Origin: Gemmata massiliana
GTDB taxonomy: Bacteria > Planctomycetota > Planctomycetia > Gemmatales > Gemmataceae
Assembly: GCF_901538265.1 (NCBI RefSeq)
Contig: NZ_LR593886.1
Location: 8,019,738-8,083,737, forward strand
Direction of reading: 5' to 3'
Length of the DNA: 64,000 nt
The notes beneath the pieces are model-generated. The model was not told the origin of the DNA and did no database searches. It saw only the letters and a program-made list of their open reading frames with translations. Numbering within the stretch: position 1 is the first letter of the stretch; each line of letters starts with the position of its first letter. Positions 1 through 64,000 of this stretch are shown here, piece after piece. The translations under genes were made by a program, and so were the position numbers.

Positions 1-621
1 GTCCGGGATGTCGTACCCCTCCATCGAGCTCGGCAACGGCGGGAACAGGAACCAGTGGCTCCAGCAGTGCGCCGGGCTGCCCACGAACCCGGGCAGCGCG
101 ACCTTGCGGTTCTGGAGCTTCGAGAGGTGCCCGGCGTACCGGGTGGCGGCGAGCAGGTCTTTCTTCGCCTCCGCGTGCATCAGCTTGCCCACTTCGGCCG
201 GCACGAAGAACGGGTCGGTCCGCGGCGGGTTGTTGCCCGCCGCGCGCCAGGCCTTGTACGCGGCCTTCGCTTCGCCCTTCCCGGAACAGAAGTTGAGCGT
301 CTTGGCGCTCGGTTCGTCGCCCAACACCTGCCCCTGGAGGTGCGTCGCGACGGTGAAGATCTCCATCCCGTGCTGCTTGGCCAGGGCCACGCGCTCCTTC
401 GCGTACTCGGCCGCGCCCGCGTCGGTGTCGCACCGGCGCAGGTCGAGTTCCCAGGACGCTTCTTCCCACCCGTCGAACCCGGCCCCGGCGATGAACTTGA
501 TCCACTCGCCCTCCGGCACCCCGCCGAACTGCCCGCGCACGAGGCCGATCTGGTGGTAGCTGCCCTTACCGGGCCGGTGAACGGGCTTGCCCTCGCTGTC
601 TACGGTCTGCGCGAATCCCAT
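1..621 (-). CDS. Sugar phosphate isomerase/epimerase, partial (C-terminus beyond window)
   Basis: This reading frame is open on the minus strand from an ATG at 621 to the window edge, giving 207 codons without a stop. The protein starts MGFAQTVDSEGKPVHRPGKG and contains FIAGAGFDGWEEASWELDL followed by MEIFTVATHLQGQVLGDE. That pattern fits the xylose-isomerase-like TIM-barrel family (AP_endonuc_2), whose members isomerise or epimerise sugars with a bound divalent metal. No signal peptide is visible, so it is probably cytoplasmic. It is divergent from the patatin gene, with a 229-base intergenic region (622-850) that must hold both promoters; I see no clear motif there. Substrate unknown. The plus-strand frames over this stretch are shadows. 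Confidence 0.8.
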   Translation of the reverse strand, partial: MGFAQTVDSEGKPVHRPGKGSYHQIGLVRGQFGGVPEGEWIKFIAGAGFDGWEEASWELDLRRCDTDAGAAEYAKERVALAKQHGMEIFTVATHLQGQVLGDEPSAKTLNFCSGKGEAKAAYKAWRAAGNNPPRTDPFFVPAEVGKLMHAEAKKDLLAATRYAGHLSKLQNRKVALPGFVGSPAHCWSHWFLFPPLPSSMEGYDIPD

Positions 622-850
622 CGGTCTGCCTCGTACTGGGGAAGAGGTTACGTTCGTGTGAGTCAATCGGGGACGCACCGCAGACTTTACGCACTGTGGA
701 AACGCCGGGCAAGCGCGCGGGCGGCCATTCACAATATCGGGACCAAACGGAGCCGAAAATATCATCTGCCTGTAGGCGCGTACCGAACGACAGGATACAT
801 TTATCGCCTACTTGTCGACCTAAAATTCCCGGTCCACAGCGAGACTATTT

Positions 851-3397
851 ATGTCGGACGGCACCCTCGGCGACAGGCTAGACGCCCAGTCCCCGGCACC
901 CAGTGGGAACCCTCCCGAGGCCGATCGCGGGTTCCCGGATCGTATCACCGACGCAATCGAGCGATTTGTCCACCTGTTCGACTACGTCAGCACGCCATTC
1001 CGAAGTTCGTGGCTCTATTGTGGGATAGAGCGCCGCATCCGGTGGCTGATCGGTAACCCGCTCCTGTCCGGTCAGATCGCCCTATATTTGGCGATCGCGT
1101 GGGGGGTCGTCGGATCTGAGTTGGGGCTGACCGACCTGTTCTGGCACGAGAACGCATGGAGCCAGTTCTGGGTGGGAGTGGGTACCTCGTGGCTGTTCGG
1201 TACGGTGCTGTTCGTGAACATTTTGCTACGGGGGTTCGCTCCGGACCGGCTCCCCGACAGCCCAACCGAAACCGCGTGGTGGCGGTGGTGGGTCTTCACG
1301 CACAGCCTGTTCCCGAGCCTCAACCCCGGCATCCGGCGGGTCGGCCAGTGGATGTTCTACTGGCTCACCGGTCTCTTCGTGATTTTGTATCTTGTAAAGG
1401 TGCTTGCGATCGAGGTCGGTCAGACCTTTACGACCGGCGCGGGCTCGAGCGGGTGGCAAGCGCTCCCGTACCGGGGGCTGTTGTTCTGTGCCGGCTACTT
1501 TTCCGGTTTCGTCGCCATCTACCTACTGTCGCTCTTCGACGCCGCGATCGAACTCAGAGAGGCGGTCGCGCGGCGGGGCTGGTTGGTGTCGCCCGAGGGG
1601 GTCGTCTGCTGCGCCGGTGACCCGGAACCGGCCCCGGCCCCACAGCCGGGCGAGCCGGGCTTCCACCGGTACCACACCCTCCGACTGCTCCACGCAATGG
1701 CGATCTCACTCGGGTCCGCCATCCTCGCAACGCTCGCCGGGGTGGTGATCTGGATCGGTGCGACGGGCGGTCTGATCTCCCCCGCCATCTTGCTCAGTCT
1801 TCTCCTCATGTTGCTCGACGTGCTGGGCGGGATGATCGCGTTCCGTGTGCGCGGGGCGCGCACCCTCGGCACCGGGCTACTGCTGCTCGTCGCGCTCAGC
1901 AACTGGAACGCGGTCGTCCGTAACAAAATGACGTACCCGGACATCGTGTGCGAGTCCGGAACCTACACGTACACCCGCGGCTCGGAGCTCCTGCTGAACG
2001 ACAGCGCGTACCAGAACCTGCCACCGAACGGCGAACTGATCGGCGGGGAGGACTTCCTCGTTCAGTTCAAGAACCACTGGCAAAAGCCCCCGGGTCAACC
2101 GCCCCGCACCACCAAGCCGCGGTTGGTCGTGGTCGCGGTCAGCGGCGGTGGTATCCGGGCGGCCGTGTGGACGGCCGTAGTCCTGGAGGGGTTGGAGGAG
2201 CGGTTCGGCGGGAACGAGAACCCGAACATCCGTGACCACATTCGCATCTTCGCCGGGGCCAGTGGCGGAATGGTCGGGGCCGCGGCGTACGTCGGTGACT
2301 TCGATGCCGGTCCGTTGCCACAAGGCCGTCGCGACGACGCAGGCTTACTCCCGTTCTCCCGAGCACTCGCAGCGGACTCGCTCACTCCGGTCGTGCAGAC
2401 GATGATCCTCCGCGACTTCACGCTCAGTACACTACTGCCACTACGGTCCGACGTGGATCGCGGAAGGACTTTGGAAGAGGCATGGGACCAGAACTTCAAG
2501 CGCGAAGAGTGGCGCGGCGGCTCACCGTTCGCCAAAAAATTCGTAGATTTGCGCGGCAATAAGCAGCAAAAGACCAGTGAGTGGGGCGCGCGGCGTCCGG
2601 CTCTGATCTTCGCGCCCGTCATGGTCGAGGACAGCAAGCGGCTGTTCGTCAGCAACTTAGACCTCGCACCGCTAACAGCTCCAAACGGCCACCGACTCGA
2701 TACGGCAAAGGGGGCCGGCACAACGCCCCTGTCGCGACCGGGGGTCGAGTTCTTTCGCTTATTCCCTAAGGCGGACAACTTCAAACTCGGGTCCGCGGCC
2801 CGAATGAGCGCGACGTTCCCCGTGGTTAGCCCGGCGGTGTCGTTACCCGTTAACCCGCAGCGCCGGGTCGTCGACGCGGGGTACTTCGACAACTACGGGA
2901 TCGACGTGCTGGCCAACTGGCTGCTTCACCACCAAAAAGCAGTAGTGGACAATACGTCCGGGGTGCTGCTCATCCAGATCCGCGCCTACCCCCTGGAGAA
3001 AGACGGGCTCGGCTTCCCCTCCCAACCGCAGTCGCCGATCGATCTGATCATCGGTGCGGTGAGCGCACCGCTCCAAGCAGTTCTGACGGCCCGTGGCTCG
3101 GCCGCGTACCACCGAAACAACGAACTCCTAGCCGAGCTCCACCGGGTCTTCAACACGGGCGCCCAGCCGAAATTATGCACCCACCCAGACGTCCGGTCCG
3201 ACTTCTTTACGACCGTCACGTTCGAGCAGCAAAAAGATGCGGCCTTGAGTTGGTATTTGACCGCGCCGCAGAAAAAGCAAGTGGTCGAAGGGTTCTATCA
3301 CCACGATGCCGCCAAAGGCTGGGTCGTTCGTGAGGATGAGGAGAATAATGTCGAACGAAAACTCAATGCTATAACGGACTGGTTCAAGAAACCATGA
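851..3397 (+). CDS. Patatin-like phospholipase with N-terminal multi-pass membrane region
   Basis: The 848-residue protein has about six hydrophobic segments between residues 75 and 360, then a soluble patatin domain from about residue 425. The domain shows the glycine-rich oxyanion segment VAVSGGGIRAAVW, the nucleophile elbow GASGG (Ser near 471) and the catalytic Asp in DAGYFDNYG (near 675). Patatins are Ser-Asp dyad lipid acyl hydrolases, so this is probably a membrane-anchored lipase or phospholipase. The size and membrane half are far beyond a minimal patatin of about 300 residues. Its stop overlaps the start of the next gene as ATGA, indicating translational coupling. Natural lipid substrate and topology are inferred only. 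Confidence 0.8.
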   Translation: MSDGTLGDRLDAQSPAPSGNPPEADRGFPDRITDAIERFVHLFDYVSTPFRSSWLYCGIERRIRWLIGNPLLSGQIALYLAIAWGVVGSELGLTDLFWHENAWSQFWVGVGTSWLFGTVLFVNILLRGFAPDRLPDSPTETAWWRWWVFTHSLFPSLNPGIRRVGQWMFYWLTGLFVILYLVKVLAIEVGQTFTTGAGSSGWQALPYRGLLFCAGYFSGFVAIYLLSLFDAAIELREAVARRGWLVSPEGVVCCAGDPEPAPAPQPGEPGFHRYHTLRLLHAMAISLGSAILATLAGVVIWIGATGGLISPAILLSLLLMLLDVLGGMIAFRVRGARTLGTGLLLLVALSNWNAVVRNKMTYPDIVCESGTYTYTRGSELLLNDSAYQNLPPNGELIGGEDFLVQFKNHWQKPPGQPPRTTKPRLVVVAVSGGGIRAAVWTAVVLEGLEERFGGNENPNIRDHIRIFAGASGGMVGAAAYVGDFDAGPLPQGRRDDAGLLPFSRALAADSLTPVVQTMILRDFTLSTLLPLRSDVDRGRTLEEAWDQNFKREEWRGGSPFAKKFVDLRGNKQQKTSEWGARRPALIFAPVMVEDSKRLFVSNLDLAPLTAPNGHRLDTAKGAGTTPLSRPGVEFFRLFPKADNFKLGSAARMSATFPVVSPAVSLPVNPQRRVVDAGYFDNYGIDVLANWLLHHQKAVVDNTSGVLLIQIRAYPLEKDGLGFPSQPQSPIDLIIGAVSAPLQAVLTARGSAAYHRNNELLAELHRVFNTGAQPKLCTHPDVRSDFFTTVTFEQQKDAALSWYLTAPQKKQVVEGFYHHDAAKGWVVREDEENNVERKLNAITDWFKKP

Positions 3398-3816
3398 CCG
3401 CCGACCGACTCCTGTTGTGGCTCACGCGGATCGACGCGGGCGTCGTGCTGTGCGCGTTTCCGTGTGCGTTCCTGCCGTTCGGGTGGATGGACGCGGTTCA
3501 CCGCGACTGGCTCGGGCTCGGCCCGCTCCCCGACGCCGTCATCACGCGGTACATGACGCGGTCGCTCTCGCTCGTGTACGCGATGCACGGGGCCATTGTG
3601 CTCGCGATCACCCTCGACTGGACGCGCTACCGACCGCTCGTGCCGGTCTTCGCGTGGCTCCACGCCGTTCTGGGAGTCGGGTTGCTAATCGTGGACCTGA
3701 GCGCGGGCGTCCCCTGGTGGTGGACCGCGGGCGAGGGACCGGGGCTGGTCGCGTTCGGGCTCGTCAAACTGTTTCTCTATCGGCGCGCAAGCCGGACCGC
3801 TCCGAGCGTTCCATAA
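3394..3816 (+). CDS. Small multi-pass membrane protein coupled to the patatin gene
   Basis: This 140-residue protein begins in the ATGA overlap with the patatin gene, so the two are almost certainly translated together. It has about four hydrophobic stretches (around residues 12-30, 58-76, 85-103 and 112-130) and a basic C-terminus, and no catalytic motif that I recognise. The family is unknown to me. Its position suggests an accessory or stabilising role for the membrane-anchored patatin, but this is inference from gene order only. Confidence 0.65.
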   Translation: MTADRLLLWLTRIDAGVVLCAFPCAFLPFGWMDAVHRDWLGLGPLPDAVITRYMTRSLSLVYAMHGAIVLAITLDWTRYRPLVPVFAWLHAVLGVGLLIVDLSAGVPWWWTAGEGPGLVAFGLVKLFLYRRASRTAPSVP

Positions 3817-3930
3817 GTGGGTGGCGGACGCGGGTCTACCACCTATCAGGTAGCGCCACATAAAGTTACAAACGCCACGACCCGAAGCGCGTTCAAGCGT
3901 TCGGGGAAGAGTTGCACCGAAAGGACTGCC

Positions 3931-4704
3931 ATGATCGCTCTCAAGTGGTCGTTCCGCGTGCTCGCTGCACTCGCAGCCGTCGCGCCCGCAACGCGGGCCG
4001 ATGCGCAGCAAGTTCAGCCGCAAGTCGGCGGGGTGTTCCGCCCACAACCAAAGGCGGACGGCAAAGCGCCGTCGATCATCGTTCACCCGCAAATCAACAC
4101 GATGCCGGGTATCCCCGCGTCCGTGGTTTCCCCGCCGGCGTTTAATCCCGGTCCGTTCTTCAACCCGGCACTCAACAACCCGTGGTTGAACCAGACGCAA
4201 TTTGTGCCGTACAACCCGTTCGTGCTGAACCCGTTTAACCCGCTGTTCGCGCCGAATAACCCGTTCGTCAACAACCCGTTTGCGCAGAACCAGTTCGTTC
4301 CGAACGCATTCAACAATCCGTTCGCAAACAACATGTTCGGTCCGAATACGTGGTGGACCGCTCGACCGATTGGAGGGTGCATTTGGGGCGCCTACCCACT
4401 TTCGCAATCCACACCACCAATCGCGATCCAGCAACCCGGTCAGTTGATGTGGCGCGGACCGGACCTGCAAGTGAACCCGATCTCGGGCACGGTCTACAAG
4501 CCGCTCAGCGGCGTTGCCCGCACCGCGGACGGCGGCACGTTCTTCCGCGTTCCCGGAAGCGGGTTGCCCACCTTTACCGGCGCCTACGCCCCGGGTACTG
4601 GGCTGTACTTCAACCCCGCGCAAAACACCTTCCTGAACCCCGCGAGCGGTGTCATCAGCCGGCCCGGAACGACGACCGTCTTCCTCCCGTGGATTCCGGG
4701 GTAA
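3931..4704 (+). CDS. Secreted Asn/Pro/Phe-rich repeat protein
   Basis: The frame is open from 3817, but the ATG at 3931 is preferred because it follows a purine-rich AAAGGA and begins a clean signal peptide (MIALKWSFRVLAALAAVAPA, cleavage near ADAQQ). Residues about 75-145 are a low-complexity tract of short NPF, NNPF and NQF units with almost no charged residues. The C-terminal half has scattered Gly/Pro and the ending TTVFLPWIPG. No enzymatic motif is visible. The composition suggests a secreted structural or surface protein, but I do not recognise the family. A hairpin terminator follows directly. Confidence 0.65.
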   Translation: MIALKWSFRVLAALAAVAPATRADAQQVQPQVGGVFRPQPKADGKAPSIIVHPQINTMPGIPASVVSPPAFNPGPFFNPALNNPWLNQTQFVPYNPFVLNPFNPLFAPNNPFVNNPFAQNQFVPNAFNNPFANNMFGPNTWWTARPIGGCIWGAYPLSQSTPPIAIQQPGQLMWRGPDLQVNPISGTVYKPLSGVARTADGGTFFRVPGSGLPTFTGAYAPGTGLYFNPAQNTFLNPASGVISRPGTTTVFLPWIPG

Positions 4705-4737
4705 TCGCGCCCGAAACAGCGAGCTGTGAACCGCACG

Positions 4738-4785
4738 CGGCCCGCCGAGTGGAACAAAATCCATTCGGCGGGCCGTGTTGATTTT
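4738..4785 (+). terminator. Rho-independent terminator after the NPF-repeat gene
   Basis: A 15-base stem (4738-4752 with 4761-4775, one G-T pair) closes an 8-base loop AACAAAAT and is followed by a T-rich run TGTTGATTTT. It lies 34 bases after the stop of the NPF-rich gene and ahead of the ATP-grasp gene. Confidence 0.65.
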
Positions 4786-4849
4786 CGGGTTGAAGCCGCC
4801 GGTACAATGACCGCGACGGACGATTCCGAACGCCCCGGAGGACGATCCC

Positions 4850-5590
4850 ATGTCGATCAAGCTCGTTTACATCCAGTCCCAGAACGGCATTCCGGCGACG
4901 GACTCCTTCTACCGCGCGTGGGACGGGTTCCGCAAGCGCGGCGTCCGGTGCGAGTTGTTCGAGCCGTCGCAGCTCGAAGCACTTCCGCTCACTCGTGACA
5001 CACTGGTAGCCGGTGGGGTGCCAATCGTTGAAGCCGCACTGACCAAACTCGGTGTACCGGTTCCCGTGGCGGACAACCTCCCTGCGTGCCTCGCCAAGTA
5101 CCGCGGGCGCAAGGTCTGGTCCTCGACGTGGAGCACGCTGCGCTCCGAGTACGGCCAAAAGGCACTGAGCGAACCGCTTTGGGTGAAGCCGCTACGCCGG
5201 AACAAGGGCTTCCCCTCGGTCGCGGTCTACGGCACCGACGACATGCCGGACGCAACGCGACTGCCCGACGGCCACGAGGTGCTCGTGTCGGAGTACGTCA
5301 CGTTCGTTTCGGAGTGGCGGTGTTTCGTGCGCAACGGACAGATACTCGACGTGTGCCGTTATCAAGGCGACGTGTTCCGCTACCCCGATCCGCAAGTCAT
5401 CAAGAACGCGATCGCGGACCACAGCCCCATCGCCCCGGCCGGTTACGGCATCGATTTCGGCGTGCTGACCACTGGCCGCACGGTACTGGTGGAAGTGAAC
5501 GAGGGCTATTCGCTCAACCCCTACGGTCTGGAATCGATGGAGTATTCCGAACTCCTCGAAGCCCGGTGGGGCGAACTCATGGGGAAATGA
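4850..5590 (+). CDS. ATP-grasp domain protein (DUF4343-like)
   Basis: This 246-residue protein starts at an ATG 8 bases after GGAGGA. It has ATP-grasp features: SEPLWVKPLRRNKGFPSV with nucleotide-binding Lys residues, VLVSEYVTFVSEWRCFV resembling the adenine-pocket strand, and a C-terminal metal-binding segment TVLVEVNEGYSLNPYGL. Such proteins ligate carboxylates to amines or thiols through acyl phosphates. The short N-terminal domain and overall length match ATP-grasp proteins of the DUF4343 type. The gene stands alone between a terminator and a convergent hydrolase gene, so no pathway can be inferred. Substrate unknown. Confidence 0.7.
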   Translation: MSIKLVYIQSQNGIPATDSFYRAWDGFRKRGVRCELFEPSQLEALPLTRDTLVAGGVPIVEAALTKLGVPVPVADNLPACLAKYRGRKVWSSTWSTLRSEYGQKALSEPLWVKPLRRNKGFPSVAVYGTDDMPDATRLPDGHEVLVSEYVTFVSEWRCFVRNGQILDVCRYQGDVFRYPDPQVIKNAIADHSPIAPAGYGIDFGVLTTGRTVLVEVNEGYSLNPYGLESMEYSELLEARWGELMGK

Positions 5591-5653
5591 AGTTCGGAAC
5601 GGGGCTACCCAAAAGAGCGTTCGCTCTTGGTACAGCCGCAATGCCATGTTGCC

Positions 5654-6457
5654 TTACGGAAGTGTCGCAAGGAATTGCTTCAAGGCCGCAACGTACTCTG
5701 GGGTCGGTGGGTCGGAGTGCCCGCCGCCCGGGATCGTCATGAACTGCTTGGGTTCGTTTGCGGCAGCGAAGAGTTTCTGACCCAGCGAATACGGAACGAT
5801 GCGATCCGCGTCCCCGTGGACCTGGAAGAGCGGGCCGCGATAGTTCCGGATCTTGTCCACCGAGTTGAGCTTGGACTGCATCACCGCACGCACCGGCAGC
5901 AGCGGGACGTGACTCGCGGCCACGTCCGGCAGAGAGGTGAAGGTGCCTTCCAGAATCAATCCGCGTGCGCCGTCCGCCGCGGCGAGATCCACCGCTACCC
6001 CGCCCCCGAGCGAGTGCCCCACGAGCACCACGTCGCCCTCGCGAACACCACACGTCGCGGCCAAGTACCGCCGAGCGGCGCGGGCGTCGTCGAGTACCCC
6101 GGTTTCGGTCGGGGCGCCTCCGCTCTTACCGTACCCGCGGTAATCGAAGACCATGACCGAAGCGTTGAGTCGGTCGCGGAAGAGGCGGAGCACCTCGCGC
6201 CGGGTCGTGATGTTTCCGCCGTTCCCGTGCGTGTACAGCACGACCGCTTGCGGGCGCTCAGCACGCGCGAGCCACCCGTTCAGGCGAACCCCGTCCGACG
6301 ACTCGATCCACACATCCTCAATGCCGGGCGTCGGCGCCCAGTCACCCGTGGGGTACTTTCGCGGCTGGAACACGATCGAATTTTCGATGGCGGTTGCGCA
6401 CCCGCTTACCGCGAGCGCCAGGAAACTGCCAACGACGAGGGCGCGAGCGCGGTTCAT
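5654..6457 (-). CDS. Alpha/beta hydrolase lipoprotein
   Basis: The frame extends upstream to 6529, but the ATG at 6457 begins a typical lipoprotein signal with lipobox AVSGC (Cys20), so I choose it. The mature protein has a BAAT/dienelactone-type hydrolase fold: YTHGNGGN as oxyanion segment, nucleophile elbow GHSLGGG (Ser near 146), Asp in HGDADRIVPY (near 217) and His in GGGHSDPP (near 245). The full triad is present, so it should be active. It is anchored to a membrane facing the periplasm or paryphoplasm. The family contains esterases and peptidases with varied substrates, and nothing nearby narrows this. It is convergent with the ATP-grasp gene. Confidence 0.8.
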   Translation of the reverse strand: MNRARALVVGSFLALAVSGCATAIENSIVFQPRKYPTGDWAPTPGIEDVWIESSDGVRLNGWLARAERPQAVVLYTHGNGGNITTRREVLRLFRDRLNASVMVFDYRGYGKSGGAPTETGVLDDARAARRYLAATCGVREGDVVLVGHSLGGGVAVDLAAADGARGLILEGTFTSLPDVAASHVPLLPVRAVMQSKLNSVDKIRNYRGPLFQVHGDADRIVPYSLGQKLFAAANEPKQFMTIPGGGHSDPPTPEYVAALKQFLATLP

Positions 6458-6732
6458 GTTACCCTTCCCGGGTCCGGCGCCTTGGCAACAAACGTGCGGA
6501 GTGCGGAATGTCGAGTCGTATGACGACAAGGAGCAACGTGGTCAATCTCAAACCGAAATGCGCGAATCGGTGACTCCAACAGGACGGCAAACTGGCGCGA
6601 GTGGGTGAGAGACCGGCCCGCGCCGCAGAGATATCGGTAGCCCCAATGTGCCTCGTTGCGTTCGGCTCTGTGCTTGCGTAAACTCAACGCTTCGTTCCTA
6701 CCCGCCCGTAACTCATACCCACTCTCCCCACA

Positions 6733-7812
6733 ATGAACCGTCGCGAATTCATCGCCACCGCTGCTGTCGCGTCCACCGGGCCGATCCTGCTCGGCGTGAC
6801 CAAGAAGGCCGAAGAGAAGAAGCCGGTCATCGGCGTCGAGGGCCACAAATACGAGTGCGTTCACAACTGGGGCGAACTGCCCGGCGAGTTCGAGTGGCAG
6901 ACGACGCACAACGTCGCACTCGACGGCGCGGGCAACGTGTACATCACGCACCAGGGGCTGAAAAACAAAAAGGGCATGGACACGGTGTTCGTGTTCGACC
7001 CGAAGGGCAAGTACATCCGCTCGTTCGGCAAGGACTGGCACGAGGGCGGCCACGGCATCGAGATCCGCAAGGAGGGGAGCGAGGAGTTCATCTACTTCTC
7101 GAACACCTGGACCAAGACCAAAAAGCTCGTGAAGACCAACCTCAAGGGCGAACAGGTGTGGGAAAAGGGGCGCCCGGAGTGCCCGGAATACGCCCCGCGC
7201 CCCGACGCGAAAGACGCGACTAAAACTGTCACCCCCGCCTACAACCCGACCAATATCTGTTGGCTGCCGGACGGTGGGTTCAACGTCGGCGACGGGTACG
7301 GCTCCAACTACATGCTCAATTACGACAAGGACGGGAAGCTCGTAAAAGTGTTCGGCGGTAGCGGAAAGGGCGAGGGGCAACTTCAAACGCCGCACGGCCA
7401 GTGGGTCGATGACCGCGTGAAGGACAAGCCGGTGCTTGTGGTGTGCGACCGCGCCAACGCGCGCCTCAGCCGTTTCCGGTTGGACGGCACGCCGATCGAC
7501 TCCACCGCCCCCGGCCAAGTCGTACTGTTCCCCGCACACGCGAAAACACGCGGTGACGTGCTCCTGGTCCCCGACCTGCACGCTCGCGTGAGCCTGTTCG
7601 ATAAGGAGAACAAGCCGATCGTTCACCTGGGTGATGATGCGGAGTGGCGGAAGAAGGTGCTCGACGGCTTCAAGGTGCGTTCGCAGCCGAAGGAGTGGCT
7701 CCCTGGCAAGTTCGTTCACCCGCACGACGCGGCCTTCGATAAAGACGGCAACATCTTCGTCGTCGAATGGGTCAGCACCGGGCGCATCACGCTGCTGAAG
7801 AAGGTCGGCTGA
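6733..7812 (+). CDS. NHL-repeat/6-bladed beta-propeller protein with Tat signal
   Basis: The 359-residue protein opens with MNRREFIATAAVASTGPILL, a twin-arginine export signal. The rest contains NHL-type blades: NVALDGAGNVYITHQG, NPTNICWLPDGGFNVGDGYG, GEGQLQTPHGQWVD and HPHDAAFDKDGNIFVVEW. It resembles the 6-bladed propeller family related to peptidylglycine monooxygenase lyase domains, common in planctomycetes. No catalytic residues can be assigned, so it may bind ligands or act as an extracytoplasmic scaffold. It converges on kdpC with a shared hairpin terminator between them. Confidence 0.75.
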   Translation: MNRREFIATAAVASTGPILLGVTKKAEEKKPVIGVEGHKYECVHNWGELPGEFEWQTTHNVALDGAGNVYITHQGLKNKKGMDTVFVFDPKGKYIRSFGKDWHEGGHGIEIRKEGSEEFIYFSNTWTKTKKLVKTNLKGEQVWEKGRPECPEYAPRPDAKDATKTVTPAYNPTNICWLPDGGFNVGDGYGSNYMLNYDKDGKLVKVFGGSGKGEGQLQTPHGQWVDDRVKDKPVLVVCDRANARLSRFRLDGTPIDSTAPGQVVLFPAHAKTRGDVLLVPDLHARVSLFDKENKPIVHLGDDAEWRKKVLDGFKVRSQPKEWLPGKFVHPHDAAFDKDGNIFVVEWVSTGRITLLKKVG

Positions 7813-7846
7813 TCGGTGCCGAAGTGAGAGCCGCGTTAAGAAGTGT

Positions 7847-7883
7847 GCCCCGGTCGAATAGCCTCAAGCTACTCGACCGGGGC
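7847..7883. terminator. Bidirectional hairpin terminator between the NHL gene and kdpC
   Basis: Stem 7847-7862 pairs with 7868-7883 (16 pairs, one of them G-T or A-C depending on strand) around loop CTCAA. It sits between two converging stop codons, so it can end transcription from either side. Confidence 0.6.
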
Positions 7884-7890
7884 AATGTGC

Positions 7891-8985
7891 TTATTTACCG
7901 GCCGCGGGAACCGGGAAATTGGCGTCCAGTTCTCGGTTCAGTTCCAGCACGTTCACGAGCGGTTCACCCACGAGTCCGCTGAGCGGTGTAAACGCCTGTT
8001 TCTTCACGAGGGCGGCGATGTCGTCGCGGATCTTTTTGCCGTCCCCATTCACCGGGGTGCGGGCCTTCGCCACGCGATCGAGCTGGTACACCGACAGCGC
8101 GTTGCGGAGCGTGATGTCCGGATCAAGCCCCGAACCCGACGCCATCACCATGTCCGCAGCAACCGGTTCCAGGTCCGCAACACGATTCGCGTTCGCCGGG
8201 TCGCGTAACCACAGCTCGAAGAAGTTCGCGCTGATCGCAGTATCCGACGGCACCGGTTCGACGCGCTTCACTTTGGTCTTGTCCGCCTGCTCGACTTCCA
8301 CCACGCCCGGCCACTTTCCGGGGTGAACCTTAGCGAAGCTGGCGAAGAAACCCGCGGCCAGATCCTCGGGCTTGGGTTCGTCCGTTTTGGTCGGGTTAGC
8401 GAACTTCCAGTCGCGAATCACTTCCGGGTGATCCTTCGCCCACGCGAGGACGAACTCGCCCTGAAGCCCGTACTTCTCGTCGGACGTGTCCGTTTTGGCC
8501 ACGAAATCCGTCTTGGCCCAGTTCCCGACGGCCAAATCGAACTCGCCAGCCCAGTCCGCGACTCGGTCCGGCTTGGCCGCGAACCACACTTCGATGTCCC
8601 TCTGGACGGCCTTCTCGGGATCGGTCCCGGTATAGAACCAGCTGTTCTTCTTGTACTGAACGATCGGCCCGACGAACTGCGCTACGCGGTCCCGGAGTTT
8701 CGGGTTGTTCGCGCCCCAATTTGATGCCCCGGACGCGGTCGCGTTGTAACTGGCTGCTGATGGCCGCGACCAGAAATATTCGTCGCTTGTGAACGGTTGC
8801 GCGATCAACCGCGAACCCTTCACCACGTCCTTCCCGTCCGGTCCCGGTTCGGCAATCAGGCTCCCGGACGCAGCGGTCGGGAACAGCCCGCGCCCGACGG
8901 CGTACATCGTTACGGGGTACAGCACGCAGCAAACCAGAACCGTGGACACTAGCAAAACCAAATTCGCACGTATGTGAGCAGCCAT
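7891..8985 (-). CDS. kdpC: Potassium-transporting ATPase subunit C, with a large internal insertion
   Basis: KdpC is the single-pass subunit that stabilises the KdpFABC potassium pump. Residues 1-105 match the family: one N-terminal membrane helix (LVLLVSTVLVCCVLYPVTMY), GSRLIAQPFTSDEYFWSRPS and ATASGASNWGANNP. The C-terminus also matches, with MASGSGLDPDIT, RVAKART and GEPLVNVLELN. Between about residues 105 and 270 lies a segment absent from the usual ~190-residue subunit. It is rich in Trp, Lys and Asp, including DRVADWAGEFDLAVGNWAK. The total is 364 residues. The flanks keep the family motifs, so the subunit is likely functional and the insertion folds as an extra extracytoplasmic domain. 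It is last in kdpFABC, 41 bases after kdpB. Confidence 0.92.
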   Translation of the reverse strand: MAAHIRANLVLLVSTVLVCCVLYPVTMYAVGRGLFPTAASGSLIAEPGPDGKDVVKGSRLIAQPFTSDEYFWSRPSAASYNATASGASNWGANNPKLRDRVAQFVGPIVQYKKNSWFYTGTDPEKAVQRDIEVWFAAKPDRVADWAGEFDLAVGNWAKTDFVAKTDTSDEKYGLQGEFVLAWAKDHPEVIRDWKFANPTKTDEPKPEDLAAGFFASFAKVHPGKWPGVVEVEQADKTKVKRVEPVPSDTAISANFFELWLRDPANANRVADLEPVAADMVMASGSGLDPDITLRNALSVYQLDRVAKARTPVNGDGKKIRDDIAALVKKQAFTPLSGLVGEPLVNVLELNRELDANFPVPAAGK

Positions 8986-9026
8986 GTTTGTCTCCTCAAT
9001 TATTGGGGTCGTAGATCGGTCGAGCG

Positions 9027-11216
9027 TTACGCCATGCCGGACACGGCCAGCAGCATGTCAATGAGCTTGATGCCGACGAACGGGATGACCACGCCGCCGA
9101 GTCCCCAGATCAGCAAGTTGCGCCGCAGGAGCGCGTCCGCACCCACCGGTCGGTACGTCACACCCCGAAGCGCGATCGGGATGAGCAGCGGAATGATGAT
9201 CGCGTTGAAGATGACCGCCGAGAGAATCGCCGAGGTCGGCGAGGTCAGGTTCATCACGTCGATGGCTTTGAGCCACGGGAGCGTCCCCGCGAACAGCGCC
9301 GGAACGATGGCGAAGTACTTCGCCAGGTCGTTCGCAATGCTGAACGTGGTGAGCGCGCCGCGCGTCATCAGGAGCTGCTTGCCGATCTCGACGACCTCGA
9401 TCAGTTTCGTCGGGTCGCTGTCGAGATCGACCATGTTGCCGGCTTCTTTGGCCGCCTGGGTGCCGCTGTTCATGGCCACCCCGAGATCCGCTTGCGCGAG
9501 GGCCGGGGCGTCGTTGGTCCCGTCGCCCATCATCGCCACGAGCCGCCCGCCCGCCTGCTCCTTGCGAATGTAGGCGAGCTTCGCTTCCGGGGTCGCCTCC
9601 GCGATGTAGTCATCGACCCCGGCCTGCTCCGCGATGCTCTTCGCGGTCAGTGGGTTGTCCCCGGTCACCATGACGGTGCGAATGCCCATCTTCCGCAATC
9701 GCTCGAACCGCTCTTTGATCCCCGGTTTGAGGATGTCTTCCAGCACGACTAACCCGACGATCGCGTTCCCCTCGGCGATCAGAAGGGGCGTCATCCCCTG
9801 ACTCGCGAACGAGTTCACCTGCTCGTCGGTGTGAGGAGGGATCACCCCGTTTTGCGCCTTGACGTACTTGATAACGGCGTCCGATGCGCCCTTGCGAATC
9901 ACCCGACCGTCCGGCAAATCCACACCGCTCATTCGGGTCTGCGCGGTGAACGCGATGAACCGCGCGCCCGACGGCGGGACCGCCGCGAGCGCAGTGGACG
10001 TGCGCCGTTGCAGTTCGACGATGCTCTTACCCTCGGGGGTTTCGTCGGCCGCACTGGACAGCGCCGCGAGTAACCCCACTTCGGTCGCGGCGAGGCTCCC
10101 CAGCGGGACGAACCGCGTCGCGCGGCGGTTCCCGAGCGTGATCGTCCCGGTCTTGTCGAGCAACAGTGTGTCGACGTCGCCGGCCACTTCGACCGCCTTA
10201 CCGCTCTTGGCGATCAGGTTCGCCCGCAGCGCGCGGTCCATACCCGCGATCCCGATCGCCGCGAGCAGCGCACCGATGGTGGTCGGGATCAGGCACACGA
10301 GCAGCGCGACCAGCGTCGGGACGTCGGTGCCCAAACTCTTCAATTCGGTCGCGCCGACGAAGCCTTTCATGTACTCCTCGGCGTGTGCGGCCATCGGCCA
10401 CAGCGCCACCACCACAATCAAGAAAATCAGCGTGAACGCGGAAAGCACGAGCGAGAGCGCGATCTCGTTCGGCGTCCGCTGCCGGGCCGCGCCTTCGACC
10501 AGCGCGATCATCCGGTCCAGGAACGATTCCCCCGGCGCCGCGGTCACGCGCACCAGGATCGCATCGGACAGAACTCGCGTCCCGCCCGTTACGCCGGAGC
10601 GGTCGCCGCCGGACTCGCGCACCACAGGTGCGGATTCACCCGTAATGGCGGATTCGTCCACCGACGCGACGCCCTCGACGATCTCGCCGTCGCCGGGGAT
10701 GACCTGACCGGCCTCGACGATCACCAGATCACCGGGCTTGAGTCGCGTGGACGGCACTTCGTCGATGAACGATCGCGGTTCGCGCAACCACGCAGCAAGT
10801 GTGCCAGCCGGTACGCGGGCCGTGTCCGAAACGCGCAGCCGTTGGGCCGGGGATTCCTGCCGCGTCTTCCGAAGAGCGTCGGCCTGGGCCTTTCCGCGTG
10901 CTTCGGCGAGAGCTTCGGCGAAGTTCGCGAAGAGCACCGTCAGGAGCAGCCACACGTCCAGCGCGATCAGGTAGCCGAGCGTGGCCATCGTGGAGCCGGG
11001 TGCGATCACCTTGTACGCCGTGTAGACGAACGACAGCACGGTGCCGACTTCGACCACGAACATCACCGGGTTCTTCCACAGGATGTCCGGTCGCAGCATG
11101 ACAACGGCACGCACCAGAGCCGCACGCAGCAGGTCGGGCGCGAACAGGCTCATGCGCCGACTCGCTCGGCGAGCCAGCTTCGGATCGGTTTCGGGAGGCA
11201 TCAATATCGCGGACAT
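9027..11216 (-). CDS. kdpB: Potassium-transporting P-type ATPase subunit B
   Basis: KdpB is the ATP-hydrolysing subunit of the high-affinity potassium pump. The 729-residue protein shows the actuator motif ITGES (near 192), the phosphorylation site [12 protein letters not shown] (Asp near 352), the hinge [16 protein letters not shown] (near 565) and the membrane segments expected of a P1A ATPase. [19 protein letters not shown] is the membrane stretch typical of KdpB. It is slightly longer than E. coli KdpB (about 680), mostly at the N-terminus. It lies between kdpA and kdpC, with a 100-base gap from kdpA that holds two hairpins. Confidence 0.95.
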
Positions 11217-11249
11217 ATTCGTTGTGTGTAGTTAGAGTTTTGGGCGATC

Positions 11250-11306
11250 GGCCGGCGTTCACCGGCCGCGATTCCCCTGGGACCGTGAATGAACACAGTC
11301 CCAGGG
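11250..11306 (-). promoter_or_regulatory. Two tandem hairpins in the kdpA-kdpB gap
   Basis: GGCCGG at 11250-11255 pairs with CCGGCC at 11262-11267, and CCCTGGGAC at 11275-11283 pairs with GTCCCAGGG at 11298-11306. Neither is followed by a T tract on the minus strand. They could be mRNA-processing or stability elements, or a partial attenuator that lowers KdpB and KdpC relative to KdpA. Confidence 0.4.
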
Positions 11307-11316
11307 ACGATCCCAA

Positions 11317-13155
11317 TTAGCGACCGAACGGCATCGGCCCGAAGTGCTCGGCTACCGGTCCCAGGCACACGGCCGGGAGGAACAGCAGCGCGCCGACCAG
11401 GAGCACCGTGCCCAGCAACACGAACCCGAACGTAACGGTGTCCGTGCGCATGGTCCCGGACGTGAACGGGGTCGTCTTCTTTCGCGCGAGGCTGGCCGCC
11501 AGCGCGAGCGGGGCGACGATCGGAATGAACCGGCTCAGGAGCATCACCAATCCCGTCGCAATGTCCCAGTGGGCCGCGAACGGCGCCGGGGTCGAAAGGT
11601 TCTTCTTCGCGTCGTTGAACCCGTGCGTGTCACCCAGCCCCTCGAACCCGGACCCATTGTTCGCGCTCGCCGAGCTGAACTCGTAGAGGATCTCACTGAA
11701 CCCGTGCGGTCCCGGGTTGTTGGTCGCCACCGTGCCCCAATCGAGGGCCGCGAACAGCCCGGTGGGACCGAGCACCATGACCGGGTGAATGAGCAGCGCG
11801 AGCATCGCCAGCTTCATCTCGCGCGATTCGATCTTCTTGCCCAAATACTCCGGGGTGCGGCCGACCATCAGCCCGGCCAGGAACACGCCCACGACCAGGT
11901 AGATCAGCATGTTAATCATGCCGACGCCCTTGCCGCCGAACACGCAGTTCAGTTGCATCCCAGCCAGCGGAGTGATCCCCGCCAGCGGGTTCAGGCTGTC
12001 GTGCATGCAGTTCACCGACCCACAGGTGACCGCAGTAGTCACGGCCGAGAATGTCGCGCCTGCGGACGGGCCGAAGCGCAGTTCCTTGCCCTCCAGGTTG
12101 CCGAGCCCCTCCTGATCGACCGGTAGCGTGACCAGTGCGGGTACGACCTTCTCCGGCGCACCGGCGATTTTCACGGTGCGCTCGGGCTGCGCCAGTAACC
12201 CGGGGTTCGGCTTCAGGGTGTCGTGATAGACGGCCCAGCCGATCATCGCCGCGAACATCACCATCATCACGGCGTAGATCACCGCCGCGTGGCGCATCTG
12301 GTTCAGCATCCGCCCGAACATCACGACGAGCGAAAACGGAAAGATCAGGATGCTGACGCACTCCAGGTAGTTGGTCCACGCGCTCGGGTTCTCGAACGGG
12401 TGCGCCGAGTTCGCGCCGAAGAACCCACCGCCGTTGGTGCCCAGGTGCTTGATCGGGAGAACCGCCGCGACCGGTCCGCGTGCGATCACTTGCGGCTTCG
12501 GCACGTCCTTGCCGTCCACGGTTTCAGTGCCCATCGCGCCGACCTGGACGGTTTGCGCTTCCGCCGCCGGTTCGAGGGTCATGGGCATGCCGGACGCGAT
12601 CAGTAGCACCCCGGTGAGGACGCTGAACGGCACGAACACGTACATCACCACGCGCCACATGTCCACGTAGTAGTTGCCCATGTGCGGGTCGCCCCGCAGC
12701 CCGCGGATGACAGCGGCGAGCGCGCAGAACCCGACCGCGGCCGAGGTGAACATGTTCCAGACGACGAACACGAGCTGCGAGAAGTACGACAGGTGCTGCT
12801 CGCCCGAGTAGTGCTGGAGGTTGGTGTTCGTGAGGAACGAGGTCACGGTGTTGAAGATCGTGGTCGGGGACAGCATCCCCTTCCCGTCCTTGAACACCGG
12901 GTCCGACTGGTTCAGCGGCAGCACCGGCTGGAGCGCGAGCACCAGGTACCCGAACACGAACATGACCGTGTTAAACAACAACAGGCTGACCGCGTACTGT
13001 TTCCAGGTTTGCGGTCCGGTATCGAGTCGGCGCTCGACCCAGCGGAGCGGGCCGAACCCCCTGTACTTGCCGTCAATAACGCCGGCCAGGTAGCGCCCCA
13101 TAGGAACGGAGAGCAAGACCGTGGTGCCGACGATCAGTAATGGAAGGAGCCACAT
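11317..13155 (-). CDS. kdpA: Potassium-transporting ATPase subunit A
   Basis: KdpA is the channel-like, potassium-binding subunit of KdpFABC and descends from the SKT transporter family. The 612-residue protein is hydrophobic throughout. It carries the repeated selectivity-filter-like segments expected of the family: NTVTSFLTNTNLQHYSGE, LGTNGGGFFGANSAHPFENP, VTCGSVNCMHDSLNPLAG and SSASANNGSGFEGL. It is modestly longer than E. coli KdpA (557). The start ATG at 13155 begins MWLLPLLIVGTTVLLSVPMG, matching the known N-terminal helix. It follows kdpF by 66 bases. Confidence 0.95.
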   Translation of the reverse strand: MWLLPLLIVGTTVLLSVPMGRYLAGVIDGKYRGFGPLRWVERRLDTGPQTWKQYAVSLLLFNTVMFVFGYLVLALQPVLPLNQSDPVFKDGKGMLSPTTIFNTVTSFLTNTNLQHYSGEQHLSYFSQLVFVVWNMFTSAAVGFCALAAVIRGLRGDPHMGNYYVDMWRVVMYVFVPFSVLTGVLLIASGMPMTLEPAAEAQTVQVGAMGTETVDGKDVPKPQVIARGPVAAVLPIKHLGTNGGGFFGANSAHPFENPSAWTNYLECVSILIFPFSLVVMFGRMLNQMRHAAVIYAVMMVMFAAMIGWAVYHDTLKPNPGLLAQPERTVKIAGAPEKVVPALVTLPVDQEGLGNLEGKELRFGPSAGATFSAVTTAVTCGSVNCMHDSLNPLAGITPLAGMQLNCVFGGKGVGMINMLIYLVVGVFLAGLMVGRTPEYLGKKIESREMKLAMLALLIHPVMVLGPTGLFAALDWGTVATNNPGPHGFSEILYEFSSASANNGSGFEGLGDTHGFNDAKKNLSTPAPFAAHWDIATGLVMLLSRFIPIVAPLALAASLARKKTTPFTSGTMRTDTVTFGFVLLGTVLLVGALLFLPAVCLGPVAEHFGPMPFGR

Positions 13156-13221
13156 GGCGGTACTCTTAAATCAAGGGAGCGCGAAATCTGATTGGATGGT
13201 CCGCACTGATGCGGAACCGAT

Positions 13222-13302
13222 TTAGAACCGTTCGGGCCGCAGGAGCGCGGCGAGCAGGTACACGAACAGGAACAGGGTCACGGCCACGGTGATCCAGATC
13301 AC
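13222..13302 (-). CDS. kdpF: KdpF, small stabilising subunit of the potassium pump
   Basis: This is a 26-residue ORF from GTG at 13302 to TAA at 13222. It sits 6 bases after the body of a good GGAG ribosome site that overlaps the stop of the upstream 31-aa ORF. The translation is a single membrane helix ending in LLRPERF; the sequence VYLLAALLRPERF matches the family signature of KdpF. KdpF is a short single-pass lipid-like peptide that stabilises KdpABC. The position directly before kdpA supports the call. It is too short for routine ORF finders. Confidence 0.85.
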   Translation of the reverse strand: MIWITVAVTLFLFVYLLAALLRPERF

Positions 13303-13313
13303 GGTAGTTCTCC

Positions 13314-13409
13314 TCACACCTTGTCGCACGCGACGACGAAGGCGAACATGAGCGCGAAAACGACTAGCCCGATGCCGATGGTCACCGGCACCCAGAACTC
13401 AAGGGACAT
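13314..13409 (-). CDS. 31-aa single-pass membrane peptide leading the kdp operon
   Basis: An ATG at 13409, preceded by GGAGG (CCGGAGGATCGTGAG), opens a 31-codon frame ending at TGA 13314-13316. The peptide starts MSLEFWVPVTIGIGLVVFAL, continues with a further hydrophobic stretch and ends VACDKV. It is therefore one membrane helix with a short charged tail. The stop lies 11 bases before the kdpF start, and the kdpF ribosome site begins at this stop. I do not know a named family for it. Position and coupling suggest an extra small subunit or a leader peptide of the Kdp complex, which is inference. Confidence 0.65.
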   Translation of the reverse strand: MSLEFWVPVTIGIGLVVFALMFAFVVACDKV

Positions 13410-13539
13410 CTCACGATCCTCCGGCAGCGATGTTGCGTTATCCCTCTTGGCAGTTCCCGCGCCGAAGTTCGCGGAATCGCCGAACCGCTGGAAATGACGA
13501 GACTTACGAAATTGGCTCTCTCAACTCCGCGTCCACGCG

Positions 13540-13578
13540 GGTTGCGAACCGCACGACGAGGATTGCAAACTGCAACCC
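13540..13578. promoter_or_regulatory. Two dyads between kdp and its regulator operon
   Basis: The 177-base divergent region (13410-13586) holds GGTT-GCG-AACC at 13540-13550 and a longer interrupted dyad at 13560-13578, GG-N-TTGCA-N3-TGCAA-N-CC. The second dyad ends 8 bases before the activator start. They could be enhancer or autoregulatory operator sites for the NtrC-type activator. A weak sigma-54-like GG-N10-GC (TTGGCA at 13447-13452, GC at 13461-13462) faces the regulator operon. I found no convincing -24/-12 element facing kdp. Confidence 0.3.
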
Positions 13579-13586
13579 GGTGACCC

Positions 13587-14954
13587 ATGAAGCACACGAC
13601 CGAGCCGTTTAACCTGCTCGTGATCGACGACGAGACGGCGCTGCGCCGGACACTCCGGACGGCGCTGGAGAGCATGGACCACAAGGTCACCGAAGCCGCG
13701 AACTCCGCGCAAGCGCTGGAGGCGGTCCGGCGCCAGCGCTTCGACCTCGCGTTCCTCGACCTGAAACTCGGAACGGAAAAGGGACTGGACCTGCTCCCCG
13801 AACTGCTCCGCTCCGCGGGCGACCTGCACGTCGTCATCGTGACCGCGTTCGCCGGGTTCGATTCCGCGGTCGAAGCCATGCGAAAGGGGGCGTTCGACTA
13901 TCTGCCCAAGCCGTTCACCCCGAACCAGATCCGGATGGTGCTCGACCGGTCGGCCCTCGTTCGCGGGTTGCGGAACCGGGTCGCAGCGCTCGAAGAACGA
14001 GTCGGTGGCCCGGACCCGGCGACCGAACTGGAGACCCAGGAACCCGCTATGCAGCGCGTTCTCGATGCCGCCTTTCAGGTCGCCCCGACGGACGCAACGG
14101 TATTGCTCCGCGGTGAGAGCGGGACCGGCAAGAACGTGCTCGCCCGGGCGCTTCACGCCCGGAGCAAGCGATCCAAGCGCCCGTTCGTGACGGTCCACTG
14201 CCCGAGCTTGTCGGCCGAGCTGTTGGAAAGCGACCTGTTCGGGCACACGCGAGGAGCGTTTACCGGCGCCGTGCAGGACAAAACCGGGAAGGTGGACGCG
14301 GCCGACGGCGGAACGCTCTTTCTGGACGAAGTGGGCGACCTCCCGCCCGTTCTTCAGCCGAAGCTGCTCCGGCTCGTCCAGGATCGCGAGTACGAGCGCG
14401 TCGGGGAGCCGATCGTGCGCCGGGCGGACGTGCGCATCGTCGCCGCGACCAACCGCCCGCTCGAAGCAGAAGTCGCCGCGGGGCGGTTCCGGGAAGACCT
14501 GTTCTACCGGCTCAACGTGATCGACCTGACGGTCCCTTCCCTGCGCTCGCGGCGAAAAGATCTGCTGTCCATCGCACGCGGACTGCTCGCGTTCTTCAAC
14601 CGTCAATCCGGCAAGTCAGTGACCGGCTTCACCGCGGAAGCCGAAGCGGTCATGAACGCTTACTCGTGGCCGGGTAACGTGCGCGAGTTGCGGAACGCGG
14701 TCGAGCGCGGCGTCATCATGACCGCGGGGCCGGAAATCGGGGTGGAGCACCTGCCCGGTCAGCTCACTACCGCTCCCGCGCCGCGAATGGAAATCGGCGG
14801 GCACGTCACGCTCGAAGACCTGGAAGCCGAGCACATTCGCCGAGTAATCGCATCGGCCCCGTCACTCGACGAGGCCGCCCAGGTTCTCGGCATCGACCCG
14901 AGCACGTTGTGGCGCAAGCGGAAGCGGTCGAACCCGCCGAAGGGGAACCCATGA
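13587..14954 (+). CDS. NtrC-family sigma-54-dependent response regulator of the kdp locus
   Basis: The 455-residue protein has three domains. Residues 1-125 are a receiver with acidic pair Asp14/Asp15, phospho-acceptor Asp58 (FLDLKLG) and Lys in DYLPKPF. Residues 145-380 are an AAA+ sigma-54 activator with Walker A GESGTGKN (near 176), the sigma-54 contact loop GAFTGA (near 221) and Walker B GGTLFLDEVGDL (near 240). The C-terminus is a Fis-type helix-turn-helix (LDEAAQVLGIDPSTLWRKRK). It should activate sigma-54 promoters when phosphorylated. It is divergent from kdpFABC and its stop overlaps the kinase start as ATGA. KdpE of most bacteria is an OmpR-type regulator, so this is an unusual partner. 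Confidence 0.88.
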   Translation: MKHTTEPFNLLVIDDETALRRTLRTALESMDHKVTEAANSAQALEAVRRQRFDLAFLDLKLGTEKGLDLLPELLRSAGDLHVVIVTAFAGFDSAVEAMRKGAFDYLPKPFTPNQIRMVLDRSALVRGLRNRVAALEERVGGPDPATELETQEPAMQRVLDAAFQVAPTDATVLLRGESGTGKNVLARALHARSKRSKRPFVTVHCPSLSAELLESDLFGHTRGAFTGAVQDKTGKVDAADGGTLFLDEVGDLPPVLQPKLLRLVQDREYERVGEPIVRRADVRIVAATNRPLEAEVAAGRFREDLFYRLNVIDLTVPSLRSRRKDLLSIARGLLAFFNRQSGKSVTGFTAEAEAVMNAYSWPGNVRELRNAVERGVIMTAGPEIGVEHLPGQLTTAPAPRMEIGGHVTLEDLEAEHIRRVIASAPSLDEAAQVLGIDPSTLWRKRKRSNPPKGNP

Positions 14955-16837
14955 GACTGCGCACCCGCATCTTGCTCGCGTTCTTGCCGCTCGTCGCGCT
15001 CCTGACCGCACTCGGGACCATCGGGTTCGCGCAGCTCGACCGGACCGGCACGCGGATCGACGCGATCCTGGAAGAGAACTATGCCAGCGTTCAGGCCATG
15101 TTCCGCTTGAACGAGGCGCTAGAGCGAATGGACTCGTCGTTCCAGTTCGCACTATCGGGCCGGACTCCGGAAAAGGAAGCAGAAGCCCGGAACCAGTTCG
15201 AGGCGCACTGGCGCGCGTTCGAAGAGCAGTTCCGGATCGAAGAGAGCAACGTCACCATTCACCCGGACGAGGACGAACTGGTCACGCGGTTACGAATCCT
15301 GAAAGACGACTACCGCCGGCGCGGGGTGCGGTTCTTCGCCCCGTCCCGCGCCCCGACGGGGCGACACACGGACTACGAGGGCGCCTCGGGCGATCCCGGC
15401 CTACTCGGTACGTTCCGGGAGATCAAAGTCGTGTCCGGCGAGATCCTCCGCATCAATCAGCAGAGCATGGAACGCGCCCGGGACGATGCACGCCACACGG
15501 CGCGCCGGGCACTCATCGGATTCGGGATCAGCCTCGGCGCCCTGGTCGCGCTCGTGTTCGGGATCGCGTGGTACCTGCTCCGCAAGATTCTCGGGCCGAT
15601 CCGGGCCGTGACCGAAGCGGCACAGGCGATCGGCGGATCGGGGCAACTCGACCGCGAAGTCCCTGTCTTCGGCCGGGATGAACTCGGTCAACTCGCCCAA
15701 TCCTTCAACGCGATGACCGCGCAGTTGCGCGTCTACCGGCGCTCGAACCTGGACCGAATGGTGCGCGCCCAGCGCACGGCGCAAGCGACGATCGATTCGT
15801 TCTCTGACCCGATTCTCGTGGTAGAACCGGGCGGGCGCGTGGAACTGGCCAATCCCCCAGCCCAGGGGCTGCTTGGCGTCGCGCCAGCGGGGAGCGATAC
15901 CGGCCCAATGTGGCAGCCACCCGATCCGCTCCGCGTGCCGCTGGCGGACGCTCTCCAGGCTCAGCGCGCGTACCAGCCGGAAGGCTTCGATCAGGTCGTG
16001 TCGTTCCGAGCGGCGGGGGAGGAGCGCACGTACCTGCCACAAATACGCCCGATCCGTTCCCCGGAGGGCGATACCCTCGGCGCCGCGGTGGTCCTGAACG
16101 ACGTGACCCGATTCCGGCTGCTCGACCAGTTCAAGTCGGACCTCGTTGCGACCGTGAGCCACGAGTTGAAAACGCCGCTCACCTCGGTACGCCTGGCCGT
16201 TCACGTCCTCCTCGAAGAAACGGTGGGGCCGCTCACCCCCAAGCAAACGGAATTGTTGCTGGATGCACGCGACGGCAGCGAACGGCTCCTCGCACTCATT
16301 GACCAGTTGCTCGCGCTCGCACGGCTCCAGCGCCCGCGTGACGAAACGACGTTCACCCCCGCGGACCCGGCCGAGCTACTCAGACACGCGGCAGAAGAAG
16401 TGCGATCAAGGGCCACCGACAAACACGTCGAACTGGCTCTCACGGAAAATGAACCGGCTCCTCCAGTCGCAGTCGATGCGACCCGAATCGGCCAGGCGCT
16501 CGGCAACATCCTCAACAACGCGATCACCTACACCGCGCCCGGCGGTCGGATCACACTCGCCGCCGGCTCAGCAGCAGACGGGCGCGTGGTCCTCACGATC
16601 GCCGATACGGGCGTCGGTATCCCGGCGGAATACCTCCCGCACGTGTTCGACCGGTTCTTCCGCATCCCGGGGCAAAGTGACGAGGCCGGCACCGGCCTGG
16701 GGCTGGCGATCGTGAAGGAAGTGGTCACGGCCCACAGGGGGGAAGTCACGTGCGTGAGCGAACCCGGAAAAGGAACAACGTTCCGGATCACGCTCCCCGC
16801 CTGGGACGAGCGAACGGGAGCACACCATGACCACTGA
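14951..16837 (+). CDS. Membrane sensor histidine kinase (HAMP-PAS-HisKA-HATPase) of the kdp locus
   Basis: The start is the ATG at 14951, overlapping the regulator stop; an upstream in-frame start at 14909 lies within the regulator gene and is unlikely. The protein of 628 residues has membrane helix 1 (about 5-25), a helical extracytoplasmic region, membrane helix 2 (about 183-207), HAMP, and a PAS-like region (about 275-390). It then has HisKA with ATVSHELKTPLTSVR (His near 404) and HATPase_c with NILNNAITYTAP, DTGVGIP and GTGLGLAIV. All catalytic boxes are present. It probably phosphorylates the co-transcribed NtrC-type regulator. It lacks the KdpD sensor domain, which is encoded separately just downstream. 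Confidence 0.88.
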   Translation: MRLRTRILLAFLPLVALLTALGTIGFAQLDRTGTRIDAILEENYASVQAMFRLNEALERMDSSFQFALSGRTPEKEAEARNQFEAHWRAFEEQFRIEESNVTIHPDEDELVTRLRILKDDYRRRGVRFFAPSRAPTGRHTDYEGASGDPGLLGTFREIKVVSGEILRINQQSMERARDDARHTARRALIGFGISLGALVALVFGIAWYLLRKILGPIRAVTEAAQAIGGSGQLDREVPVFGRDELGQLAQSFNAMTAQLRVYRRSNLDRMVRAQRTAQATIDSFSDPILVVEPGGRVELANPPAQGLLGVAPAGSDTGPMWQPPDPLRVPLADALQAQRAYQPEGFDQVVSFRAAGEERTYLPQIRPIRSPEGDTLGAAVVLNDVTRFRLLDQFKSDLVATVSHELKTPLTSVRLAVHVLLEETVGPLTPKQTELLLDARDGSERLLALIDQLLALARLQRPRDETTFTPADPAELLRHAAEEVRSRATDKHVELALTENEPAPPVAVDATRIGQALGNILNNAITYTAPGGRITLAAGSAADGRVVLTIADTGVGIPAEYLPHVFDRFFRIPGQSDEAGTGLGLAIVKEVVTAHRGEVTCVSEPGKGTTFRITLPAWDERTGAHHDH

Positions 16838-17960
16838 CACGGCTCGCCCCAATCCCGAACGGTTCCTGACGCTCTTGCGGGAACAGCAGCGCGGCCGACT
16901 GAAGGTCTATCTCGGCTTCGCGCCCGGCGTGGGCAAGACCTACGAGATGCTCCAGGAGGGCCACCGGCTCCGCAAGCAGAACGTGGACGTGGTCATCGGA
17001 GTGGTCGAGACGCACGGGCGCGCGGACACCGCCGCGCTCATCAACGATCTCGAACAGGTTCCGCGGCGCAAGCTCGAATACCACGGCGTCGTGCTCGAAG
17101 AAATGGACCTGGACGCGATGCTCCACCGCCGACCGACGGTCGCTCTCGTGGACGAACTGGCGCACACCAACGCGCCGGGCGGCCGACACGCGAAGCGCTA
17201 CCAGGACGTCGAGACGCTCCTTCAAGCCGGGATCAGCGTCATCACCACGATGAACGTCCAGCACCTCGAAAGCCTGTACGACATCGTCGAACGGTTCGCC
17301 GGGGTGAAGGTCAAGGAGCGGGTGCCCGATTACGTGCTCGCGCAGGCGCACCAAGTCGTTAACGTGGACCTGCCCGCGGAGGATCTTCAGGAACGGTTGC
17401 GGGCCGGAAAAGTGTACCCGCCGGAGCGGGCCGAACGCGCGCTGGCGAACTTCTTCACCGAGCCGAACCTGAACCAGCTCCGCGAGATCGCGCTGGAACA
17501 GGTGGCGCACGTCCTGGACCGGCGCCGACACGAGCGCGACGGCGCGGCGCAAGCGAACACGTCCGCGCGGGTCATGGTGTGCTTATCGAGCCGCAGCCCC
17601 AACGCGCTGCGGTTGCTCCGCAAGGGCGCACGACTCGCCGACCGCCTCGGCGCCCCGTGGTTCGCGGTCTACGTGCAAACTCCAGGCGAAAGTACGGAGA
17701 AAACCGACGCCGCGACTCAGCGCCGCGTGGCCGATTCCCTTGCCCTCGCACAGCAACTCGACGGCGTGCCGCTCACATTCAAGGGGGCCGATTTCCCGTC
17801 CGCGGTGGCCGCGTTCGTGACGGAGTACGGCATCACGCACCTCGTGATGGGCCGCCCGCAGCGCCCGTGGTACCGGCGCTGGCTCGGCCCATCGCTCGTT
17901 GACCGGCTTCTCCACACAGTGCGCGGGGTCGATGTCGTCATCGTGGACACAACGACATAA
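16827..17960 (+). CDS. Stand-alone KdpD N-terminal sensor domain with USP domain
   Basis: Residues 1-215 match the KdpD osmosensitive sensor domain: Walker A GFAPGVGKTYEM (near 30), VETHGRADT, and DELAHTNAPGGRHAKR (near 109). Residues about 245-377 form a universal-stress-protein-like domain beginning ARVMVCLSSRSPNALRLL and containing HLVMGRPQRPWYRRWLG. In typical KdpD this unit is fused to four membrane helices and a kinase core. Here the protein ends at 377 residues, with no membrane helix and no kinase. The gene overlaps the histidine kinase by 11 bases, so the two are coupled. It probably acts in trans on that kinase as a cytoplasmic K+ or ATP/c-di-AMP sensor, which is inference. Confidence 0.88.
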   Translation: MTTDTARPNPERFLTLLREQQRGRLKVYLGFAPGVGKTYEMLQEGHRLRKQNVDVVIGVVETHGRADTAALINDLEQVPRRKLEYHGVVLEEMDLDAMLHRRPTVALVDELAHTNAPGGRHAKRYQDVETLLQAGISVITTMNVQHLESLYDIVERFAGVKVKERVPDYVLAQAHQVVNVDLPAEDLQERLRAGKVYPPERAERALANFFTEPNLNQLREIALEQVAHVLDRRRHERDGAAQANTSARVMVCLSSRSPNALRLLRKGARLADRLGAPWFAVYVQTPGESTEKTDAATQRRVADSLALAQQLDGVPLTFKGADFPSAVAAFVTEYGITHLVMGRPQRPWYRRWLGPSLVDRLLHTVRGVDVVIVDTTT

Positions 17961-18050
17961 ATGAGGCCACATTACGTCGCGCTTGTGGAACCGACCCGAT
18001 AACGGGTAAAATCGTTGCACGCTGACCGTTCCGCGCCACCGGAGTCTGCC

Positions 18051-19223
18051 GTGAAGCGACCCCTCCTGCTACTTGGCCTGTTCGCGCTCGTTCTTGCCGC
18101 CGCTAATTTACCCGCCGTCGACACCGCCCCGGCCCCGCGCCTGATTACCGAACGCGACGACTTCTTCCGCAAGCCGAAGGTCCACGATCTGGTCCTGACG
18201 GTGGACAAGAAGGAGGTCGACGCGATTAACCGCGAACCGCGCCAGTACGCCAAAGTGCTGCTCAAAGAGGGCAACACCGAGTACGCCAACGTCGGCTTTC
18301 ACCTGAAGGGGGCGGCGGGGAGTTATCGCAACTTCGACGACAAGCCGGGCCTCACGCTGAACATGGACAAGTTCACCGACGCCCAGCGGTACAACGGCAT
18401 GGACAAGTGGCACCTCGCGAACTCGGCACAGGATCCGAGCTACCTCTCGGAACTGATTTGCGGCGAGATCTTCCGCGCCGCGGGCGTCCCGGCCTCGCGC
18501 GTCAGCCACGCGACGGTCACGATCAACGGGCGCAAGCGCGGGCTGTACTACATCAAGGAAGGCTACGACAAGCAGTTCCTCCAGAACCACTTCGGCAACA
18601 GCAACGGCAACTTCTACGACGGCGGGTTCCTGCGCGACATCGACCAGCAGCTCGATCTGGTGTCGAGCAAGAACGACGTGGCCGACCGCGCCGACCTGAA
18701 AGCGCTCGTGGCCGCGACCCGCGAGGGGAACGAGAAGAAGCGGTTCGAGAAACTGGAGAAGTTGCTCGATCTCGACAAGTTCATCAGCTACGTCGTGGTC
18801 GAAATGATCACGTCCGACTGGGACGGGTACCCGTCGAAGTGCAACAACTACCGCATCTACCACCACCCGAAGACGAACAAGATCACGTTCATCCCGTCGG
18901 GGATGGACCAGATGTTCGGCGACACCAACTGGCCCATTATGCCGGACTGGGGCGGGAGCGTGGCGCGTGCTCTGATGCAAACGAAAGAGGGCAAGAAGCG
19001 GTACCTCGCCCGGCTCCGCGAGATCATGGCGAAAGTGTACAAGCCGGACGAATTGATCGCGCGCCTCGACGAAATGGAGGCCGTCGTTCACCCGGCGCTC
19101 AAGACCGTCGATCCCGGAGCCGCGAACGACTACAAGAACCAAGTCAATCGGCTCCGGTTCGCGATCAAGGAGCGTGCGAAGAACATCAACGAGCAGATCA
19201 AACGGCTGCCCGTTGAGAAGTAG
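18051..19223 (+). CDS. CotH kinase family protein, secreted
   Basis: I choose GTG 18051 because GGAG lies 8-9 bases upstream and it starts a signal peptide (MKRPLLLLGLFALVLAAANL). The 390-residue product has CotH features: FHLKGAAGSYRNFDDKPGLT with a Lys in the nucleotide-binding strand, YNGMDKWHLANSAQDPSYLS, and YYIKEGYDKQFLQNHF. The catalytic-type segment SDWDGYPSKCNNYRIYHH and metal-binding FIPSGMDQMFGD follow. CotH proteins are secreted atypical kinases that phosphorylate proteins; planctomycetes carry many. It lies 90 bases after the KdpD-domain gene, same strand, with a hairpin terminator after it. No functional link to potassium uptake is evident. Confidence 0.8.
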   Translation: MKRPLLLLGLFALVLAAANLPAVDTAPAPRLITERDDFFRKPKVHDLVLTVDKKEVDAINREPRQYAKVLLKEGNTEYANVGFHLKGAAGSYRNFDDKPGLTLNMDKFTDAQRYNGMDKWHLANSAQDPSYLSELICGEIFRAAGVPASRVSHATVTINGRKRGLYYIKEGYDKQFLQNHFGNSNGNFYDGGFLRDIDQQLDLVSSKNDVADRADLKALVAATREGNEKKRFEKLEKLLDLDKFISYVVVEMITSDWDGYPSKCNNYRIYHHPKTNKITFIPSGMDQMFGDTNWPIMPDWGGSVARALMQTKEGKKRYLARLREIMAKVYKPDELIARLDEMEAVVHPALKTVDPGAANDYKNQVNRLRFAIKERAKNINEQIKRLPVEK

Positions 19224-19795
19224 CGTTCGGCGCTTGCCGGATGAGCGTGCTCGGATGGATAGTGCAGGTCGGATACCACCCGACCTGCGCCCCTACCTCA
19301 TCCTAGCTGTGTCCCGACACGTCCGGCGCACCTACAAATCCGATCACCTTTGTCGCACGGCACTTACCCTGCCGGTTCCCGCAATTCGTATCATGTCCAA
19401 CCGTGCGAGCGGGCGGTTTACGTGAACCCCGCGCCCGTACCGGCTCTCAATTTAACGCGGAGTCCAGACCAAGAGGCGAGTCAAAATGCAAATCCTGTCC
19501 AATTAACAATTTGTGACATCTCACGGGTCGCACAAACCACACAAAAAAATACCGTTCACAAGGTATTCAGTGCATCAAAAACTCCCACGGCTTTTGTTCG
19601 CGCTACCGGTTCGCGCTGCTACTTTCGCCCTTCAACGTGATAGCGACCGGTCTTGAATTTACCGGCCCCCGGGAACTCACGAAAAAATCGCCGCGCGCAG
19701 GTACATTTCCGCCCCCGTCCTCTTTACTTATATCTCACCACTTCCACACTCCCCTTCTTTACTTACCTCATTCTCTTCAACAACCGGAACCTTAT
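19224..19795. other. Intergenic stretch, no supported gene
   Basis: These 570 bases contain the CotH terminator (19264-19288) and then a stretch visibly richer in A and T than the flanks (about 19450-19790, with runs such as CACACAAAAAAATACC). I find no ORF with coding character and no RNA gene. The composition shift marks the start of the decayed zone. Confidence 0.5.
19264..19288 (+). terminator. Hairpin terminator after the CotH gene
   Basis: GCAGGTCGG (19264-19272) pairs perfectly with CCGACCTGC (19280-19288) around a 7-base loop, 41 bases after the CotH stop. There is no strong T run, so termination efficiency is uncertain. Confidence 0.5.
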
Positions 19796-20194
19796 ATGAG
19801 GGCCGTTCCTGAAAATTTGGTCCGACTGTTCGTCGCGCTGGCGTGGCCGCGCTCCCTCGCGTTCTCTTGACAGGACTCGGGGCACTGGAACTCAAACCGA
19901 TAGAAGCACTCGTCCTAATCGAATTGATTATGTGCTGGGGAAAATCGGGACCGCACCCGTTTCCCAAACGAGCAAAACTAATGGAATGGATCGGATGCGA
20001 TAAGCGAATAATTGACAGATCGATAAAATTTATTCAATAAATTATTCGTTAAAAAATGAAAGCATAAAGTCCGTGGGCGCGTCGTCAGTAACGAATACGA
20101 CTTGAGCGAAACCGTGGAAAAGCTGAAGCCGCTCGGGAGGAAAGCAATCAACGAAAGGAAAGAGCGCGAAGCGAAACGCAAAACGAACAACTAA
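19796..20194 (+). pseudogene. Decayed small helix-turn-helix protein gene
   Basis: Three frames together spell one small protein. MRAVPENLVRLF begins at ATG 19796. ALELKPIEALVLIELIMCWG, PFPKRAKLMEWIGCDKR and IDRSIKFI follow in another frame up to TAA at 20038-20040. A C-terminal tail, NEYDLSETVEKLKPLG ... KRKTNN, is in a third segment ending at TAA 20192. The middle part has the look of a winged-helix or replication-initiator-type HTH. At least two frame changes and an internal stop separate the pieces, so no full product is made. The surrounding DNA is AT-rich. Original function is not known to me. Confidence 0.5.
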
Positions 20195-20883
20195 GTCACT
20201 GCCGCAACTGTTCGCGGTAGCGCCGAGTTCCGGTCGGCGAAATCAAGAACCGGAAAATGGCCCGCCCCCGCCCCAGACCGCAAATCGTGGAGGCGGGGCC
20301 GGCATCACACAGAGCTGAGCGCTCGGCGCAGCCACTGCGGGACTCCAGTATTCTACGGAGCCTCCGATGGGGACGTTACGCTCCCAGCTCAAGGAGATCC
20401 GTCATGGATCTGCTTCCGGATGATGATCCCGTGCGTCACGGGATCATCATCCGGAAGCAGATCACTTCCCCAGTGACGTGGTTCGCGACTGGGACGATTA
20501 CGACGAACTCCTGCTCCGACGCCTTGATGACGATGGCGGCCGGTGCCCACCGGATAAGTGATGTAGGAGGTAGTAGCGTAGCACGGGCGGGCAGACCAAA
20601 CTCGCCCGTTCGTCGAAAGGGGTTTTCGACAAGAAGCCGTCGCGATGGAGACTCGCGATATGCTTTCGGGGCCACTAGGATTTTGGGCCGCTCACCGATA
20701 CGAACAAACAATTACATATACGCGTGAGGAATTTTCATTACCAGTGTCGCAATCGACCACCGTTTATTCGCTTGACGGCTGAGCGGCGGGCAGTGACGAT
20801 CCCAATACGCTCACTAATCCGTGGCATCCGCGTCGTGCGCTCGTGCTCCCCTTTTCCCGACGCCCTTACGCCACCTTTAAGCG
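20195..20883. other. Non-coding stretch with a long perfect palindrome and a possible gene fragment
   Basis: Most of this 690-base stretch has no supported gene. It contains the perfect hairpin at 20407-20463. Overlapping its right arm is a short frame ending at TGA 20559-20561 with coding-like composition (SDVVRDWDDYDELLLRRLDD ... CPPDK). This could be the tail of a lost gene. The rest, 20570-20880, shows nothing I can name. Confidence 0.4.
20407..20463. repeat. 57-base perfect hairpin (27-bp arms, 3-base loop)
   Basis: The left arm 20407-20433 starts GATCTGCTTCCGGATGATGA. The right arm 20437-20463 is its exact reverse complement, and only CGT separates them. There is no T tract on either side, so an ordinary terminator is unlikely. 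It lies in decayed sequence. An inverted micro-duplication or a dispersed palindromic element are the main explanations. Confidence 0.85.
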
Positions 20884-23800
20884 ATGCACCCCAGAATGCC
20901 CATCCTCAAGTGCTGTCCCAAATGCAACACCCGTGTTCGCGTCGCCGTGGACGAGGGCGGTGACCAGGAGATCGAGTGCCCCAAATGCGGGTACGAGTTC
21001 ACCGCCGGCCTGGAGGACGCGGAGCCGCCGGCCTTCGAACCAACGGAAATCATCAAGAGTCGCGGCCTGCCTCGTCGTGTCGGCCAGCCGGGGAAGTACA
21101 GGCGCAAGGGAGCTGGTGCGTCAAAGGGGCCGCTCGTCGCTGCTGCGGTCGCGGGCACCCTGGTACTCGTCATTGGCCTCGTCGCGCTGGTGCTGGCGTT
21201 CGGCAGGCCCGACGCGCCGCCGGTCGCGCAGAGCCTTCCGCCCGCAAAGGCGAATCCTACACCGCCCAAACCGAACCCGGGCACGCCGAAGCCCGACCCG
21301 GCGAGCGCCCCAAAACCGCCAGCGGATTCACCAGTTCCGGTCGGAGACGTGTTTGCCCGCGCCGCGTCGTTCAAGCCGGACGGGCCGCTACCCGAACTGC
21401 CGCCACCGCCACCCGGGGACCAGCGCCCCATGCTCGCCCTCGACCCCGGCGGGCACACCGCGTTCGTGAGACACGTGTTCTTTACCCCTAATGGAAACCG
21501 GGTCATTTCGGTGGCCGAGGACAAGTCGGTGCGACTGTGGGACGTGCCCAGTGGCGCGGCCGTGTACACGGTCCGGCTACCGGCCGGACCGGAGATCGAG
21601 GGCGCGCTGTTCGGTGCAGCCCTGTCGCCCAACGGCACGCACCTCGCGGTCGGCGGGTTCCCGATCAACGACGGTAAATCTGGTATCCCGTTCTACATAC
21701 TGGCGGTCGAGACCGGCGAGTTACTCGGAGCGGCCAGCGGCGCGGCGGACGCCATCCACGCGCTCGACTACTCCCCGGACGGGAGGCTGCTCGCCGTCGG
21801 CTGTGCCGACGGTACCGTCCAAGTGTACGACCTCGCGGCGCGGAAGTGGGTGTACCAGGTGCCGGCGCACACCAAGTACGTGAGACAGGTCCGGTTCCAC
21901 CCGAGGCGACCGCTGGTGGCCACGGTGGGGCGCGACAGCGAGGTGACGGTCTGGGCGCTCTCCGATCGGACCGGACCCACGGTCCGATTGAAGCTCGTGG
22001 AGCAGGGGGCGAACACGATCGACTGGGCGTCAGACGGGAGCACGCTCGCGATCGGCTGCGGGAACGGCGAGGTGCTCACCTACGACCCGGTCGGTGAGCA
22101 CCTCGGGAAAGTGGCCCCGATGCTAGTGGGAGGGAAGAACCCGATCCAGATCGTCCGCGTGCGGTTCCTGCCCGGCGACAAGCAACTCGTCTTCGGGGGC
22201 ACCGCGGATCAGGGATGGGCCGGTGACCGACGTTAAAACTGGCGCACAGCCGGTGCTCGTGAAAGAGCACACGAACACGGTGATGGCGGCAAACCGGTCG
22301 GTCGACGGCGCGCGGGCCGTGACTGCCGGCGGCGGGAACAACGAAATCATCGTCTGGGATACAAAGGACGGGGCGGTCGTCCGCAAGTTCCAGTCCGCCA
22401 GCAAGTCGCTCTGGGCGGTCGGGTGGGGGAAGGACGGGAAGTCGCTCGCGTGAGGTAACACGAACCTGACTGGGGCCGACGGGTTGGGCGCGCTGGAACA
22501 GACGCTCCGGCTCGACGAGTTCGTGTCCGGCTCGGGGGCGAGCCGGACACGTACGCGCGTCACGTCCGCGATGACGGCACCTACTCGATCCGCGTGGACA
22601 ACTTCTTCCAGTTTACGGTCCTCGAGAACGGCAAGCCGCTCTACCAGCACAAGTCGCTCGCCGACCGAATTTACAGCGTCTCGCTCGTTCCCGGTCGGGG
22701 CGTCCTCGTCGGCGCGTCGTTCGACATGTACCTGCTGGAAACGAAGACCGGCAAGTTGATCCGCCAGTACCGCGGCGACCGCGGGCTGACGACGGCGCTG
22801 GCCCCGGCGCCGGACGGTCGGCATTTCGTCAGCGGGTCGACCGACCAGGTGCTCCGCGTGTGGGCTGTGGACCGCGAAGAGCCGGCACTGTCGGTCTTCG
22901 CCGTTTCGCGCGAGTGGATCGCATGGACGCCACAGGGGTACTACGCGTGCTCGCCGTACGGCGAGCGGCTCATCGCGTGGCAGGTGAGCGCGGGCATCGC
23001 CAAACTGCCGGCGGTCCACCCGGCGATGCGGTTCCGCGCGTCCCTCTACCAGCCCGCGCTCATTAAGTACCTGATCCCGGCCGGTGACATGCGGCTGGGC
23101 CTCGCGATGGTGAGTAAGTTCGAGCGGCAGCAGATCACCGCGACCGGGTTGGCGGACGTGTTGCCGCCGGGCGTCGCGCTCACGGCGCCGGGCGCCGCCA
23201 CCGACAAGCCGATCACGGTCCGCGCGACGGCCGAGGGCAGCGCCAAGAACCCGATCGTCGCGATGCGCCTGCTCGTGGAGGGGCGACCGTATGATGGGGC
23301 CGCGGGCGCGAAGCGGTTCGACAAGCAACTGAAAGCGGAGGCGAGCTGGGAAGTCACTCTGGGGCCGGGCACTCACACGCTCGTGGCGCTGGCCGAGTCG
23401 CCGGTGAGTAAGGGCGGCTCCGCGCCGGCGGTCGTCACCCGGGCTGGTGCGGAGCCGCGCCCCAATCTGTACGTCCTGGCGGTCGGGGTGTCCACGTACC
23501 CCGGTAGCATGAAACTGAACTACGCGGCGTCCGACGCGGTCCTACTCACCGACACGCTCCGGGTGCGGTCGAAGGCAGTGTTCGGCACCATCGAGATGAA
23601 GGTTCTGACCGACGAGCTGGGGACCAAGAAGAATATTCGCGAGGGGCTGGACTGGCTGAAGGCGCAGATGACCGCGAAGGACGTGGGCATCGTGTTTTTC
23701 TCCGGCCACGGCGGGCGCGACGAGGGCACCGGGAAGTTCTACCTGATCCCGGTGGACGTCGGCCCCGATATGGAGCGGACGTGCTTGTCCGGGGAGGAAT

Positions 23801-24186
23801 TGAAGAGCCGGTTGGAGGATGTGCCGGGCCGGCTGGTCGCCATCCTTGATGCCGGCCACTCCGGCGCGGTGACCGAGATCCGGCCGGCTCAGACCGACAA
23901 CCTCGTTCGGGACCTGATGACCGACGACTACGGGGTGGTGGTGTTGGCGTCGTCGCTGGGGCGCGAGTACGCGCTGGAAAGTCCGGCGACGAAGGCCGGG
24001 TTCTATACGCTCGGGCTGACCGAGGGGATGGACGGTCGGGCCGACTTCAACCGCGACGGGGTGGTCTACCTGAGTGAGTTAGAGTACTACGCAGCTCTGC
24101 GCGTGCAGCAGTTGAGTGGCGGCCGGCAAAATCCGACGCTGGGGCGCCCGTCAACTATCAGGCCACTCGCTATTTCGAAGCCATGA
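20884..24186 (+). pseudogene. Broken zinc-ribbon / WD40 / caspase-like (peptidase C14) gene
   Basis: The intact ancestor had an N-terminal zinc ribbon (CCPKCNTRV ... ECPKCGYEF), one membrane helix (about residues 85-105), WD40 repeats (LWDVPSGAA, VYDLAARKW, VWDTKDGA, RVWAVDREE) and a C-terminal caspase p20-like domain. The frame is broken at about 22215 (a frameshift before a stop at 22234). A TGA at 22451-22453 sits where GKSLAWGN would be expected, and a second frameshift lies near 22530. The last open segment begins near 22594. In the caspase domain the His motif FFSGHGG is kept, but the catalytic motif usually written DACHSG reads DAGHSG, so the Cys is lost. Gemmata relatives carry many such proteins; this copy should be inactive. 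Confidence 0.8.
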
Positions 24187-24204
24187 TTGCCCGAAAAAAT
24201 TCAA

Positions 24205-24560
24205 TTACTTATCAGACCGTATGGACAGGCGTACGATCTGCCGCAGTAAGCTCATGATGGATGCCACGCGAACGCGTGCGCGGAAGTTGCGGGCGGTCTT
24301 CTCGTAGCGGGTGGCGCGGCGCCGGTACGGCTTGGCCTTGGACCAGAACCGCGCGACCAGGTTGCGATTCTCGTACCGGTCCGTGGCGATGCCCGTGGCA
24401 CGGTCCGGTTCTTCCGACTCGGGATCACGGCCTCACCACCACGGGCCTCGATCGCGCCCACGAGCTCCTGCTGGTCGCAACCCTTGTCGCCAACCACTGC
24501 GGCCGGGTCTTCTCTAACAGAGCTGGGGTGTAGGTGATGTCGGCATCTTGGCCCGGACTC
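24205..24560 (-). pseudogene. IS5-family transposase remnant
   Basis: The minus strand reads the C-terminal part of a DDE transposase in three frames. The pieces are QDADITYTPALLEKTRP, then VVGDKGCDQQELVGAIEARG and AVIPSRKNR, then DRYENRNLVARFWSKAKPYR and RRATRYEKTARNFRARVRVA, ending at TAA 24205-24207. The YENRNLVxRFWxKxKxYRR block is typical of IS5/IS427-type transposases and holds the last catalytic Glu region. At least two frameshifts and no N-terminal catalytic region remain, so it is dead. I cannot see terminal inverted repeats. Confidence 0.7.
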
Positions 24561-24876
24561 AGAAGGATCTCGGTCTGTTTTCTCGGTGGAGAGTTGTCTG
24601 AGCGAACCCGTACCGGGCTTCAACCTGAAACCGAGTAGTTCCGGTACACCCTCCGTAAGATCCACGAGCCCGCCGAGCGAGCACTTGACATCTCTATACC
24701 GGAACACAACCATGACACCTGCCCGTCACTCATGACGTTGCTGCGTGAAGCGTCAGGAACCGGGGCCGAGTTTTTGTACCGGTGAGGAAAGAATCCGCCG
24801 ATTCCGGTAAGCCCGGTGCCGGTGCCCGGTAACACCGGTTACGGCTCTTTGTTCTCCACGCGCAGAGGGTTCTCCC
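24561..24876. other. Short non-coding stretch between IS5 debris and a PQQ gene
   Basis: About 316 bases without a supported gene. A plus-strand frame near 24650-24735 has no family resemblance I can defend. The last 80 bases should carry the promoter of the PQQ-propeller gene, but no motif is clear. Confidence 0.4.
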
Positions 24877-26118
24877 ATGCCGCGATTTCTTACCGTTTTC
24901 GCGCTCGCACTGGTCCCCGTTCCCCTCTTTGCCGCCGACTGGAACCAGTGGCTCGGGCCGAAGCGCGACGGCGCCTCGGCCGAAACCGTCGAGCCGTGGA
25001 CCGAAAAAGACGCACCGAAGGTGGTGTGGAAAGCCAAAGTCGGCGTCGGGTTCAGCACCCCCGTAATCGTTGACGGGCGCGTGTACGTTCACGCCCGGAT
25101 CAGCGGGAAGGACCGCGAGGAGTTGATCGCCCTCGACGCGAAGACGGGCAAAGTGTTGTGGCGCACGGCCTACGACCGCGGGCCGTACAGCAGCGTGCTG
25201 AACACGGGACCGCAGGCCACGCCAACGGTCGCGGGCAATCGTATTTACGCTTACGGCATCACCGGGTTCCTCACCTGCTTCGAGGCCGAAACCGGCAAAC
25301 AGGTCTGGCAGGTGGACACGTTCAAAAAACTGAGAGCCGAACTCCCGCGATTCGGCGTGTGCTGCTCGCCGCTCGTGGTCGGCAATAAGGTGCTGGTCGC
25401 GGTCGGTGGGAAGGGGAGTTCGGTGGTCGCGGTCGAGTCCGAAACGGGCGAAATCGCGTGGCAGGGGCTCGATGAACCCGCGAGTACGTCGTCGCCAGTG
25501 CTGGTCGTTGCGGGTGGGAAACCGGGCCGGTTGCCGGAAGTCGCGTTCATGACAACGCTCCGCGTTGTGGGACTGAACCCGCTCGATGGCGCGGTAAACT
25601 GGGAGTTCGCTCTGCCTTTCCAACCAGGCGGCACGTCGCCCACGCCGCTCGTCATCGGCGACCGCATCATCACCAGCACGATGACCAACGGCACGACCGC
25701 GATCCGCGTAACCGCTGGGGATAAGGTGACGGTTGAGAAAGAATGGCAGGCGAAGGCGCTCAGCGGTTACTTCTCTTCCGGGGTCGCGAGTAAGGATCGC
25801 GTGTTCCTGGTCACAAACACACTGAAGCCGGTTCCGCGTGCGGACCTCGTGTGCGTGGACAACAAGACTGGCAAAGAGGTGTGGAAGAAGGAGGGGATGG
25901 GGTACTTCCACTTCGGCATGGTCCACACCCGCAACGGGAAGCTCCTCGTCCTCGACGACGCTGGAAATTTAAAGCTGATCGACGCTGAAGCGAGTGCGTT
26001 CAAGGAACTTTGTACCGCGAAGGTTTGCGAGGGTACACTCGTAACGCCCGCGCTCGCCGACGGGTTCGTGTATGCACGCGACGCCTCGGAAGTCGTCTGC
26101 GTGCAGCTCCGCCCGTAA
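24877..26118 (+). CDS. Secreted PQQ-like beta-propeller protein
   Basis: The 413-residue protein has a signal peptide (MPRFLTVFALALVPVPLFAA) and then the planctomycete hallmark WNQWLGPKRDGASAE. It has several quinoprotein-type blades: LIALDAKTGKVLWRTAYD, LTCFEAETGKQVWQVDTF, VVAVESETGEIAWQGLD and VCVDNKTGKEVWKKEG. These repeats form a 7- or 8-bladed propeller (PQQ_2 / BamB-like). Residues for PQQ and calcium binding seen in true dehydrogenases are not evident, so an enzyme role is unproven. It is followed after 36 bases by a DUF1549/DUF1553 gene and likely forms one operon with it. Confidence 0.8.
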   Translation: MPRFLTVFALALVPVPLFAADWNQWLGPKRDGASAETVEPWTEKDAPKVVWKAKVGVGFSTPVIVDGRVYVHARISGKDREELIALDAKTGKVLWRTAYDRGPYSSVLNTGPQATPTVAGNRIYAYGITGFLTCFEAETGKQVWQVDTFKKLRAELPRFGVCCSPLVVGNKVLVAVGGKGSSVVAVESETGEIAWQGLDEPASTSSPVLVVAGGKPGRLPEVAFMTTLRVVGLNPLDGAVNWEFALPFQPGGTSPTPLVIGDRIITSTMTNGTTAIRVTAGDKVTVEKEWQAKALSGYFSSGVASKDRVFLVTNTLKPVPRADLVCVDNKTGKEVWKKEGMGYFHFGMVHTRNGKLLVLDDAGNLKLIDAEASAFKELCTAKVCEGTLVTPALADGFVYARDASEVVCVQLRP

Positions 26119-26154
26119 GCGCGCCGATCATTTCACACGGAACGAGGTCGGCTC

Positions 26155-27696
26155 ATGCGTGCGTTCTCCGCGTTCGGGTTCGCTCTGATTGCCGCGAGCG
26201 CGTCCGCGGCGCCACCGGTCCCAGCCCAACTTGCAGCACGCATCGACGCGCACATTGACGCGCGCCTCAAGGCCGAAAAAGTCACGCCTGCCCCGCGCGC
26301 CGATGACACGGAGTTCTTGCGCCGCGCTTACATCGATCTCACCGGGCGCGTCCCCGCCCCGCACGACGTTCACGAGTTCCTCGCGGACAGCGACCCGAAC
26401 AAGCGCGCGAAACTTGTCGGCGACCTGCTTGATGGTCCGCGGTACGCGACCCACTTCGCCACGGTGTGGCGCGCGGCCCTCCTGCCCGAAACGGCGGCGG
26501 ACGCACAGGCGCGCATCTTCCAGCCCGGGTTCGAGGCGTGGTTGCGACTCAAGTTCCGTGCGAACGTGCCCTACGACAAGCTCGTGCGCGAACTACTTAC
26601 CGCACCGATCTCCGCGGACCCGCGTGCGCCGGACCCGGTGCTGCGCGATCCGGCCAAACCTAATCCTCTCGCGTTTTTCGCAGTGAAGGATGCGAAGGCC
26701 GAGAACCTTGCCGCGGCCACCGCGCGGGTGTTCCTCGGGGTCCAGATCGAATGTGCCCAGTGCCATGACCACCCGTTCGGGCGGTGGGAACGCGACCAGT
26801 TCTGGCAAACGGCCGCGTTCTTCTCCGGGGTCGAGCGCCAGGGCGACAACCTGTTCGATCCCGTGTCCGACGAGCGCCGGCGCGAGATCATGATACCCAA
26901 CACCAAGCGCCTCCTGAAAGCCACGTTCCTCGACGGGGCAGAACCGAAGTGGACCGCCGACGCGCTCCCGCGCACGGTGCTGGCCGAGTGGGTCACGGCG
27001 AAGGGCAATTCGTATTTCGCCCGGGCGACCGCCAACCGGATCTGGGGGCACCTGTTCGGGCGCGGGATCGTGGACCCGGTGGACGACTTCAACGAGGCGA
27101 ATAAGCCATCGCACCCGGAATTACTCGACGAACTGGCCCAGGCCCTCGCCGACGCGGACTTCGACCTCAAGTTCCTTCTTCGCGCCGTGTGCCTGACGAA
27201 GGCGTATCAGCGCACCAGCGCGCAAACGCACCCGTCACAGGCCGATCCGCGACATTTTTCCCGTGCGGGGGTGAAGGGCATGACCGGCGAGCAGCTCTAT
27301 GACAGCCTCGCCCTCGCGACCGGCTACCGGGAACCGGGCGGGCGCAGCACCGCCCGCGAGCGCTTCCTCACGCAATTTGCCCTACGCGGACCCGCGACCG
27401 AGCCGGAAACATCCATCACCCAAGCCCTCGCTCTTATGAACGGCCGGTTCCTCAATCTGGTGACGAGCGCGGCGGGCAGCCCCACACTCGTTGCCGCGTG
27501 CGAGACGCCCGGCATGACGCCGCCCGAGCGCATCGAGGTACTGTATGTGGCCGCCCTCGGTCGCAAGCCGACCGTGAAGGAACTCGAACGGATGGCGAAG
27601 TTCGTCGCCCTGGGCGGCACCGACCGACAGGCCGAGCGCCTGAGCGACGTGTTCTGGGTGCTGCTAAACTCGGCCGAGTTCAGATTGAATCATTGA
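26155..27696 (+). CDS. DUF1549/DUF1553 domain secreted protein
   Basis: This 513-residue protein starts with a signal peptide and carries DUF1549 in the N-terminal half and DUF1553 in the C-terminal half. DUF1549 is marked by DDTEFLRRAYIDLTGRVPAP and CAQCHDHPFGRWERDQFW, which includes a CxxCH motif. DUF1553 is marked by ATANRIWGHLFGRGIVDPVD, DDF, LLDELAQALADADFDLK and LLNSAEF. These proteins are abundant in planctomycetes and nearly always sit beside DUF1501 genes, as here. Their biochemical role is unknown; the CxxCH suggests heme or redox binding in some members. It is shorter than many homologues (700-1000 residues), lacking an N-terminal cytochrome-like PSCyt region. Confidence 0.85.
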   Translation: MRAFSAFGFALIAASASAAPPVPAQLAARIDAHIDARLKAEKVTPAPRADDTEFLRRAYIDLTGRVPAPHDVHEFLADSDPNKRAKLVGDLLDGPRYATHFATVWRAALLPETAADAQARIFQPGFEAWLRLKFRANVPYDKLVRELLTAPISADPRAPDPVLRDPAKPNPLAFFAVKDAKAENLAAATARVFLGVQIECAQCHDHPFGRWERDQFWQTAAFFSGVERQGDNLFDPVSDERRREIMIPNTKRLLKATFLDGAEPKWTADALPRTVLAEWVTAKGNSYFARATANRIWGHLFGRGIVDPVDDFNEANKPSHPELLDELAQALADADFDLKFLLRAVCLTKAYQRTSAQTHPSQADPRHFSRAGVKGMTGEQLYDSLALATGYREPGGRSTARERFLTQFALRGPATEPETSITQALALMNGRFLNLVTSAAGSPTLVAACETPGMTPPERIEVLYVAALGRKPTVKELERMAKFVALGGTDRQAERLSDVFWVLLNSAEFRLNH

Positions 27697-27702
27697 AGAT
27701 CA

Positions 27703-28034
27703 GCCACGGATGAACACCGAAAACGCGGATCAAACCAAGAGTAATGCAAAGGCAGATTGGTCACAAAAGGCACAAAAAGAATAGGGGACAGAGAGCAGAA
27801 ATCAGAAGTAGAACGCAGAAGACAACAAGGCAGAGAGCATTGATTTAGCCTCAATCGGGCAGAAATTGCTCTCCGCCTGATCTGCGTGATCCGCGGTTCT
27901 GCCTTCTGAACGCTGCTTTCTGTCCTCTGCTCTCTACCTTCTGATCTGTTCTATTTTTTGTGTCCTTTGTGCTTTTTTGTGGCCAATCCGTCTTCTGTCT
28001 TGATCCGTGTTATCGGTGTTCATCCGTGGCGGAA
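27703..28034. repeat. Imperfect inverted repeat of about 330 bases between DUF1549 and DUF1501 genes
   Basis: The left part begins GCCACGGATGAACACCGA near 27704, and the right end is its near-exact complement (ATCCGTG...TCGGTGTTCATCCGTGG) ending near 28031. Inward, both arms keep matching blocks: GGATCAA, GATTGG-CACAAAA, GCACAAA and AGAGAGCAGA. The whole gap can therefore fold into one long imperfect hairpin centred near 27870. Phrases like ATCCGTG-TTCATCCGTGG recur in many bacterial genomes as dispersed intergenic repeats. No protein is encoded. Confidence 0.6.
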
Positions 28035-28057
28035 TTCGCCTTCAAGGAGTCGGACCC

Positions 28058-29347
28058 ATGAAGCCTCTCGACCGGCGGAACTTCCTCCGTACTTCGACGG
28101 CCGCGGTCGGCGCGAGTTGGCTACCCGCGCTCGCGGCGCGTGCGGCGAACGACCCCGCACGTCAGCGCGCGTGTATCGTCCTCTGGATGGCCGGTGGGCC
28201 GACGCAGACGGACACCTTCGACCCCAAGCCCGACCACGCCAACGGCGGACCGTTTAAGGCGATTGATACAGCGGCTAACGGCGTGCGAATCGCAGAGCAC
28301 CTGCCGCTCGTCGCGAAGCAGATGAAGCATCTCGCGGTCGTGCGCTCGATGTCCACGAAAGAAGGCGATCACGGCCGCGCCACGCTTCACCTCCGCACCG
28401 GTAACTTGCCGCAAGGCGGGATCGACTTCCCCACTTTCGGTTCGCTCGTGTCCAAGGAGCGCACCCACCCGGACGACGACCTGCCCGGCTACGTCAGCAT
28501 CAGTCCACGCGGGTTCGGCCCCACGGCACTATCGGCCGGCTTCCTCGGTTCGCGCCACTCGCCCCTCGTGGTTGGCGACACCGGCGGCGGGTACGGCGGG
28601 GAAGAGGGCGGCGCGCTGCGTGTCGAGAACCTCGGGCTGCCCGCGGGCATCAGCGAGCAGCGGGCCGACGAGCGCCGCGCGCTGTTGGAAGAGTCCGAAG
28701 CGGACTTCCTCGCGAGTCGACCCGGGGTCGCGACGGACAGCCACAAGAGCGCCTACCAGCGTGCGGTGCGCCTGATGAAAGAGTCCGCGGCCCGCGCGTT
28801 CGATCTCTCGGAAGAAAAAGCCGCAGTGCGGGCCCGGTACGGTCGCAACCGCTTCGGACAGGGGTGCCTGCTCGCGCGGCGACTCGTGGAACGCGGGGTG
28901 CCGTTCGTCGAAGTCACGCTCGGCGGATGGGACACGCACGACAACAACTTCACGCAGGTAAAGAACTTGTGCGGCACACTCGACCCGGCCTGGGCCACGC
29001 TCATGGCCGACTTGAAGGACCGTGGGCTGCTCGAAACGACTACGGTGGTGTGGATGGGCGAGTTCGGTCGCACCCCGGGCATCAACCCGCGCAACGGGCG
29101 CGACCACTACCCGAACGCCTGGAGCGTGGTCCTCGGCGGGGGCGGCATCGTCGGTGGGCAGGCGGTCGGTAAGACGGGCGCGGACGGCCTGAAAGTTGAG
29201 GAGCGCCCGGTGAGCGTACCGGACCTCCTCGCGACCGTGTGCCGCGCGATCGGCATAGATCCCAACAAGCAGAACATGTCGAACGTGAGCCGGCCTATTC
29301 GTATCGTCGATCAGGCTGGGAAGCCGGTGAAAGAGGTGCTCGCGTGA
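28058..29347 (+). CDS. DUF1501 domain protein with Tat signal
   Basis: The start ATG 28058 follows AAGGAG and opens a twin-arginine signal (MKPLDRRNFLRTSTAAVGAS). The 429-residue protein carries DUF1501 motifs: VLWMAGGPTQTDTFDPKPDH, RSMSTKEGDHGRATLHLRTG, VEVTLGGWDTHDNNFTQVK and WMGEFGRTPGINPRNGRDH. DUF1501 belongs to the alkaline-phosphatase/sulfatase-like superfamily, and the conserved Asp/His residues suggest metal binding. Natural substrate unknown. It is downstream of the DUF1549 gene and overlaps the EF-hand gene start as GTGA, so it is translationally coupled to it. Confidence 0.85.
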   Translation: MKPLDRRNFLRTSTAAVGASWLPALAARAANDPARQRACIVLWMAGGPTQTDTFDPKPDHANGGPFKAIDTAANGVRIAEHLPLVAKQMKHLAVVRSMSTKEGDHGRATLHLRTGNLPQGGIDFPTFGSLVSKERTHPDDDLPGYVSISPRGFGPTALSAGFLGSRHSPLVVGDTGGGYGGEEGGALRVENLGLPAGISEQRADERRALLEESEADFLASRPGVATDSHKSAYQRAVRLMKESAARAFDLSEEKAAVRARYGRNRFGQGCLLARRLVERGVPFVEVTLGGWDTHDNNFTQVKNLCGTLDPAWATLMADLKDRGLLETTTVVWMGEFGRTPGINPRNGRDHYPNAWSVVLGGGGIVGGQAVGKTGADGLKVEERPVSVPDLLATVCRAIGIDPNKQNMSNVSRPIRIVDQAGKPVKEVLA

Positions 29348-30720
29348 CGCGGCTCCCGGCTCTGCTCGCAGTTTTGGTCGTTGGAGGTACGGTTCCGGCC
29401 GCGGACCCGGATCTGGTTTTCCCGAGTGGTGAAAAATCCGCGCGCCTCCGGCTCGAAGTCGTGACCGATGGCCCCGCACCCGAGGTCGCGTGGGCCGCGT
29501 TCCTCGAGAAACTGTTCACGCACTTCGATCGCGATAACGACGGCAAGCTGTCGGCCGCGGAAGCGAAGCGCGTGTTCCCGCTCCCCCTTCCGGGTGGGCG
29601 CGAAGTCGCAATGGACTTCGCCGCCCTCGATAAGACGCAATCCGGCCGGATCGCGCCCGTCGAATTCCGCGCGTTCTACCGCGACCGCGGGTTCACTCCG
29701 GTCACGATCGTCAATCAACCAGCTTCGGCCGAAACGCTGGCACTGAGTGACGCTCTGTTTCGGCACCTGGATCGCGACAACGATGGCAAACTGTCGGCCG
29801 CGGAGTTGCGCCGAGCCACGGGATTGCTTCAGCGCTTCGACGAAAACGAAGACGAGGTACTGACCGCCGCGGAACTGCTGGGCGAGGCCCGCGACACGTT
29901 CAAATCGGAACCCACCGGCCTGAAACTCGTGCCGGTCGAGAAGAACGTTTCTGACGCGAAACTCCGGCTCGCGCTGAGCGGGAAGTCTACGCTCAGTGGG
30001 GCCGGTAGCGCGTTCGAGCTTTCCGCGACCGGTGATCGCCTTCGAGTACCGGGTGGCACCTGTGCTCTGAGTGTCACGAAAGCCGATCCCGCGACCGCGT
30101 TCCGAACCGCGAAAAACTTCTACCTCGCGCAGTTCAAAGCGATCACGGGTGACAAACCCGCGCCGAAACGGGCGTTCGATGACGATTCCACCGCGCAGGT
30201 GCTCGCGGGCTTGTTCGACTCGGCCGACCGCGACGGTGACGGCAAACTCACGCGGGCGGAACTGGAAGCGTTCTTCGATCTCATCGAACTCGGCGTCGCG
30301 TGCCGCGTGCTCGTGACTGTAACCGACCGCGGGCGGAACTTGTTCGGCGTGTTTGATACGAACGGCGACGGTCGGCTCGATCTCGACGAACTGATTCGTG
30401 CCGGGCGCACGCTGCCGAACGAGTTCGCCCGCGACAAGTCCCTGGAACGCGGCGCGGTGCCAACATCGTACCAACTGATCGTGAGCCGCGGACCGGCGGG
30501 CGAATCGTTCGGCCCAGTCCCGTTCGGCGCGGCCCCGAAACCGAAACCACCGGTGCCTCCTGTCGCGCGCGGGCCGGCGTGGTTCCGGGCAATGGACAAG
30601 AACGGCGACGGGTACGTTTCCGCACGTGAGTTTATCGGCGCGCCAGAACTGTTCGCGAAGCTGGACGCCAACGGTGACGGCCGCATCAGTGTGGAAGAGG
30701 CCGAAACCGCGAAGTTGTGA
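29344..30720 (+). CDS. Secreted EF-hand protein with seven calcium-binding-like loops
   Basis: The start GTG 29344 overlaps the DUF1501 stop (GTGA) and has AAGAGG upstream. The product of about 458 residues has a signal peptide (LPALLAVLVVGGTVPAA). It carries a series of EF-hand loops: DRDNDGKLSAAE twice, DENEDEVLTAAE, DRDGDGKLTRAE, DTNGDGRLDLDE, DKNGDGYVSARE and DANGDGRISVEE. Six are near-canonical at the calcium-ligating positions; DENEDEVL lacks the central Gly. A region without EF hands lies between about residues 190 and 280. It probably binds calcium outside the cytoplasm. The coupling suggests it works with the DUF1501 and DUF1549 proteins, which is inference. Confidence 0.85.
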   Translation: MTRLPALLAVLVVGGTVPAADPDLVFPSGEKSARLRLEVVTDGPAPEVAWAAFLEKLFTHFDRDNDGKLSAAEAKRVFPLPLPGGREVAMDFAALDKTQSGRIAPVEFRAFYRDRGFTPVTIVNQPASAETLALSDALFRHLDRDNDGKLSAAELRRATGLLQRFDENEDEVLTAAELLGEARDTFKSEPTGLKLVPVEKNVSDAKLRLALSGKSTLSGAGSAFELSATGDRLRVPGGTCALSVTKADPATAFRTAKNFYLAQFKAITGDKPAPKRAFDDDSTAQVLAGLFDSADRDGDGKLTRAELEAFFDLIELGVACRVLVTVTDRGRNLFGVFDTNGDGRLDLDELIRAGRTLPNEFARDKSLERGAVPTSYQLIVSRGPAGESFGPVPFGAAPKPKPPVPPVARGPAWFRAMDKNGDGYVSAREFIGAPELFAKLDANGDGRISVEEAETAKL

Positions 30721-30777
30721 TTTCCAATATACGAGCCGGTGTGCCCGGGAAGACAAAGAACGCACCCGCTGGAACCG

Positions 30778-31905
30778 CTACTTCTTGCCGAAGCAGAACA
30801 GGTGAGCAGTACCGCGAATGAAGACCCGGCCGTCGGCGAGGGCCGGGGTCGCGTACACGCCCTCACCCAGTTCGACCTTCGACACGAGATCGAACTCCGC
30901 GTCGGCCTTCAGCACCGCGATCTGTCCCTTCTCGGAAATCGCCAGAATTTCGTCCCCCGCAGCGACCGGAGAGGCCGTCACCGCGCCGCTAAAAAGTGAT
31001 TCTTCCCAGAGCACCTTTCCGGTCTTGGCCTCGGTACACCCCGCGCGCCCGTCGTCGTGGAGCCAGAACAGCAGCTTGTCGCGTGCGAGGAGGCTCGGGA
31101 CATACGGAACCTGTTTCCGTGTTTCCCACGCCTTCACCGCACGGCCCTCACTCCCCGGCTCACCCGGTTTCACTGCGACCGCGTACCGCGAGTTCCCGCC
31201 CTCCCCGCAGAACACCACCACGACCCCACCGGCGTAGACTGGTTGACCGACCGCGCGCAGCACCGTCACCCCTTTGGGCCATTCCAGGTCGTAGTTCCAG
31301 TTCACCTTTCCCGTGGCCGGGTCGTAGGACGTGACCGAGGTAGTCGTGCCGAGGACCAGTTCCGTTTTCCCGTTGCGCTCCAGAACGAAGGGTGACGAGT
31401 AACAAGCCTTGTGGTGCTTCCGCGGCGCGCCCCATTTCTTCTGGCCCGTCTTGGCGTCGAAGGCGACCAGTTCGGCCCGCTCGTCGTCGTCCACGTTCAC
31501 GTACACGAGCCCCTCGTACAGAACCGGCGACATCCCCGGCCCGTGCTGGCTCACGTACCCGCCCAGCGACGCGCGCCACTTCTCTTTGCCGCCCGTGTCG
31601 TAGGCATAGAGCGAAACGCCCGCGCCGTCCCACCACACGCAATACACACCGTCCGCGTCGGCCGCCGGGGTACCCGAGGCGAGCGTGTTTTTCGCGTGTG
31701 TTTTGGCGATCGTCCCGGGGACGTTTTCCGCCCACAAAGGTTTCCCGTCGCTGGCACTGAAGCACAATAGAGTTCGCGTCTTCCCGTCCGCGGACGCCGT
31801 TTGGAGGAACACCTTCCCCCCGACGACGGTCGGTGACCCCGCCCCGCGCCCGGGGATCTCGGCCTTCCACAGCGGTTTCTTCGGTTCGATCTTGGTACCC
31901 GGCAC
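30778..31905 (-). pseudogene. PQQ-like beta-propeller gene lacking its 5' end
   Basis: From about 31895 down to 30778 the minus strand encodes good propeller blades: LLCFSASDGKPLWAENVPG, LYAYDTGGKEKWRASLGG, LVAFDAKTGQKKWGAPRK, VTSYDPATGKVNWNYDLE and CTEAKTGKVLWEESLF. Homologues begin with a signal peptide and a WPQWRG-type motif, and both are missing. Upstream the sequence becomes, in a different frame, the first part of a VOC-fold gene. A GTG at 31905 could start a leaderless product, but an exported propeller would not be exported without its signal. This is most simply a 5'-truncated gene created by a deletion junction near 31890-31905. Confidence 0.7.
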
Positions 31906-32176
31906 GCTCCAGACGCCTCTGGACCTCCACCAGTCCGGCCGCGTCGGGGAGCCGCAGACCGACGTGATTCAGGGACGCCCCGCGTGGGGCCGGTTGAGGT
32001 AGGAACGAGAGTACGAGCGGCGGTTCGTCGAGTTCAAACTTGGCGTAGTCCGCGTGGCACTTGGCCGGCTCGGTGCCGAACAGGACACGATAAAACGCCA
32101 CGGAACGGTCCAGGTCGGTGACGTTCACGGCCATGTGAAACGCGACCGGCCGTTCGATCACATTTAGTGCGGGCAT
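31890..32176 (-). pseudogene. VOC/glyoxalase-fold (ArsI/CadI-like) gene truncated at its 3' end
   Basis: ATG 32176 starts a protein with FHMAVNVTDLDRSVAFYRVL, TEPAKCHADYAKFELDEPPL and SLNHVGLRLPDAAGLVEVQR, the N-terminal half of a vicinal-oxygen-chelate protein of the ArsI/CadI type. These enzymes use two half-modules and Fe(II) to act on organoarsenicals or related substrates. After RRLERAGYQ the frame loses family resemblance and runs on in the wrong frame of the PQQ gene to 31160. The second metal-ligand half is missing, so it should be inactive. It lies 20 bases after the lipoprotein gene, apparently in its operon. Confidence 0.65.
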
Positions 32177-32196
32177 GGGGGATGCACCGGTGCAAG

Positions 32197-32628
32197 TTAT
32201 TCGGAGATCGTGAGCGGCGGGAGTTCGTTCTGGGGCTTCTTTTCGGTCGTCACGCGCAACGGGGACGACTTGGGATCGAGGTATTTTGCGGCCGGCAGTT
32301 TCGGCCGGGGCGTGCCGTCGGGCATGGGGGCCTCGCGGATCGTCACAACGTACTCACCGGCGGGGGCGCCGTCGGATACGTCGTAACAGGTGATCGTAAA
32401 GTTACCGTCCGCGTGTACGGCACCAGTGAGCTGCGCCGGTAGCTTGGGCGCGGCCGGATCGGTCGGGTGGAGCACGACCATCAGCCCCAAGACCTTGTGC
32501 TCGGGCCACACCAGTTTGCCGGACGTTTTGTTGACCGGGACGCGGCCGTCACTGCCGCCACATCCGGCGGCCAGGAGCGAGATAAGGGCGATCACCGCCC
32601 ACCCCCAGCGGGACAAGATTCGGGTCAC
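32197..32628 (-). CDS. Small lipoprotein downstream of a DUF1559 gene
   Basis: The 143-residue protein begins with a lipoprotein signal and lipobox LAAGC (Cys23). The mature part contains GRVPVNKTSGKLVW and later GAVHADGNFTITCYDVSDGA, PAGEYVVTIRE and PKLPAAKYLDPKSSPL. This is the pattern of the carboxypeptidase-regulatory-like small lipoproteins that accompany DUF1559 genes in planctomycetes. It should be anchored in a membrane facing outward. The start lies 12 bases after the DUF1559 stop, so the two form an operon. Function unknown. Confidence 0.75.
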   Translation of the reverse strand: MTRILSRWGWAVIALISLLAAGCGGSDGRVPVNKTSGKLVWPEHKVLGLMVVLHPTDPAAPKLPAQLTGAVHADGNFTITCYDVSDGAPAGEYVVTIREAPMPDGTPRPKLPAAKYLDPKSSPLRVTTEKKPQNELPPLTISE

Positions 32629-32640
32629 GGGAGCCTCACG

Positions 32641-33720
32641 TTATTCCAGGGTGGTGATTTCGCCTTGCGACTTGGTGAGCATGTCGATGATCACGCCGGT
32701 CGGAGTGCTCTCGTTGATGAACCGCACGGACCCGTCGCCGAGGAGGAAGTTGGCCCCGCCGGTGTGGTAGCTGTAGTAGTTGTGGTCGTTGGTCTTGTTA
32801 ATTGCGAACGGGCCGGGTTGCCCGATGCCGTCACCCGTAGACCCGTAGATCTGCATGGCCGACAGCGCATCTCCCCAGCCCCCGGCGTGGCTGAGCAGCA
32901 TCCCGACACCGGTGTTGGGGGCGCCTTGGGGCGACGGGGCCGTCGGGGTCGGGATGCCAGGGGTACCGATGTTGCCCGGCCGATTAGGATCATCGGTCCA
33001 GTCCTTGCCGCGAATGATGAACCGCGGTCGCCCGGACCCTTCCCCGAGGAGGATCGTGTTGGAAAGCCCGTCGGTGATGGCAAGGATCGGCGTGTGCCCG
33101 CTCGCGATGTCCTTGTCAGCGAGCTTCAACATGCAGTCCCGGATGTACTTGTCGTTCACCCCGTCAATGAGGGTCGCCACGCTGGACACGGGCTGCTTAC
33201 CGAGCATGTCCCACGACTCGGTCCGAATGCCCTGGCACGGCATGTAGTCCCCGCGCGCACTGTTCCAGCGCTGGGCATCGGGCAGCAGAATCCCAGTTCC
33301 CTGCCAGTTGTACCGATAGGTTTCCGGCGAAACCCCGTTGGACGGGCACTGCACCATCTTGATCGGGGTCAAGATGACGGGCTGGTTGTTCGCACTCGCT
33401 TGGTCCTCGTCCCACTTGTACTGACGGTAGAGTGCTTCTTGTTCGATGTACGGCAAGAGAAACGTCCCCCACCCGTGCTTCATGGCTTGCAGTCCACCGA
33501 GCGCTTGACTCCGCACCGACGCGGGCGGCAATTTGTCGTTGTTGGCCGAGGCGTAGTTGTGGTACGCGAGCCCGAGTTGTTTGAGGTTGTTCTGGCACTT
33601 CAGCCGTGCCGCGGCCTCGCGCACCTTTTGCACGGCAGGTAACAAGAGCCCGATCAGAATCGCGATGATCGCAATCACCACGAGCAACTCGATGAGGGTA
33701 AAAGCTGAGCGACGGCGCAT
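32641..33720 (-). CDS. DUF1559 prepilin-like protein
   Basis: The 359-residue protein starts with a type IV pilin-like N-terminus, [19 protein letters not shown]. It continues [20 protein letters not shown] and ends with the H-x9-DG signature ([16 protein letters not shown]). These features define the DUF1559 family, expanded to dozens of copies in planctomycetes. The leader should be cleaved by prepilin peptidase after a basic stretch and the protein assembled or anchored outside the cytoplasmic membrane. It is first in an operon with the small lipoprotein. Confidence 0.92.
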
Positions 33721-34126
33721 GACGCACCTTGGGGGAAGAGCGATCGGCGGGAATGCAATGACGTATGCCTTGCAGACAAGATGTTAAGCAGTGAGCGTGG
33801 CCCCGGCCACAACATTCCTCACGCAATCTACTCGTTTTTGGCACAGCGCGTGCCGGACCAACGGGGCCGAAGTAACAGCCGAGGGACTGTACGGAATTAC
33901 GGGAACCGCAATTTCGCTTCTCCCGGTACCACGATTTCAGGGCGCACGGAAATGGCCTGCGTGTTCGTGATCGAGTCACGTGCCGTTTGTGTCGGGAACG
34001 CCGAACACTGGAGAATCCAACTATCCGCCGAAATGCTCACGGGGCGCTTGATGCGCGGCGCGGTCCCGACGAATATGGTGGCGACCGCGCCCATGTTAGG
34101 GCGATCAACACATTGCAGGAACGACC
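33721..34126. other. Divergent intergenic region between the DUF1559 operon and a PQQ gene
   Basis: These 406 bases separate two divergent genes, so both promoters must lie here. I see no ORF with coding character, RNA gene or clear operator. Confidence 0.5.
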
Positions 34127-35413
34127 ATGAATTGGGTTCGTGCCCTCTTGTCCGCTCTGGTTTGTGGCCCGGTCGCGACCGCGGCGGATTGGCCCCAATG
34201 GCGCGGGCCGAACCGCGACGGGCACTCCGCGGATACCGTGCTCCTCGAAACCTGGCCCGCGAACGGGCCGAAACTGGCGTGGTCCCTCACCGACGCTGAA
34301 GAGATCGGTACCGGGTACGGGTCGCCCGCGGTGGTCGGTGATCGGCTCTACGTCATCGGCGCGAACGGCGCGAAACAAACCGCGACCGAGTTCGTCACCT
34401 GCCTGAGTTTGAAGGACGGTAAACGGCTCTGGCGCCGGGAACTCGTGACCACTCCCGGCAAGTTCAACGACGGGTGGGGCGGCGGACCGCGGTCCACCCC
34501 GACCGTGGACGGGGATGCCGTGTTCGTGCTCGGGTCCACCGGCGACCTGGTCTGCCTGAGCGCCGAGAAGGGCGAGGTGCGGTGGGCCAAGAATTTCGTG
34601 AAGGATTACGAGGGAGGAATTCCGACCTGGGGGTACAGCGAAAGCCCACTCATCGACAGCGACCACTTGCTCTGCACCCCCGGGAACAAAGGCGGATTGA
34701 TCGCACTCGACAAGAAAACGGGCAAGACGGTTTGGCAGTGCAAGGAACTAACCGACGGGGCCGGGTACTCGTCGATCCTCGTCACCGAAGTCGGCGGGGT
34801 GAAGCAGTACGTGCAGCAGACGATGCAGTCCGGCATCGGGGTCCGAGCATCGGACGGCAAACTGTTGTGGAAGGTGGGGGGCATTCGGCGCGCGGTTGCG
34901 GTTATCCCCACGCCCGTGTTGCACGGGGAGTACGTGTTCTTTACGTCTGGGTATGGGGCCGGGTGCGAGTGCTTCAAACTAGAGAAGGACGGCGACGGGA
35001 CCAAAGCGACCGAGGTCTACACGAAGAACAAGGTGGTCGCGAACCACCACGGCGGGGTGCTCCGGGTGGGCGAGTACATTTACGGACACAGCGACAGTTC
35101 CGGGTGGGTGTGTTTCGACATGAAGAAGGGCGGGGACGAACCCGTCTGGCAAAACAAGGGAGTGGGCAAAGGGTCGGTCAGTTTCGCCGCCGGATTCCTG
35201 TACTGTTACGCCGAGAACGACGGCACACTGGCTCTGGTCAAGGCGACCGAGAAGGGGTACCAGGAGTCGAGCAAGTTCGCGATTCCGCAGAAAAGCAAGC
35301 TGCGCCCGAACCTGGGTAAGGTGTGGGCGCACCCAGTTATTGCTGGCGGGAAGTTGATTCTCCGGGACTACGAATTGCTCTTCGTCTACGACATCAGCAA
35401 GCCGAAAGCTTAG
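34127..35413 (+). CDS. Secreted PQQ-like beta-propeller protein
   Basis: The 428-residue protein has a signal peptide (MNWVRALLSALVCGPVATAA), then DWPQWRGPNRDGHSADTVLL. Repeated quinoprotein-like blades follow: VTCLSLKDGKRLWRRELV, LVCLSAEKGEVRWAKNFV, IALDKKTGKTVWQCKELT and VRASDGKLLWKVGG. It should fold as a propeller outside the cytoplasm. It is intact, unlike the two related copies on either side (30778-31905 and 35476-36738). As with its relatives, a PQQ-dependent enzyme activity is not demonstrated by visible residues. Confidence 0.82.
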   Translation: MNWVRALLSALVCGPVATAADWPQWRGPNRDGHSADTVLLETWPANGPKLAWSLTDAEEIGTGYGSPAVVGDRLYVIGANGAKQTATEFVTCLSLKDGKRLWRRELVTTPGKFNDGWGGGPRSTPTVDGDAVFVLGSTGDLVCLSAEKGEVRWAKNFVKDYEGGIPTWGYSESPLIDSDHLLCTPGNKGGLIALDKKTGKTVWQCKELTDGAGYSSILVTEVGGVKQYVQQTMQSGIGVRASDGKLLWKVGGIRRAVAVIPTPVLHGEYVFFTSGYGAGCECFKLEKDGDGTKATEVYTKNKVVANHHGGVLRVGEYIYGHSDSSGWVCFDMKKGGDEPVWQNKGVGKGSVSFAAGFLYCYAENDGTLALVKATEKGYQESSKFAIPQKSKLRPNLGKVWAHPVIAGGKLILRDYELLFVYDISKPKA

Positions 35414-35475
35414 TCCGGAGGCCGTCCCGGGTCGGGTGTTACACCCCGGCTGCGCAACGCTTCTTCAAAACTGCC

Positions 35476-36738
35476 TCACGGGTTGCCGATCGCCCACAGG
35501 TACCCGTAGCCGCGGAAATAGAGTCGCCCTCCCGAAATAGCCGGCGAACCGAAGATCTTGTCGGGCAGGCTATTGGTCGCGAGCTTCTTGAACTCGCGAC
35601 CGGCCCGGATCACGTCCGTGACTCCCTCCTGACTGGTCGCGTAGATCTTTCCGTCGCCGGCCACCATGTTGGCCCAGTGGTACCCCTTGGTGACGTCCCC
35701 CTTGTACAGCTGCTGACCGGTCTTGACGTCGTGCGCCGTGAACGGCCCGTGCCCGCACAAGTAGATCACATCCCCGACGCGGATCGGGGACACCACGTCC
35801 GGGGTCGTTTTGATCCGCCAGACCTCGTGGTCGTTGTCCTCGTCGATCGCCCCCTTCGCCCCGACCGGGTTCAGCCCGACCGTCGGCCCAGTCTTGCACG
35901 ACGGCACCACGATCAGGTCCGGCGTCACCAACGGGTTCGACACGAACCGCCAGCCGTTGTTGTTCGTCGGGTTCAGCCCCTGCACCCGCCACACCTCGCT
36001 CCCGTCGGTCAGCTTGTGACCGGTGCAGAAATCGTTGCCGTGGGCGACGAGGAGCGGGCCGCCCTAGCCCTCCCAGATAAACGGGGAGGCGTACACGTCC
36101 GGGCTCTCACCCTTGCTCGCCCCGCGTCGGTCCACCGCCCACTCCTCCGTGCCGGTGACCGCGTCGTACCGGACCAACTTCTGCGCCTTGCGGTGCATCA
36201 CTTGGAGGTACAGCTTGTCCTTGTGCAGCACCGGGGTCCAGTGCGCCCCGAACGCGATCTCGATCTTGCCGAACTTCGAGACGTCCGTCGCCCATACCTG
36301 TTTCCCGTCCACGGTAAAGCACCCCAGCGAGCCGTTCCCGGAGAACGCCCACACGTGCTTGCCGTCGGTGGCACAGGACGCCGATGCGTCCGACACGTCG
36401 GCCCCGGTCGGGTTCTTGTACCGCTTGGCCCCGGTGCCCGAGAGCTTCCCCTTCCACCGCTCCTTACCGTCCGTCCCCACGCAGAGTACCACCACATCGT
36501 CGCCGTCTACCGCGGTTACGTAGATCTTGTCGCCCCAGACAACCGGCGTGCCGGCGCCGATCCCCGGCATCTTCAGTTTCCAGGCGACGTTCTTCTCGGC
36601 CCCCCACTCGGTTGGCAACCCCTTCTCGGCGGACTGACCGTCGCTCCGCGGACCGCGCCACTGCGGCCAGTCGTCGGCCCGCGCCGCGGTGCTACAAGCG
36701 AACAGAACGAAGGAGAGTCGGAACCAGATCGTCGGCAT
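35476..36738 (-). pseudogene. PQQ-like beta-propeller gene interrupted by an in-frame amber codon
   Basis: Two consecutive segments in the same frame form one protein. The first, from ATG 36738, has a signal peptide, DDWPQWRGPRSDGQSAE and propeller blades, and ends at a TAG on complement 36064-36066. The second continues without frame change (GGPLLVAHGNDFCTGHKLTD, GSEVWRVQGLNP) to the stop at 35476. The product would be about 420 residues with RYDAVTGTEEWAVDRRGA and HDVKTGQQLYKGDV as blades. A single base change explains the interruption. Unless TAG is suppressed, only a 224-residue N-terminal half is made. Confidence 0.75.
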
Positions 36739-36947
36739 ATCGTCGGAGGGGTGAGGGGATTTCCGGCGGGCGGGATGGGGCTACAATATCTTGAGAATGC
36801 GGCATGCGTCAAGATATTGAAACGGCCGATTCCCCGGTCTTCTTCCATCGCACGCAGTGACATCCGCGTGCCCGATTGCCATCGTCGTCCGGGACGGGGT
36901 GGCCCCAGTGAGATAATTTAGACGCACCAAGAACGGACGGAGGGCGT

Positions 36948-37437
36948 ATGTGTGTTGCGAACCGTCCGCTGTGTCGAGGCCCTGTCACTCTTCCGACCCA
37001 TTCGGTTCCCGTAACCGCGGTGCCCGAGGCGGTTCTCCTCGAACGGTTCGCGGCCGGAGACGAGGCCACCCTGGGCGACCTGTTCCGGCGGTACCGGATG
37101 GTGGCGTATCGGGTCGCTTATCGATTGCTCGGGCACGAAGCCGACGCCCTTGATGCCGTTCAGGACGGGTTCGTGAACGCGCTCCGGAACCTCGATCAGT
37201 TCCGGGGACAAAGTTCGTTCAAGACATGGCTCCTGCGGGTCGTCAGCAACGCCGCTTTTGACCTCGGTCGGCGCCGGAAACGTAACTCCCGGGTTTCAAA
37301 CGAACACATCGACCATCCGCTCGATCAGTTGAGGGCGTCGGAACTGCCGGCAGACGTTCGTTCTGCACACCGAAGGGGAGCTCTCGTACCAGGAGATCAC
37401 CGACGCCCTCAACATCTCGATCGGAACCGTAATGATA
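36948..37437 (+). pseudogene. ECF sigma-70 factor gene, frameshifted and cut by an IS
   Basis: ATG 36948 follows GGAGG and opens a sigma factor. Region 2 is clear: ERFAAGDEATLGDLFRRYRM, LLGHEADALDAVQDGFVNAL and QFRGQSSFKTWLLRVVSNAA. At about 37356 the frame breaks, and region 4 continues in another frame as FVLHTEGELSYQEITDALNI followed by SIGTV. The sequence then runs into the left end of an IS630-type element at about 37438, before the end of the DNA-binding helix. Homologues continue with a short basic tail that is absent. The gene is inactive by frameshift and truncation. Confidence 0.75.
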
Positions 37438-37455
37438 CCGAATCGTTTTGAAAGA

Positions 37456-37837
37456 TTACCATTCCAACCCGACAGCCCAGCGGAACCCAACCCTGGGCCG
37501 CACTTCTTCGGGGTACTCGGCGAGGTCGTCCCAGCGGTCGCGGACGATGCCCGTAGGCGGTCGATGCGGCCGAGCGAGCGGTTCGCCACGGCCTCGCGAA
37601 CCAGGGGCCACAGGGGCTCGGCGGGTTGTAACTCCGGGGTACACGGGGGCACGAAGTGGAGCACCATGTTGGGCGGCACCACCAGGGCCCGGGCCGTGTG
37701 CCAGCCCACGTTGTCCACCAGTACCACCGTTGTTCCCCTCCGGGCCCGCGCGACGCGCGAGCGCTTCGAGCGCCTCGGACGTGCGCTCGGCCTTCACCCG
37801 GGGTAGCAGGACGCCGAACGTGTGGCCCGTCTTGGGG
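37456..37837 (-). pseudogene. IS630 transposase, C-terminal part
   Basis: Read leftward from the target duplication, the fragment has PKTGHTFGVLLPRVKAERTS, then, after a frameshift, VLVDNVGWHTARALVVPPNM and PPCTPELQPAEPLWPLVREA. After another frameshift it ends WDDLAEYPEEVRPRVGF and a stop at 37456. The DNxxxH and PELQPAEPLW blocks are the second Asp and final Glu regions of the DDE_3 fold. PKTG at its start continues the N-terminal part at 39503-40190 once the ISKra4-type element is removed. Confidence 0.75.
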
Positions 37838-39502
37838 GGGGGTAGGACCGGGTTTGCGCGCGTGGGGCCGGGCTACAACGGTGGGTAGCAAATCACTCCC
37901 GATGTTCGCCCGAAGTGCAAGGCCGGCCGGCCGATGGCGAAGCACAAACTGACGCCCGAGCAACTGGCGGGCGTGAAGGAACTCGCCAAACAGTGGGGCA
38001 AAATCGTTGCCCGACGAGCCTATGGCGAGGGTGGCCCCGACCTCGGTGTGGACTTCGACCAGATGGAGCAGATCAGCGCCGCCGCCAGCGCCGGGTTGGT
38101 CGAAGGCACGCTCGAACAACTCACCCGCACCCAGGCTCAAAAGCTCCCCGACGAGTTGCCCCGTCCTACCTGCCACAAGGTCCGCCCGGTCCAAACGCGA
38201 CCGCGTGACGTCGTCGCACGAGGGGCCACGGTTACGCTCCAAGAACCCGTGGCCCACTGCCCCGCCTGCCGCCGGGACTTTTTCCCCCCAACGGACCAAC
38301 CTCAGACTTGATGCCCACGGGTACAGTCCCTCGGTGCTCGCCAAGATCGTCCACGCCGGGGCCGTGCTCCCATCGTTCGAGCTGGCTTCCAAGACGCTCG
38401 GACTTCTGGCCGACATCTCGATCAGCGGGCGCCACGTCGGGCGACTGACCGAAGCAATCGGGGCCGAGTTGGTTGCCGCACGCGACGCACGCACCGAAGC
38501 TCACCGGCTCCGCACACTCAAGCCCCAGGTTCCGAACGTACCGGGCGTGGTGGCCGTCGAGGTCGATGGGGGCCGCTACCAGCGCCGCGCCGAGGGGCAC
38601 GAGACCCGCATTGGCGCGAGGACAAGGTCGCGTGCCTGGTCACGCTCACCAGCGCGACGCACGACACCGCCCCCCAGCCGGAACCACCCGCGTGCTTCCT
38701 CGACCGCAAGCACGTCGCCAACATGACGACGTGCTCGACCGCTTGCGAGCTCACAATGCCAAGCAAATCCTCCGGACCGGAGGTCGCGCCCGAGTCCAAA
38801 CCCGATGCGATCGCTTGGCAACCCGAGCGCGGGGTGCGGACGTGCGTAGCAACGACACGCGACAGCGAAGCGTTTGGCCGGTTGGTCGGTGCGGAAGCCC
38901 AAGCGCGGAACTTCGGGTCCGCCCGCCGTCGTGCGTTCGTGGGTGACGGCCAGGCGTACAACTGGGCGATCCGGGCGCGGTGGTTCGGTGAGTACGTGGC
39001 GGTCGTGGACTTCATCCACGTGTTGGGTTACGTGTGGCAAGCGACGCGCGCGACCGGGGGCACCGATGTCGAGCAGTGGGACCGATACGCGCGTTGGATG
39101 CGCGGTTGCTGGCAGGGGCGCGCGTCGGAAGCCCTCGTGGAGATGAATCGCGAGCAGCGGCGCATCGGTGAGGCACCGGAAGGCGCAGAGGACACGGACC
39201 CGCGGGTGCTGCTGGGGCGCGCGCGGTTACTTGCGGAACAACGCGGACCGGGTGAAGTACCCGGAGTACCGCAAGGCGGGCCTTCCGGTGACCAGTTCGT
39301 GGGTGGAGTCGCTGATCAAGGAGATCAACTACCGGGTCAAGGGCACCGAGAAGTTCTGGAACGAGCACGGGGCCGAGAGTGTGCTGGCCGTCCGAGCCGC
39401 CGTGCTCAGCGACGACGAACGGCTCACCAAGCACCTCGCGGCTCGACCCGGTTCCCCATTCCAGCGCCGAACCGCTGCCTGATTACAAAACCAGTCCTAC
39501 AC
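37838..39502 (+). mobile_element. ISKra4-family insertion sequence nested in the IS630 element
   Basis: The left end carries GTAGGACCGGGTTTG (37842-37856) and the right end its inverted match GTAGGACTGGTTTTG (complement of 39486-39500), 13 of 15 bases identical. The flanks share the 12-base sequence CCCGTCTTGGGG at 37826-37837 and 39503-39514, consistent with a target-site duplication. Deleting the element and one copy restores the IS630 transposase reading PKTGHTF. The element is about 1.66 kb and encodes one degraded transposase on the plus strand. Confidence 0.78.
37934..39482 (+). pseudogene. ISKra4-family transposase with several frameshifts
   Basis: The start MAKHKLTPEQLAGVKELAKQ lies in frame one, which runs through the zinc-binding HCPACRRDFFP to a stop at 38311. 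The next frame reads YSPSVLAKIVHAGAVLPSFE, LADISISGRHVGRLTEAIGA and VVAVEVDGGRYQRRAEG. The third reads RRAFVGDGQAYNWAIRARWF and EYVAVVDFIHVLGYVWQAT. The fourth reads YRKAGLPVTSSWVESLIKEI and NYRVKGTEKFWNEHGAESVL, ending at TGA 39482. The DGGR, DFIHVLGY and SSWVESLIKE blocks are typical of ISKra4 transposases. Three frameshifts, near 38290, 38650 and 39230, inactivate it. Confidence 0.78.
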
Positions 39503-40190
39503 CCCGTCTTGGGGCGCACGAACCCGTACTGGTACACCCACTGATAACGGGTCCGACCGCACGACCGCGGGCGCCGGCCCTTGGGCGACCACGTCCGGCG
39601 GGTGCCCGGCTTGAGCCCCAGCCGGGCCTCGTCCTGGGCCCACACCTCCACCTTCCCCGGGTTCGCCTTCCGCAACCGCCTCAGCCGCGCGCGCGAGTTT
39701 TTTTCCACCGCGTCCGGGTCGGTGGATCGGCCGCCTTGGGGTGGCTGGGCCAAGGCACCTGAGGGGTGAACCCGAGGTCCACCAGCCACGTCCAGCCGGT
39801 CTGCGGGCAGATCTCGATATTCCAGGTGGCGCGCACGTACCGGACCACCTTGGGCCCGCTCCACAACCCGCCGTCGGGCGGGCGCTTCTTTAGAGCCGCC
39901 AACAACCGGCCCCGTTGAGCGTCGGTGAGCTTGGATTCGGAGCCGTTGTTCTTGCGCCCGTCGGTCAGCCCGTCGGGGCCGCTCTGGTTCCACCGCTTGA
40001 GGACGTCGCGGGTGGTGATGACCGACAACCCCACGAGGTCGCCCACCTGGGCCGGGGTGCGGACCGGATCGGTTCGGAGTAGCAGCCAGATGGCGTGCCA
40101 GCGCACCTTCTCGATCGGGTGCCCGCACGCCCGGTACTGGGCTCCGGCCCGTTCGGCGCTCAGGTGCCGCACCACCGGTAAACGCTTCAT
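39503..40190 (-). pseudogene. IS630 transposase, N-terminal part
   Basis: ATG 40190 starts MKRLPVVRHLSAERAGAQYR and runs through helix-turn-helix segments (PAQVGDLVGLSVITTRDVLK, TDAQRGRLLAALKKRPPDGG) to GWTWLVDLGFTPQVPWPSHP. A frameshift near 39740 follows. The next frame reads RRLRKANPGKVEVWAQDEAR and LGLKPGTRRTWSPKG, the first catalytic Asp region. It stops being IS630 at the ISKra4 insertion after FVRPKTG. Both the frameshift and the insertion make it non-functional. Confidence 0.75.
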
Positions 40191-40245
40191 CGCCTTCCCC
40201 CCACAGCGGATTAATCACTATGGTAGGGATTCATAAGGATTCGGT

Positions 40246-41063
40246 TATAAGGCGGGTCGGGTGGCCAGATCGCGAACCGGGTGCGGTACGGGTGCCCCTT
40301 GCGGTTCGAGTGGAACGGGTCGGCTTCGATCCCGACCAGCGCCCGGAGTCGGGCGCGCAGGATGCCGACCTTCTGCTTCAGTCCGCCCGGTTTGGTGCCG
40401 ACCGCGTCCCCGGTGCCCAGCACCCCGCGGAACCGAGCCAACAGTCCAAGCAATCCCCACATGTCGTCTGGCGCGCCCTTCGCGCGGCGGTCCGCGAACC
40501 CGGCCCCGGCGAACCCGAACCGCTCCAGAACCGTGCCGATTTGGGCGCGGACATGGTGCTCCTCGACGACCAGCGCGCCCTGCTCCCAAGTGGCGTTCAA
40601 CGGAGTCGGGAACGCGCGCGTTGCTTCCTGCGTGCTCGGCCGTGTGTCGACGGGCGGTGCCGAAGTGAGGAACTCGCGGTCGGCGGTTAAGTTGGTCGGG
40701 CCGAGGTGCAGCAGGTCGGTGAGCGAAACCACGATCGGTGCGCGGTCGGCCGACCACACAGCCACGGATGGAGTCGACGCGGGCACGAACGCGCTCGTGT
40801 TCGCGGCCCGCAACTCGGGCACCGATTCGACCACCGCGGCGCCGTCGGCGCGCGTCAGCCCGGCCGCGAGGAACCCGACCCACAGGCGCCGCCGGCGCGG
40901 ATCGTGCCGAGTTTCCAGACCCGGCCGGGAGCGCGCTCGGTCGTGCCCCCGGTCGCACCGAGCGCCGTTCCCACCGTGCCCGCGAGCGCGGGCAACCGAA
41001 CCGCCCAGCGGCGCTGTGCGGCAGGGTCGACCGGAACGATGCCGACGTGCGGACACGGGACCG
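40246..41063 (-). pseudogene. Unrecognised protein gene, frameshifted and cut at its 3' end by the IS630 element
   Basis: The minus strand reads coding-like sequence in two frames: CPHVGIVPVDPAAQRRWAVR and TTERAPGRVWKLGTIRAGG. After a frameshift near 40890 it continues RRLWVGFLAAGLTRADGAAV, FVPASTPSVAVWSADRAPIV and ARLRALVGIEADPFHS. It reaches FAIWPPDPP exactly at the right end of the IS630 element. The C-terminal stretch rich in Arg and Leu could be a DNA-binding helix. I do not recognise a named family. Third positions are G/C-rich as in real genes. The frameshift and truncation make it a remnant. Confidence 0.5.
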
Positions 41064-41370
41064 TGGAAACCCGGACCCGGGCCGGGCGCCGGCGCGTCGG
41101 GGTGAGCGCGTTCGCGGAGAAGCTGAACACGCCCGTGCCGGGCACCGGGACCGACGGGCTCAAGCGCGCCCTGTTGTGGGACCGGGGCGGCACATGCCCG
41201 GGTGCGTTCCCGGTGCTCCTCGTGTACGAGATCTTGGTCGTGTGCGACGCGACCCAGCAGAACGAAGTCGCGGCGCGCGTGCGGGGTGCGGTGGTGAACG
41301 GGATGGCCCCGCTCATCGATCCGGTCCCCGTCGAAGTCGAAGTGAAAATCGGGGCCACCTGGGCCGGGCG
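41063..41370 (+). pseudogene. DNA polymerase I (family A) C-terminal fragment
   Basis: The plus strand encodes GRRRVGVSAFAEKLNTPVPG, TGTDGLKRALLWDRGGTCPG, AFPVLLVYEILVVCDATQQN and PVPVEVEVKIGATWAG. This aligns with the last palm segment of family A polymerases, where one expects NTPxQGTGADGLK and the catalytic VHDE motif. Here the latter reads VYEI, so the second catalytic Asp and adjacent residues are lost. The upstream two-thirds of the gene is missing and the end runs out after WAG. Family A polymerase genes of this kind often travel on phage or integrative elements. It is a decayed scrap. Confidence 0.6.
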
Positions 41371-41683
41371 ACTAAGCCCACGGATCCTTCCGGGCGGGGA
41401 GCTCAAGCGGCGAGCACCGGGAACCGTCGGGCTTCGAGACAGTTTGTTACGCGCCCGATTTCTCTTCCCGTCGCGCGCGATTACGTGCCCGGTGTCGACA
41501 TTGTTTGGCGACAACCGGGGCCTCGGTCCCGATGTCGCATATGACCGAACGGCAAAAGCGATCAGCGCGCGGTCCGATATCACGATCCAGAACGTTCGAG
41601 CGGGGTGTTGTCCCTCGCGTCCCGGAATCGCCGGTCGTTCGTGTCATCGGCGATCCGCGCGACGTTTTCGACCACACGGACGA
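41371..41683. other. Non-coding stretch between the polA fragment and the carboxypeptidase gene
   Basis: About 313 bases without a gene I can support. Open frames here have no recognisable motif. It lies downstream of the carboxypeptidase stop and may be leftover of the decayed element. Confidence 0.4.
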
Positions 41684-43447
41684 TTACTTGGTCGCGGGTT
41701 CCGCGACCGGGGCGGTGATAAACTTGCGCAGGTCCTCGCGCAGCTTCTTGCGCGACGGCTCGTGCGTGTACATCATGTGCCCCGCGTCGTAGTACGCCAT
41801 CGTCACCCGGTCCATCAGGGCGCGCGGCCCGAGGTGCGCGAACGTGTAGTTGGTCGCCGCGAACGGGGTCGCCAGGTCCGTGTACCCGCTCGCCACGAAC
41901 ACGCGCAGCCCCTTGTCCTTCTCCAGCGCCGAGCGGAGCCGCGGGGCCACGTTCGCGTACTGGTTGGTCCCCGCCGGGCCGTAGTTCCACGGCTGCACCG
42001 GGGCGCTGAGCACGTACGCGGACTCGGACTTGTACCCCAACCCGTCGGGCAGGTACTGGCGCATCGCGGCCGTGAACAGCGGGGACAGCAGGGCCGCCGA
42101 CGGGTCCCCGCCCCCGATCCGCTCGCCCCGGGGAGCGCCCGGGCCCCCACCGGGCCCGCTCGCGGGCGGCGCCGCGTTGCCCGTCGGCGCGCCGGTACCC
42201 GGGGCTCCCGTCGCCCCGGACGTACCGGTCGCTCCCGGGGTGCCGGTCGGCACCGGCGGCTCCCCGGGGGCCGGACGGGCCGCCACCTTGGCCGACACGC
42301 GCGCGTCGTACCGCCCGACCACGGTCTGCTGGTCCCGGAGCAGCTCGGACCGGAACCGGGTCGCCTCCACGCGCAGCTCGGACCGGAGCACGAACTCCTC
42401 CGAGAGCCCGGTCAGCAGGGCCAACTGCTTGGCCGCCGCCTGGCGCTCGAACTCGGTCAGCAGGGCCCCCTTGTGCAGCACCTCCAGGTACGCGCCGGCC
42501 GCGTACTTCTGCGACTCGCGCAGGGCCGTCGGCAGGTCCACGGCCCACTTCTTGTCCAGCTTCCCGTGGTGGAACGCGGTGGCCGTGTACGTGGGCAGGA
42601 ACAGCGCGTACGGGAGCTCGTTGGCGCCCCCGAACCGGATCGTCTGGAAGTCCAGTACCGTGGAGATGAGCACGATCCCGGCCAGCTTCACCCCGCCCCG
42701 GTTCTGCAGGTACGCGGACAGGGACGCGGCCCGCGTGGTCCCGTAGCTCTCCCCGGCCACGTACACCGGGGATCCCTGGCGCCCGAACTTGGCCGCGTAG
42801 TCCCGGATGAACTCCCCGACCGACTGGGTGTCCTCCTCGAGCCCGTGGAACAGCTTCGCGTCTCCCGGCACCTCGGCCCGGCTCAGGCCCGTGCTCACCG
42901 GGTCGATGAACACCAGGTCCGTGACGTCCAGCAGCGAGCACTCGTTGTCCACCAGCTCGGCCGGACTCGGGGCGCTGAGCCCGTCGTTGTTGATCAGCAC
43001 CCGGCGCGGCCCGAAGAACCCGAGGTGCACGTACGATGATGCCGACCCGGGCCCCCCGTTGAAGCAGAACGTGAGCGGGCGCGCGGACGGGGCGTCCCCG
43101 GATTTGCGCGTGTACGCCATGTAGAAGATGTTGGCCTTCGCCTTGCCCGTCTTGTCGGTCCCCGGGAGCGTTCCCGTGGTCGCCTTGTACTCGACCTTCT
43201 GCCCCGCGATGATGACCGACCCGTCCGTGGTCACCGTGGGTGGCGCCTTCTTGTCGTCCTTGGCCTCGGGTGCCACGACCTTCGGCGCCCCCTTCTTGTC
43301 GTCCCCCGATCGGGACTTCTCGTCCTTGGTTGTGGCCAGCCCCTTGGGCGGGTCGCCCTTCGGGGGCGGGCCCTGCTGGGCGGCGGACGAGGTCACGACC
43401 GCAGCGATCAGGAACGCGGCGAGCAGCGCGTAGCGGCGCGAGGCCAT
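41684..43447 (-). CDS. Serine carboxypeptidase-like protein (peptidase S10) with a collagen-like insertion
   Basis: I choose ATG 43447, which starts a signal peptide (MASRRYALLAAFLIAAVVTS), rather than the upstream 43492. The 587-residue protein has the S10 fold: CFNGGPGSASSYVHLGFFGP with the oxyanion segment, nucleophile GESYGTTRAA (Ser near 231), DLATPFAATNY (Asp near 525) and DAGHMMYTH (His near 554). A tract of GxP/GxT repeats (TGTPGATGTSGATGAPGTGA and onward, about residues 392-442) interrupts the domain. Residues 22-75 are Lys/Asp/Pro-rich. The triad is intact, so it is probably an active exported peptidase. It is intact although surrounded by remnants. The 314 bases upstream to 43761 show no gene. 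Confidence 0.85.
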   Translation of the reverse strand: MASRRYALLAAFLIAAVVTSSAAQQGPPPKGDPPKGLATTKDEKSRSGDDKKGAPKVVAPEAKDDKKAPPTVTTDGSVIIAGQKVEYKATTGTLPGTDKTGKAKANIFYMAYTRKSGDAPSARPLTFCFNGGPGSASSYVHLGFFGPRRVLINNDGLSAPSPAELVDNECSLLDVTDLVFIDPVSTGLSRAEVPGDAKLFHGLEEDTQSVGEFIRDYAAKFGRQGSPVYVAGESYGTTRAASLSAYLQNRGGVKLAGIVLISTVLDFQTIRFGGANELPYALFLPTYTATAFHHGKLDKKWAVDLPTALRESQKYAAGAYLEVLHKGALLTEFERQAAAKQLALLTGLSEEFVLRSELRVEATRFRSELLRDQQTVVGRYDARVSAKVAARPAPGEPPVPTGTPGATGTSGATGAPGTGAPTGNAAPPASGPGGGPGAPRGERIGGGDPSAALLSPLFTAAMRQYLPDGLGYKSESAYVLSAPVQPWNYGPAGTNQYANVAPRLRSALEKDKGLRVFVASGYTDLATPFAATNYTFAHLGPRALMDRVTMAYYDAGHMMYTHEPSRKKLREDLRKFITAPVAEPATK

Positions 43448-43761
43448 AGTGGCACCTGGCACTTGTGGAAGCGGGTCGGGGAGGTCGCTCAATTCTCCGC
43501 GCCCGCGCAGCGCCCGTCAAGAGGCCACTGCCGCCTAGATCCGCGCAACTGCAACCCGGATATTCCCTTCCGTAGACCCGGCGCTCGCGAGGTACGGATC
43601 CCGGGCCACTCCTTGGGTACTACTCTCGGTGGCTGGCGCGCTTCACATGGACCGCGGGACCACCAAATCGCGGAAAATGGGCGCCCGAGACCGGACACTT
43701 CGCGCGCGGCTGGGGTAGTTCCCTGGTAGGCACCCATCGCACGAGCACGCGGAGGAGCGGA

Positions 43762-44240
43762 ATGGACGTGGTGATGCGCCCGGTCGGGGCGGTCAAGCCG
43801 TACGAGAACAACCCGCGCTCCAACGACGCGGCGGTCATCGCTGTTGTTGCCTCGATCCGCGCGTTCGGGTGGAGGCCGCCCGTTGTCGTGGACGAGTGCG
43901 ACGTGATCGTCGTGGGTCACACCCGGTTCAAGGCCGCGCTCGAACTCGGCATGACCGAGGTGCCGGTGCATGTGGCACGCGGGCTCACGCCCGACCAGGC
44001 CCGCGCGTACCGCCTCGCGGGCAACCAAACGGCCACGCTCGCGACCTGGGACAACGACCGGCTCGCACACGAGCTCGCGGCCCTGTAGCACGCCGACTTC
44101 GACCTGTGCTCACCGGGTTCCCCGAGGACGAACTGCTCCGGCACCGCACCGCCCACCGAACCCACCGGCGACCCCGACGACGTGACCGAACCAACTGAAC
44201 CGGCCGCCACGTTCGACCCGTCGGCGCCGCGGCGAGCTGA
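43762..44240 (+). pseudogene. ParB-like nuclease domain gene, broken after the N-terminal domain
   Basis: ATG 43762 opens PVGAVKPYENNPRSNDAAVI, AFGWRPPVVVDECDVIVVGH and TRFKAALELGMTEVPVHVAR, the ParB N-terminal nuclease-like domain. It continues to RLAGNQTATLATWDNDRLAH. A TAG at 44086-44088 falls where AALQ is expected. Past it, HADFDL and, in another frame, LTGFPEDELL continue the family pattern of phage-type ParB-methyltransferase proteins. The methylase part is absent. A 108-residue ParB domain could still be made. The location beside a dead recombinase fits a decayed phage or integrative element. Confidence 0.65.
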
Positions 44241-44806
44241 CAACTGACGAAGTAAGTGCGCTCCTCGCCGCAGCGCGTGCAAGTACAGTTTTGCTGTTCG
44301 GGTTGGGTGGTGAAGAACCCATCCTCCTTTACCGACTCGCGCTGGCGACCGGGTTGTGAGCCGCAGAACTGGGCGCCCTTCTGCCCGAACACTTCGATTT
44401 GGCCGCGACACCGCCGTTGGTCGCGCTCCCCCCGGAACTAACGAAAAACCGTAAGGGCGCAATCCAACCCATTCCCGAAGAACTCATTGCAGACCTTCGC
44501 ACGTTCATCGACGGCCGACCGGCGAAGAATCCGGTCTGGCCCGGTCGGTGGTCGAAAAAGGCTGCCGAAATGCTTCGTGCCGACCTTGATGCGGGCGGTG
44601 TACTGCGGACCCGGGGGGGCCGAAACACGCGGCTTCCATCCTCTGCGGGCGTGTTACATCTCGAACGTAATCTGCGCCGGCGCGGACCTAAAACAAGTTA
44701 TGACTCTGGCACGCCACTCGGACCCGCGGCTTACGGCGTCGAGGCACGCCCGAACGCGGTTGCACGACCTCGGGACGGTCGTCAACAAACTGCCCGGTAA
44801 TGTCAT
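44230..44806 (+). pseudogene. Tyrosine recombinase (integrase) catalytic-domain remnant
   Basis: From 44237 the frame reads LTTDEVSALLAAARAST and RLALATGL, then a TGA at 44357-44359, then AAELGALLPEHFDLAATPP. In tyrosine recombinases the motif is TGLRxxEL, and the Arg is catalytic; a CGA to TGA change would give exactly this. The frame then shifts near 44610, and the second part has GFHPLRACYISNVICAGADL and LARHSDPRLTASRHARTRLH. The H-x-x-R box remains, but the catalytic Tyr expected in RYAHTRLHDL reads His. The frame stays open past 44806 into sequence antisense to tRNA-Cys. The enzyme is dead in at least three ways. Confidence 0.75.
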
Positions 44807-45012
44807 ATTGACCCAACACACACGTTTGCTGAGTCGCACGGGAACCGGCAGCGGGGACGCTCCCGATGTACCAGCTGGCGGTAAAGCACAGGGGCAATCG
44901 AAGACAGATGACCAAACAGCCAATTATCGCACTTCGGTAATAATAACGACCAAACCCCTGGTTTCCCAGGGGTTTGAAGGTTACCGAGAACCGGCGGAGA
45001 CAACTGAAAAAG

Positions 45013-45083
45013 AGGCCTCGCCCGGATTTGAACCGGGGATGACGGTTTTGCAAACCGTTGCCTTACCACTTGGCGACGAGGCC
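45013..45083 (-). tRNA. tRNA-Cys (anticodon GCA)
   Basis: Read on the minus strand from 45083, the 71-base sequence folds as a cloverleaf. The acceptor stem is GGCCTCG with CGAGGCC. The D arm is GCCAAGTGGTAAGGC, the anticodon stem ACGGT/ACCGT encloses loop TTGCAAA with anticodon GCA, and the T arm is CCCGGTTCAAATCCGGG. CCA is not encoded. The dead recombinase gene ends facing the 3' end of this tRNA, the usual attachment position for integrative elements. I found no second copy of the tRNA 3' end in the window. Confidence 0.93.
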
Positions 45084-45653
45084 ATCGATCAACAATTTCA
45101 AGGCTTTTTGCGTTCCTCGCGTCGAATTCCTACCGAGGTTTGCAACCGTTGTGGGAATCACCAATCACACCCACGTGTTGGGCGACGTATGGAGGATTCT
45201 ACCGGTTCGCGCTCGCCTCGAAAAGTCCCCAACCAACCGAAGAAGCCCTATCCCGATTTTCCGCTCACACCTCACCCAGAGGGGCTGGCAAAAATCCGGG
45301 CCGCATTTACTATTTCGGCAAATGGGGGCGGCGGGTTAACGGGAAAATGCAACGTGCCCTCCTTCACTTATTGCACGAGTCGAGTTCGTCTCTCATTTGG
45401 CCGAGGTTCCGGCAAGTCATCTCCGTCTGGCGACGAGGCACTCGGCAACGGTTCGGTGACAGTGCGTGCCGGACGACAAGGGCGGCGTTCGTTGAGAACC
45501 GCGAAGGTGGTTCGCAGCAACGGCGGCCAGAATCTTTGGGAGCCGTTCGCATTTCGAGCGTGTGACTTGATCCCAATGATCCAGAAAAAACGAGCCGCGC
45601 CGCGGTTCGCTGTAAAACGTTTCTGACGCAGACATTCTCCCGGGGATCGCACG
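45084..45653. other. Stretch of 570 bases without a supported gene
   Basis: It lies between tRNA-Cys and the SulP-carbonic anhydrase gene. The first part must hold the tRNA promoter on the minus strand, and the last part the promoter of the transporter. Open frames crossing it (for example from 45140) lack family resemblance and have poor codon character. I see no RNA gene or repeat. Confidence 0.45.
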
Positions 45654-47930
45654 ATGACATCGACGAACGGGCCGACGGGTGCCCCGCTCCCCGCCGGTGG
45701 CGCCGCACTCCCGCGCGACCTGGCAGCCGGGCTGGTCGTGTTCCTGGTGGCACTGCCCCTGTGCCTGGGGGTCGCGCTGGCATCCAACGCGCCGCTCTTT
45801 GCGGGCGTGGTGGCGGGTGTCGTCGGTGGGATTCTGGTCGGCGTGTTGAGCGGATCGCACACGAGCGTGAGCGGCCCGGCCGCGGGGCTGACCGCCGTGG
45901 TCGGCGCGCAGCTCGTCGCGCTGGGGTCGTTCCCGGCGTTCCTGATGGCCCTGGTTCTCGCGGGCCTGATCCAGATCGTTTTGGGGATTGTGCGCGGGGG
46001 GTTCATTGCCGCGTTCTTCCCGTCGAGCGTTATCAAGGGCCTGCTGGCCGCGATCGGCGTCATCCTCATTCTGAAACAGATCCCGCACGTCGTGGGGCAC
46101 GACGCGGACCCAGAAGGGGACATGGCGTTCCAGCAACCGGACGAGCAGAGCACGTTCTCCGAACTGGTCGAGGTGCTCGGCGACTTGCACCCCGGCGCGG
46201 CCGTCATCGGCGTACTCTCGATCGCTCTGTTGGTGGTCTGGGGGCGGTGGAAGGTGCTCAAGACGTCGCTGGTGCCCGCGCCGCTGGTCGTGGTCCTCCT
46301 GGGGGTGGGGCTGAGCTTCGTGTTCCGGGAACTGGGCGGCTCGTGGGCGATCGGATCAAGCCACCTCGTCCAGGTACCGGTCGCGGGCAGCGCGGCCGAG
46401 TTCTTCGGGTTCCTTCAGGCGCCGGATTTCGCGCGGCTGGCGCGCCCCGCAGTTTACACGGCGGCCCTGACGCTGGCCGCGGTCGCGTCGCTGGAGACGC
46501 TGCTGAACCTGGAAGCGGTGGACAAACTCGACCCGCGCCGGCGCGTGTCTCCGCCGAACCGGGAACTGATGGCCCAGGGCGCCGGGAACGTGGTGTGCGG
46601 GCTGCTCGGCGGGCTGCCGGTCACTTCGGTCATCGTCCGCAGTTCGGTCAACATCCACGCGGGTGGGCGGACGAAACGGGCGACGGTAGTTCACGGACTT
46701 TTGCTCCTGGGTAGCGTCGCGCTCCTGGCGCCGTGGTTGAACCTGATCCCGCTGTCGTGCCTGGCGGCGATTCTCCTGGTCACCGGGATCAAGCTCGCGA
46801 GTCCGGCCCTCGTGCGCCGGATGTGGGCCGAGGGCCGGGCGCAGTTCCTCCCGTTCGTGACAACGGTGATCGCCATCGTCTTCACCGACCTGCTCGTCGG
46901 CGTCCTGATCGGGCTGGCCGTCAGTGCCGCGTTCATTCTGTGGAGCAACGCGCGGCGCCCGATCCGCGTCATCACGGAGCGGCACCTGAGCGGAGAGGTG
47001 GTCCGCGTCGAACTGGCGAACCAGGTGAGCTTCCTGAACCGCGCGGCGCTGGCGGACGTCCTCGACGCGGTGCCGGCCGGCGGGCACGTCCTGCTAGACG
47101 CGACCGGGACCGACTACATCGACCCGGACGTCCTCGAACTGCTCCGCGAGTTCGCCGAGCAGACGGGTCCGGCCCGGGGCGTGTCGGTCAGCAGGGTCGG
47201 GTTCCGGAGCCGCTACCGGCTCGCGGACCAGACCCAGTTCGTCGACTACTCGACCCGCGAGTTGCAAGCGGCCATGACCCCCGAGCAGGTGGTCCAGGTT
47301 CTCAAGGACGGGCACGAGCGGTTCCGGACGGGCCAGCGCCTGACCCGGGACTTGGGGCGCCAGGTGGAGGCGACCGCCGCCGGGCAGCACCCGCTCGCCG
47401 TGGTCCTCAGTTGCATCGACTCGCGCACCCCGGCGGAGCTGATTTTCGACCTGGGGGTGGGGGACGTGTTCAGCGTCCGCGTAGCGGGTAACGTGACCAG
47501 TCGGAAGATTTTGGGGAGCATCGAGTACGGGTGCGCCGTGGCCGGGGCGAAGCTGATCGTGGTGATGGGGCACACCCGGTGCGGGGCGGTGGGCGCGGCC
47601 GTGGACCTCGTGTGCTCGGCCCAAACTGCGGCCGAGGCCACGGGGTGCCAGCACCTGGACCACGTCATCACCGCCATCCAGCGCTCGGTCGATCCGCACG
47701 TGTGCCACAGGGTCGAGCGCATGGCTCCGGCCGAGAAACAGGCGTTCGTGAACACGGTGGCCCGGGAAAACGTGCGCCGGTCGGTCGCGGACCTGCTCGG
47801 GCAGAGCGAGACGCTCGCGGGCCTTGTGAAACAGGGGCGGATCATGGTCGCGGGGGCGCTGTACGATGTGGCCACGGGCGGGATCGAGTTCCTGTCGGGC
47901 GCCAGTAGTGAACCGCTGCACGCGGAGTGA
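45654..47930 (+). CDS. SulP-family anion/bicarbonate transporter fused to STAS and beta-carbonic anhydrase
   Basis: The 758-residue protein has three parts. Residues 15-430 are a SulP transporter with about ten membrane helices, including LPLCLGVALASNAPLFAGVV, SGSHTSVSGPAAGLTAVVGA and VASLETLLNLEAVDKLDP. Residues 440-535 are a STAS-like domain (VRVELANQVSFLNRAALADV, HVLLDATGTDYIDPDVLELL). Residues 550-750 are a beta-class carbonic anhydrase with zinc-ligand motifs CIDSRTPAEL and GHTRCGAVGAAVD. The arrangement suggests coupled bicarbonate transport and CO2 interconversion at the membrane. SulP-carbonic anhydrase fusions are known in several bacteria. It is the first intact gene right of tRNA-Cys. 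Confidence 0.92.
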   Translation: MTSTNGPTGAPLPAGGAALPRDLAAGLVVFLVALPLCLGVALASNAPLFAGVVAGVVGGILVGVLSGSHTSVSGPAAGLTAVVGAQLVALGSFPAFLMALVLAGLIQIVLGIVRGGFIAAFFPSSVIKGLLAAIGVILILKQIPHVVGHDADPEGDMAFQQPDEQSTFSELVEVLGDLHPGAAVIGVLSIALLVVWGRWKVLKTSLVPAPLVVVLLGVGLSFVFRELGGSWAIGSSHLVQVPVAGSAAEFFGFLQAPDFARLARPAVYTAALTLAAVASLETLLNLEAVDKLDPRRRVSPPNRELMAQGAGNVVCGLLGGLPVTSVIVRSSVNIHAGGRTKRATVVHGLLLLGSVALLAPWLNLIPLSCLAAILLVTGIKLASPALVRRMWAEGRAQFLPFVTTVIAIVFTDLLVGVLIGLAVSAAFILWSNARRPIRVITERHLSGEVVRVELANQVSFLNRAALADVLDAVPAGGHVLLDATGTDYIDPDVLELLREFAEQTGPARGVSVSRVGFRSRYRLADQTQFVDYSTRELQAAMTPEQVVQVLKDGHERFRTGQRLTRDLGRQVEATAAGQHPLAVVLSCIDSRTPAELIFDLGVGDVFSVRVAGNVTSRKILGSIEYGCAVAGAKLIVVMGHTRCGAVGAAVDLVCSAQTAAEATGCQHLDHVITAIQRSVDPHVCHRVERMAPAEKQAFVNTVARENVRRSVADLLGQSETLAGLVKQGRIMVAGALYDVATGGIEFLSGASSEPLHAE

Positions 47931-47993
47931 GCGCCCGAACCTTGCGCGCCAGTTGGAGCCCCGTCACGCGACCGCCGGCAGAACGTCGCCGGT

Positions 47994-48395
47994 TCACCGC
48001 GGCGGGTGGTCCGCGGCGCGGAGCCAGCGCTCGGCCTCTTCGATGTCACGGAACACGTGGATCAGTTCGGAACTGTTCCAGCTCAGCATCTCGTACATCC
48101 GAGCCATACCGAAGACGTGGTCCGTTGCGGTCACGATCGCGCACCGGTTCGTGGCCCCTTCTCCCGGGTGCGCGAACAGGTCTACGAGTTGCCGGATCGC
48201 GTCCGGACCGACCTCCAGCCGGGACACCGTGCGCATGTCGATGAGGTCGTTTAAGGTGAAGTCGTACCCCGGTTCCGAGATAAGGCGCCCGTAGGTGCTG
48301 AGCAGGACCGGTTCGGTAATCACCCCACGGAAGGTCGCGCGGCGGACGCGTTGGGCGGGGTCGACGTCGAACGTGATCGGCCGAGTGTCGCACAT
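47994..48395 (-). CDS. STAS-like/SpoIIAA-like small protein
   Basis: The frame is open from 48533, but the ATG at 48395 (MCDTRPITFDVDPAQRVRRA) starts the conserved part. The 133-residue protein has alternating strand-helix pattern with YDFTLNDLIDMRTVSRLEVG, FGMARMYEMLSWNSSELIHV and FRDIEEAERWL. That fold pattern resembles SpoIIAA-like STAS-type proteins of unknown function. It could sense or bind a small ligand or lipid. It is convergent with the SulP gene and 157 bases downstream of the ArsR-like regulator, possibly co-transcribed with it. Confidence 0.55.
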   Translation of the reverse strand: MCDTRPITFDVDPAQRVRRATFRGVITEPVLLSTYGRLISEPGYDFTLNDLIDMRTVSRLEVGPDAIRQLVDLFAHPGEGATNRCAIVTATDHVFGMARMYEMLSWNSSELIHVFRDIEEAERWLRAADHPPR

Positions 48396-48552
48396 ACGGG
48401 GTAACGGCACGGGCCGTGAGAACGGGAAACGGGTCCGCACCAAGTTTAGGACACGATCCGCGCCTCGGGGCACGTGCCACCGTGCTCGCGATACACCGCG
48501 AGCACGTGACCGAGAACTACAGGAGCTCCACACCGGTGCTCCGCGAGGAGCA

Positions 48553-48861
48553 TCATTCTAGGGGCAATGTCACTTTAGCCCCGGAGTTGTGCGACAGTTC
48601 CAGCATCCCCTTCACCACGGCCGCTCCGACCAGGCTGTAGATCATGAACCGCCCGTCCTTCACGGCGGTCACCAGTTCCGCGTCCTTCATGATCTTGAGG
48701 TGGTGCGATACGTTCACGATCTCGGTGTTGATCTCCGACGCGAGTTGGGTCACGGTCTTCTCGCCGGCGGCGAGCGCGCGAATCAGGCCCAGGCGCGTCG
48801 GCTCACTGAACGCGGCGAACCACTCGGCCTGTTGATTCGGCGCGGAATTGGAACGGGGCAT
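48553..48861 (-). CDS. ArsR-family winged-helix transcription regulator
   Basis: The 102-residue protein has the ArsR fold: FAAFSEPTRLGLIRALAAGE, TVTQLASEINTEIVNVSHHL (recognition helix) and VKDGRFMIYSLVGAAV (wing). The ELCVCDL-type metal site of ArsR/SmtB is absent (TVTQLASEI instead) and no Cys pairs are present, so it is probably not a thiol-type metal sensor. It may act as an autorepressor. The upstream region has a CATATTG/CAATATG inverted repeat at 48975-49003. Confidence 0.8.
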   Translation of the reverse strand: MPRSNSAPNQQAEWFAAFSEPTRLGLIRALAAGEKTVTQLASEINTEIVNVSHHLKIMKDAELVTAVKDGRFMIYSLVGAAVVKGMLELSHNSGAKVTLPLE

Positions 48862-49222
48862 CGGGTCTCAGGGGTAAGGAGAGTGAAGTACGCAACGCGA
48901 AACCGACCGCGCAGAAATTAAAGCGAGATCGGTCGCGCCTCGACCGTCTTACATAATAATCGAACCTAATGGTACATATTGTAAACTTCTGAGCCTCAAT
49001 ATGGACACCTATCGAGCGTTCTAATTGTAGAATGTGACGATTGTGATGAAAAGGTGCGGACCGTGGAGTACGCGGTTCCCCTTCCCGACCCGCGTCTCAA
49101 GCCCTTCTGTAACAAAAATTGACTGCGCCCGTTTACGCGGAACCGCTGCCCAGTAAAGCCAGACGGCGGGAGGCACCCGTTGCGGAATGACGCTCTCCGG
49201 AGCAGTTCCTATCTCAATTCGC
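48862..49222. promoter_or_regulatory. AT-rich divergent promoter region with an inverted repeat
   Basis: This 360-base gap separates the ArsR-like gene from the methyltransferase gene. It has AT-rich tracts (TTACATAATAATCGAACC near 48950) and CATATTG (48975-48981) facing CAATATG (48997-49003), a 7-base inverted repeat with 15-base spacing. It could be an operator for the ArsR-like protein. No gene is supported here. Confidence 0.35.
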
Positions 49223-49915
49223 ATGACTACCCCCGTTTCACCGCCCCAGCTCCTCAGCACCTCCATCGGCGATTTCCCACTCGTGGAGTGCCGCCTGCCG
49301 GTCGGGGACAAGGAACTGTCGGTACTGCACGTACACGCGGTCCTCAGCCTCGACGAAGAGACGCAGTTCCTGAACCTCCCGGACCAGCGCGCGCCCTACG
49401 GGCTGGTGCTATGGCCCGCGGCGCTCGCGCTCGCACACGAGATCGCGACGCGGGTCACCGAGTTTCGGGGAAAGACCGTGCTGGAACTCGGCGCGGGCAC
49501 GGGCGTGCCGGGGCTCGCGGCCGCGGCACTCGGCGCCGAGGTCGTTCAGACGGACCGGTCCGAGCTGATCCTGCACATGTGCCAGCGCAACGGCGAGCGG
49601 AACCGCGCCACCGGGATCAAGTACCAGTTGGGCGATTGGGGCGAGTGGACGGACCAAACGCGCTACGACTGGATCGTGGGCGCGGACATCCTGTACGCCG
49701 ACACGCAGCACGAGAGCCTGGAGCGCATTTTCCGCAACAACCTCGCGCCGAACGGTCGCGTGCTGCTGTCCGATCCGTACCGCCCACCCAGTCTTTCGCT
49801 GCTCGCGGGGCTGGAAGCACGCGGATGGGGTACGAAGCACTCCCGCTGGGCGATCGGTGAGGGAACCGCCGCCCGCGCGATCGCGGTCCACGAACTGACG
49901 CCGCCTCGCGGTTAG
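49223..49915 (+). CDS. Class I SAM-dependent methyltransferase (METTL21-like)
   Basis: Two in-frame ATGs (49187 and 49223) are possible and neither has a clear ribosome site; 49223 gives a 230-residue protein closer to homologues. It has PYGLVLWPAALALAHEIATR, then the SAM-binding motif I VLELGAGTGVPGLAAAALGA, acidic residue in VVQTDRSELIL and YDWIVGADILYADTQHESLE. The tail is LLSDPYRPPSLSLLAGLEAR. The GADILY stretch is the post-motif of the methyltransferase_16 (METTL21) group, protein lysine methyltransferases in eukaryotes. In bacteria the targets are unknown. It appears monocistronic. Confidence 0.8.
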   Translation: MTTPVSPPQLLSTSIGDFPLVECRLPVGDKELSVLHVHAVLSLDEETQFLNLPDQRAPYGLVLWPAALALAHEIATRVTEFRGKTVLELGAGTGVPGLAAAALGAEVVQTDRSELILHMCQRNGERNRATGIKYQLGDWGEWTDQTRYDWIVGADILYADTQHESLERIFRNNLAPNGRVLLSDPYRPPSLSLLAGLEARGWGTKHSRWAIGEGTAARAIAVHELTPPRG

Positions 49916-49978
49916 GCGCGGATTTCATAGGCCAATCGAGTTCTTGGGCAAAGCGGAAGCACGACCGGAGGAACGGCG

Positions 49979-51340
49979 ATGGGCGTTCGGGACCGACTCG
50001 GGCGGAGCTTGTTCGTCGCGTGCGCGGTCGGGCTGGCCTGGGGCATCCGCGGGGATTACGGCCATGTCATCGGGGCAATGTACCCCGGCGCGATCCTCGG
50101 GCTGGCCTGGGTGTTCGTTGCGGGCTCTCCGGCGCTGCTCCCTCGAATGCCCGTAATTGCCGCACTGACCGCGGCCGGAATCGGGGCCGGCGGGCAGATG
50201 AGCTACGGTATCCTGCACGGGTACGCACAGGCGGACACCCTTCCGAACTACTCTTACGGACTCGCCACGCTGTTCCTTCAGGGCGGGTGCTGGGGCACGT
50301 TCGGCTGCGCGCTGGCCGGGTTGTTAGCCGAACGCCGACCGATGCGCACCGGGGACTGGATCGGGCTACTCACGAGCGTGTTTATCGGCGGGGGGGTCGG
50401 GGTCACGGTCCTGGGGGGCCTGATCGGATTCCACATCAACCCACCTCGCAACGACATCGCGGTGGCGTTCCTCGGGGCCGCACTCGGGCAGTTCACGTGG
50501 CTCGTCGGGAGCGGGCGCGCCGTCGGACTTCGGGGCGCGGTGTACGGGTTCATCGGGTTCGGCCTGGGGATGGCCGGCGGCCGCCTCCTGGCCAACGCGA
50601 CCGTGAGTCTGGATGCCTGGGGGTACACTGTCAACCACTGGAACGTGATGGAACTCACCTGCGGGTTCGTCGGCGGCGGGGTATTCACTTATGGGATGCT
50701 CGGCGCCGGGCGGCTCGACCCGGCCGGCGAACCGAACGAGTTTCGCACTCCTGCGGTCCTCGGAGCACTCTTCGTGCTCGGGGTGATCCCGCTCTGGCAC
50801 CGACTCACCCGGGTATCAGACAAAGTGCCCGGTTGGGTCACGACGCTGCGCGACCTCGGGTACCCGGACCCGGACGGGCTGAGCGCAACGATACTCCGCG
50901 GCACGGACGCGGTGTGTGCGGTTGCCGGCATCGGGGCGCTCATGTGGGCGCTAATATTGGTCCGCGGATGGCGGTGGCCGGCCTGGTTCCCGACTATCGT
51001 ACTGTCCGCTGTGATGCTCGTGTTCCAGAACCTGACGGCGCTGTACTTCTGGCGCCCGGCGCGGTCCGGATATTTGAACACGCAGACCGGGTTCTGGGTT
51101 CTGTTCGCGTTCGTGCTCGCGTATCCGGTATTCGTCCGCCCGCGCCCCCTCCCGGACGCGGCCCCCGAGCGCCCGTTCCGGTGGGGCCGATTAGCTCTCG
51201 GGACGATCGCTGTGCTGGCAGTGTTCGTGGCACTGGCGGCAGTCACGAACGGGGACCGCACGATGCGCACGGCGAACACCCGGTGGCCGTTGTGGTCCTG
51301 GAACGAAGGCCCGTTCCCGGGTCGCGCGAAAGGCCAGTGA
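49979..51340 (+). CDS. Polytopic membrane protein of unknown function
   Basis: ATG 49979 follows GGAGGA by 7 bases. The 453-residue protein is strongly hydrophobic, with about 11-12 predicted membrane helices. These include VACAVGLAWGIRGDYGHVIG, YPGAILGLAWVFVAG, TSVFIGGGVGVTVLGGLIGF and AFVLAYPVFVRPRPLPDAAP. Gly-rich helices and WGIRGDYGH near the N-terminus look conserved-type, but I do not recognise the family. No transport signature can be named. It starts a plus-strand run of five genes with small gaps or overlaps up to 53108. Confidence 0.7.
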   Translation: MGVRDRLGRSLFVACAVGLAWGIRGDYGHVIGAMYPGAILGLAWVFVAGSPALLPRMPVIAALTAAGIGAGGQMSYGILHGYAQADTLPNYSYGLATLFLQGGCWGTFGCALAGLLAERRPMRTGDWIGLLTSVFIGGGVGVTVLGGLIGFHINPPRNDIAVAFLGAALGQFTWLVGSGRAVGLRGAVYGFIGFGLGMAGGRLLANATVSLDAWGYTVNHWNVMELTCGFVGGGVFTYGMLGAGRLDPAGEPNEFRTPAVLGALFVLGVIPLWHRLTRVSDKVPGWVTTLRDLGYPDPDGLSATILRGTDAVCAVAGIGALMWALILVRGWRWPAWFPTIVLSAVMLVFQNLTALYFWRPARSGYLNTQTGFWVLFAFVLAYPVFVRPRPLPDAAPERPFRWGRLALGTIAVLAVFVALAAVTNGDRTMRTANTRWPLWSWNEGPFPGRAKGQ

Positions 51341-51368
51341 CCGGGAACCACGACCATAAGGGTACGCG

Positions 51369-51833
51369 ATGAAAGTACGTTGCCGAACGAACCGCGCGGC
51401 CGATCTCACCACGCCGTGGCTAATCGGTTTAGGAGATGGCAGTTACGAACTCACGCCCGGTCGAGAGTACGTGGTCTACGCCCTCCAGTGGTCAGCCGAA
51501 GGCGTGCCGGGATACATCCTGTGCCACGACGGGTACGGGTACTATCCGCTACATTATCCGGCCGAATTGTTCGAGGTCACCGATCCCCGATCGTCACAGT
51601 ACTGGGTCGTCACGTTTCGTCCCGCACGCACGCTCGGAAGTTCGGGGCACGTAGTGTTGCCGGAAGTCGTGGTGGGTTTCCCCGAGTGGAGCGCCGATTG
51701 GGGCTTTCACTACTGGGTCACCGAGGGCCGAGAACCGGAGCTGTCGACTTGGCAGCGGTACAAGCGGCTCATTGACGAGGAATCCGGGATAACCGAAGAC
51801 GCGGTTCGGAGGGAACACGAGTGCCGCGACTAA
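51369..51833 (+). CDS. Hypothetical protein
   Basis: The 154-residue protein starts at ATG 51369, 28 bases after the membrane-protein stop. It is rich in aromatic residues (YVVYALQW, GYGYYPLHYPAELFEV, WGFHYWVTEG) and has no signal peptide or membrane helix. PGREYVVYAL and the beta-rich pattern suggest a small beta-barrel fold, possibly immunity-type, but I cannot assign a family. Its stop overlaps the next start by 13 bases. Confidence 0.6.
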   Translation: MKVRCRTNRAADLTTPWLIGLGDGSYELTPGREYVVYALQWSAEGVPGYILCHDGYGYYPLHYPAELFEVTDPRSSQYWVVTFRPARTLGSSGHVVLPEVVVGFPEWSADWGFHYWVTEGREPELSTWQRYKRLIDEESGITEDAVRREHECRD

Positions 51834-52051
51834 CGGCGCGAGAAATAATCTGCTGCACGGCTTTCGGAATCATGGCGGGCCTTGTGATCCGGCCCCGTTA
51901 CTCCCGAATACCCGGTCCGATCATCTCCCACGACGAGATCCGCCCGACAATCGTCGCAATTGTTCTGAGCGTGGCTGTGTCGCTCAGTGTGTACCTCTGG
52001 CTCGTCCGGCGCGAGCGGAATGGACTCACTCGCCAGAGAGGTGCCCGATGA
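51821..52051 (+). CDS. Small membrane protein, two helices
   Basis: GTG 51821 lies inside the end of the previous gene, and the 76-residue product has two hydrophobic segments (CCTAFGIMAGLVI and TIVAIVLSVAVSLSVYLWLV) with a basic tail RRERNGLTRQRG. Its stop overlaps the next ATG by 4 bases (ATGA), so it is translationally coupled on both sides. No family is recognised. Confidence 0.55.
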   Translation: MPRLTAREIICCTAFGIMAGLVIRPRYSRIPGPIISHDEIRPTIVAIVLSVAVSLSVYLWLVRRERNGLTRQRGAR

Positions 52052-52662
52052 CCGAGGCCGAGTGGCTCGCGAGCGAAAGCCCGGAACGGATGCTTAAGTT
52101 TCTGCGGGGCGGCAACGCGAGCGACCGCAAGTTGCGACTGTTCTCCTGTGGGTGCTACCGACAGGTTCCGATCTGTTTGGAAGACGAAGCGACCCGCTCG
52201 GCCCTCGAAACGGCCGAGCGTTTCGCGGACGCGCAAGCCACTCCGGAAGAACTCCGGGCGGCACGGACGAGTCGGGGAGGCCCGGGCAACGCCCGCTTCT
52301 GGATCACACGCACATTAGCGGCCGCCGCAGCCGGTGGCGCCCTGTGGTCCCCTCTGGACGCACCCCACTCTTACGACCCGGTGGCTCGACATTTCCGCTT
52401 TCCCAAAGCCCTGGCCCTGCTCCGCGACGCGTTCGGCAACCCGTTCCGTCTCGCTGTCTTTCCCCCCGAATGGCGCAACTCAACCACAGTCGCGCTCGCA
52501 GCGCAGATGTACGAGTCCCGAGATTTCAGCGCGATGCCAATTCTCGCGGATGCACGCCAAGATGCGGGCTGCGACGACGCCGACATGCTGAACCACTGCC
52601 GCGCGCCGGGTGTCCACGTGCGCGGGTGCTGGGTCGTGGATCGAGTGCTGGAAAGGGATTAG
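52048..52662 (+). CDS. Gemmata-type HVRGCWV family protein
   Basis: The 204-residue protein starts in an ATGA overlap. It has TEAEWLASESPERMLKFLRG, KLRLFSCGCYR, the central AFGNPFRLAVFPPEWRNSTT and the C-terminal signature MPILADARQDAGCDDADMLN ... HVRGCWVVDRVL. Two more copies of the C-terminal signature are at 55751-56497 and 56564-57364. I know this as a paralogous family in Gemmata relatives, without assigned function. It has no signal peptide and no catalytic motif. The clustered Cys and His residues (GCD, HCR, GCW) may hint at metal binding. Confidence 0.7.
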   Translation: MTEAEWLASESPERMLKFLRGGNASDRKLRLFSCGCYRQVPICLEDEATRSALETAERFADAQATPEELRAARTSRGGPGNARFWITRTLAAAAAGGALWSPLDAPHSYDPVARHFRFPKALALLRDAFGNPFRLAVFPPEWRNSTTVALAAQMYESRDFSAMPILADARQDAGCDDADMLNHCRAPGVHVRGCWVVDRVLERD

Positions 52663-52700
52663 TCACCGAGCTTTTTTCGATCACAAAGGGCACGCATCGT

Positions 52701-53108
52701 ATGGAATCGCGAAAGGCAGATACCCTGAATGACCCATTTCGGGGGTTACCGGGGCAGTGCCCACACTGTGGAGCGCCGCTGCCTTCAGTCGGTGCGAACG
52801 TGCAGAAATTCATCGCCTGTTACCCGGGCAATTGGGGACCGGGACGGATCGAGATCACGTGTCATGTCACCTTCCGAACCCGGTGCGTGGCGTGTGAAAC
52901 CGAGTGCTCCGCCAGCGTGAAAGGCCGTTACAACTGGTCCGAGTGCGACCCGGTTACAGTCATTTGGTCCCGAGCTTCAAACCTAAACTCCATAATCCCC
53001 CCTGCCCCTCCGCCGCGGCCGAACGCACTCAAGGCGACCAATCACAATAGCGCCCACATTGCCAAACCAGATACCAAGCCCGGCGATGGAATGCCCCCCG
53101 CCACCTGA
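52701..53108 (+). CDS. Hypothetical zinc-ribbon protein
   Basis: ATG 52701 gives a 135-residue protein beginning MESRKADTLNDPFRGLPGQC. It carries two Cys pairs, QCPHCGAPL and TRCVACETEC, that could form a zinc ribbon, with beta-type sequence between them (FIACYPGNWGPGRIEITCHV). The C-terminus is Pro-rich and disordered-looking (PPAPPPRPNALKATNH). It follows the HVRGCWV gene by 38 bases. The start is not marked by a clear ribosome site. No family recognised. Confidence 0.5.
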   Translation: MESRKADTLNDPFRGLPGQCPHCGAPLPSVGANVQKFIACYPGNWGPGRIEITCHVTFRTRCVACETECSASVKGRYNWSECDPVTVIWSRASNLNSIIPPAPPPRPNALKATNHNSAHIAKPDTKPGDGMPPAT

Positions 53109-53294
53109 TCCGCTTCCCGTGCGACGCCAAGCACTCAAGGGATCTACGACCGACTACACTTCTCGCGAAGCTGCTTCCGACGTTATCGATTGCGGACGGC
53201 GATATTGTCCGCCCCCTCGTGCAAACGGACGAAATCGCACGCCAGCACGACGCGATATCGCCCCAGTCGATAATCGACTTCCACTCCCTCCCAC

Positions 53295-54038
53295 TCACTG
53301 GGCGCTCGCCGCACGCGCTTTGAGGCTCTTCCCCAGTTCGGTCATCCGGCGCTTGCACTCGTCGCGTGCGGTCACGAAGCCGGACACGGTCACGTTCCCG
53401 GCGCGGAGGTAGTTCAGCACCACCGCTTCCGCGTCCATGAACCCGGCGCAGCCCTCGGCGGTGAGCGCGGCGAGTTCGTGCGGGATCGTGGTGATGCCGT
53501 TTCGGTCGCCGTGGAGCAGGTCGCCCGGGTTGATCCAGACGCCCCCGACGCGGACCGGCACTTCGAGTTCCACGATCTGCGTGTACCCGTGCGACGGCAT
53601 CGTGCCGCCGGTGAAGCACGGGAACTTCAGCGGTTCGACTTGGTCCAGGTCGCGCCCGCACCCGCTCGTCACTAACCCAACACACCCAAACGCCTTGTAC
53701 GTCGTACACATGATCTCGCCGAACGTGGCCGCAGTGGGCGGATCGTCGAGATCCTGGAACACGACCACCTTCGGTCCGCTCAGGGCCGCGATCCGTTCGA
53801 CCTGTGCCCCCAATCCCATGTACGTGTCGCCGCCCCTGGGTGGGGCACCGGCGCGGAACGTCGCTGTGGTCGCGAACCCGACCATCGGCGGCAGCGCCGG
53901 GTAACACGCCTGAATGCGGGCGTCGGTGTAGCCCACGATGCGCGAGCGCATCTCGAAGAGTTCCAGCACGTTGCACACGGTCGGCGTGTCGTACTTGCGA
54001 AGCTCGTCGAGAACGGCGGCGGGGATTTCGACCGACAT
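53295..54038 (-). CDS. RraA-like protein (4-hydroxy-4-methyl-2-oxoglutarate aldolase family)
   Basis: The 247-residue protein has the RraA/HMG-aldolase pattern: YDTPTVCNVLELF near the N-terminus, VVFQDLDDPPTAATFGEIMC, GCVGLVTSGCGRDLDQV (the GxxxDGxxRD-like active-site loop, here with SGCGRD) and VWINPGDLLHGDRNGITTIP. Family members are class II pyruvate aldolases or regulate RNase E. The loop retains the Arg-Asp expected for metal-dependent aldol cleavage. Substrate is not shown by neighbours. It is divergent from the DUF1501 gene. Confidence 0.82.
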   Translation of the reverse strand: MSVEIPAAVLDELRKYDTPTVCNVLELFEMRSRIVGYTDARIQACYPALPPMVGFATTATFRAGAPPRGGDTYMGLGAQVERIAALSGPKVVVFQDLDDPPTAATFGEIMCTTYKAFGCVGLVTSGCGRDLDQVEPLKFPCFTGGTMPSHGYTQIVELEVPVRVGGVWINPGDLLHGDRNGITTIPHELAALTAEGCAGFMDAEAVVLNYLRAGNVTVSGFVTARDECKRRMTELGKSLKARAASAQ

Positions 54039-54316
54039 GATTGGAGAGCCCTCGGTGAAAGATGAGTGTGCCGGGCGGCGTGCGTTTCCGATGTTTTATA
54101 TTGCAGGGAACACCCTCCCGGGGTATCCTTCTGGAAACGGTCCAAGTGCGAGAATCCCACCAAAACTATTCTCGCTCGCGTAATTTCGTGGTTCCGCCGC
54201 CGAAATGAAGGAAGGCGTACCGTTCGCCGTTCCTGAAAAGTGGCGATGTTCCACAACCGTTTGCGTTCGGAAGCTGCGTTCGATCCCGCCAAAAACTTCC
54301 GCCGAGGCGTTCCGCC

Positions 54317-55675
54317 ATGCTCAGCATTCCCTTCGGTCGCGTTCGGATGTGCGACGGCATCTCCCGCCGGAACTTCCTGAAAGTCGGTGCCCTCTCCTTC
54401 GGTGCGATGAACCTCACGCTCGCGGACGTGCTTCGCGCGGAAGCCGCCGCCAAGAACCAAGACCCGTTCGGCCGCACGCGGCACAAGGCGATCATCAACA
54501 TCTTCCTCGGGGGCGGGCCACCGCACCAGGACATGTGGGAGATCAAGACGGAAGCGCCGAAGGAGATCCGCGGGGAATTTAAGCCGATCGCCACGAAGGT
54601 GAACGGCGTTCAGATCGGGGAGACGTTCACGCGCATCGCGTCAATGGCGGACAAGTTCGCGTTCGTGCGGTCGATCGTCGGCGCACGCGACGGGCACGAT
54701 GCGGTCCAGTGTACAACGGGCTTCCTCAAAGCGTCACTCGCCCCCCTGGGCGGCCGGCCGAGCATCGGTAGCGCTGTTGCGAAGCTCCAGGGGAGCGTCG
54801 ACCCGAGCGTTCCGCCGTTCGTCGGCCTCGCGGAGCGCACACAGCACGTGCCGTGGAGCGATTCGGGCCAAACCGGGTTCCTCGGGAACGCCTTCGAGCC
54901 GTTCAAGCCGAGCGGACCGGACATGGCGAACATGGTCCTCAACGCCACGAACAAAGATCACCTGCCGGACCGCAAGAAGCTCCTCGCCAGCTTCGACGAC
55001 ATGAAGCGAACCGTCGATCACGCCGGCGGACTTCGGGGTGCTGACGCCGCGACCGAACGAGCCTTCGACGTGCTCACCTCGAACCGCCTGGTCGAAGCGC
55101 TCGACATCTCGAAGGAGAGCCAGAAGACCCGCGACCGCTACGGTAGCGGCAAGCCGTACCAGTTCCAGTACGACGGCGCCCCGACGGTGAACGAGCACCT
55201 GCTCGTCGCCCGGCGCCTCGTCGAAGCCGGTGCCCGCGTGATCACGCTGAGCTACGGGCGCTGGGACAGCCACGGCCAGAACTTCAACCTCGTCCGCGAC
55301 CACGGCGGGAAGCTCGACCAGTGTCTTACGGCCCTCGTCGAAGACCTGGACGTGCGCGGGATGCTGAACGACACGACCGTGATCGCGTGGGGTGAGTTCG
55401 GGCGCACGCCGATGGTCAACAAGGAAGCGGGCCGCGACCACTGGCCGCAGGTGAGCTGCGCGATCCTGGCCGGCGGCGGGATGAAAATGGGGCAAGCGAT
55501 CGGCAGCACCGACCGCACCGGCGGTACCGCGAAGGACCGCCCCGTGGCGTTCGGCGACATCTTCGCCACGCTCTACCACAACATGGGGCTGAACGCGGAG
55601 ACCACGACGATCAACGACCCCACCGGGCGCCCGCAGTATCTGGCCGAAGGCAAGGTCATGCCGGAACTGGTATAG
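54317..55675 (+). CDS. DUF1501 domain protein with Tat-type leader
   Basis: ATG 54317 gives MLSIPFGRVRMCDGISRRNF, and the twin arginine with FLKVGALSFGAM forms an export signal. The 452-residue protein carries DUF1501 blocks: INIFLGGGPPHQDMWEIKTE, RSIVGARDGHDAVQCTTGFL, GARVITLSYGRWDSHGQNFN and IAWGEFGRTPMVNKEAGRDH. It differs clearly from the other DUF1501 copy at 28058-29347, so the two are diverged paralogues. No DUF1549 partner lies next to it. A hairpin terminator follows 30 bases after the stop. Confidence 0.85.
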   Translation: MLSIPFGRVRMCDGISRRNFLKVGALSFGAMNLTLADVLRAEAAAKNQDPFGRTRHKAIINIFLGGGPPHQDMWEIKTEAPKEIRGEFKPIATKVNGVQIGETFTRIASMADKFAFVRSIVGARDGHDAVQCTTGFLKASLAPLGGRPSIGSAVAKLQGSVDPSVPPFVGLAERTQHVPWSDSGQTGFLGNAFEPFKPSGPDMANMVLNATNKDHLPDRKKLLASFDDMKRTVDHAGGLRGADAATERAFDVLTSNRLVEALDISKESQKTRDRYGSGKPYQFQYDGAPTVNEHLLVARRLVEAGARVITLSYGRWDSHGQNFNLVRDHGGKLDQCLTALVEDLDVRGMLNDTTVIAWGEFGRTPMVNKEAGRDHWPQVSCAILAGGGMKMGQAIGSTDRTGGTAKDRPVAFGDIFATLYHNMGLNAETTTINDPTGRPQYLAEGKVMPELV

Positions 55676-55704
55676 TTTCGGTAACCGTTCTAGTTCCGCG
55701 AAGC

Positions 55705-55726
55705 GGGGGCTCCGGCCCCCTCTTTG
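55705..55726 (+). terminator. Rho-independent terminator after the second DUF1501 gene
   Basis: GGGGGC (55705-55710) pairs with GCCCCC (55715-55720) around TCCG and is followed by TCTTTG. It is short but GC-rich, placed just past the stop at 55675. Confidence 0.55.
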
Positions 55727-55750
55727 CATTTACCGAGAGCACGGTGGCAC

Positions 55751-56497
55751 ATGGCCCGCTCTCCGCTTTGGCTGTTCCTCTGCCCCGCGTGCGACACGGG
55801 GATCGTGTTCGGCAAAACGTTACACAGTATCGATTGCCCGCTGTGCCAGTACCGAACGCGGTACCCGAGTGCGGAACTGTTCGGGTCGGCGGAATGGGAC
55901 CGAGGGCGCAGCCCAGAATACCTTCACGGGTGCCTGACCGCACTCGACCGCGCCCCGACCTCGCGCCAGCGCCGGCTCCTCTACACCGCGGTCGCTCGAA
56001 CCGAGTTCGACTGGTGCCGGGACCAGTGGTTCCAACTCGCGATCGAGGTCGCCGAACAGTGGGCGGACACGGACCGCCCGCCGTTCGGCGTCGACGACAT
56101 CGTCCGCTCGCTCCCCAGACCGGTACCGCGGATCTCCAGCGCGAGTTGGGACGCGCAACAGGTCGCAGCGAACTGTCTGAACATCGCGCCCTCGATATCG
56201 GCCGTCCGCTTCGGTGGCTTTCGCCCCGCGACGCAGCACGCATTCGCCGACGCCTACCGCGAACTGTTCCCCAACCCGTTTGTTCCGCTCGAATGGAACC
56301 CGAACTGGCACACGACCACCGTGCGCGACCTCGCACGGCACATCTACTCCGCGCGCGAGTTCGGCACGATGCCCATTCTGGCCGACGCGCTCCAGGACGC
56401 GGGGGGTGAGGACGAGTGCATCCTGGGTCACTGTCGTGCGAACACGCCCCACGTCCGCGGGTGCTGGGTACTCGATGCGCTCCTGGGTAAGTCGTGA
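55751..56497 (+). CDS. HVRGCWV family protein with N-terminal zinc ribbon
   Basis: I choose ATG 55751 (MARSPLWLFLCPACDTGIVF). The 248-residue protein has two Cys pairs, FLCPACDTG and IDCPLCQYR, that form a probable zinc ribbon. A helical middle follows (ALDRAPTSRQRRLLYTAVAR, TEFDWCRDQWFQLAIEVAEQ), and the family C-terminus is NPNWHTTTVRDLARHIYSAR then MPILADALQDAGGEDECILG and HVRGCWVLDALLGKS. It is in tandem with the next gene, a close paralogue, 66 bases apart. No function is known to me. Confidence 0.7.
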   Translation: MARSPLWLFLCPACDTGIVFGKTLHSIDCPLCQYRTRYPSAELFGSAEWDRGRSPEYLHGCLTALDRAPTSRQRRLLYTAVARTEFDWCRDQWFQLAIEVAEQWADTDRPPFGVDDIVRSLPRPVPRISSASWDAQQVAANCLNIAPSISAVRFGGFRPATQHAFADAYRELFPNPFVPLEWNPNWHTTTVRDLARHIYSAREFGTMPILADALQDAGGEDECILGHCRANTPHVRGCWVLDALLGKS

Positions 56498-56563
56498 GGC
56501 GCTGAGCGAACCTGTTGCGATCCGATCGCGTCCTTCGCCGTAAACGCCGGTGGGGGAGATCGC

Positions 56564-57364
56564 GTGCGTGACGTTACTGTGTTCCTGTGCCCGAAGTGCG
56601 GCTCGGGCCGTGCCCTTTCCGCACACATGATCGACACCCGCGTCCGGTGCCTCGTTTGCGGCGCGTCTTCCGTCGCCCGGGGGAACCTTTACGGCGACCG
56701 AGATTGGGAACGAGTATCCAATTTTTACACGCTCGTGAAAATCGCCACGAGTTTGCGCTGCATCCCCACGGCGCGCCAATGGCGGCTACTCGCGTGCGCG
56801 ATCGGGCGCAGCGCGTTTGATTGGTGCCGAAACCCCTGGTTTCGCGATGCACTTCAAGCAGCGGAACGCTGGGCGGACGAGGGGCAACCGCCGCGCGGCG
56901 CTCCGCAGTGTCTGGGCCAACTCGAGCGCATGGAAGGTGCAGCGCATCTCGATTTGCGTCCGCCCAACTGGTACGGGAGCGAAGCCGAATTCACGTTCCA
57001 ACAGCAACAGGAGCGCGAGCAATTCGGCTGGATCGCACTCGCCCGACGCGCTGTCAGCGACGATCCGCGTCTCTACCAGAGCGACATCACCGACGGCAAC
57101 CGGCCGCTCGCCACAGCGTTTTTTCGTGAACTGGTGCCGAACCCGTTTCGTGCTCACACCTGGAACCCCAATTGGAGTGTTTCCACCACATGCGAACTGG
57201 CCCGCCACATCTATGCCGATCGCAACTTCCCCGTGATGCCGATCCTGGCTGATGCGCTTCAGGACGCGGGCTGTGAGGACGCATACGTTCTCGACCACTG
57301 TCGCGCGAATCGTGTTCACGCACGCGGGTGCTGGGTACTCGATGCGCTCCTGGGCAAGTCGTGA
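56564..57364 (+). CDS. HVRGCWV family protein, tandem paralogue with zinc ribbon
   Basis: GTG 56564 follows GGGGGAG by 5-6 bases, which decides the start. The 266-residue protein again has Cys pairs (FLCPKCGSG, VRCLVCGASS), then PTARQWRLLACAIGRSAFDW, NPWFRDALQAAERWADEGQP and the C-terminal NPNWSVSTTCELARHIYADR, MPILADALQDAGCEDAYVLD and ARGCWVLDALLGKS. The last motif reads HARGCWV instead of HVRGCWV. It shares the ending GCWVLDALLGKS exactly with its neighbour, so the pair arose by duplication. Confidence 0.7.
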   Translation: MRDVTVFLCPKCGSGRALSAHMIDTRVRCLVCGASSVARGNLYGDRDWERVSNFYTLVKIATSLRCIPTARQWRLLACAIGRSAFDWCRNPWFRDALQAAERWADEGQPPRGAPQCLGQLERMEGAAHLDLRPPNWYGSEAEFTFQQQQEREQFGWIALARRAVSDDPRLYQSDITDGNRPLATAFFRELVPNPFRAHTWNPNWSVSTTCELARHIYADRNFPVMPILADALQDAGCEDAYVLDHCRANRVHARGCWVLDALLGKS

Positions 57365-57493
57365 AGCGCTCAAGATTGGTCGCGCTCCCCTTCCCCATCC
57401 GGTGATTCGGTGAGGAAGGATCGGCACGCGCATACAATCACGAGCGAAGAAAAGTCGAGAGCCGCCAACAGAAGTCGCACACACGAGTCATCT

Positions 57494-58450
57494 ATGCCAA
57501 CTTACGCCTGCGATCTGCCCGCCGTTCTGGAAGCCGCCGAACGCATTCGGGGCATCGTTCACCGCACGCCGGTGATGACGTGTGAGACGCTCGACCGGAT
57601 CGCGGGGCAAAAACTCTTCTTCAAGTGCGAGAACCTCCAGAAGATCGGCGCGTTCAAGTACCGCGGCGCCACGAACGCGGTGCGCAAACTCACCGACGCA
57701 GAAGCCGCGAAGGGAGTCGTCACGCACTCCAGCGGCAACCACGCCCAGGCTCTCGCACTGGCGGCACGCGAGCGCGGAATCCCCGCGTACATCGTCATGC
57801 CTAAGACCGCGCCCGCGGTGAAGAAAGCGGCCGTGGAGGGCTACGGCGGGCAAATCACCGAGTGCGAGCCGAACCTCGCCGACCGCGAGCGCGCGGCCAA
57901 CGAACTGGTCGCCAAAACAGGCGCAACGCTGATTCCGCCGTTCGACCACGTGGACGTGATCTCTGGTCAAGGTACGACCGCGCTCGAACTGCTCGAAGAC
58001 GTGCCGGATCTGGACGCGATCGTCACGCCCGTGGGCGGCGGTGGGTTGCTCGCGGGGTGCGCGGTCGCGGCACGCGGGCGCAAGCCCGGTATCCGCGTGT
58101 TCGGAGCGGAACCGCTCGGCGCCGACGACGCGGCACGCTCGAAGGCCGCGGGCGAGCAGCTCCTCCAAACGGCGCCGAACACCATCGCGGACGGGCTGCT
58201 CACGAGCACCGGTCAACTCACGTGGCCGATCATCCGCGATCAGGTGGACCGCATTTTCACCGTAACCGACGACGAGATCCGCGCCGCGATGCGCCTCGTG
58301 TGGGAGCGCATGAAACTGATCGTGGAGCCGAGTGGTGCGGTTGGTGCTGCGGTTGCTCTAAGCAGTGCGTTCAAGGCGCTCGCGGGCGCCGAGAAGGTCG
58401 GTATTGTCTTCAGCGGCGGGAACGTGAACCTCGACAAACTGTGGTGGTGA
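57494..58450 (+). CDS. PLP-dependent threonine/serine dehydratase or serine racemase
   Basis: ATG 57494 starts MPTYACDLPAVLEAAERIRG; the in-frame extension to 57410 has no homology character. The 318-residue protein is a fold-type II PLP enzyme: HRTPVMTCETLD, FKCENLQKIGAFKYRGATNA with the PLP Lys in FKYRG, THSSGNHAQALALAARERGI, TPVGGGGLLAGCAVAARGRK (phosphate-binding glycines) and GIVFSGGNVNLDK. This length and motif set fit serine racemase-like or catabolic threonine dehydratase enzymes without the C-terminal regulatory domain. It would deaminate Thr or Ser, or racemise Ser. It appears monocistronic, with the 58469 hairpin after it. Confidence 0.85.
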   Translation: MPTYACDLPAVLEAAERIRGIVHRTPVMTCETLDRIAGQKLFFKCENLQKIGAFKYRGATNAVRKLTDAEAAKGVVTHSSGNHAQALALAARERGIPAYIVMPKTAPAVKKAAVEGYGGQITECEPNLADRERAANELVAKTGATLIPPFDHVDVISGQGTTALELLEDVPDLDAIVTPVGGGGLLAGCAVAARGRKPGIRVFGAEPLGADDAARSKAAGEQLLQTAPNTIADGLLTSTGQLTWPIIRDQVDRIFTVTDDEIRAAMRLVWERMKLIVEPSGAVGAAVALSSAFKALAGAEKVGIVFSGGNVNLDKLWW

Positions 58451-58468
58451 TACGGTCTCGTTTTGTTC

Positions 58469-58550
58469 GTCTTCTGTAGCCGGCCTCTGCGAGGCCGGGA
58501 GATCCACCGTCAGTGGCGGCCCGGCCTCGCAGAGGCCGGCTACAGAAGAC
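58469..58550. repeat. Large perfect hairpin (31-bp arms) after the dehydratase gene
   Basis: GTCTTCTGTAGCCGGCCTCT and onward at 58469-58499 is perfectly complementary to 58520-58550, with a 20-base loop that can itself pair CCAC with GTGG. The arms also contain a nested palindrome (CCGGCCTCTGCGAGGCCGG). It lies 18 bases after the stop and could terminate transcription, but its length and symmetry suggest a dispersed palindromic element. I cannot check copy number. Confidence 0.85.
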
Positions 58551-58724
58551 AAATAATCAGGACGAGTTCTCTATCTCAAGTGACTTTCACAAGGTGAATT
58601 TGCGCTGAATCGCTCCAGCGAAACGACCGGAAGTGAGAAGAGTTCTTGAAGAATATCGCGAAGGAGGCATTCTCGCCCCTTCTGCGCCTCGGTGGGGAGT
58701 GCCCTTTCTTCTACAAATTCCCCC

Positions 58725-61700
58725 ATGCACCGCGAGATCAGCACCGTAGACGACCCGTTCCACTCCGAATCGCCGCTCGGCTTGTACCTGCTCACGGCCA
58801 TCGTGGGTGGGCTACTTGGGGCCGATCTTTGGCCCGTCATCGCGACCTGGTTGAAGGGCCAGGGCGTCGAAACGTACTCCTGGACGCGGGAGCTGTACGG
58901 CTTCCGGTACGCGCTCCTCGCGGCCGTCATCGGCGGCGGCCGAGTGCTCTACACGTCGCTCGAAGCACTGTTCGAGGGCCGCATCGGGTCCGACCTCGCG
59001 CTCGCCATCGCGTGCCTCGCGGCCATCATTCTGAAAGAGCCGGTCGTCGCGGCAGAAGTGGTGTTCATCGGGCTTGTCGGCGAGTGCCTCGAAGCGTTCA
59101 CATTCGCACGCACGCAGAACGCGCTCGGCAAGCTCGCGGAACTGTTCCCCCAACGGTGCTGGGTGCTGCGGGACGGTACCGAGGTGCGCGCCTTCACCGC
59201 GGACGTCATTGTCGGCGACAAGGTGGTGGTGAAACCCGGCGGGCGCGTGCCCGTTGACGGCACCGTGATCGACGGCCGATCCGCTGTTGATGCCAGCGCG
59301 ATTACAGGCGAAAGTTTGCCCGTCGATAAGGGGCCGGGCGACGCCGTACTCGCAGGCAGCATCGTTCAGCACGGTTCACTTACGGTTGAAGCGAAGAAGG
59401 TCGCGAAGCAAACCGTTGCCGGGCAGGTCATCGAGTTAACCGGTCAGGCACTGAAGGACAAAGCGCCGATCGAGCGATACGCGGACAAGCTCGCGCGGTA
59501 CTTCCTGCCCATCGTGCTCGCGCTCGCGCTCGTCACGTTCATCGGGAATGTTGCGTACCAGGTTTCGGGTTCGCCCCAACCCGGCTTCCCCAAGCCCACG
59601 CTCCGAGCTGCGGCCAAAGTCGCCGCGTACCCGGCGCTCGCGGTACTCGTGGTGGCGTGCCCGTGCGCACTGATTCTCGCGACGCCGGCCGCGGTGATTG
59701 CCGCGCTCGGTCGACTCGCAGGCACGGGCGTGTTCATCAAGGGCGGTTCCGCGCTGGAACGGCTCGCGGGCGTCACGTCGTTCGCGTTCGACAAAACCGG
59801 CACGCTCACGGAGGGGAAACTCGAACTCGGCGACGTGATTCCGCTCGCGCCTGCCACGATAGAGCAACTCCTGCAAGCCGCCGCGACCGCGGAACAGCGG
59901 AGCGAGCACCCGCTCGCGCGGCTCATCGTGCGCGAAGCCGCGACGCGCAACCTGGAAGCCTCCCCGGTCGAAGCGTTCCAGGCCCACCCCGGTGCCGGGG
60001 TCACCGTAACGGCGCCCGATGGCGCGATCATTGTCGGCACGCGGCGACTGGTAGAGGAACAGGGCGTTGCGCTTCCTGCGGACGCGATCGCGGCCCTCGA
60101 ACGACTCGATGCGGCGGGGCAGACGTCGCTGGTCGTCGCCCGAAACGGCGCGGTCCTCGGCGTTCTCGGCGCACGCGACACGCTCCGGCCTGAAGCCGCG
60201 CAAGTGATCGCCGATCTGCGTTCGCTCGGGATCGCGCCCGTCGCGCTGCTAACCGGCGACCGTTCGGCCGTCGCACGCACGCTCGCGGAGAACCTGCCGG
60301 TCACGGAAGTTCACGCGGAAATGCTCCCCGCGCAGAAAGCCGAATGGGTCGCGTCGCGCGGGCCGAGCGTCCCCGCAGAGCGGGCAGAAATCGACCTTCC
60401 GGGCACTGACGCGAACGCAAGCGCTGAAGGGCCACTCGCGTCGCTCCTCCCTTCGGGGAGAACGGGTTCGTCCGTCGCGTTCGTTGGTGACGGCATCAAC
60501 GATGCCCCCGCGCTCGCGCGAGCCGGCGTGGGGATCGCCATCGGCAGCGGGACCGATGTGGCGGCCGAGGCGGGCGACATCGTCATGATGGGCGCGCCGC
60601 TCGCGCCGCTCCCGCTACTCGTAAAGCTGTCGCGCGAAACGGTCCGCATCATTCGGCAGAACATCCTCATCTTCGCGTTCGGCGTGAACCTCGTCGGCAT
60701 CCTGCTCACCGGATTGCTGTGGCCGCTGTTCGCGTCGTCGCCCGAGTGGTACGAATCGGCCCCGCTCGCGGCCGTGATCTACCACCAGTTCGGCTCGCTC
60801 GCCGTGCTGCTGAACTCGATGCGGCTGCTCGCGTTCGACCGCACGTCCAATCGCACCCTCTCGCGTGCTCGTGGAGCGGCACAAACCATCGAAGGGTGGG
60901 TCGGGCGCTTCTCGATCGACGAACTGTTGCACGGGATCGCGCACCAGTGGAAGTTCATCCGCGCCGGGTTGGTCGGTGCGGCACTCGTCGCGTTCCTCGG
61001 CTCGGCGTTCAGCCAGATCGAGAACGGCGAAGTCGGGGTCGTGCGCCGGTTCGGGGAGATCACCGCGGACCTTCAGCCGGGGCTGCACGTCCGCTGGCCG
61101 TGGCCCGTCGAAACCGTCACCCGCGTGCGCCCGGACGAAGTGCGCAGCGTCGAACTCGGGTTCCGCGTTCTCGCCGAGAAGCAAGAAAAGAAGCCGGGCA
61201 GCAACACGTGGACGAGCGGGCACGGCGACGGCGTGGGGCGCCTCACCGACGAGGCCGTGATGATTACCGGCGACGGCGACCTGGTCGAGATCCTCGCGAC
61301 CGTGCGCTACCGGGTCAGCGACCCGCGCCGGTACCTCTTCGCCGCCCGCGACCCGGACGGCGTCGTGCGCTCGTCGACCGAATCGGTCCTCCGGGAACTC
61401 GTGTCGAGCCACCGCTTCCTGGAACTGCTCACGGTCCGCCGCCCGGACCTGGAACGCGCGGCCCTGGACCGACTGAACCGCCGGCTCACGGAAGTCGCGC
61501 CCGACGGGATGGGGGTCGCGCTGGACGGCTTCACGCTCCACGACCTGCACCCGCCGCCCGAAGTGGTGAACTCGTACCACGAGGTAGCCAAAGCGATCCA
61601 GGACCGCGACCGGGCCGTGAACGAGGCGCTCGCGAGTTCCATCCGCACCCGGCGCCGCGCGGAAGAAGAAGCCGACTGGGTGCTGAAGCGCACCGAGGCC

Positions 61701-62075
61701 GAGAAGCACTCGCGGATCGAGAGCGCGAGCGCCGACCGCGACGCCTTCCTCGCGTGGTATCTCGCCCGCACGAAACTGACCGACGCGGAGGAAGCCGCCC
61801 TCGTGACCGAGCGCGCGAACCGCATCGCGGCCAAACAAGACCCGGTGATGGTGGACCGGGACATCGCGGACCGGCGCGCGAAGATTCTCGCCGAGCGCCG
61901 CGCGCTACTTGAAACGCGCCTCACGTACCAGACCGTGGTCGACGTGCTGCGCGTGCGCGACAAGGTCATCATCGACGCCCCCGACGTACCCGGGCGCCGG
62001 CACCTGTTCCTGCTCGACCCGGAGTTACTGAAGTTCCCGCAACTCACGCCGCCCCGAACAATCGACAAGGAATAA
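58725..62075 (+). CDS. P1B-type ATPase fused to an HflK-like SPFH domain
   Basis: I prefer ATG 58725 (MHREISTVDDPFHSESPL); GTG 58692 is also in frame. Residues 1-730 are a heavy-metal-type P-ATPase: actuator SAITGESLP, metal-site helix VVACPCALILATP, phosphorylation DKTGTLTEG (near 355), SEHPLARLIV, and hinge GDGINDAPALA (near 587). No N-terminal HMA domain is present, and a Pro/Ser-rich insertion precedes the hinge. After one further membrane helix, residues about 765-1116 are an SPFH domain of the HflK type: ENGEVGVVRRFGEI, GLHVRWPWPVETVTRVRPDE and EILATVRYRVSDPRRYL. A charged helical tail with many RRAE-type turns follows. The two halves are in one uninterrupted frame. The pump may be tied to a membrane microdomain or protease scaffold, which is inference. 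Confidence 0.88.
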   Translation: MHREISTVDDPFHSESPLGLYLLTAIVGGLLGADLWPVIATWLKGQGVETYSWTRELYGFRYALLAAVIGGGRVLYTSLEALFEGRIGSDLALAIACLAAIILKEPVVAAEVVFIGLVGECLEAFTFARTQNALGKLAELFPQRCWVLRDGTEVRAFTADVIVGDKVVVKPGGRVPVDGTVIDGRSAVDASAITGESLPVDKGPGDAVLAGSIVQHGSLTVEAKKVAKQTVAGQVIELTGQALKDKAPIERYADKLARYFLPIVLALALVTFIGNVAYQVSGSPQPGFPKPTLRAAAKVAAYPALAVLVVACPCALILATPAAVIAALGRLAGTGVFIKGGSALERLAGVTSFAFDKTGTLTEGKLELGDVIPLAPATIEQLLQAAATAEQRSEHPLARLIVREAATRNLEASPVEAFQAHPGAGVTVTAPDGAIIVGTRRLVEEQGVALPADAIAALERLDAAGQTSLVVARNGAVLGVLGARDTLRPEAAQVIADLRSLGIAPVALLTGDRSAVARTLAENLPVTEVHAEMLPAQKAEWVASRGPSVPAERAEIDLPGTDANASAEGPLASLLPSGRTGSSVAFVGDGINDAPALARAGVGIAIGSGTDVAAEAGDIVMMGAPLAPLPLLVKLSRETVRIIRQNILIFAFGVNLVGILLTGLLWPLFASSPEWYESAPLAAVIYHQFGSLAVLLNSMRLLAFDRTSNRTLSRARGAAQTIEGWVGRFSIDELLHGIAHQWKFIRAGLVGAALVAFLGSAFSQIENGEVGVVRRFGEITADLQPGLHVRWPWPVETVTRVRPDEVRSVELGFRVLAEKQEKKPGSNTWTSGHGDGVGRLTDEAVMITGDGDLVEILATVRYRVSDPRRYLFAARDPDGVVRSSTESVLRELVSSHRFLELLTVRRPDLERAALDRLNRRLTEVAPDGMGVALDGFTLHDLHPPPEVVNSYHEVAKAIQDRDRAVNEALASSIRTRRRAEEEADWVLKRTEAEKHSRIESASADRDAFLAWYLARTKLTDAEEAALVTERANRIAAKQDPVMVDRDIADRRAKILAERRALLETRLTYQTVVDVLRVRDKVIIDAPDVPGRRHLFLLDPELLKFPQLTPPRTIDKE

Positions 62076-62198
62076 CGATGCGCCCGGCGCGAGGTCGAGC
62101 GACGACCTCATTGGCAGCCGGGCGCGCAATCGAGTGGCGGGATCGCGTTCTTCTCGCGGAAGGGTCGAACAGGACTCGACCCGATGAGGAGACGAGCC

Positions 62199-62441
62199 AT
62201 GCTCCGCAAACTCATCCTGTCTATCGCAATCGCTACCCTGATCGGATCGAATCCGGTCGCGACCGCGGCCGAGATTGCCCCGCCCACCCAACCTCAACGC
62301 GAGTTCAAGGTATTCGTTCTGCGCGAGTCGGGGTGGCAACTCTACGGCACTTACGCACTCCACGCAGACGCCCGACAAGCCGCGACCCGGCTCTGGCGCG
62401 AAGGTTACCGGGTTGAAATTTGGGAAGTGCGCGGCAAATGA
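62199..62441 (+). CDS. Small secreted hypothetical protein
   Basis: ATG 62199 is chosen because GAGGAG lies 7 bases upstream; the ATG at 62184 overlaps that site. The 80-residue protein has a signal peptide (MLRKLILSIAIATLIGSNPV, cleavage near ATAAE) and a short domain with FKVFVLRESGWQLYGTYALH and AATRLWREGYRVEIWEVRG. The pattern looks like a small alpha/beta domain that may bind a ligand. It is 123 bases after the ATPase-SPFH gene and could share its transcript. Confidence 0.6.
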   Translation: MLRKLILSIAIATLIGSNPVATAAEIAPPTQPQREFKVFVLRESGWQLYGTYALHADARQAATRLWREGYRVEIWEVRGK

Positions 62442-62539
62442 GCAGCCGGCACAATTTGGGGAAGAGTCACAGGTCAATGAGGGAGAGACGAAGGGTGCAA
62501 TCAGTTTTCGTCATTCTCCGAAGCGGCAGCAGTATCGCC

Positions 62540-62968
62540 TTATAGCACTTCAATGACGAGCCAGATGTCCAGGGCCGCCAGCCCCAACTGCATCCCGATC
62601 GTGACAGCGACGATCACACTGATCGCGACCCCGACTTGCCACCGCGTGTTGAGGTTCCGGGCCGTCGCTGCGAACACCGCCCATGTTACCAACCACACGG
62701 CCAGCGGAATGACGTGGTAACCGTCATGCACCCACCGTGCATCACCCCACGGGCCGATGCGAAGACTACCGAGCCAGAAGGCGAATGCGGGGATGTACGC
62801 GACCGCCGCCACCGCACCGAGGCCGACGGGAGCGAGGAGACCACCTAGCGCGAAGCCGGCGATTGGCAGCCCAACGAGGCATCCGACGAAGGCGAGGGCA
62901 AACACCCCGCCCGCGGACACGGCAGGAGGGCACCAAGGGGTATCTAGCAACAGCCCGTCTCCAGTCAT
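62540..62968 (-). CDS. Small polytopic membrane protein
   Basis: The 142-residue protein starts at ATG 62968 (an adjacent TTG is possible). It has about four membrane segments: GGVFALAFVGCLVGLPIAGF, GLGAVAAVAYIPAFAFWLGS, PLAVWLVTWAVFAATA and VAISVIVAVTIGMQLGLAAL. No signature is recognised. Homologous-looking short membrane proteins of unknown function are common in planctomycetes. It is convergent with the small secreted gene. Confidence 0.6.
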   Translation of the reverse strand: MTGDGLLLDTPWCPPAVSAGGVFALAFVGCLVGLPIAGFALGGLLAPVGLGAVAAVAYIPAFAFWLGSLRIGPWGDARWVHDGYHVIPLAVWLVTWAVFAATARNLNTRWQVGVAISVIVAVTIGMQLGLAALDIWLVIEVL

Positions 62969-63037
62969 CAAACACCCCTGTGCATGCTCACTTGGTCCCG
63001 CGGGGCAGTCCGTACATCATCTCCGCTCGGCCTCAGA

Positions 63038-63571
63038 TCAGCCAGCGGCAATTCGGTTCAAATAGCGCGCCAGAACCGCGGCGTGTGCGAGTGGTTGGTC
63101 CGCGTCGTTCGGATCACCGTTGTCGCCGACGTCGTGAAAATACTGCGTCACACCCGTTCGCGCCGCGTCGACGAACGCTCGAATTAGCTCCGGTAAAATG
63201 CGGTTCTCGATCATCCATTCATACGTCGGAACGTAGATCAGGCGCCGGGCGTCGACGACCCCGAGTTGCTTCTTGCCGAACTGATGGCCGGACGGTTTCC
63301 CGCCGCGCTTCGCACCCGGTCCGCGAAAGTACCGCGGCGCGGTCTTCCCGCGAATGATTTTGAGCCCCTGCCACACGCCCTCGACCGTGTCGCTCGTTTC
63401 GCCGGGGAACCCGGGAACGGGAATCCCGCCGTGAACCCACATCGGGCTGAGTTCGCAGTACGGCGGCTCCGCGTAGCTGCTCACGTCGTAAATGGTGCTC
63501 CCGGCGGGCACGTTCTCGACGTGATAGCGCGGAACGAAAACGCACCGCGCGAACGGGGCCGAACGCGACAT
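63038..63571 (-). CDS. DUF6939-like protein
   Basis: ATG 63571 is preferred over 63598 because GGAGG lies 8 bases upstream. The 177-residue protein has IYDVSSYAEPPYCELSPMWV, HGGIPVPGFPGETSDTVEGV and WQGLKIIRGKTAPRYFRG, then RRLIYVPTYEWMIENRILPE. The sequence SPMWVHGGIPVPG with VEGVWQGLK is the hallmark I associate with DUF6939. There is no signal peptide. Function unknown. Confidence 0.6.
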   Translation of the reverse strand: MSRSAPFARCVFVPRYHVENVPAGSTIYDVSSYAEPPYCELSPMWVHGGIPVPGFPGETSDTVEGVWQGLKIIRGKTAPRYFRGPGAKRGGKPSGHQFGKKQLGVVDARRLIYVPTYEWMIENRILPELIRAFVDAARTGVTQYFHDVGDNGDPNDADQPLAHAAVLARYLNRIAAG

Positions 63572-63644
63572 CGGGAAGACCTCCGCGAACCGAGACACGG
63601 TCCGCGGCCCCGAAGTTCATCCTTTTCCGCGCGGTCAGTGCCCC

Positions 63645-64000
63645 CTACTTCGATTCTGGTTTCGGTTCCGCCTTCGGCTTCGTTTTCAGTTCCGGGTTAT
63701 CCTTGCCGGGCACGTCGAGTTCCTTCACCAACTCCGCGACCGACTTCACCACGTCGTCCGGGGCGATGAGTGTCAACAATCGCGCGTCCGGGGTCGCCAG
63801 TTTCACGTCCTCGAACGACAGGGCGTTAATCACCTCTGCCAGTTCTTCGGCGGCGGCATGTTTCAGGGTAAACGCTTTGACGACCTGCAATTTCGGCAGC
63901 GGGTCGTTCGCCGAGCGGTCGAGAATCGCCACCAGATCGGCAGCGACCTTGAGGTGCCGCTCCGACCCCCGCACAACTACCGACCGCGTGCGCGCCTGCG
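63645..64000 (-). CDS. Secretin-type short domain protein, partial (N-terminus beyond window)
   Basis: The frame is open to the window edge: RTRSVVVRGSERHLKVAADL precedes the apparent GTG start at 63974 and continues the same pattern, so the start lies outside. The visible part has VVKAFTLKHAAAEELAEVIN, LSFEDVKLATPDARLLTLIA and SVAELVKELDVPGKD, a secretin N / NolW-like short repeat (strand-helix-strand with HAxAEELAEVI). The C-terminus is a Lys/Pro/Glu tail. This could be a GspD-like or general repeat protein of planctomycete type. Confidence 0.6.
   Translation of the reverse strand, partial: QARTRSVVVRGSERHLKVAADLVAILDRSANDPLPKLQVVKAFTLKHAAAEELAEVINALSFEDVKLATPDARLLTLIAPDDVVKSVAELVKELDVPGKDNPELKTKPKAEPKPESK

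What the first reader, a model, noticed from the sequence alone, without database searches (positions are those of the whole stretch)
44230..45083. Dead tyrosine recombinase abutting tRNA-Cys: footprint of an integrated element
Seen: the recombinase motif TGLRxxEL has a TGA exactly at the catalytic Arg codon, the catalytic Tyr reads His, and the frame shifts once. The gene points at the 3' end of tRNA-Cys. Upstream are a broken ParB-like gene and a polA fragment. Known: integrases of this type sit beside the tRNA used as attachment site. Inference: a phage or conjugative element integrated at tRNA-Cys and has decayed; its outer boundary may be near 36.9 kb or 19.2 kb.
Basis: partly seen in the sequence, partly recalled or inferred. 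Interest (0 to 1): 0.52.

Follow-up and report, generated by a model that had tools for sequence, protein, structure and literature searches.

The report
Decayed mobile element beside tRNA-Cys
The broken gene beside the cysteine tRNA is probably the worn-out end of a virus-like element that once inserted into that tRNA gene; what looks like the displaced half of the tRNA lies 325 kb away, an ordinary kind of event, although this tRNA seems to have been struck from both sides.

Summary
Window 44225-44800 is the C-terminal half of a tyrosine integrase: TGA replaces the first catalytic Arg, the frame shifts once, the catalytic Tyr reads His, and residues 1-267 are missing. It points at the 3' end of the only tRNA-Cys found. 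polA and ParB remnants lie upstream.

The element reading is supported. An intact cousin sits in the same position at tRNA-Arg, with a copy of the tRNA 3' half 11.2 kb away. A 46-47-nt copy of its 3' half lies 325 kb to the left, same strand; its flank matches the tRNA-Cys 3' flank of a congener (60 nt, 87%), so it is probably the displaced original half. The only tRNA-Asn found lies between, so a rearrangement, not a giant island, probably separated them.

That family sits almost only at tRNA 5' ends and, in most cases tested, a copy of the tRNA 5' half marks the far end.

The finding is a known kind; the 5'-half family is the more interesting by-product.

The parts
45012..45083 (-). tRNA-Cys (GCA), the attachment gene; the only full tRNA-Cys found in the genome by DNA similarity
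   Evidence: ARAGORN, Rfam; own-genome DNA search finds one full copy and one 3'-half copy
44225..44599 (+). Integrase remnant, first segment (start of catalytic domain), TGA at 44357-44359 in place of the first catalytic Arg
   Evidence: 55% identity, E 1.8e-38, to the intact cousin L002
44607..44800 (+). Integrase remnant, second segment after the frame shift; HxxR and second His kept, Tyr codon reads His at 44745-44747
   Evidence: 82% identity over 62 aa to L002; the match to the cousin runs on to about 44990 at lower identity
44951..44976 (.). Hairpin followed by a T-rich run on the tRNA's strand: likely transcription terminator brought by the element
   Evidence: read; shown beside other 3' flanks; not tested as a terminator
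43762..44088 (+). N-terminal fragment of a ParB-like/DNA methyltransferase gene, broken, whose out-of-frame tail runs up to the integrase remnant
   Evidence: PHROG 620 E 1.4e-40; 56% to a ParB-methyltransferase in L054; frames
41096..41368 (+). C-terminal fragment of a phage-type DNA polymerase A
   Evidence: 49% to polA directly upstream of a family A integrase in L121; PHROG 17 E 0.0045; no Pfam hit
45189..45361 (+). N-terminal remnant of a second integrase (family C) starting about 105 nt from the tRNA 5' end and pointing away
   Evidence: 69% over 32 aa to C_L160, E 7e-12; counterpart in G009

Best explanation
An integrative element of phage or satellite type once inserted into the anticodon-loop region of tRNA-Cys. 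Its attP carried a copy of the tRNA 3' half with its own terminator, so the tRNA stayed whole, and the original 3' half was pushed to the far end of the element. The element then decayed: a deletion joined the front of its ParB/methyltransferase gene to the back of its integrase gene, which also took a stop, a frame shift and loss of the catalytic Tyr; polA is a stub. The displaced half is now at C1:7739980-7740025, 325 kb to the left, because chromosomal DNA was later moved in between. Shown: the remnant, its lesions, the cousin's geometry and repeat, the 3'-half copy and its flank match. Inferred: that this half belongs to this element, the order of events, the deletion and the rearrangement.
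For: Cousin at tRNA-Arg(CCT): same geometry, intact integrase, 49-nt 92% copy of the tRNA 3' half 11.2 kb away. Family A integrases: 23 of 27 distinct loci had a tRNA in the held flank, and all 23 point at its 3' end. Of 10 non-Cys cases, 4 have a 3'-half copy (tRNA position 26-29 to the end) 8.8-23.7 kb off; the only 3 control hits in 126 foreign pairs are Ser tRNAs on the Ser copies. The tRNA-Cys copy covers position 27 to just past the end, the same design. Its 3' flank matches the tRNA-Cys 3' flank of G009, 60 nt at 87%, the only such match among the 21 other flanks compared, and G009's 5' flank matches the window's right flank (282 nt, 87%). polA directly precedes an intact family A integrase in L121. 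18 of 53 integrase places in the genome lie within 1.5 kb of a tRNA; 2000 circular shifts gave a mean of 0.97 and at most 12.
Against: The two tRNA halves are 325 kb apart, so they do not bound a recognisable element. G009 is not a clean empty site: its own 3' flank carries a different, decayed family A integrase. No integrase match at E below 0.01 was found beside the displaced half. In 6 of the 10 non-Cys family A cases, and at G012's tRNA-Cys, no 3'-half copy was found within about 39-54 kb. An S10-peptidase gene that nothing ties to the element lies between the polA and ParB remnants, so the remnants are not contiguous. That tRNA-Asn is single rests on DNA similarity only; my extra pattern check failed.
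Confidence: 0.78

Rival explanations
1. The 3'-half copy at 7.74 Mb is the leftover of another element (for example one like that of G009), and the far end of the window's element has been lost.
For: G009's matching flank lies next to a different family A integrase remnant, so the shared flank could be that element's own arm; tRNA-Asn also has an orphan half 5.7 Mb away.
Against: It needs an extra insertion and a lost end. The copy has the extent and strand expected of the displaced half.
Confidence: 0.17
2. The whole 325-kb stretch between the tRNA and its half is one very large integrative island still in place.
For: Direct-repeat orientation is right; a 611-kb island is mentioned in PMC4383910 (passages read).
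Against: The stretch holds the only full tRNA-Asn found (a diverged second copy is not excluded) and a tRNA-Met; G+C (62.5-65.8% in 20-kb bins) and skew do not set it apart; it holds at least one tRNA-bounded element of its own.
Confidence: 0.04
3. The integrase piece lies beside tRNA-Cys by chance, carried in by transposition.
For: Transposase remnants crowd 36.9-41 kb.
Against: Position and direction are those of all 23 distinct family A loci that had a tRNA, and the same tRNA carries such integrase matter in 4 of the 25 other loci examined.
Confidence: 0.01

Closest known systems
Genomic islands in tRNA genes (Islander type, anticodon-centred site, 3' fragment displaced)
   Same: Tyrosine integrase beside a tRNA kept whole; a copy of the tRNA 3' half from the anticodon stem to the 3' end in the same genome
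   Different: Integrase dead, element eroded, and the half lies beyond Islander's 200-kb length filter with the only tRNA-Asn found in between
Intact 11.2-kb element at tRNA-Arg(CCT) of the same genome (about C1:7265157-7276412)
   Same: Integrase 55% and 82% identical in the two segments, pointing at the tRNA 3' end, hairpin between the two (read by eye), 3'-half repeat at the far end
   Different: Integrase intact; carries DUF3854 primase-like matter; no polA or ParB match was found in its held DNA
pTN3-like archaeal elements and the rare bacterial 5'-fragment islands (for the family C remnant on the 5' side)
   Same: The attachment site is the tRNA 5' half, so the element supplies the front of the tRNA (PMC8371274, passages)
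   Different: Family C is a bacterial clade; its integrase gene lies whole beside the tRNA 5' end and was not seen split by the site

Membership tests
tRNA-integrated genomic island | tyrosine integrase gene inside the element next to a tRNA | tested here: met
   remnant homologous to integrases whose match ends within 294 nt of a tRNA in all 23 distinct loci that had one
tRNA-integrated genomic island | displaced tRNA fragment, right side and orientation | tested here: met
   3' half, downstream side, same strand, at C1:7739980-7740025; that it belongs to this element is inferred
tRNA-integrated genomic island | interval between tRNA and fragment is the element (2-200 kb in Islander) | tested here: not met
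   325 kb with the only full tRNA-Asn found inside; so it is filed as a remnant, not as an intact island
tRNA-integrated genomic island | site free of this element in a relative | tested here: inconclusive
   G009 lacks this element but carries another decayed integrase there
Active tyrosine recombinase | catalytic R-K-H-R-H-Y set in one frame | tested here: not met
   first Arg is TGA, Tyr is His, frame shift, N-terminal half missing; the residue set is recalled
Prophage | structural genes | tested here: inconclusive
   only ParB-like and polA stubs recognised; I did not scan every window ORF
Conjugative element | relaxase and transfer genes | not tested
   no dedicated search was run
Family C, 5'-half tRNA integrases (5' side remnant) | gene starts near tRNA 5' end and points away | tested here: met
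   starts about 105 nt from the tRNA 5' end; 26 of 29 distinct genus loci had a tRNA, all 26 in this arrangement
Family C, 5'-half tRNA integrases (5' side remnant) | displaced copy of the tRNA 5' half | tested here: not met
   no copy of tRNA-Cys 1-34 with up to 3 mismatches in the genome; for other tRNAs 10 of 16 cases have one

The most novel reading that the evidence does not exclude
In Planctomycetia two integrase families divide the tRNA gene between them. Both cross over at the anticodon loop, but one carries the tRNA 3' half and the other the 5' half with its promoter, so one tRNA can host an element on each side and have both halves replaced in turn. tRNA-Cys of this genome is a decayed case of such double use, and its present 5' half and promoter may be of element origin.
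Probability: 0.5. Interest if true: 0.55.

Novelty: new member of a known kind. Interest (0 to 1): 0.33.

Why it matters
By itself the remnant is one more worn tRNA-inserted element. It led to two integrase clades with opposite, nearly fixed polarity on tRNA genes in planctomycetes. The 5'-half mode is described as seldom met in bacteria (PMC8371274, passages) and made up 159 of 3919 islands in Islander (PMC4383910, passages). A clade in which it seems to be the rule, with ten cases of a 38-41-nt copy, makes a direct test possible: does an element take over expression of an essential tRNA?

Tried and rejected
Rejected: boundaries at 36.9 or 19.2 kb (no tRNA-Cys copy within 100 kb left of the tRNA). 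Rejected: a 325-kb island (only tRNA-Asn found lies inside; composition flat). Rejected as stated: G009 as a clean empty site; a late search found its own integrase remnant, after I had noted G009 as simply pre-insertion. Large-scale synteny with G009 gave almost nothing (45 scattered reciprocal best hits between 502 and 278 ORFs), so gene order could not decide the history. A tblastx comparison gave only noise. A displaced 5' half of tRNA-Cys was sought and not found. Two pattern searches meant to count tRNA-Asn and tRNA-Cys genes were badly designed: the shortest gap allowed was too long, they missed the known tRNA-Asn and tRNA-Cys themselves, and so they say nothing; uniqueness of both tRNAs rests on DNA similarity. 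I changed two odds a little for that (best explanation 0.80 to 0.78, giant island 0.03 to 0.04).

In family C, L180 and L182 are one gene, leaving 29. Places without a fetched locus were not examined. In the shift test I entered 53 of the 59 listed integrase places, dropping six second or neighbouring pieces. In one search I used 26 of the 30 loci L011-L040 (left out: a second G013 copy and the partial matches of G007, G019, G021); flanks were 1.45 kb, shorter for G004 (3' side) and G003 (5' side), and only the best match per flank was kept. The tree used relatives chosen by similarity to A and C, so part of its clustering is built in; the own-genome rows were chosen by place.

Full report
What is there. 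The window is C1:8019738-8083737 of a 10.1-Mb single-contig genome; integrase hits to MAGs titled Gemmata, Fimbriiglobus and Singulisphaera suggest a Gemmata-like planctomycete, but the strain is not named. tRNA-Cys(GCA) lies on the minus strand at 45083->45012, and one full copy was found in the genome by DNA similarity. To its left, on the plus strand and pointing at its 3' end, are two segments of a tyrosine integrase in different frames. The first catalytic Arg codon is TGA (44357-44359), the Tyr codon is CAC (44745-44747), and the N-terminal 268 residues of the best cousin give no match in the window. Immediately upstream is the front part of a ParB-like gene (43762-44088), whose out-of-frame continuation runs up to the integrase segment, so an internal deletion has probably joined the two. 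A polA stub lies at 41096-41368, with an S10-type peptidase gene between it and the ParB remnant.

The cousin. Within the same genome the best match is an intact integrase at C1:7274721-7276421 that stands in the same relation to tRNA-Arg(CCT). A 49-nt copy (92%) of that tRNA from position 29 past its 3' end lies 11.2 kb away, so the cousin is a classical tRNA-inserted element; DUF3854 and weak primase matches suggest a satellite or phage-like replicon. In another Gemmata MAG (L121) polA, integrase and tRNA-Ser(GCT) follow one another directly, which ties the window's polA stub to the same kind of element.

The family. Relatives of the cousin (family A) were found in 15 of 19 genomes of the genus at E 1e-30 and at five named loci. 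Of 27 distinct loci examined, 23 had a tRNA in the held flank, and in all 23 the gene points at the tRNA 3' end, its match ending within 294 nt of it. Tested for the far end, 4 of 10 non-Cys cases have a copy of the tRNA 3' half starting at position 26-29, at 8.8 to 23.7 kb; of two tRNA-Cys cases (54 kb in G012 and 100 kb in the own genome) neither has one; the three control hits in 126 foreign pairs are all Ser tRNAs on the Ser copies.

The displaced half of tRNA-Cys. The similarity extends to 46-47 nt at 94%, tRNA position 27 to just past the 3' end, with no tRNA called there. Its 3' flank matches the 3' flank of tRNA-Cys in the congener G009 over 60 nt (87%), including the hairpin, and matches none of the other 20 flanks compared. 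G009's 5' flank in turn matches the window's right flank (87% of 282 nt). This is what is expected if the piece at 7.74 Mb is the original tRNA-Cys 3' half with its former terminator, pushed away when the element brought its own. One caution: G009 carries its own decayed family A integrase, of another subclade, further along that flank, so it shows the site without this element, not a virgin site. 3'-half pieces of tRNA-Cys also stand alone in G018, G007 and twice in G019.

Why 325 kb. The interval holds the only full tRNA-Asn found by DNA similarity (one search was meant to confirm this and failed) and a tRNA-Met, ordinary G+C and skew, and an element of its own at tRNA-Asn (3'-half copy 37 kb from the gene). 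I therefore take it as chromosome moved between the two ends. tRNA-Asn likewise has an orphan half at C1:2070698, 5.7 Mb from its gene. Which rearrangement occurred I cannot say.

The other side of the tRNA. At 45189-45361, starting about 105 nt from the tRNA 5' end and pointing away, is the N-terminal remnant of a second integrase: 69% over 32 aa to C_L160, E 7e-12. A profile of nine N-termini finds it and its G009 counterpart at 3.1e-5 and 4.3e-5, while none of 1080 shuffled frames reached E 0.5. It is shared with G009 and so is probably older than the window's family A element. Of 26 tRNA-Cys loci, 5 have family A matter on the 3' side and 2 have family C matter on the 5' side; no flank had the reverse as its best match, and no shuffled flank matched at 1e-3.

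Family C. In the genus, 26 of 29 distinct loci have a tRNA in the flank, all with the integrase starting at the tRNA 5' end and pointing away. In the class, 48 of 198 genomes searched have the family at E 1e-30, the genus included; of 24 further loci, all in other genera, 21 show this arrangement, one the integrase on the 3' side pointing away, two no tRNA. In 16 cases with about 19-50 kb of integrase-side DNA, 10 have a 97.5-100% copy of tRNA position 1 (or 2) to 38-41, at 12.7 to 38.8 kb; one (Arg-CCG, whose integrase did not match family C at 1e-30) has a whole tRNA copy, one an unclear match, four nothing. All nine control hits in 226 foreign pairs lie at or within about 50 bp of the places already counted. 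A tree of 46 integrases needs 4 changes of geometry (least possible 2; shuffled mean 19.8), with core clades of 19 (A), 7 (B, 3' side pointing away) and 16 (C) rows, each 100/99; five long-branched rows are unsure, and the relatives were picked by similarity. In the own genome 18 of 53 integrase places lie within 1.5 kb of a tRNA: 7 on the 3' side pointing away, 6 on the 5' side pointing away, 5 toward the 3' end, none toward the 5' end.

Known or new. Islander (PMC4383910, passages read) lists 3760 islands with a 3' and 159 with a 5' fragment. A survey of Sinorhizobium (PMC11476347, passages) reports 77 of 88 at the 3' and 9 at the 5' end. A review of archaeal integrases (PMC8371274, passages) calls the 5'-half site unique to pTN3-like elements among archaea and the resulting situation seldom met in bacteria. 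Searches on planctomycete or Gemmata integrases and tRNA sites (listings and starts of abstracts only) showed nothing on such a family; many journals are not held, and Williams 2002, the key survey, could not be read. The given finding is thus a new member of a known kind.

Noticed in passing
L155-L184 and L224-L247; example C1:3320889-3351751 (L112, L116): Integrase family C sits at tRNA 5' ends pointing away, and in 10 of 16 cases a copy of the tRNA 5' half (position 1 to 38-41) lies on the integrase side. tRNA-Thr(CGT) has two such copies in tandem, 16.0 and 30.7 kb off.
   Followed up: partly
C1:7276363-7276435, C1:5205778-5205864, C1:3957645-3957718; G012 tRNA-Arg(CCT) (L126, L157): tRNA genes that carry an integrase on both sides, one toward the 3' end and one leaving the 5' end.
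   Followed up: partly
C1:2070698-2070740 and C1:7782215-7782257: Two further 98% copies of the tRNA-Asn 3' half, one 5.7 Mb and one 37 kb from the only full tRNA-Asn found.
   Followed up: no
C1:5353800-5353873 and C1:5379299-5379372: Whole tRNA-Arg(CCG) duplicated (96%) 25.4 kb apart with an integrase, not of family C proper, at one inner end.
   Followed up: no
L054:10270-14588 and L055:9509-9552 (G019): Two copies of a tRNA-Cys 3' half, about 42 kb apart if the contig is circular; one is followed by another type of integrase and a ParB-methyltransferase 56% identical to the window's ParB stub.
   Followed up: partly
window 36918-41056 and C1:7741261-7742406: Transposase remnants; by eye similar DDE transposase pieces (window 37296-37727 and C1:7742128-7742406) lie in opposite directions near the two tRNA-Cys halves and could have mediated rearrangement.
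   Followed up: no
window 54752-54829: ARAGORN calls tRNA-Pro(AGG) inside an ORF; Rfam does not, so it is probably false.
   Followed up: no
window 45654-47930: Sulfate-permease-family transporter fused to a carbonic anhydrase domain, next to the tRNA.
   Followed up: no
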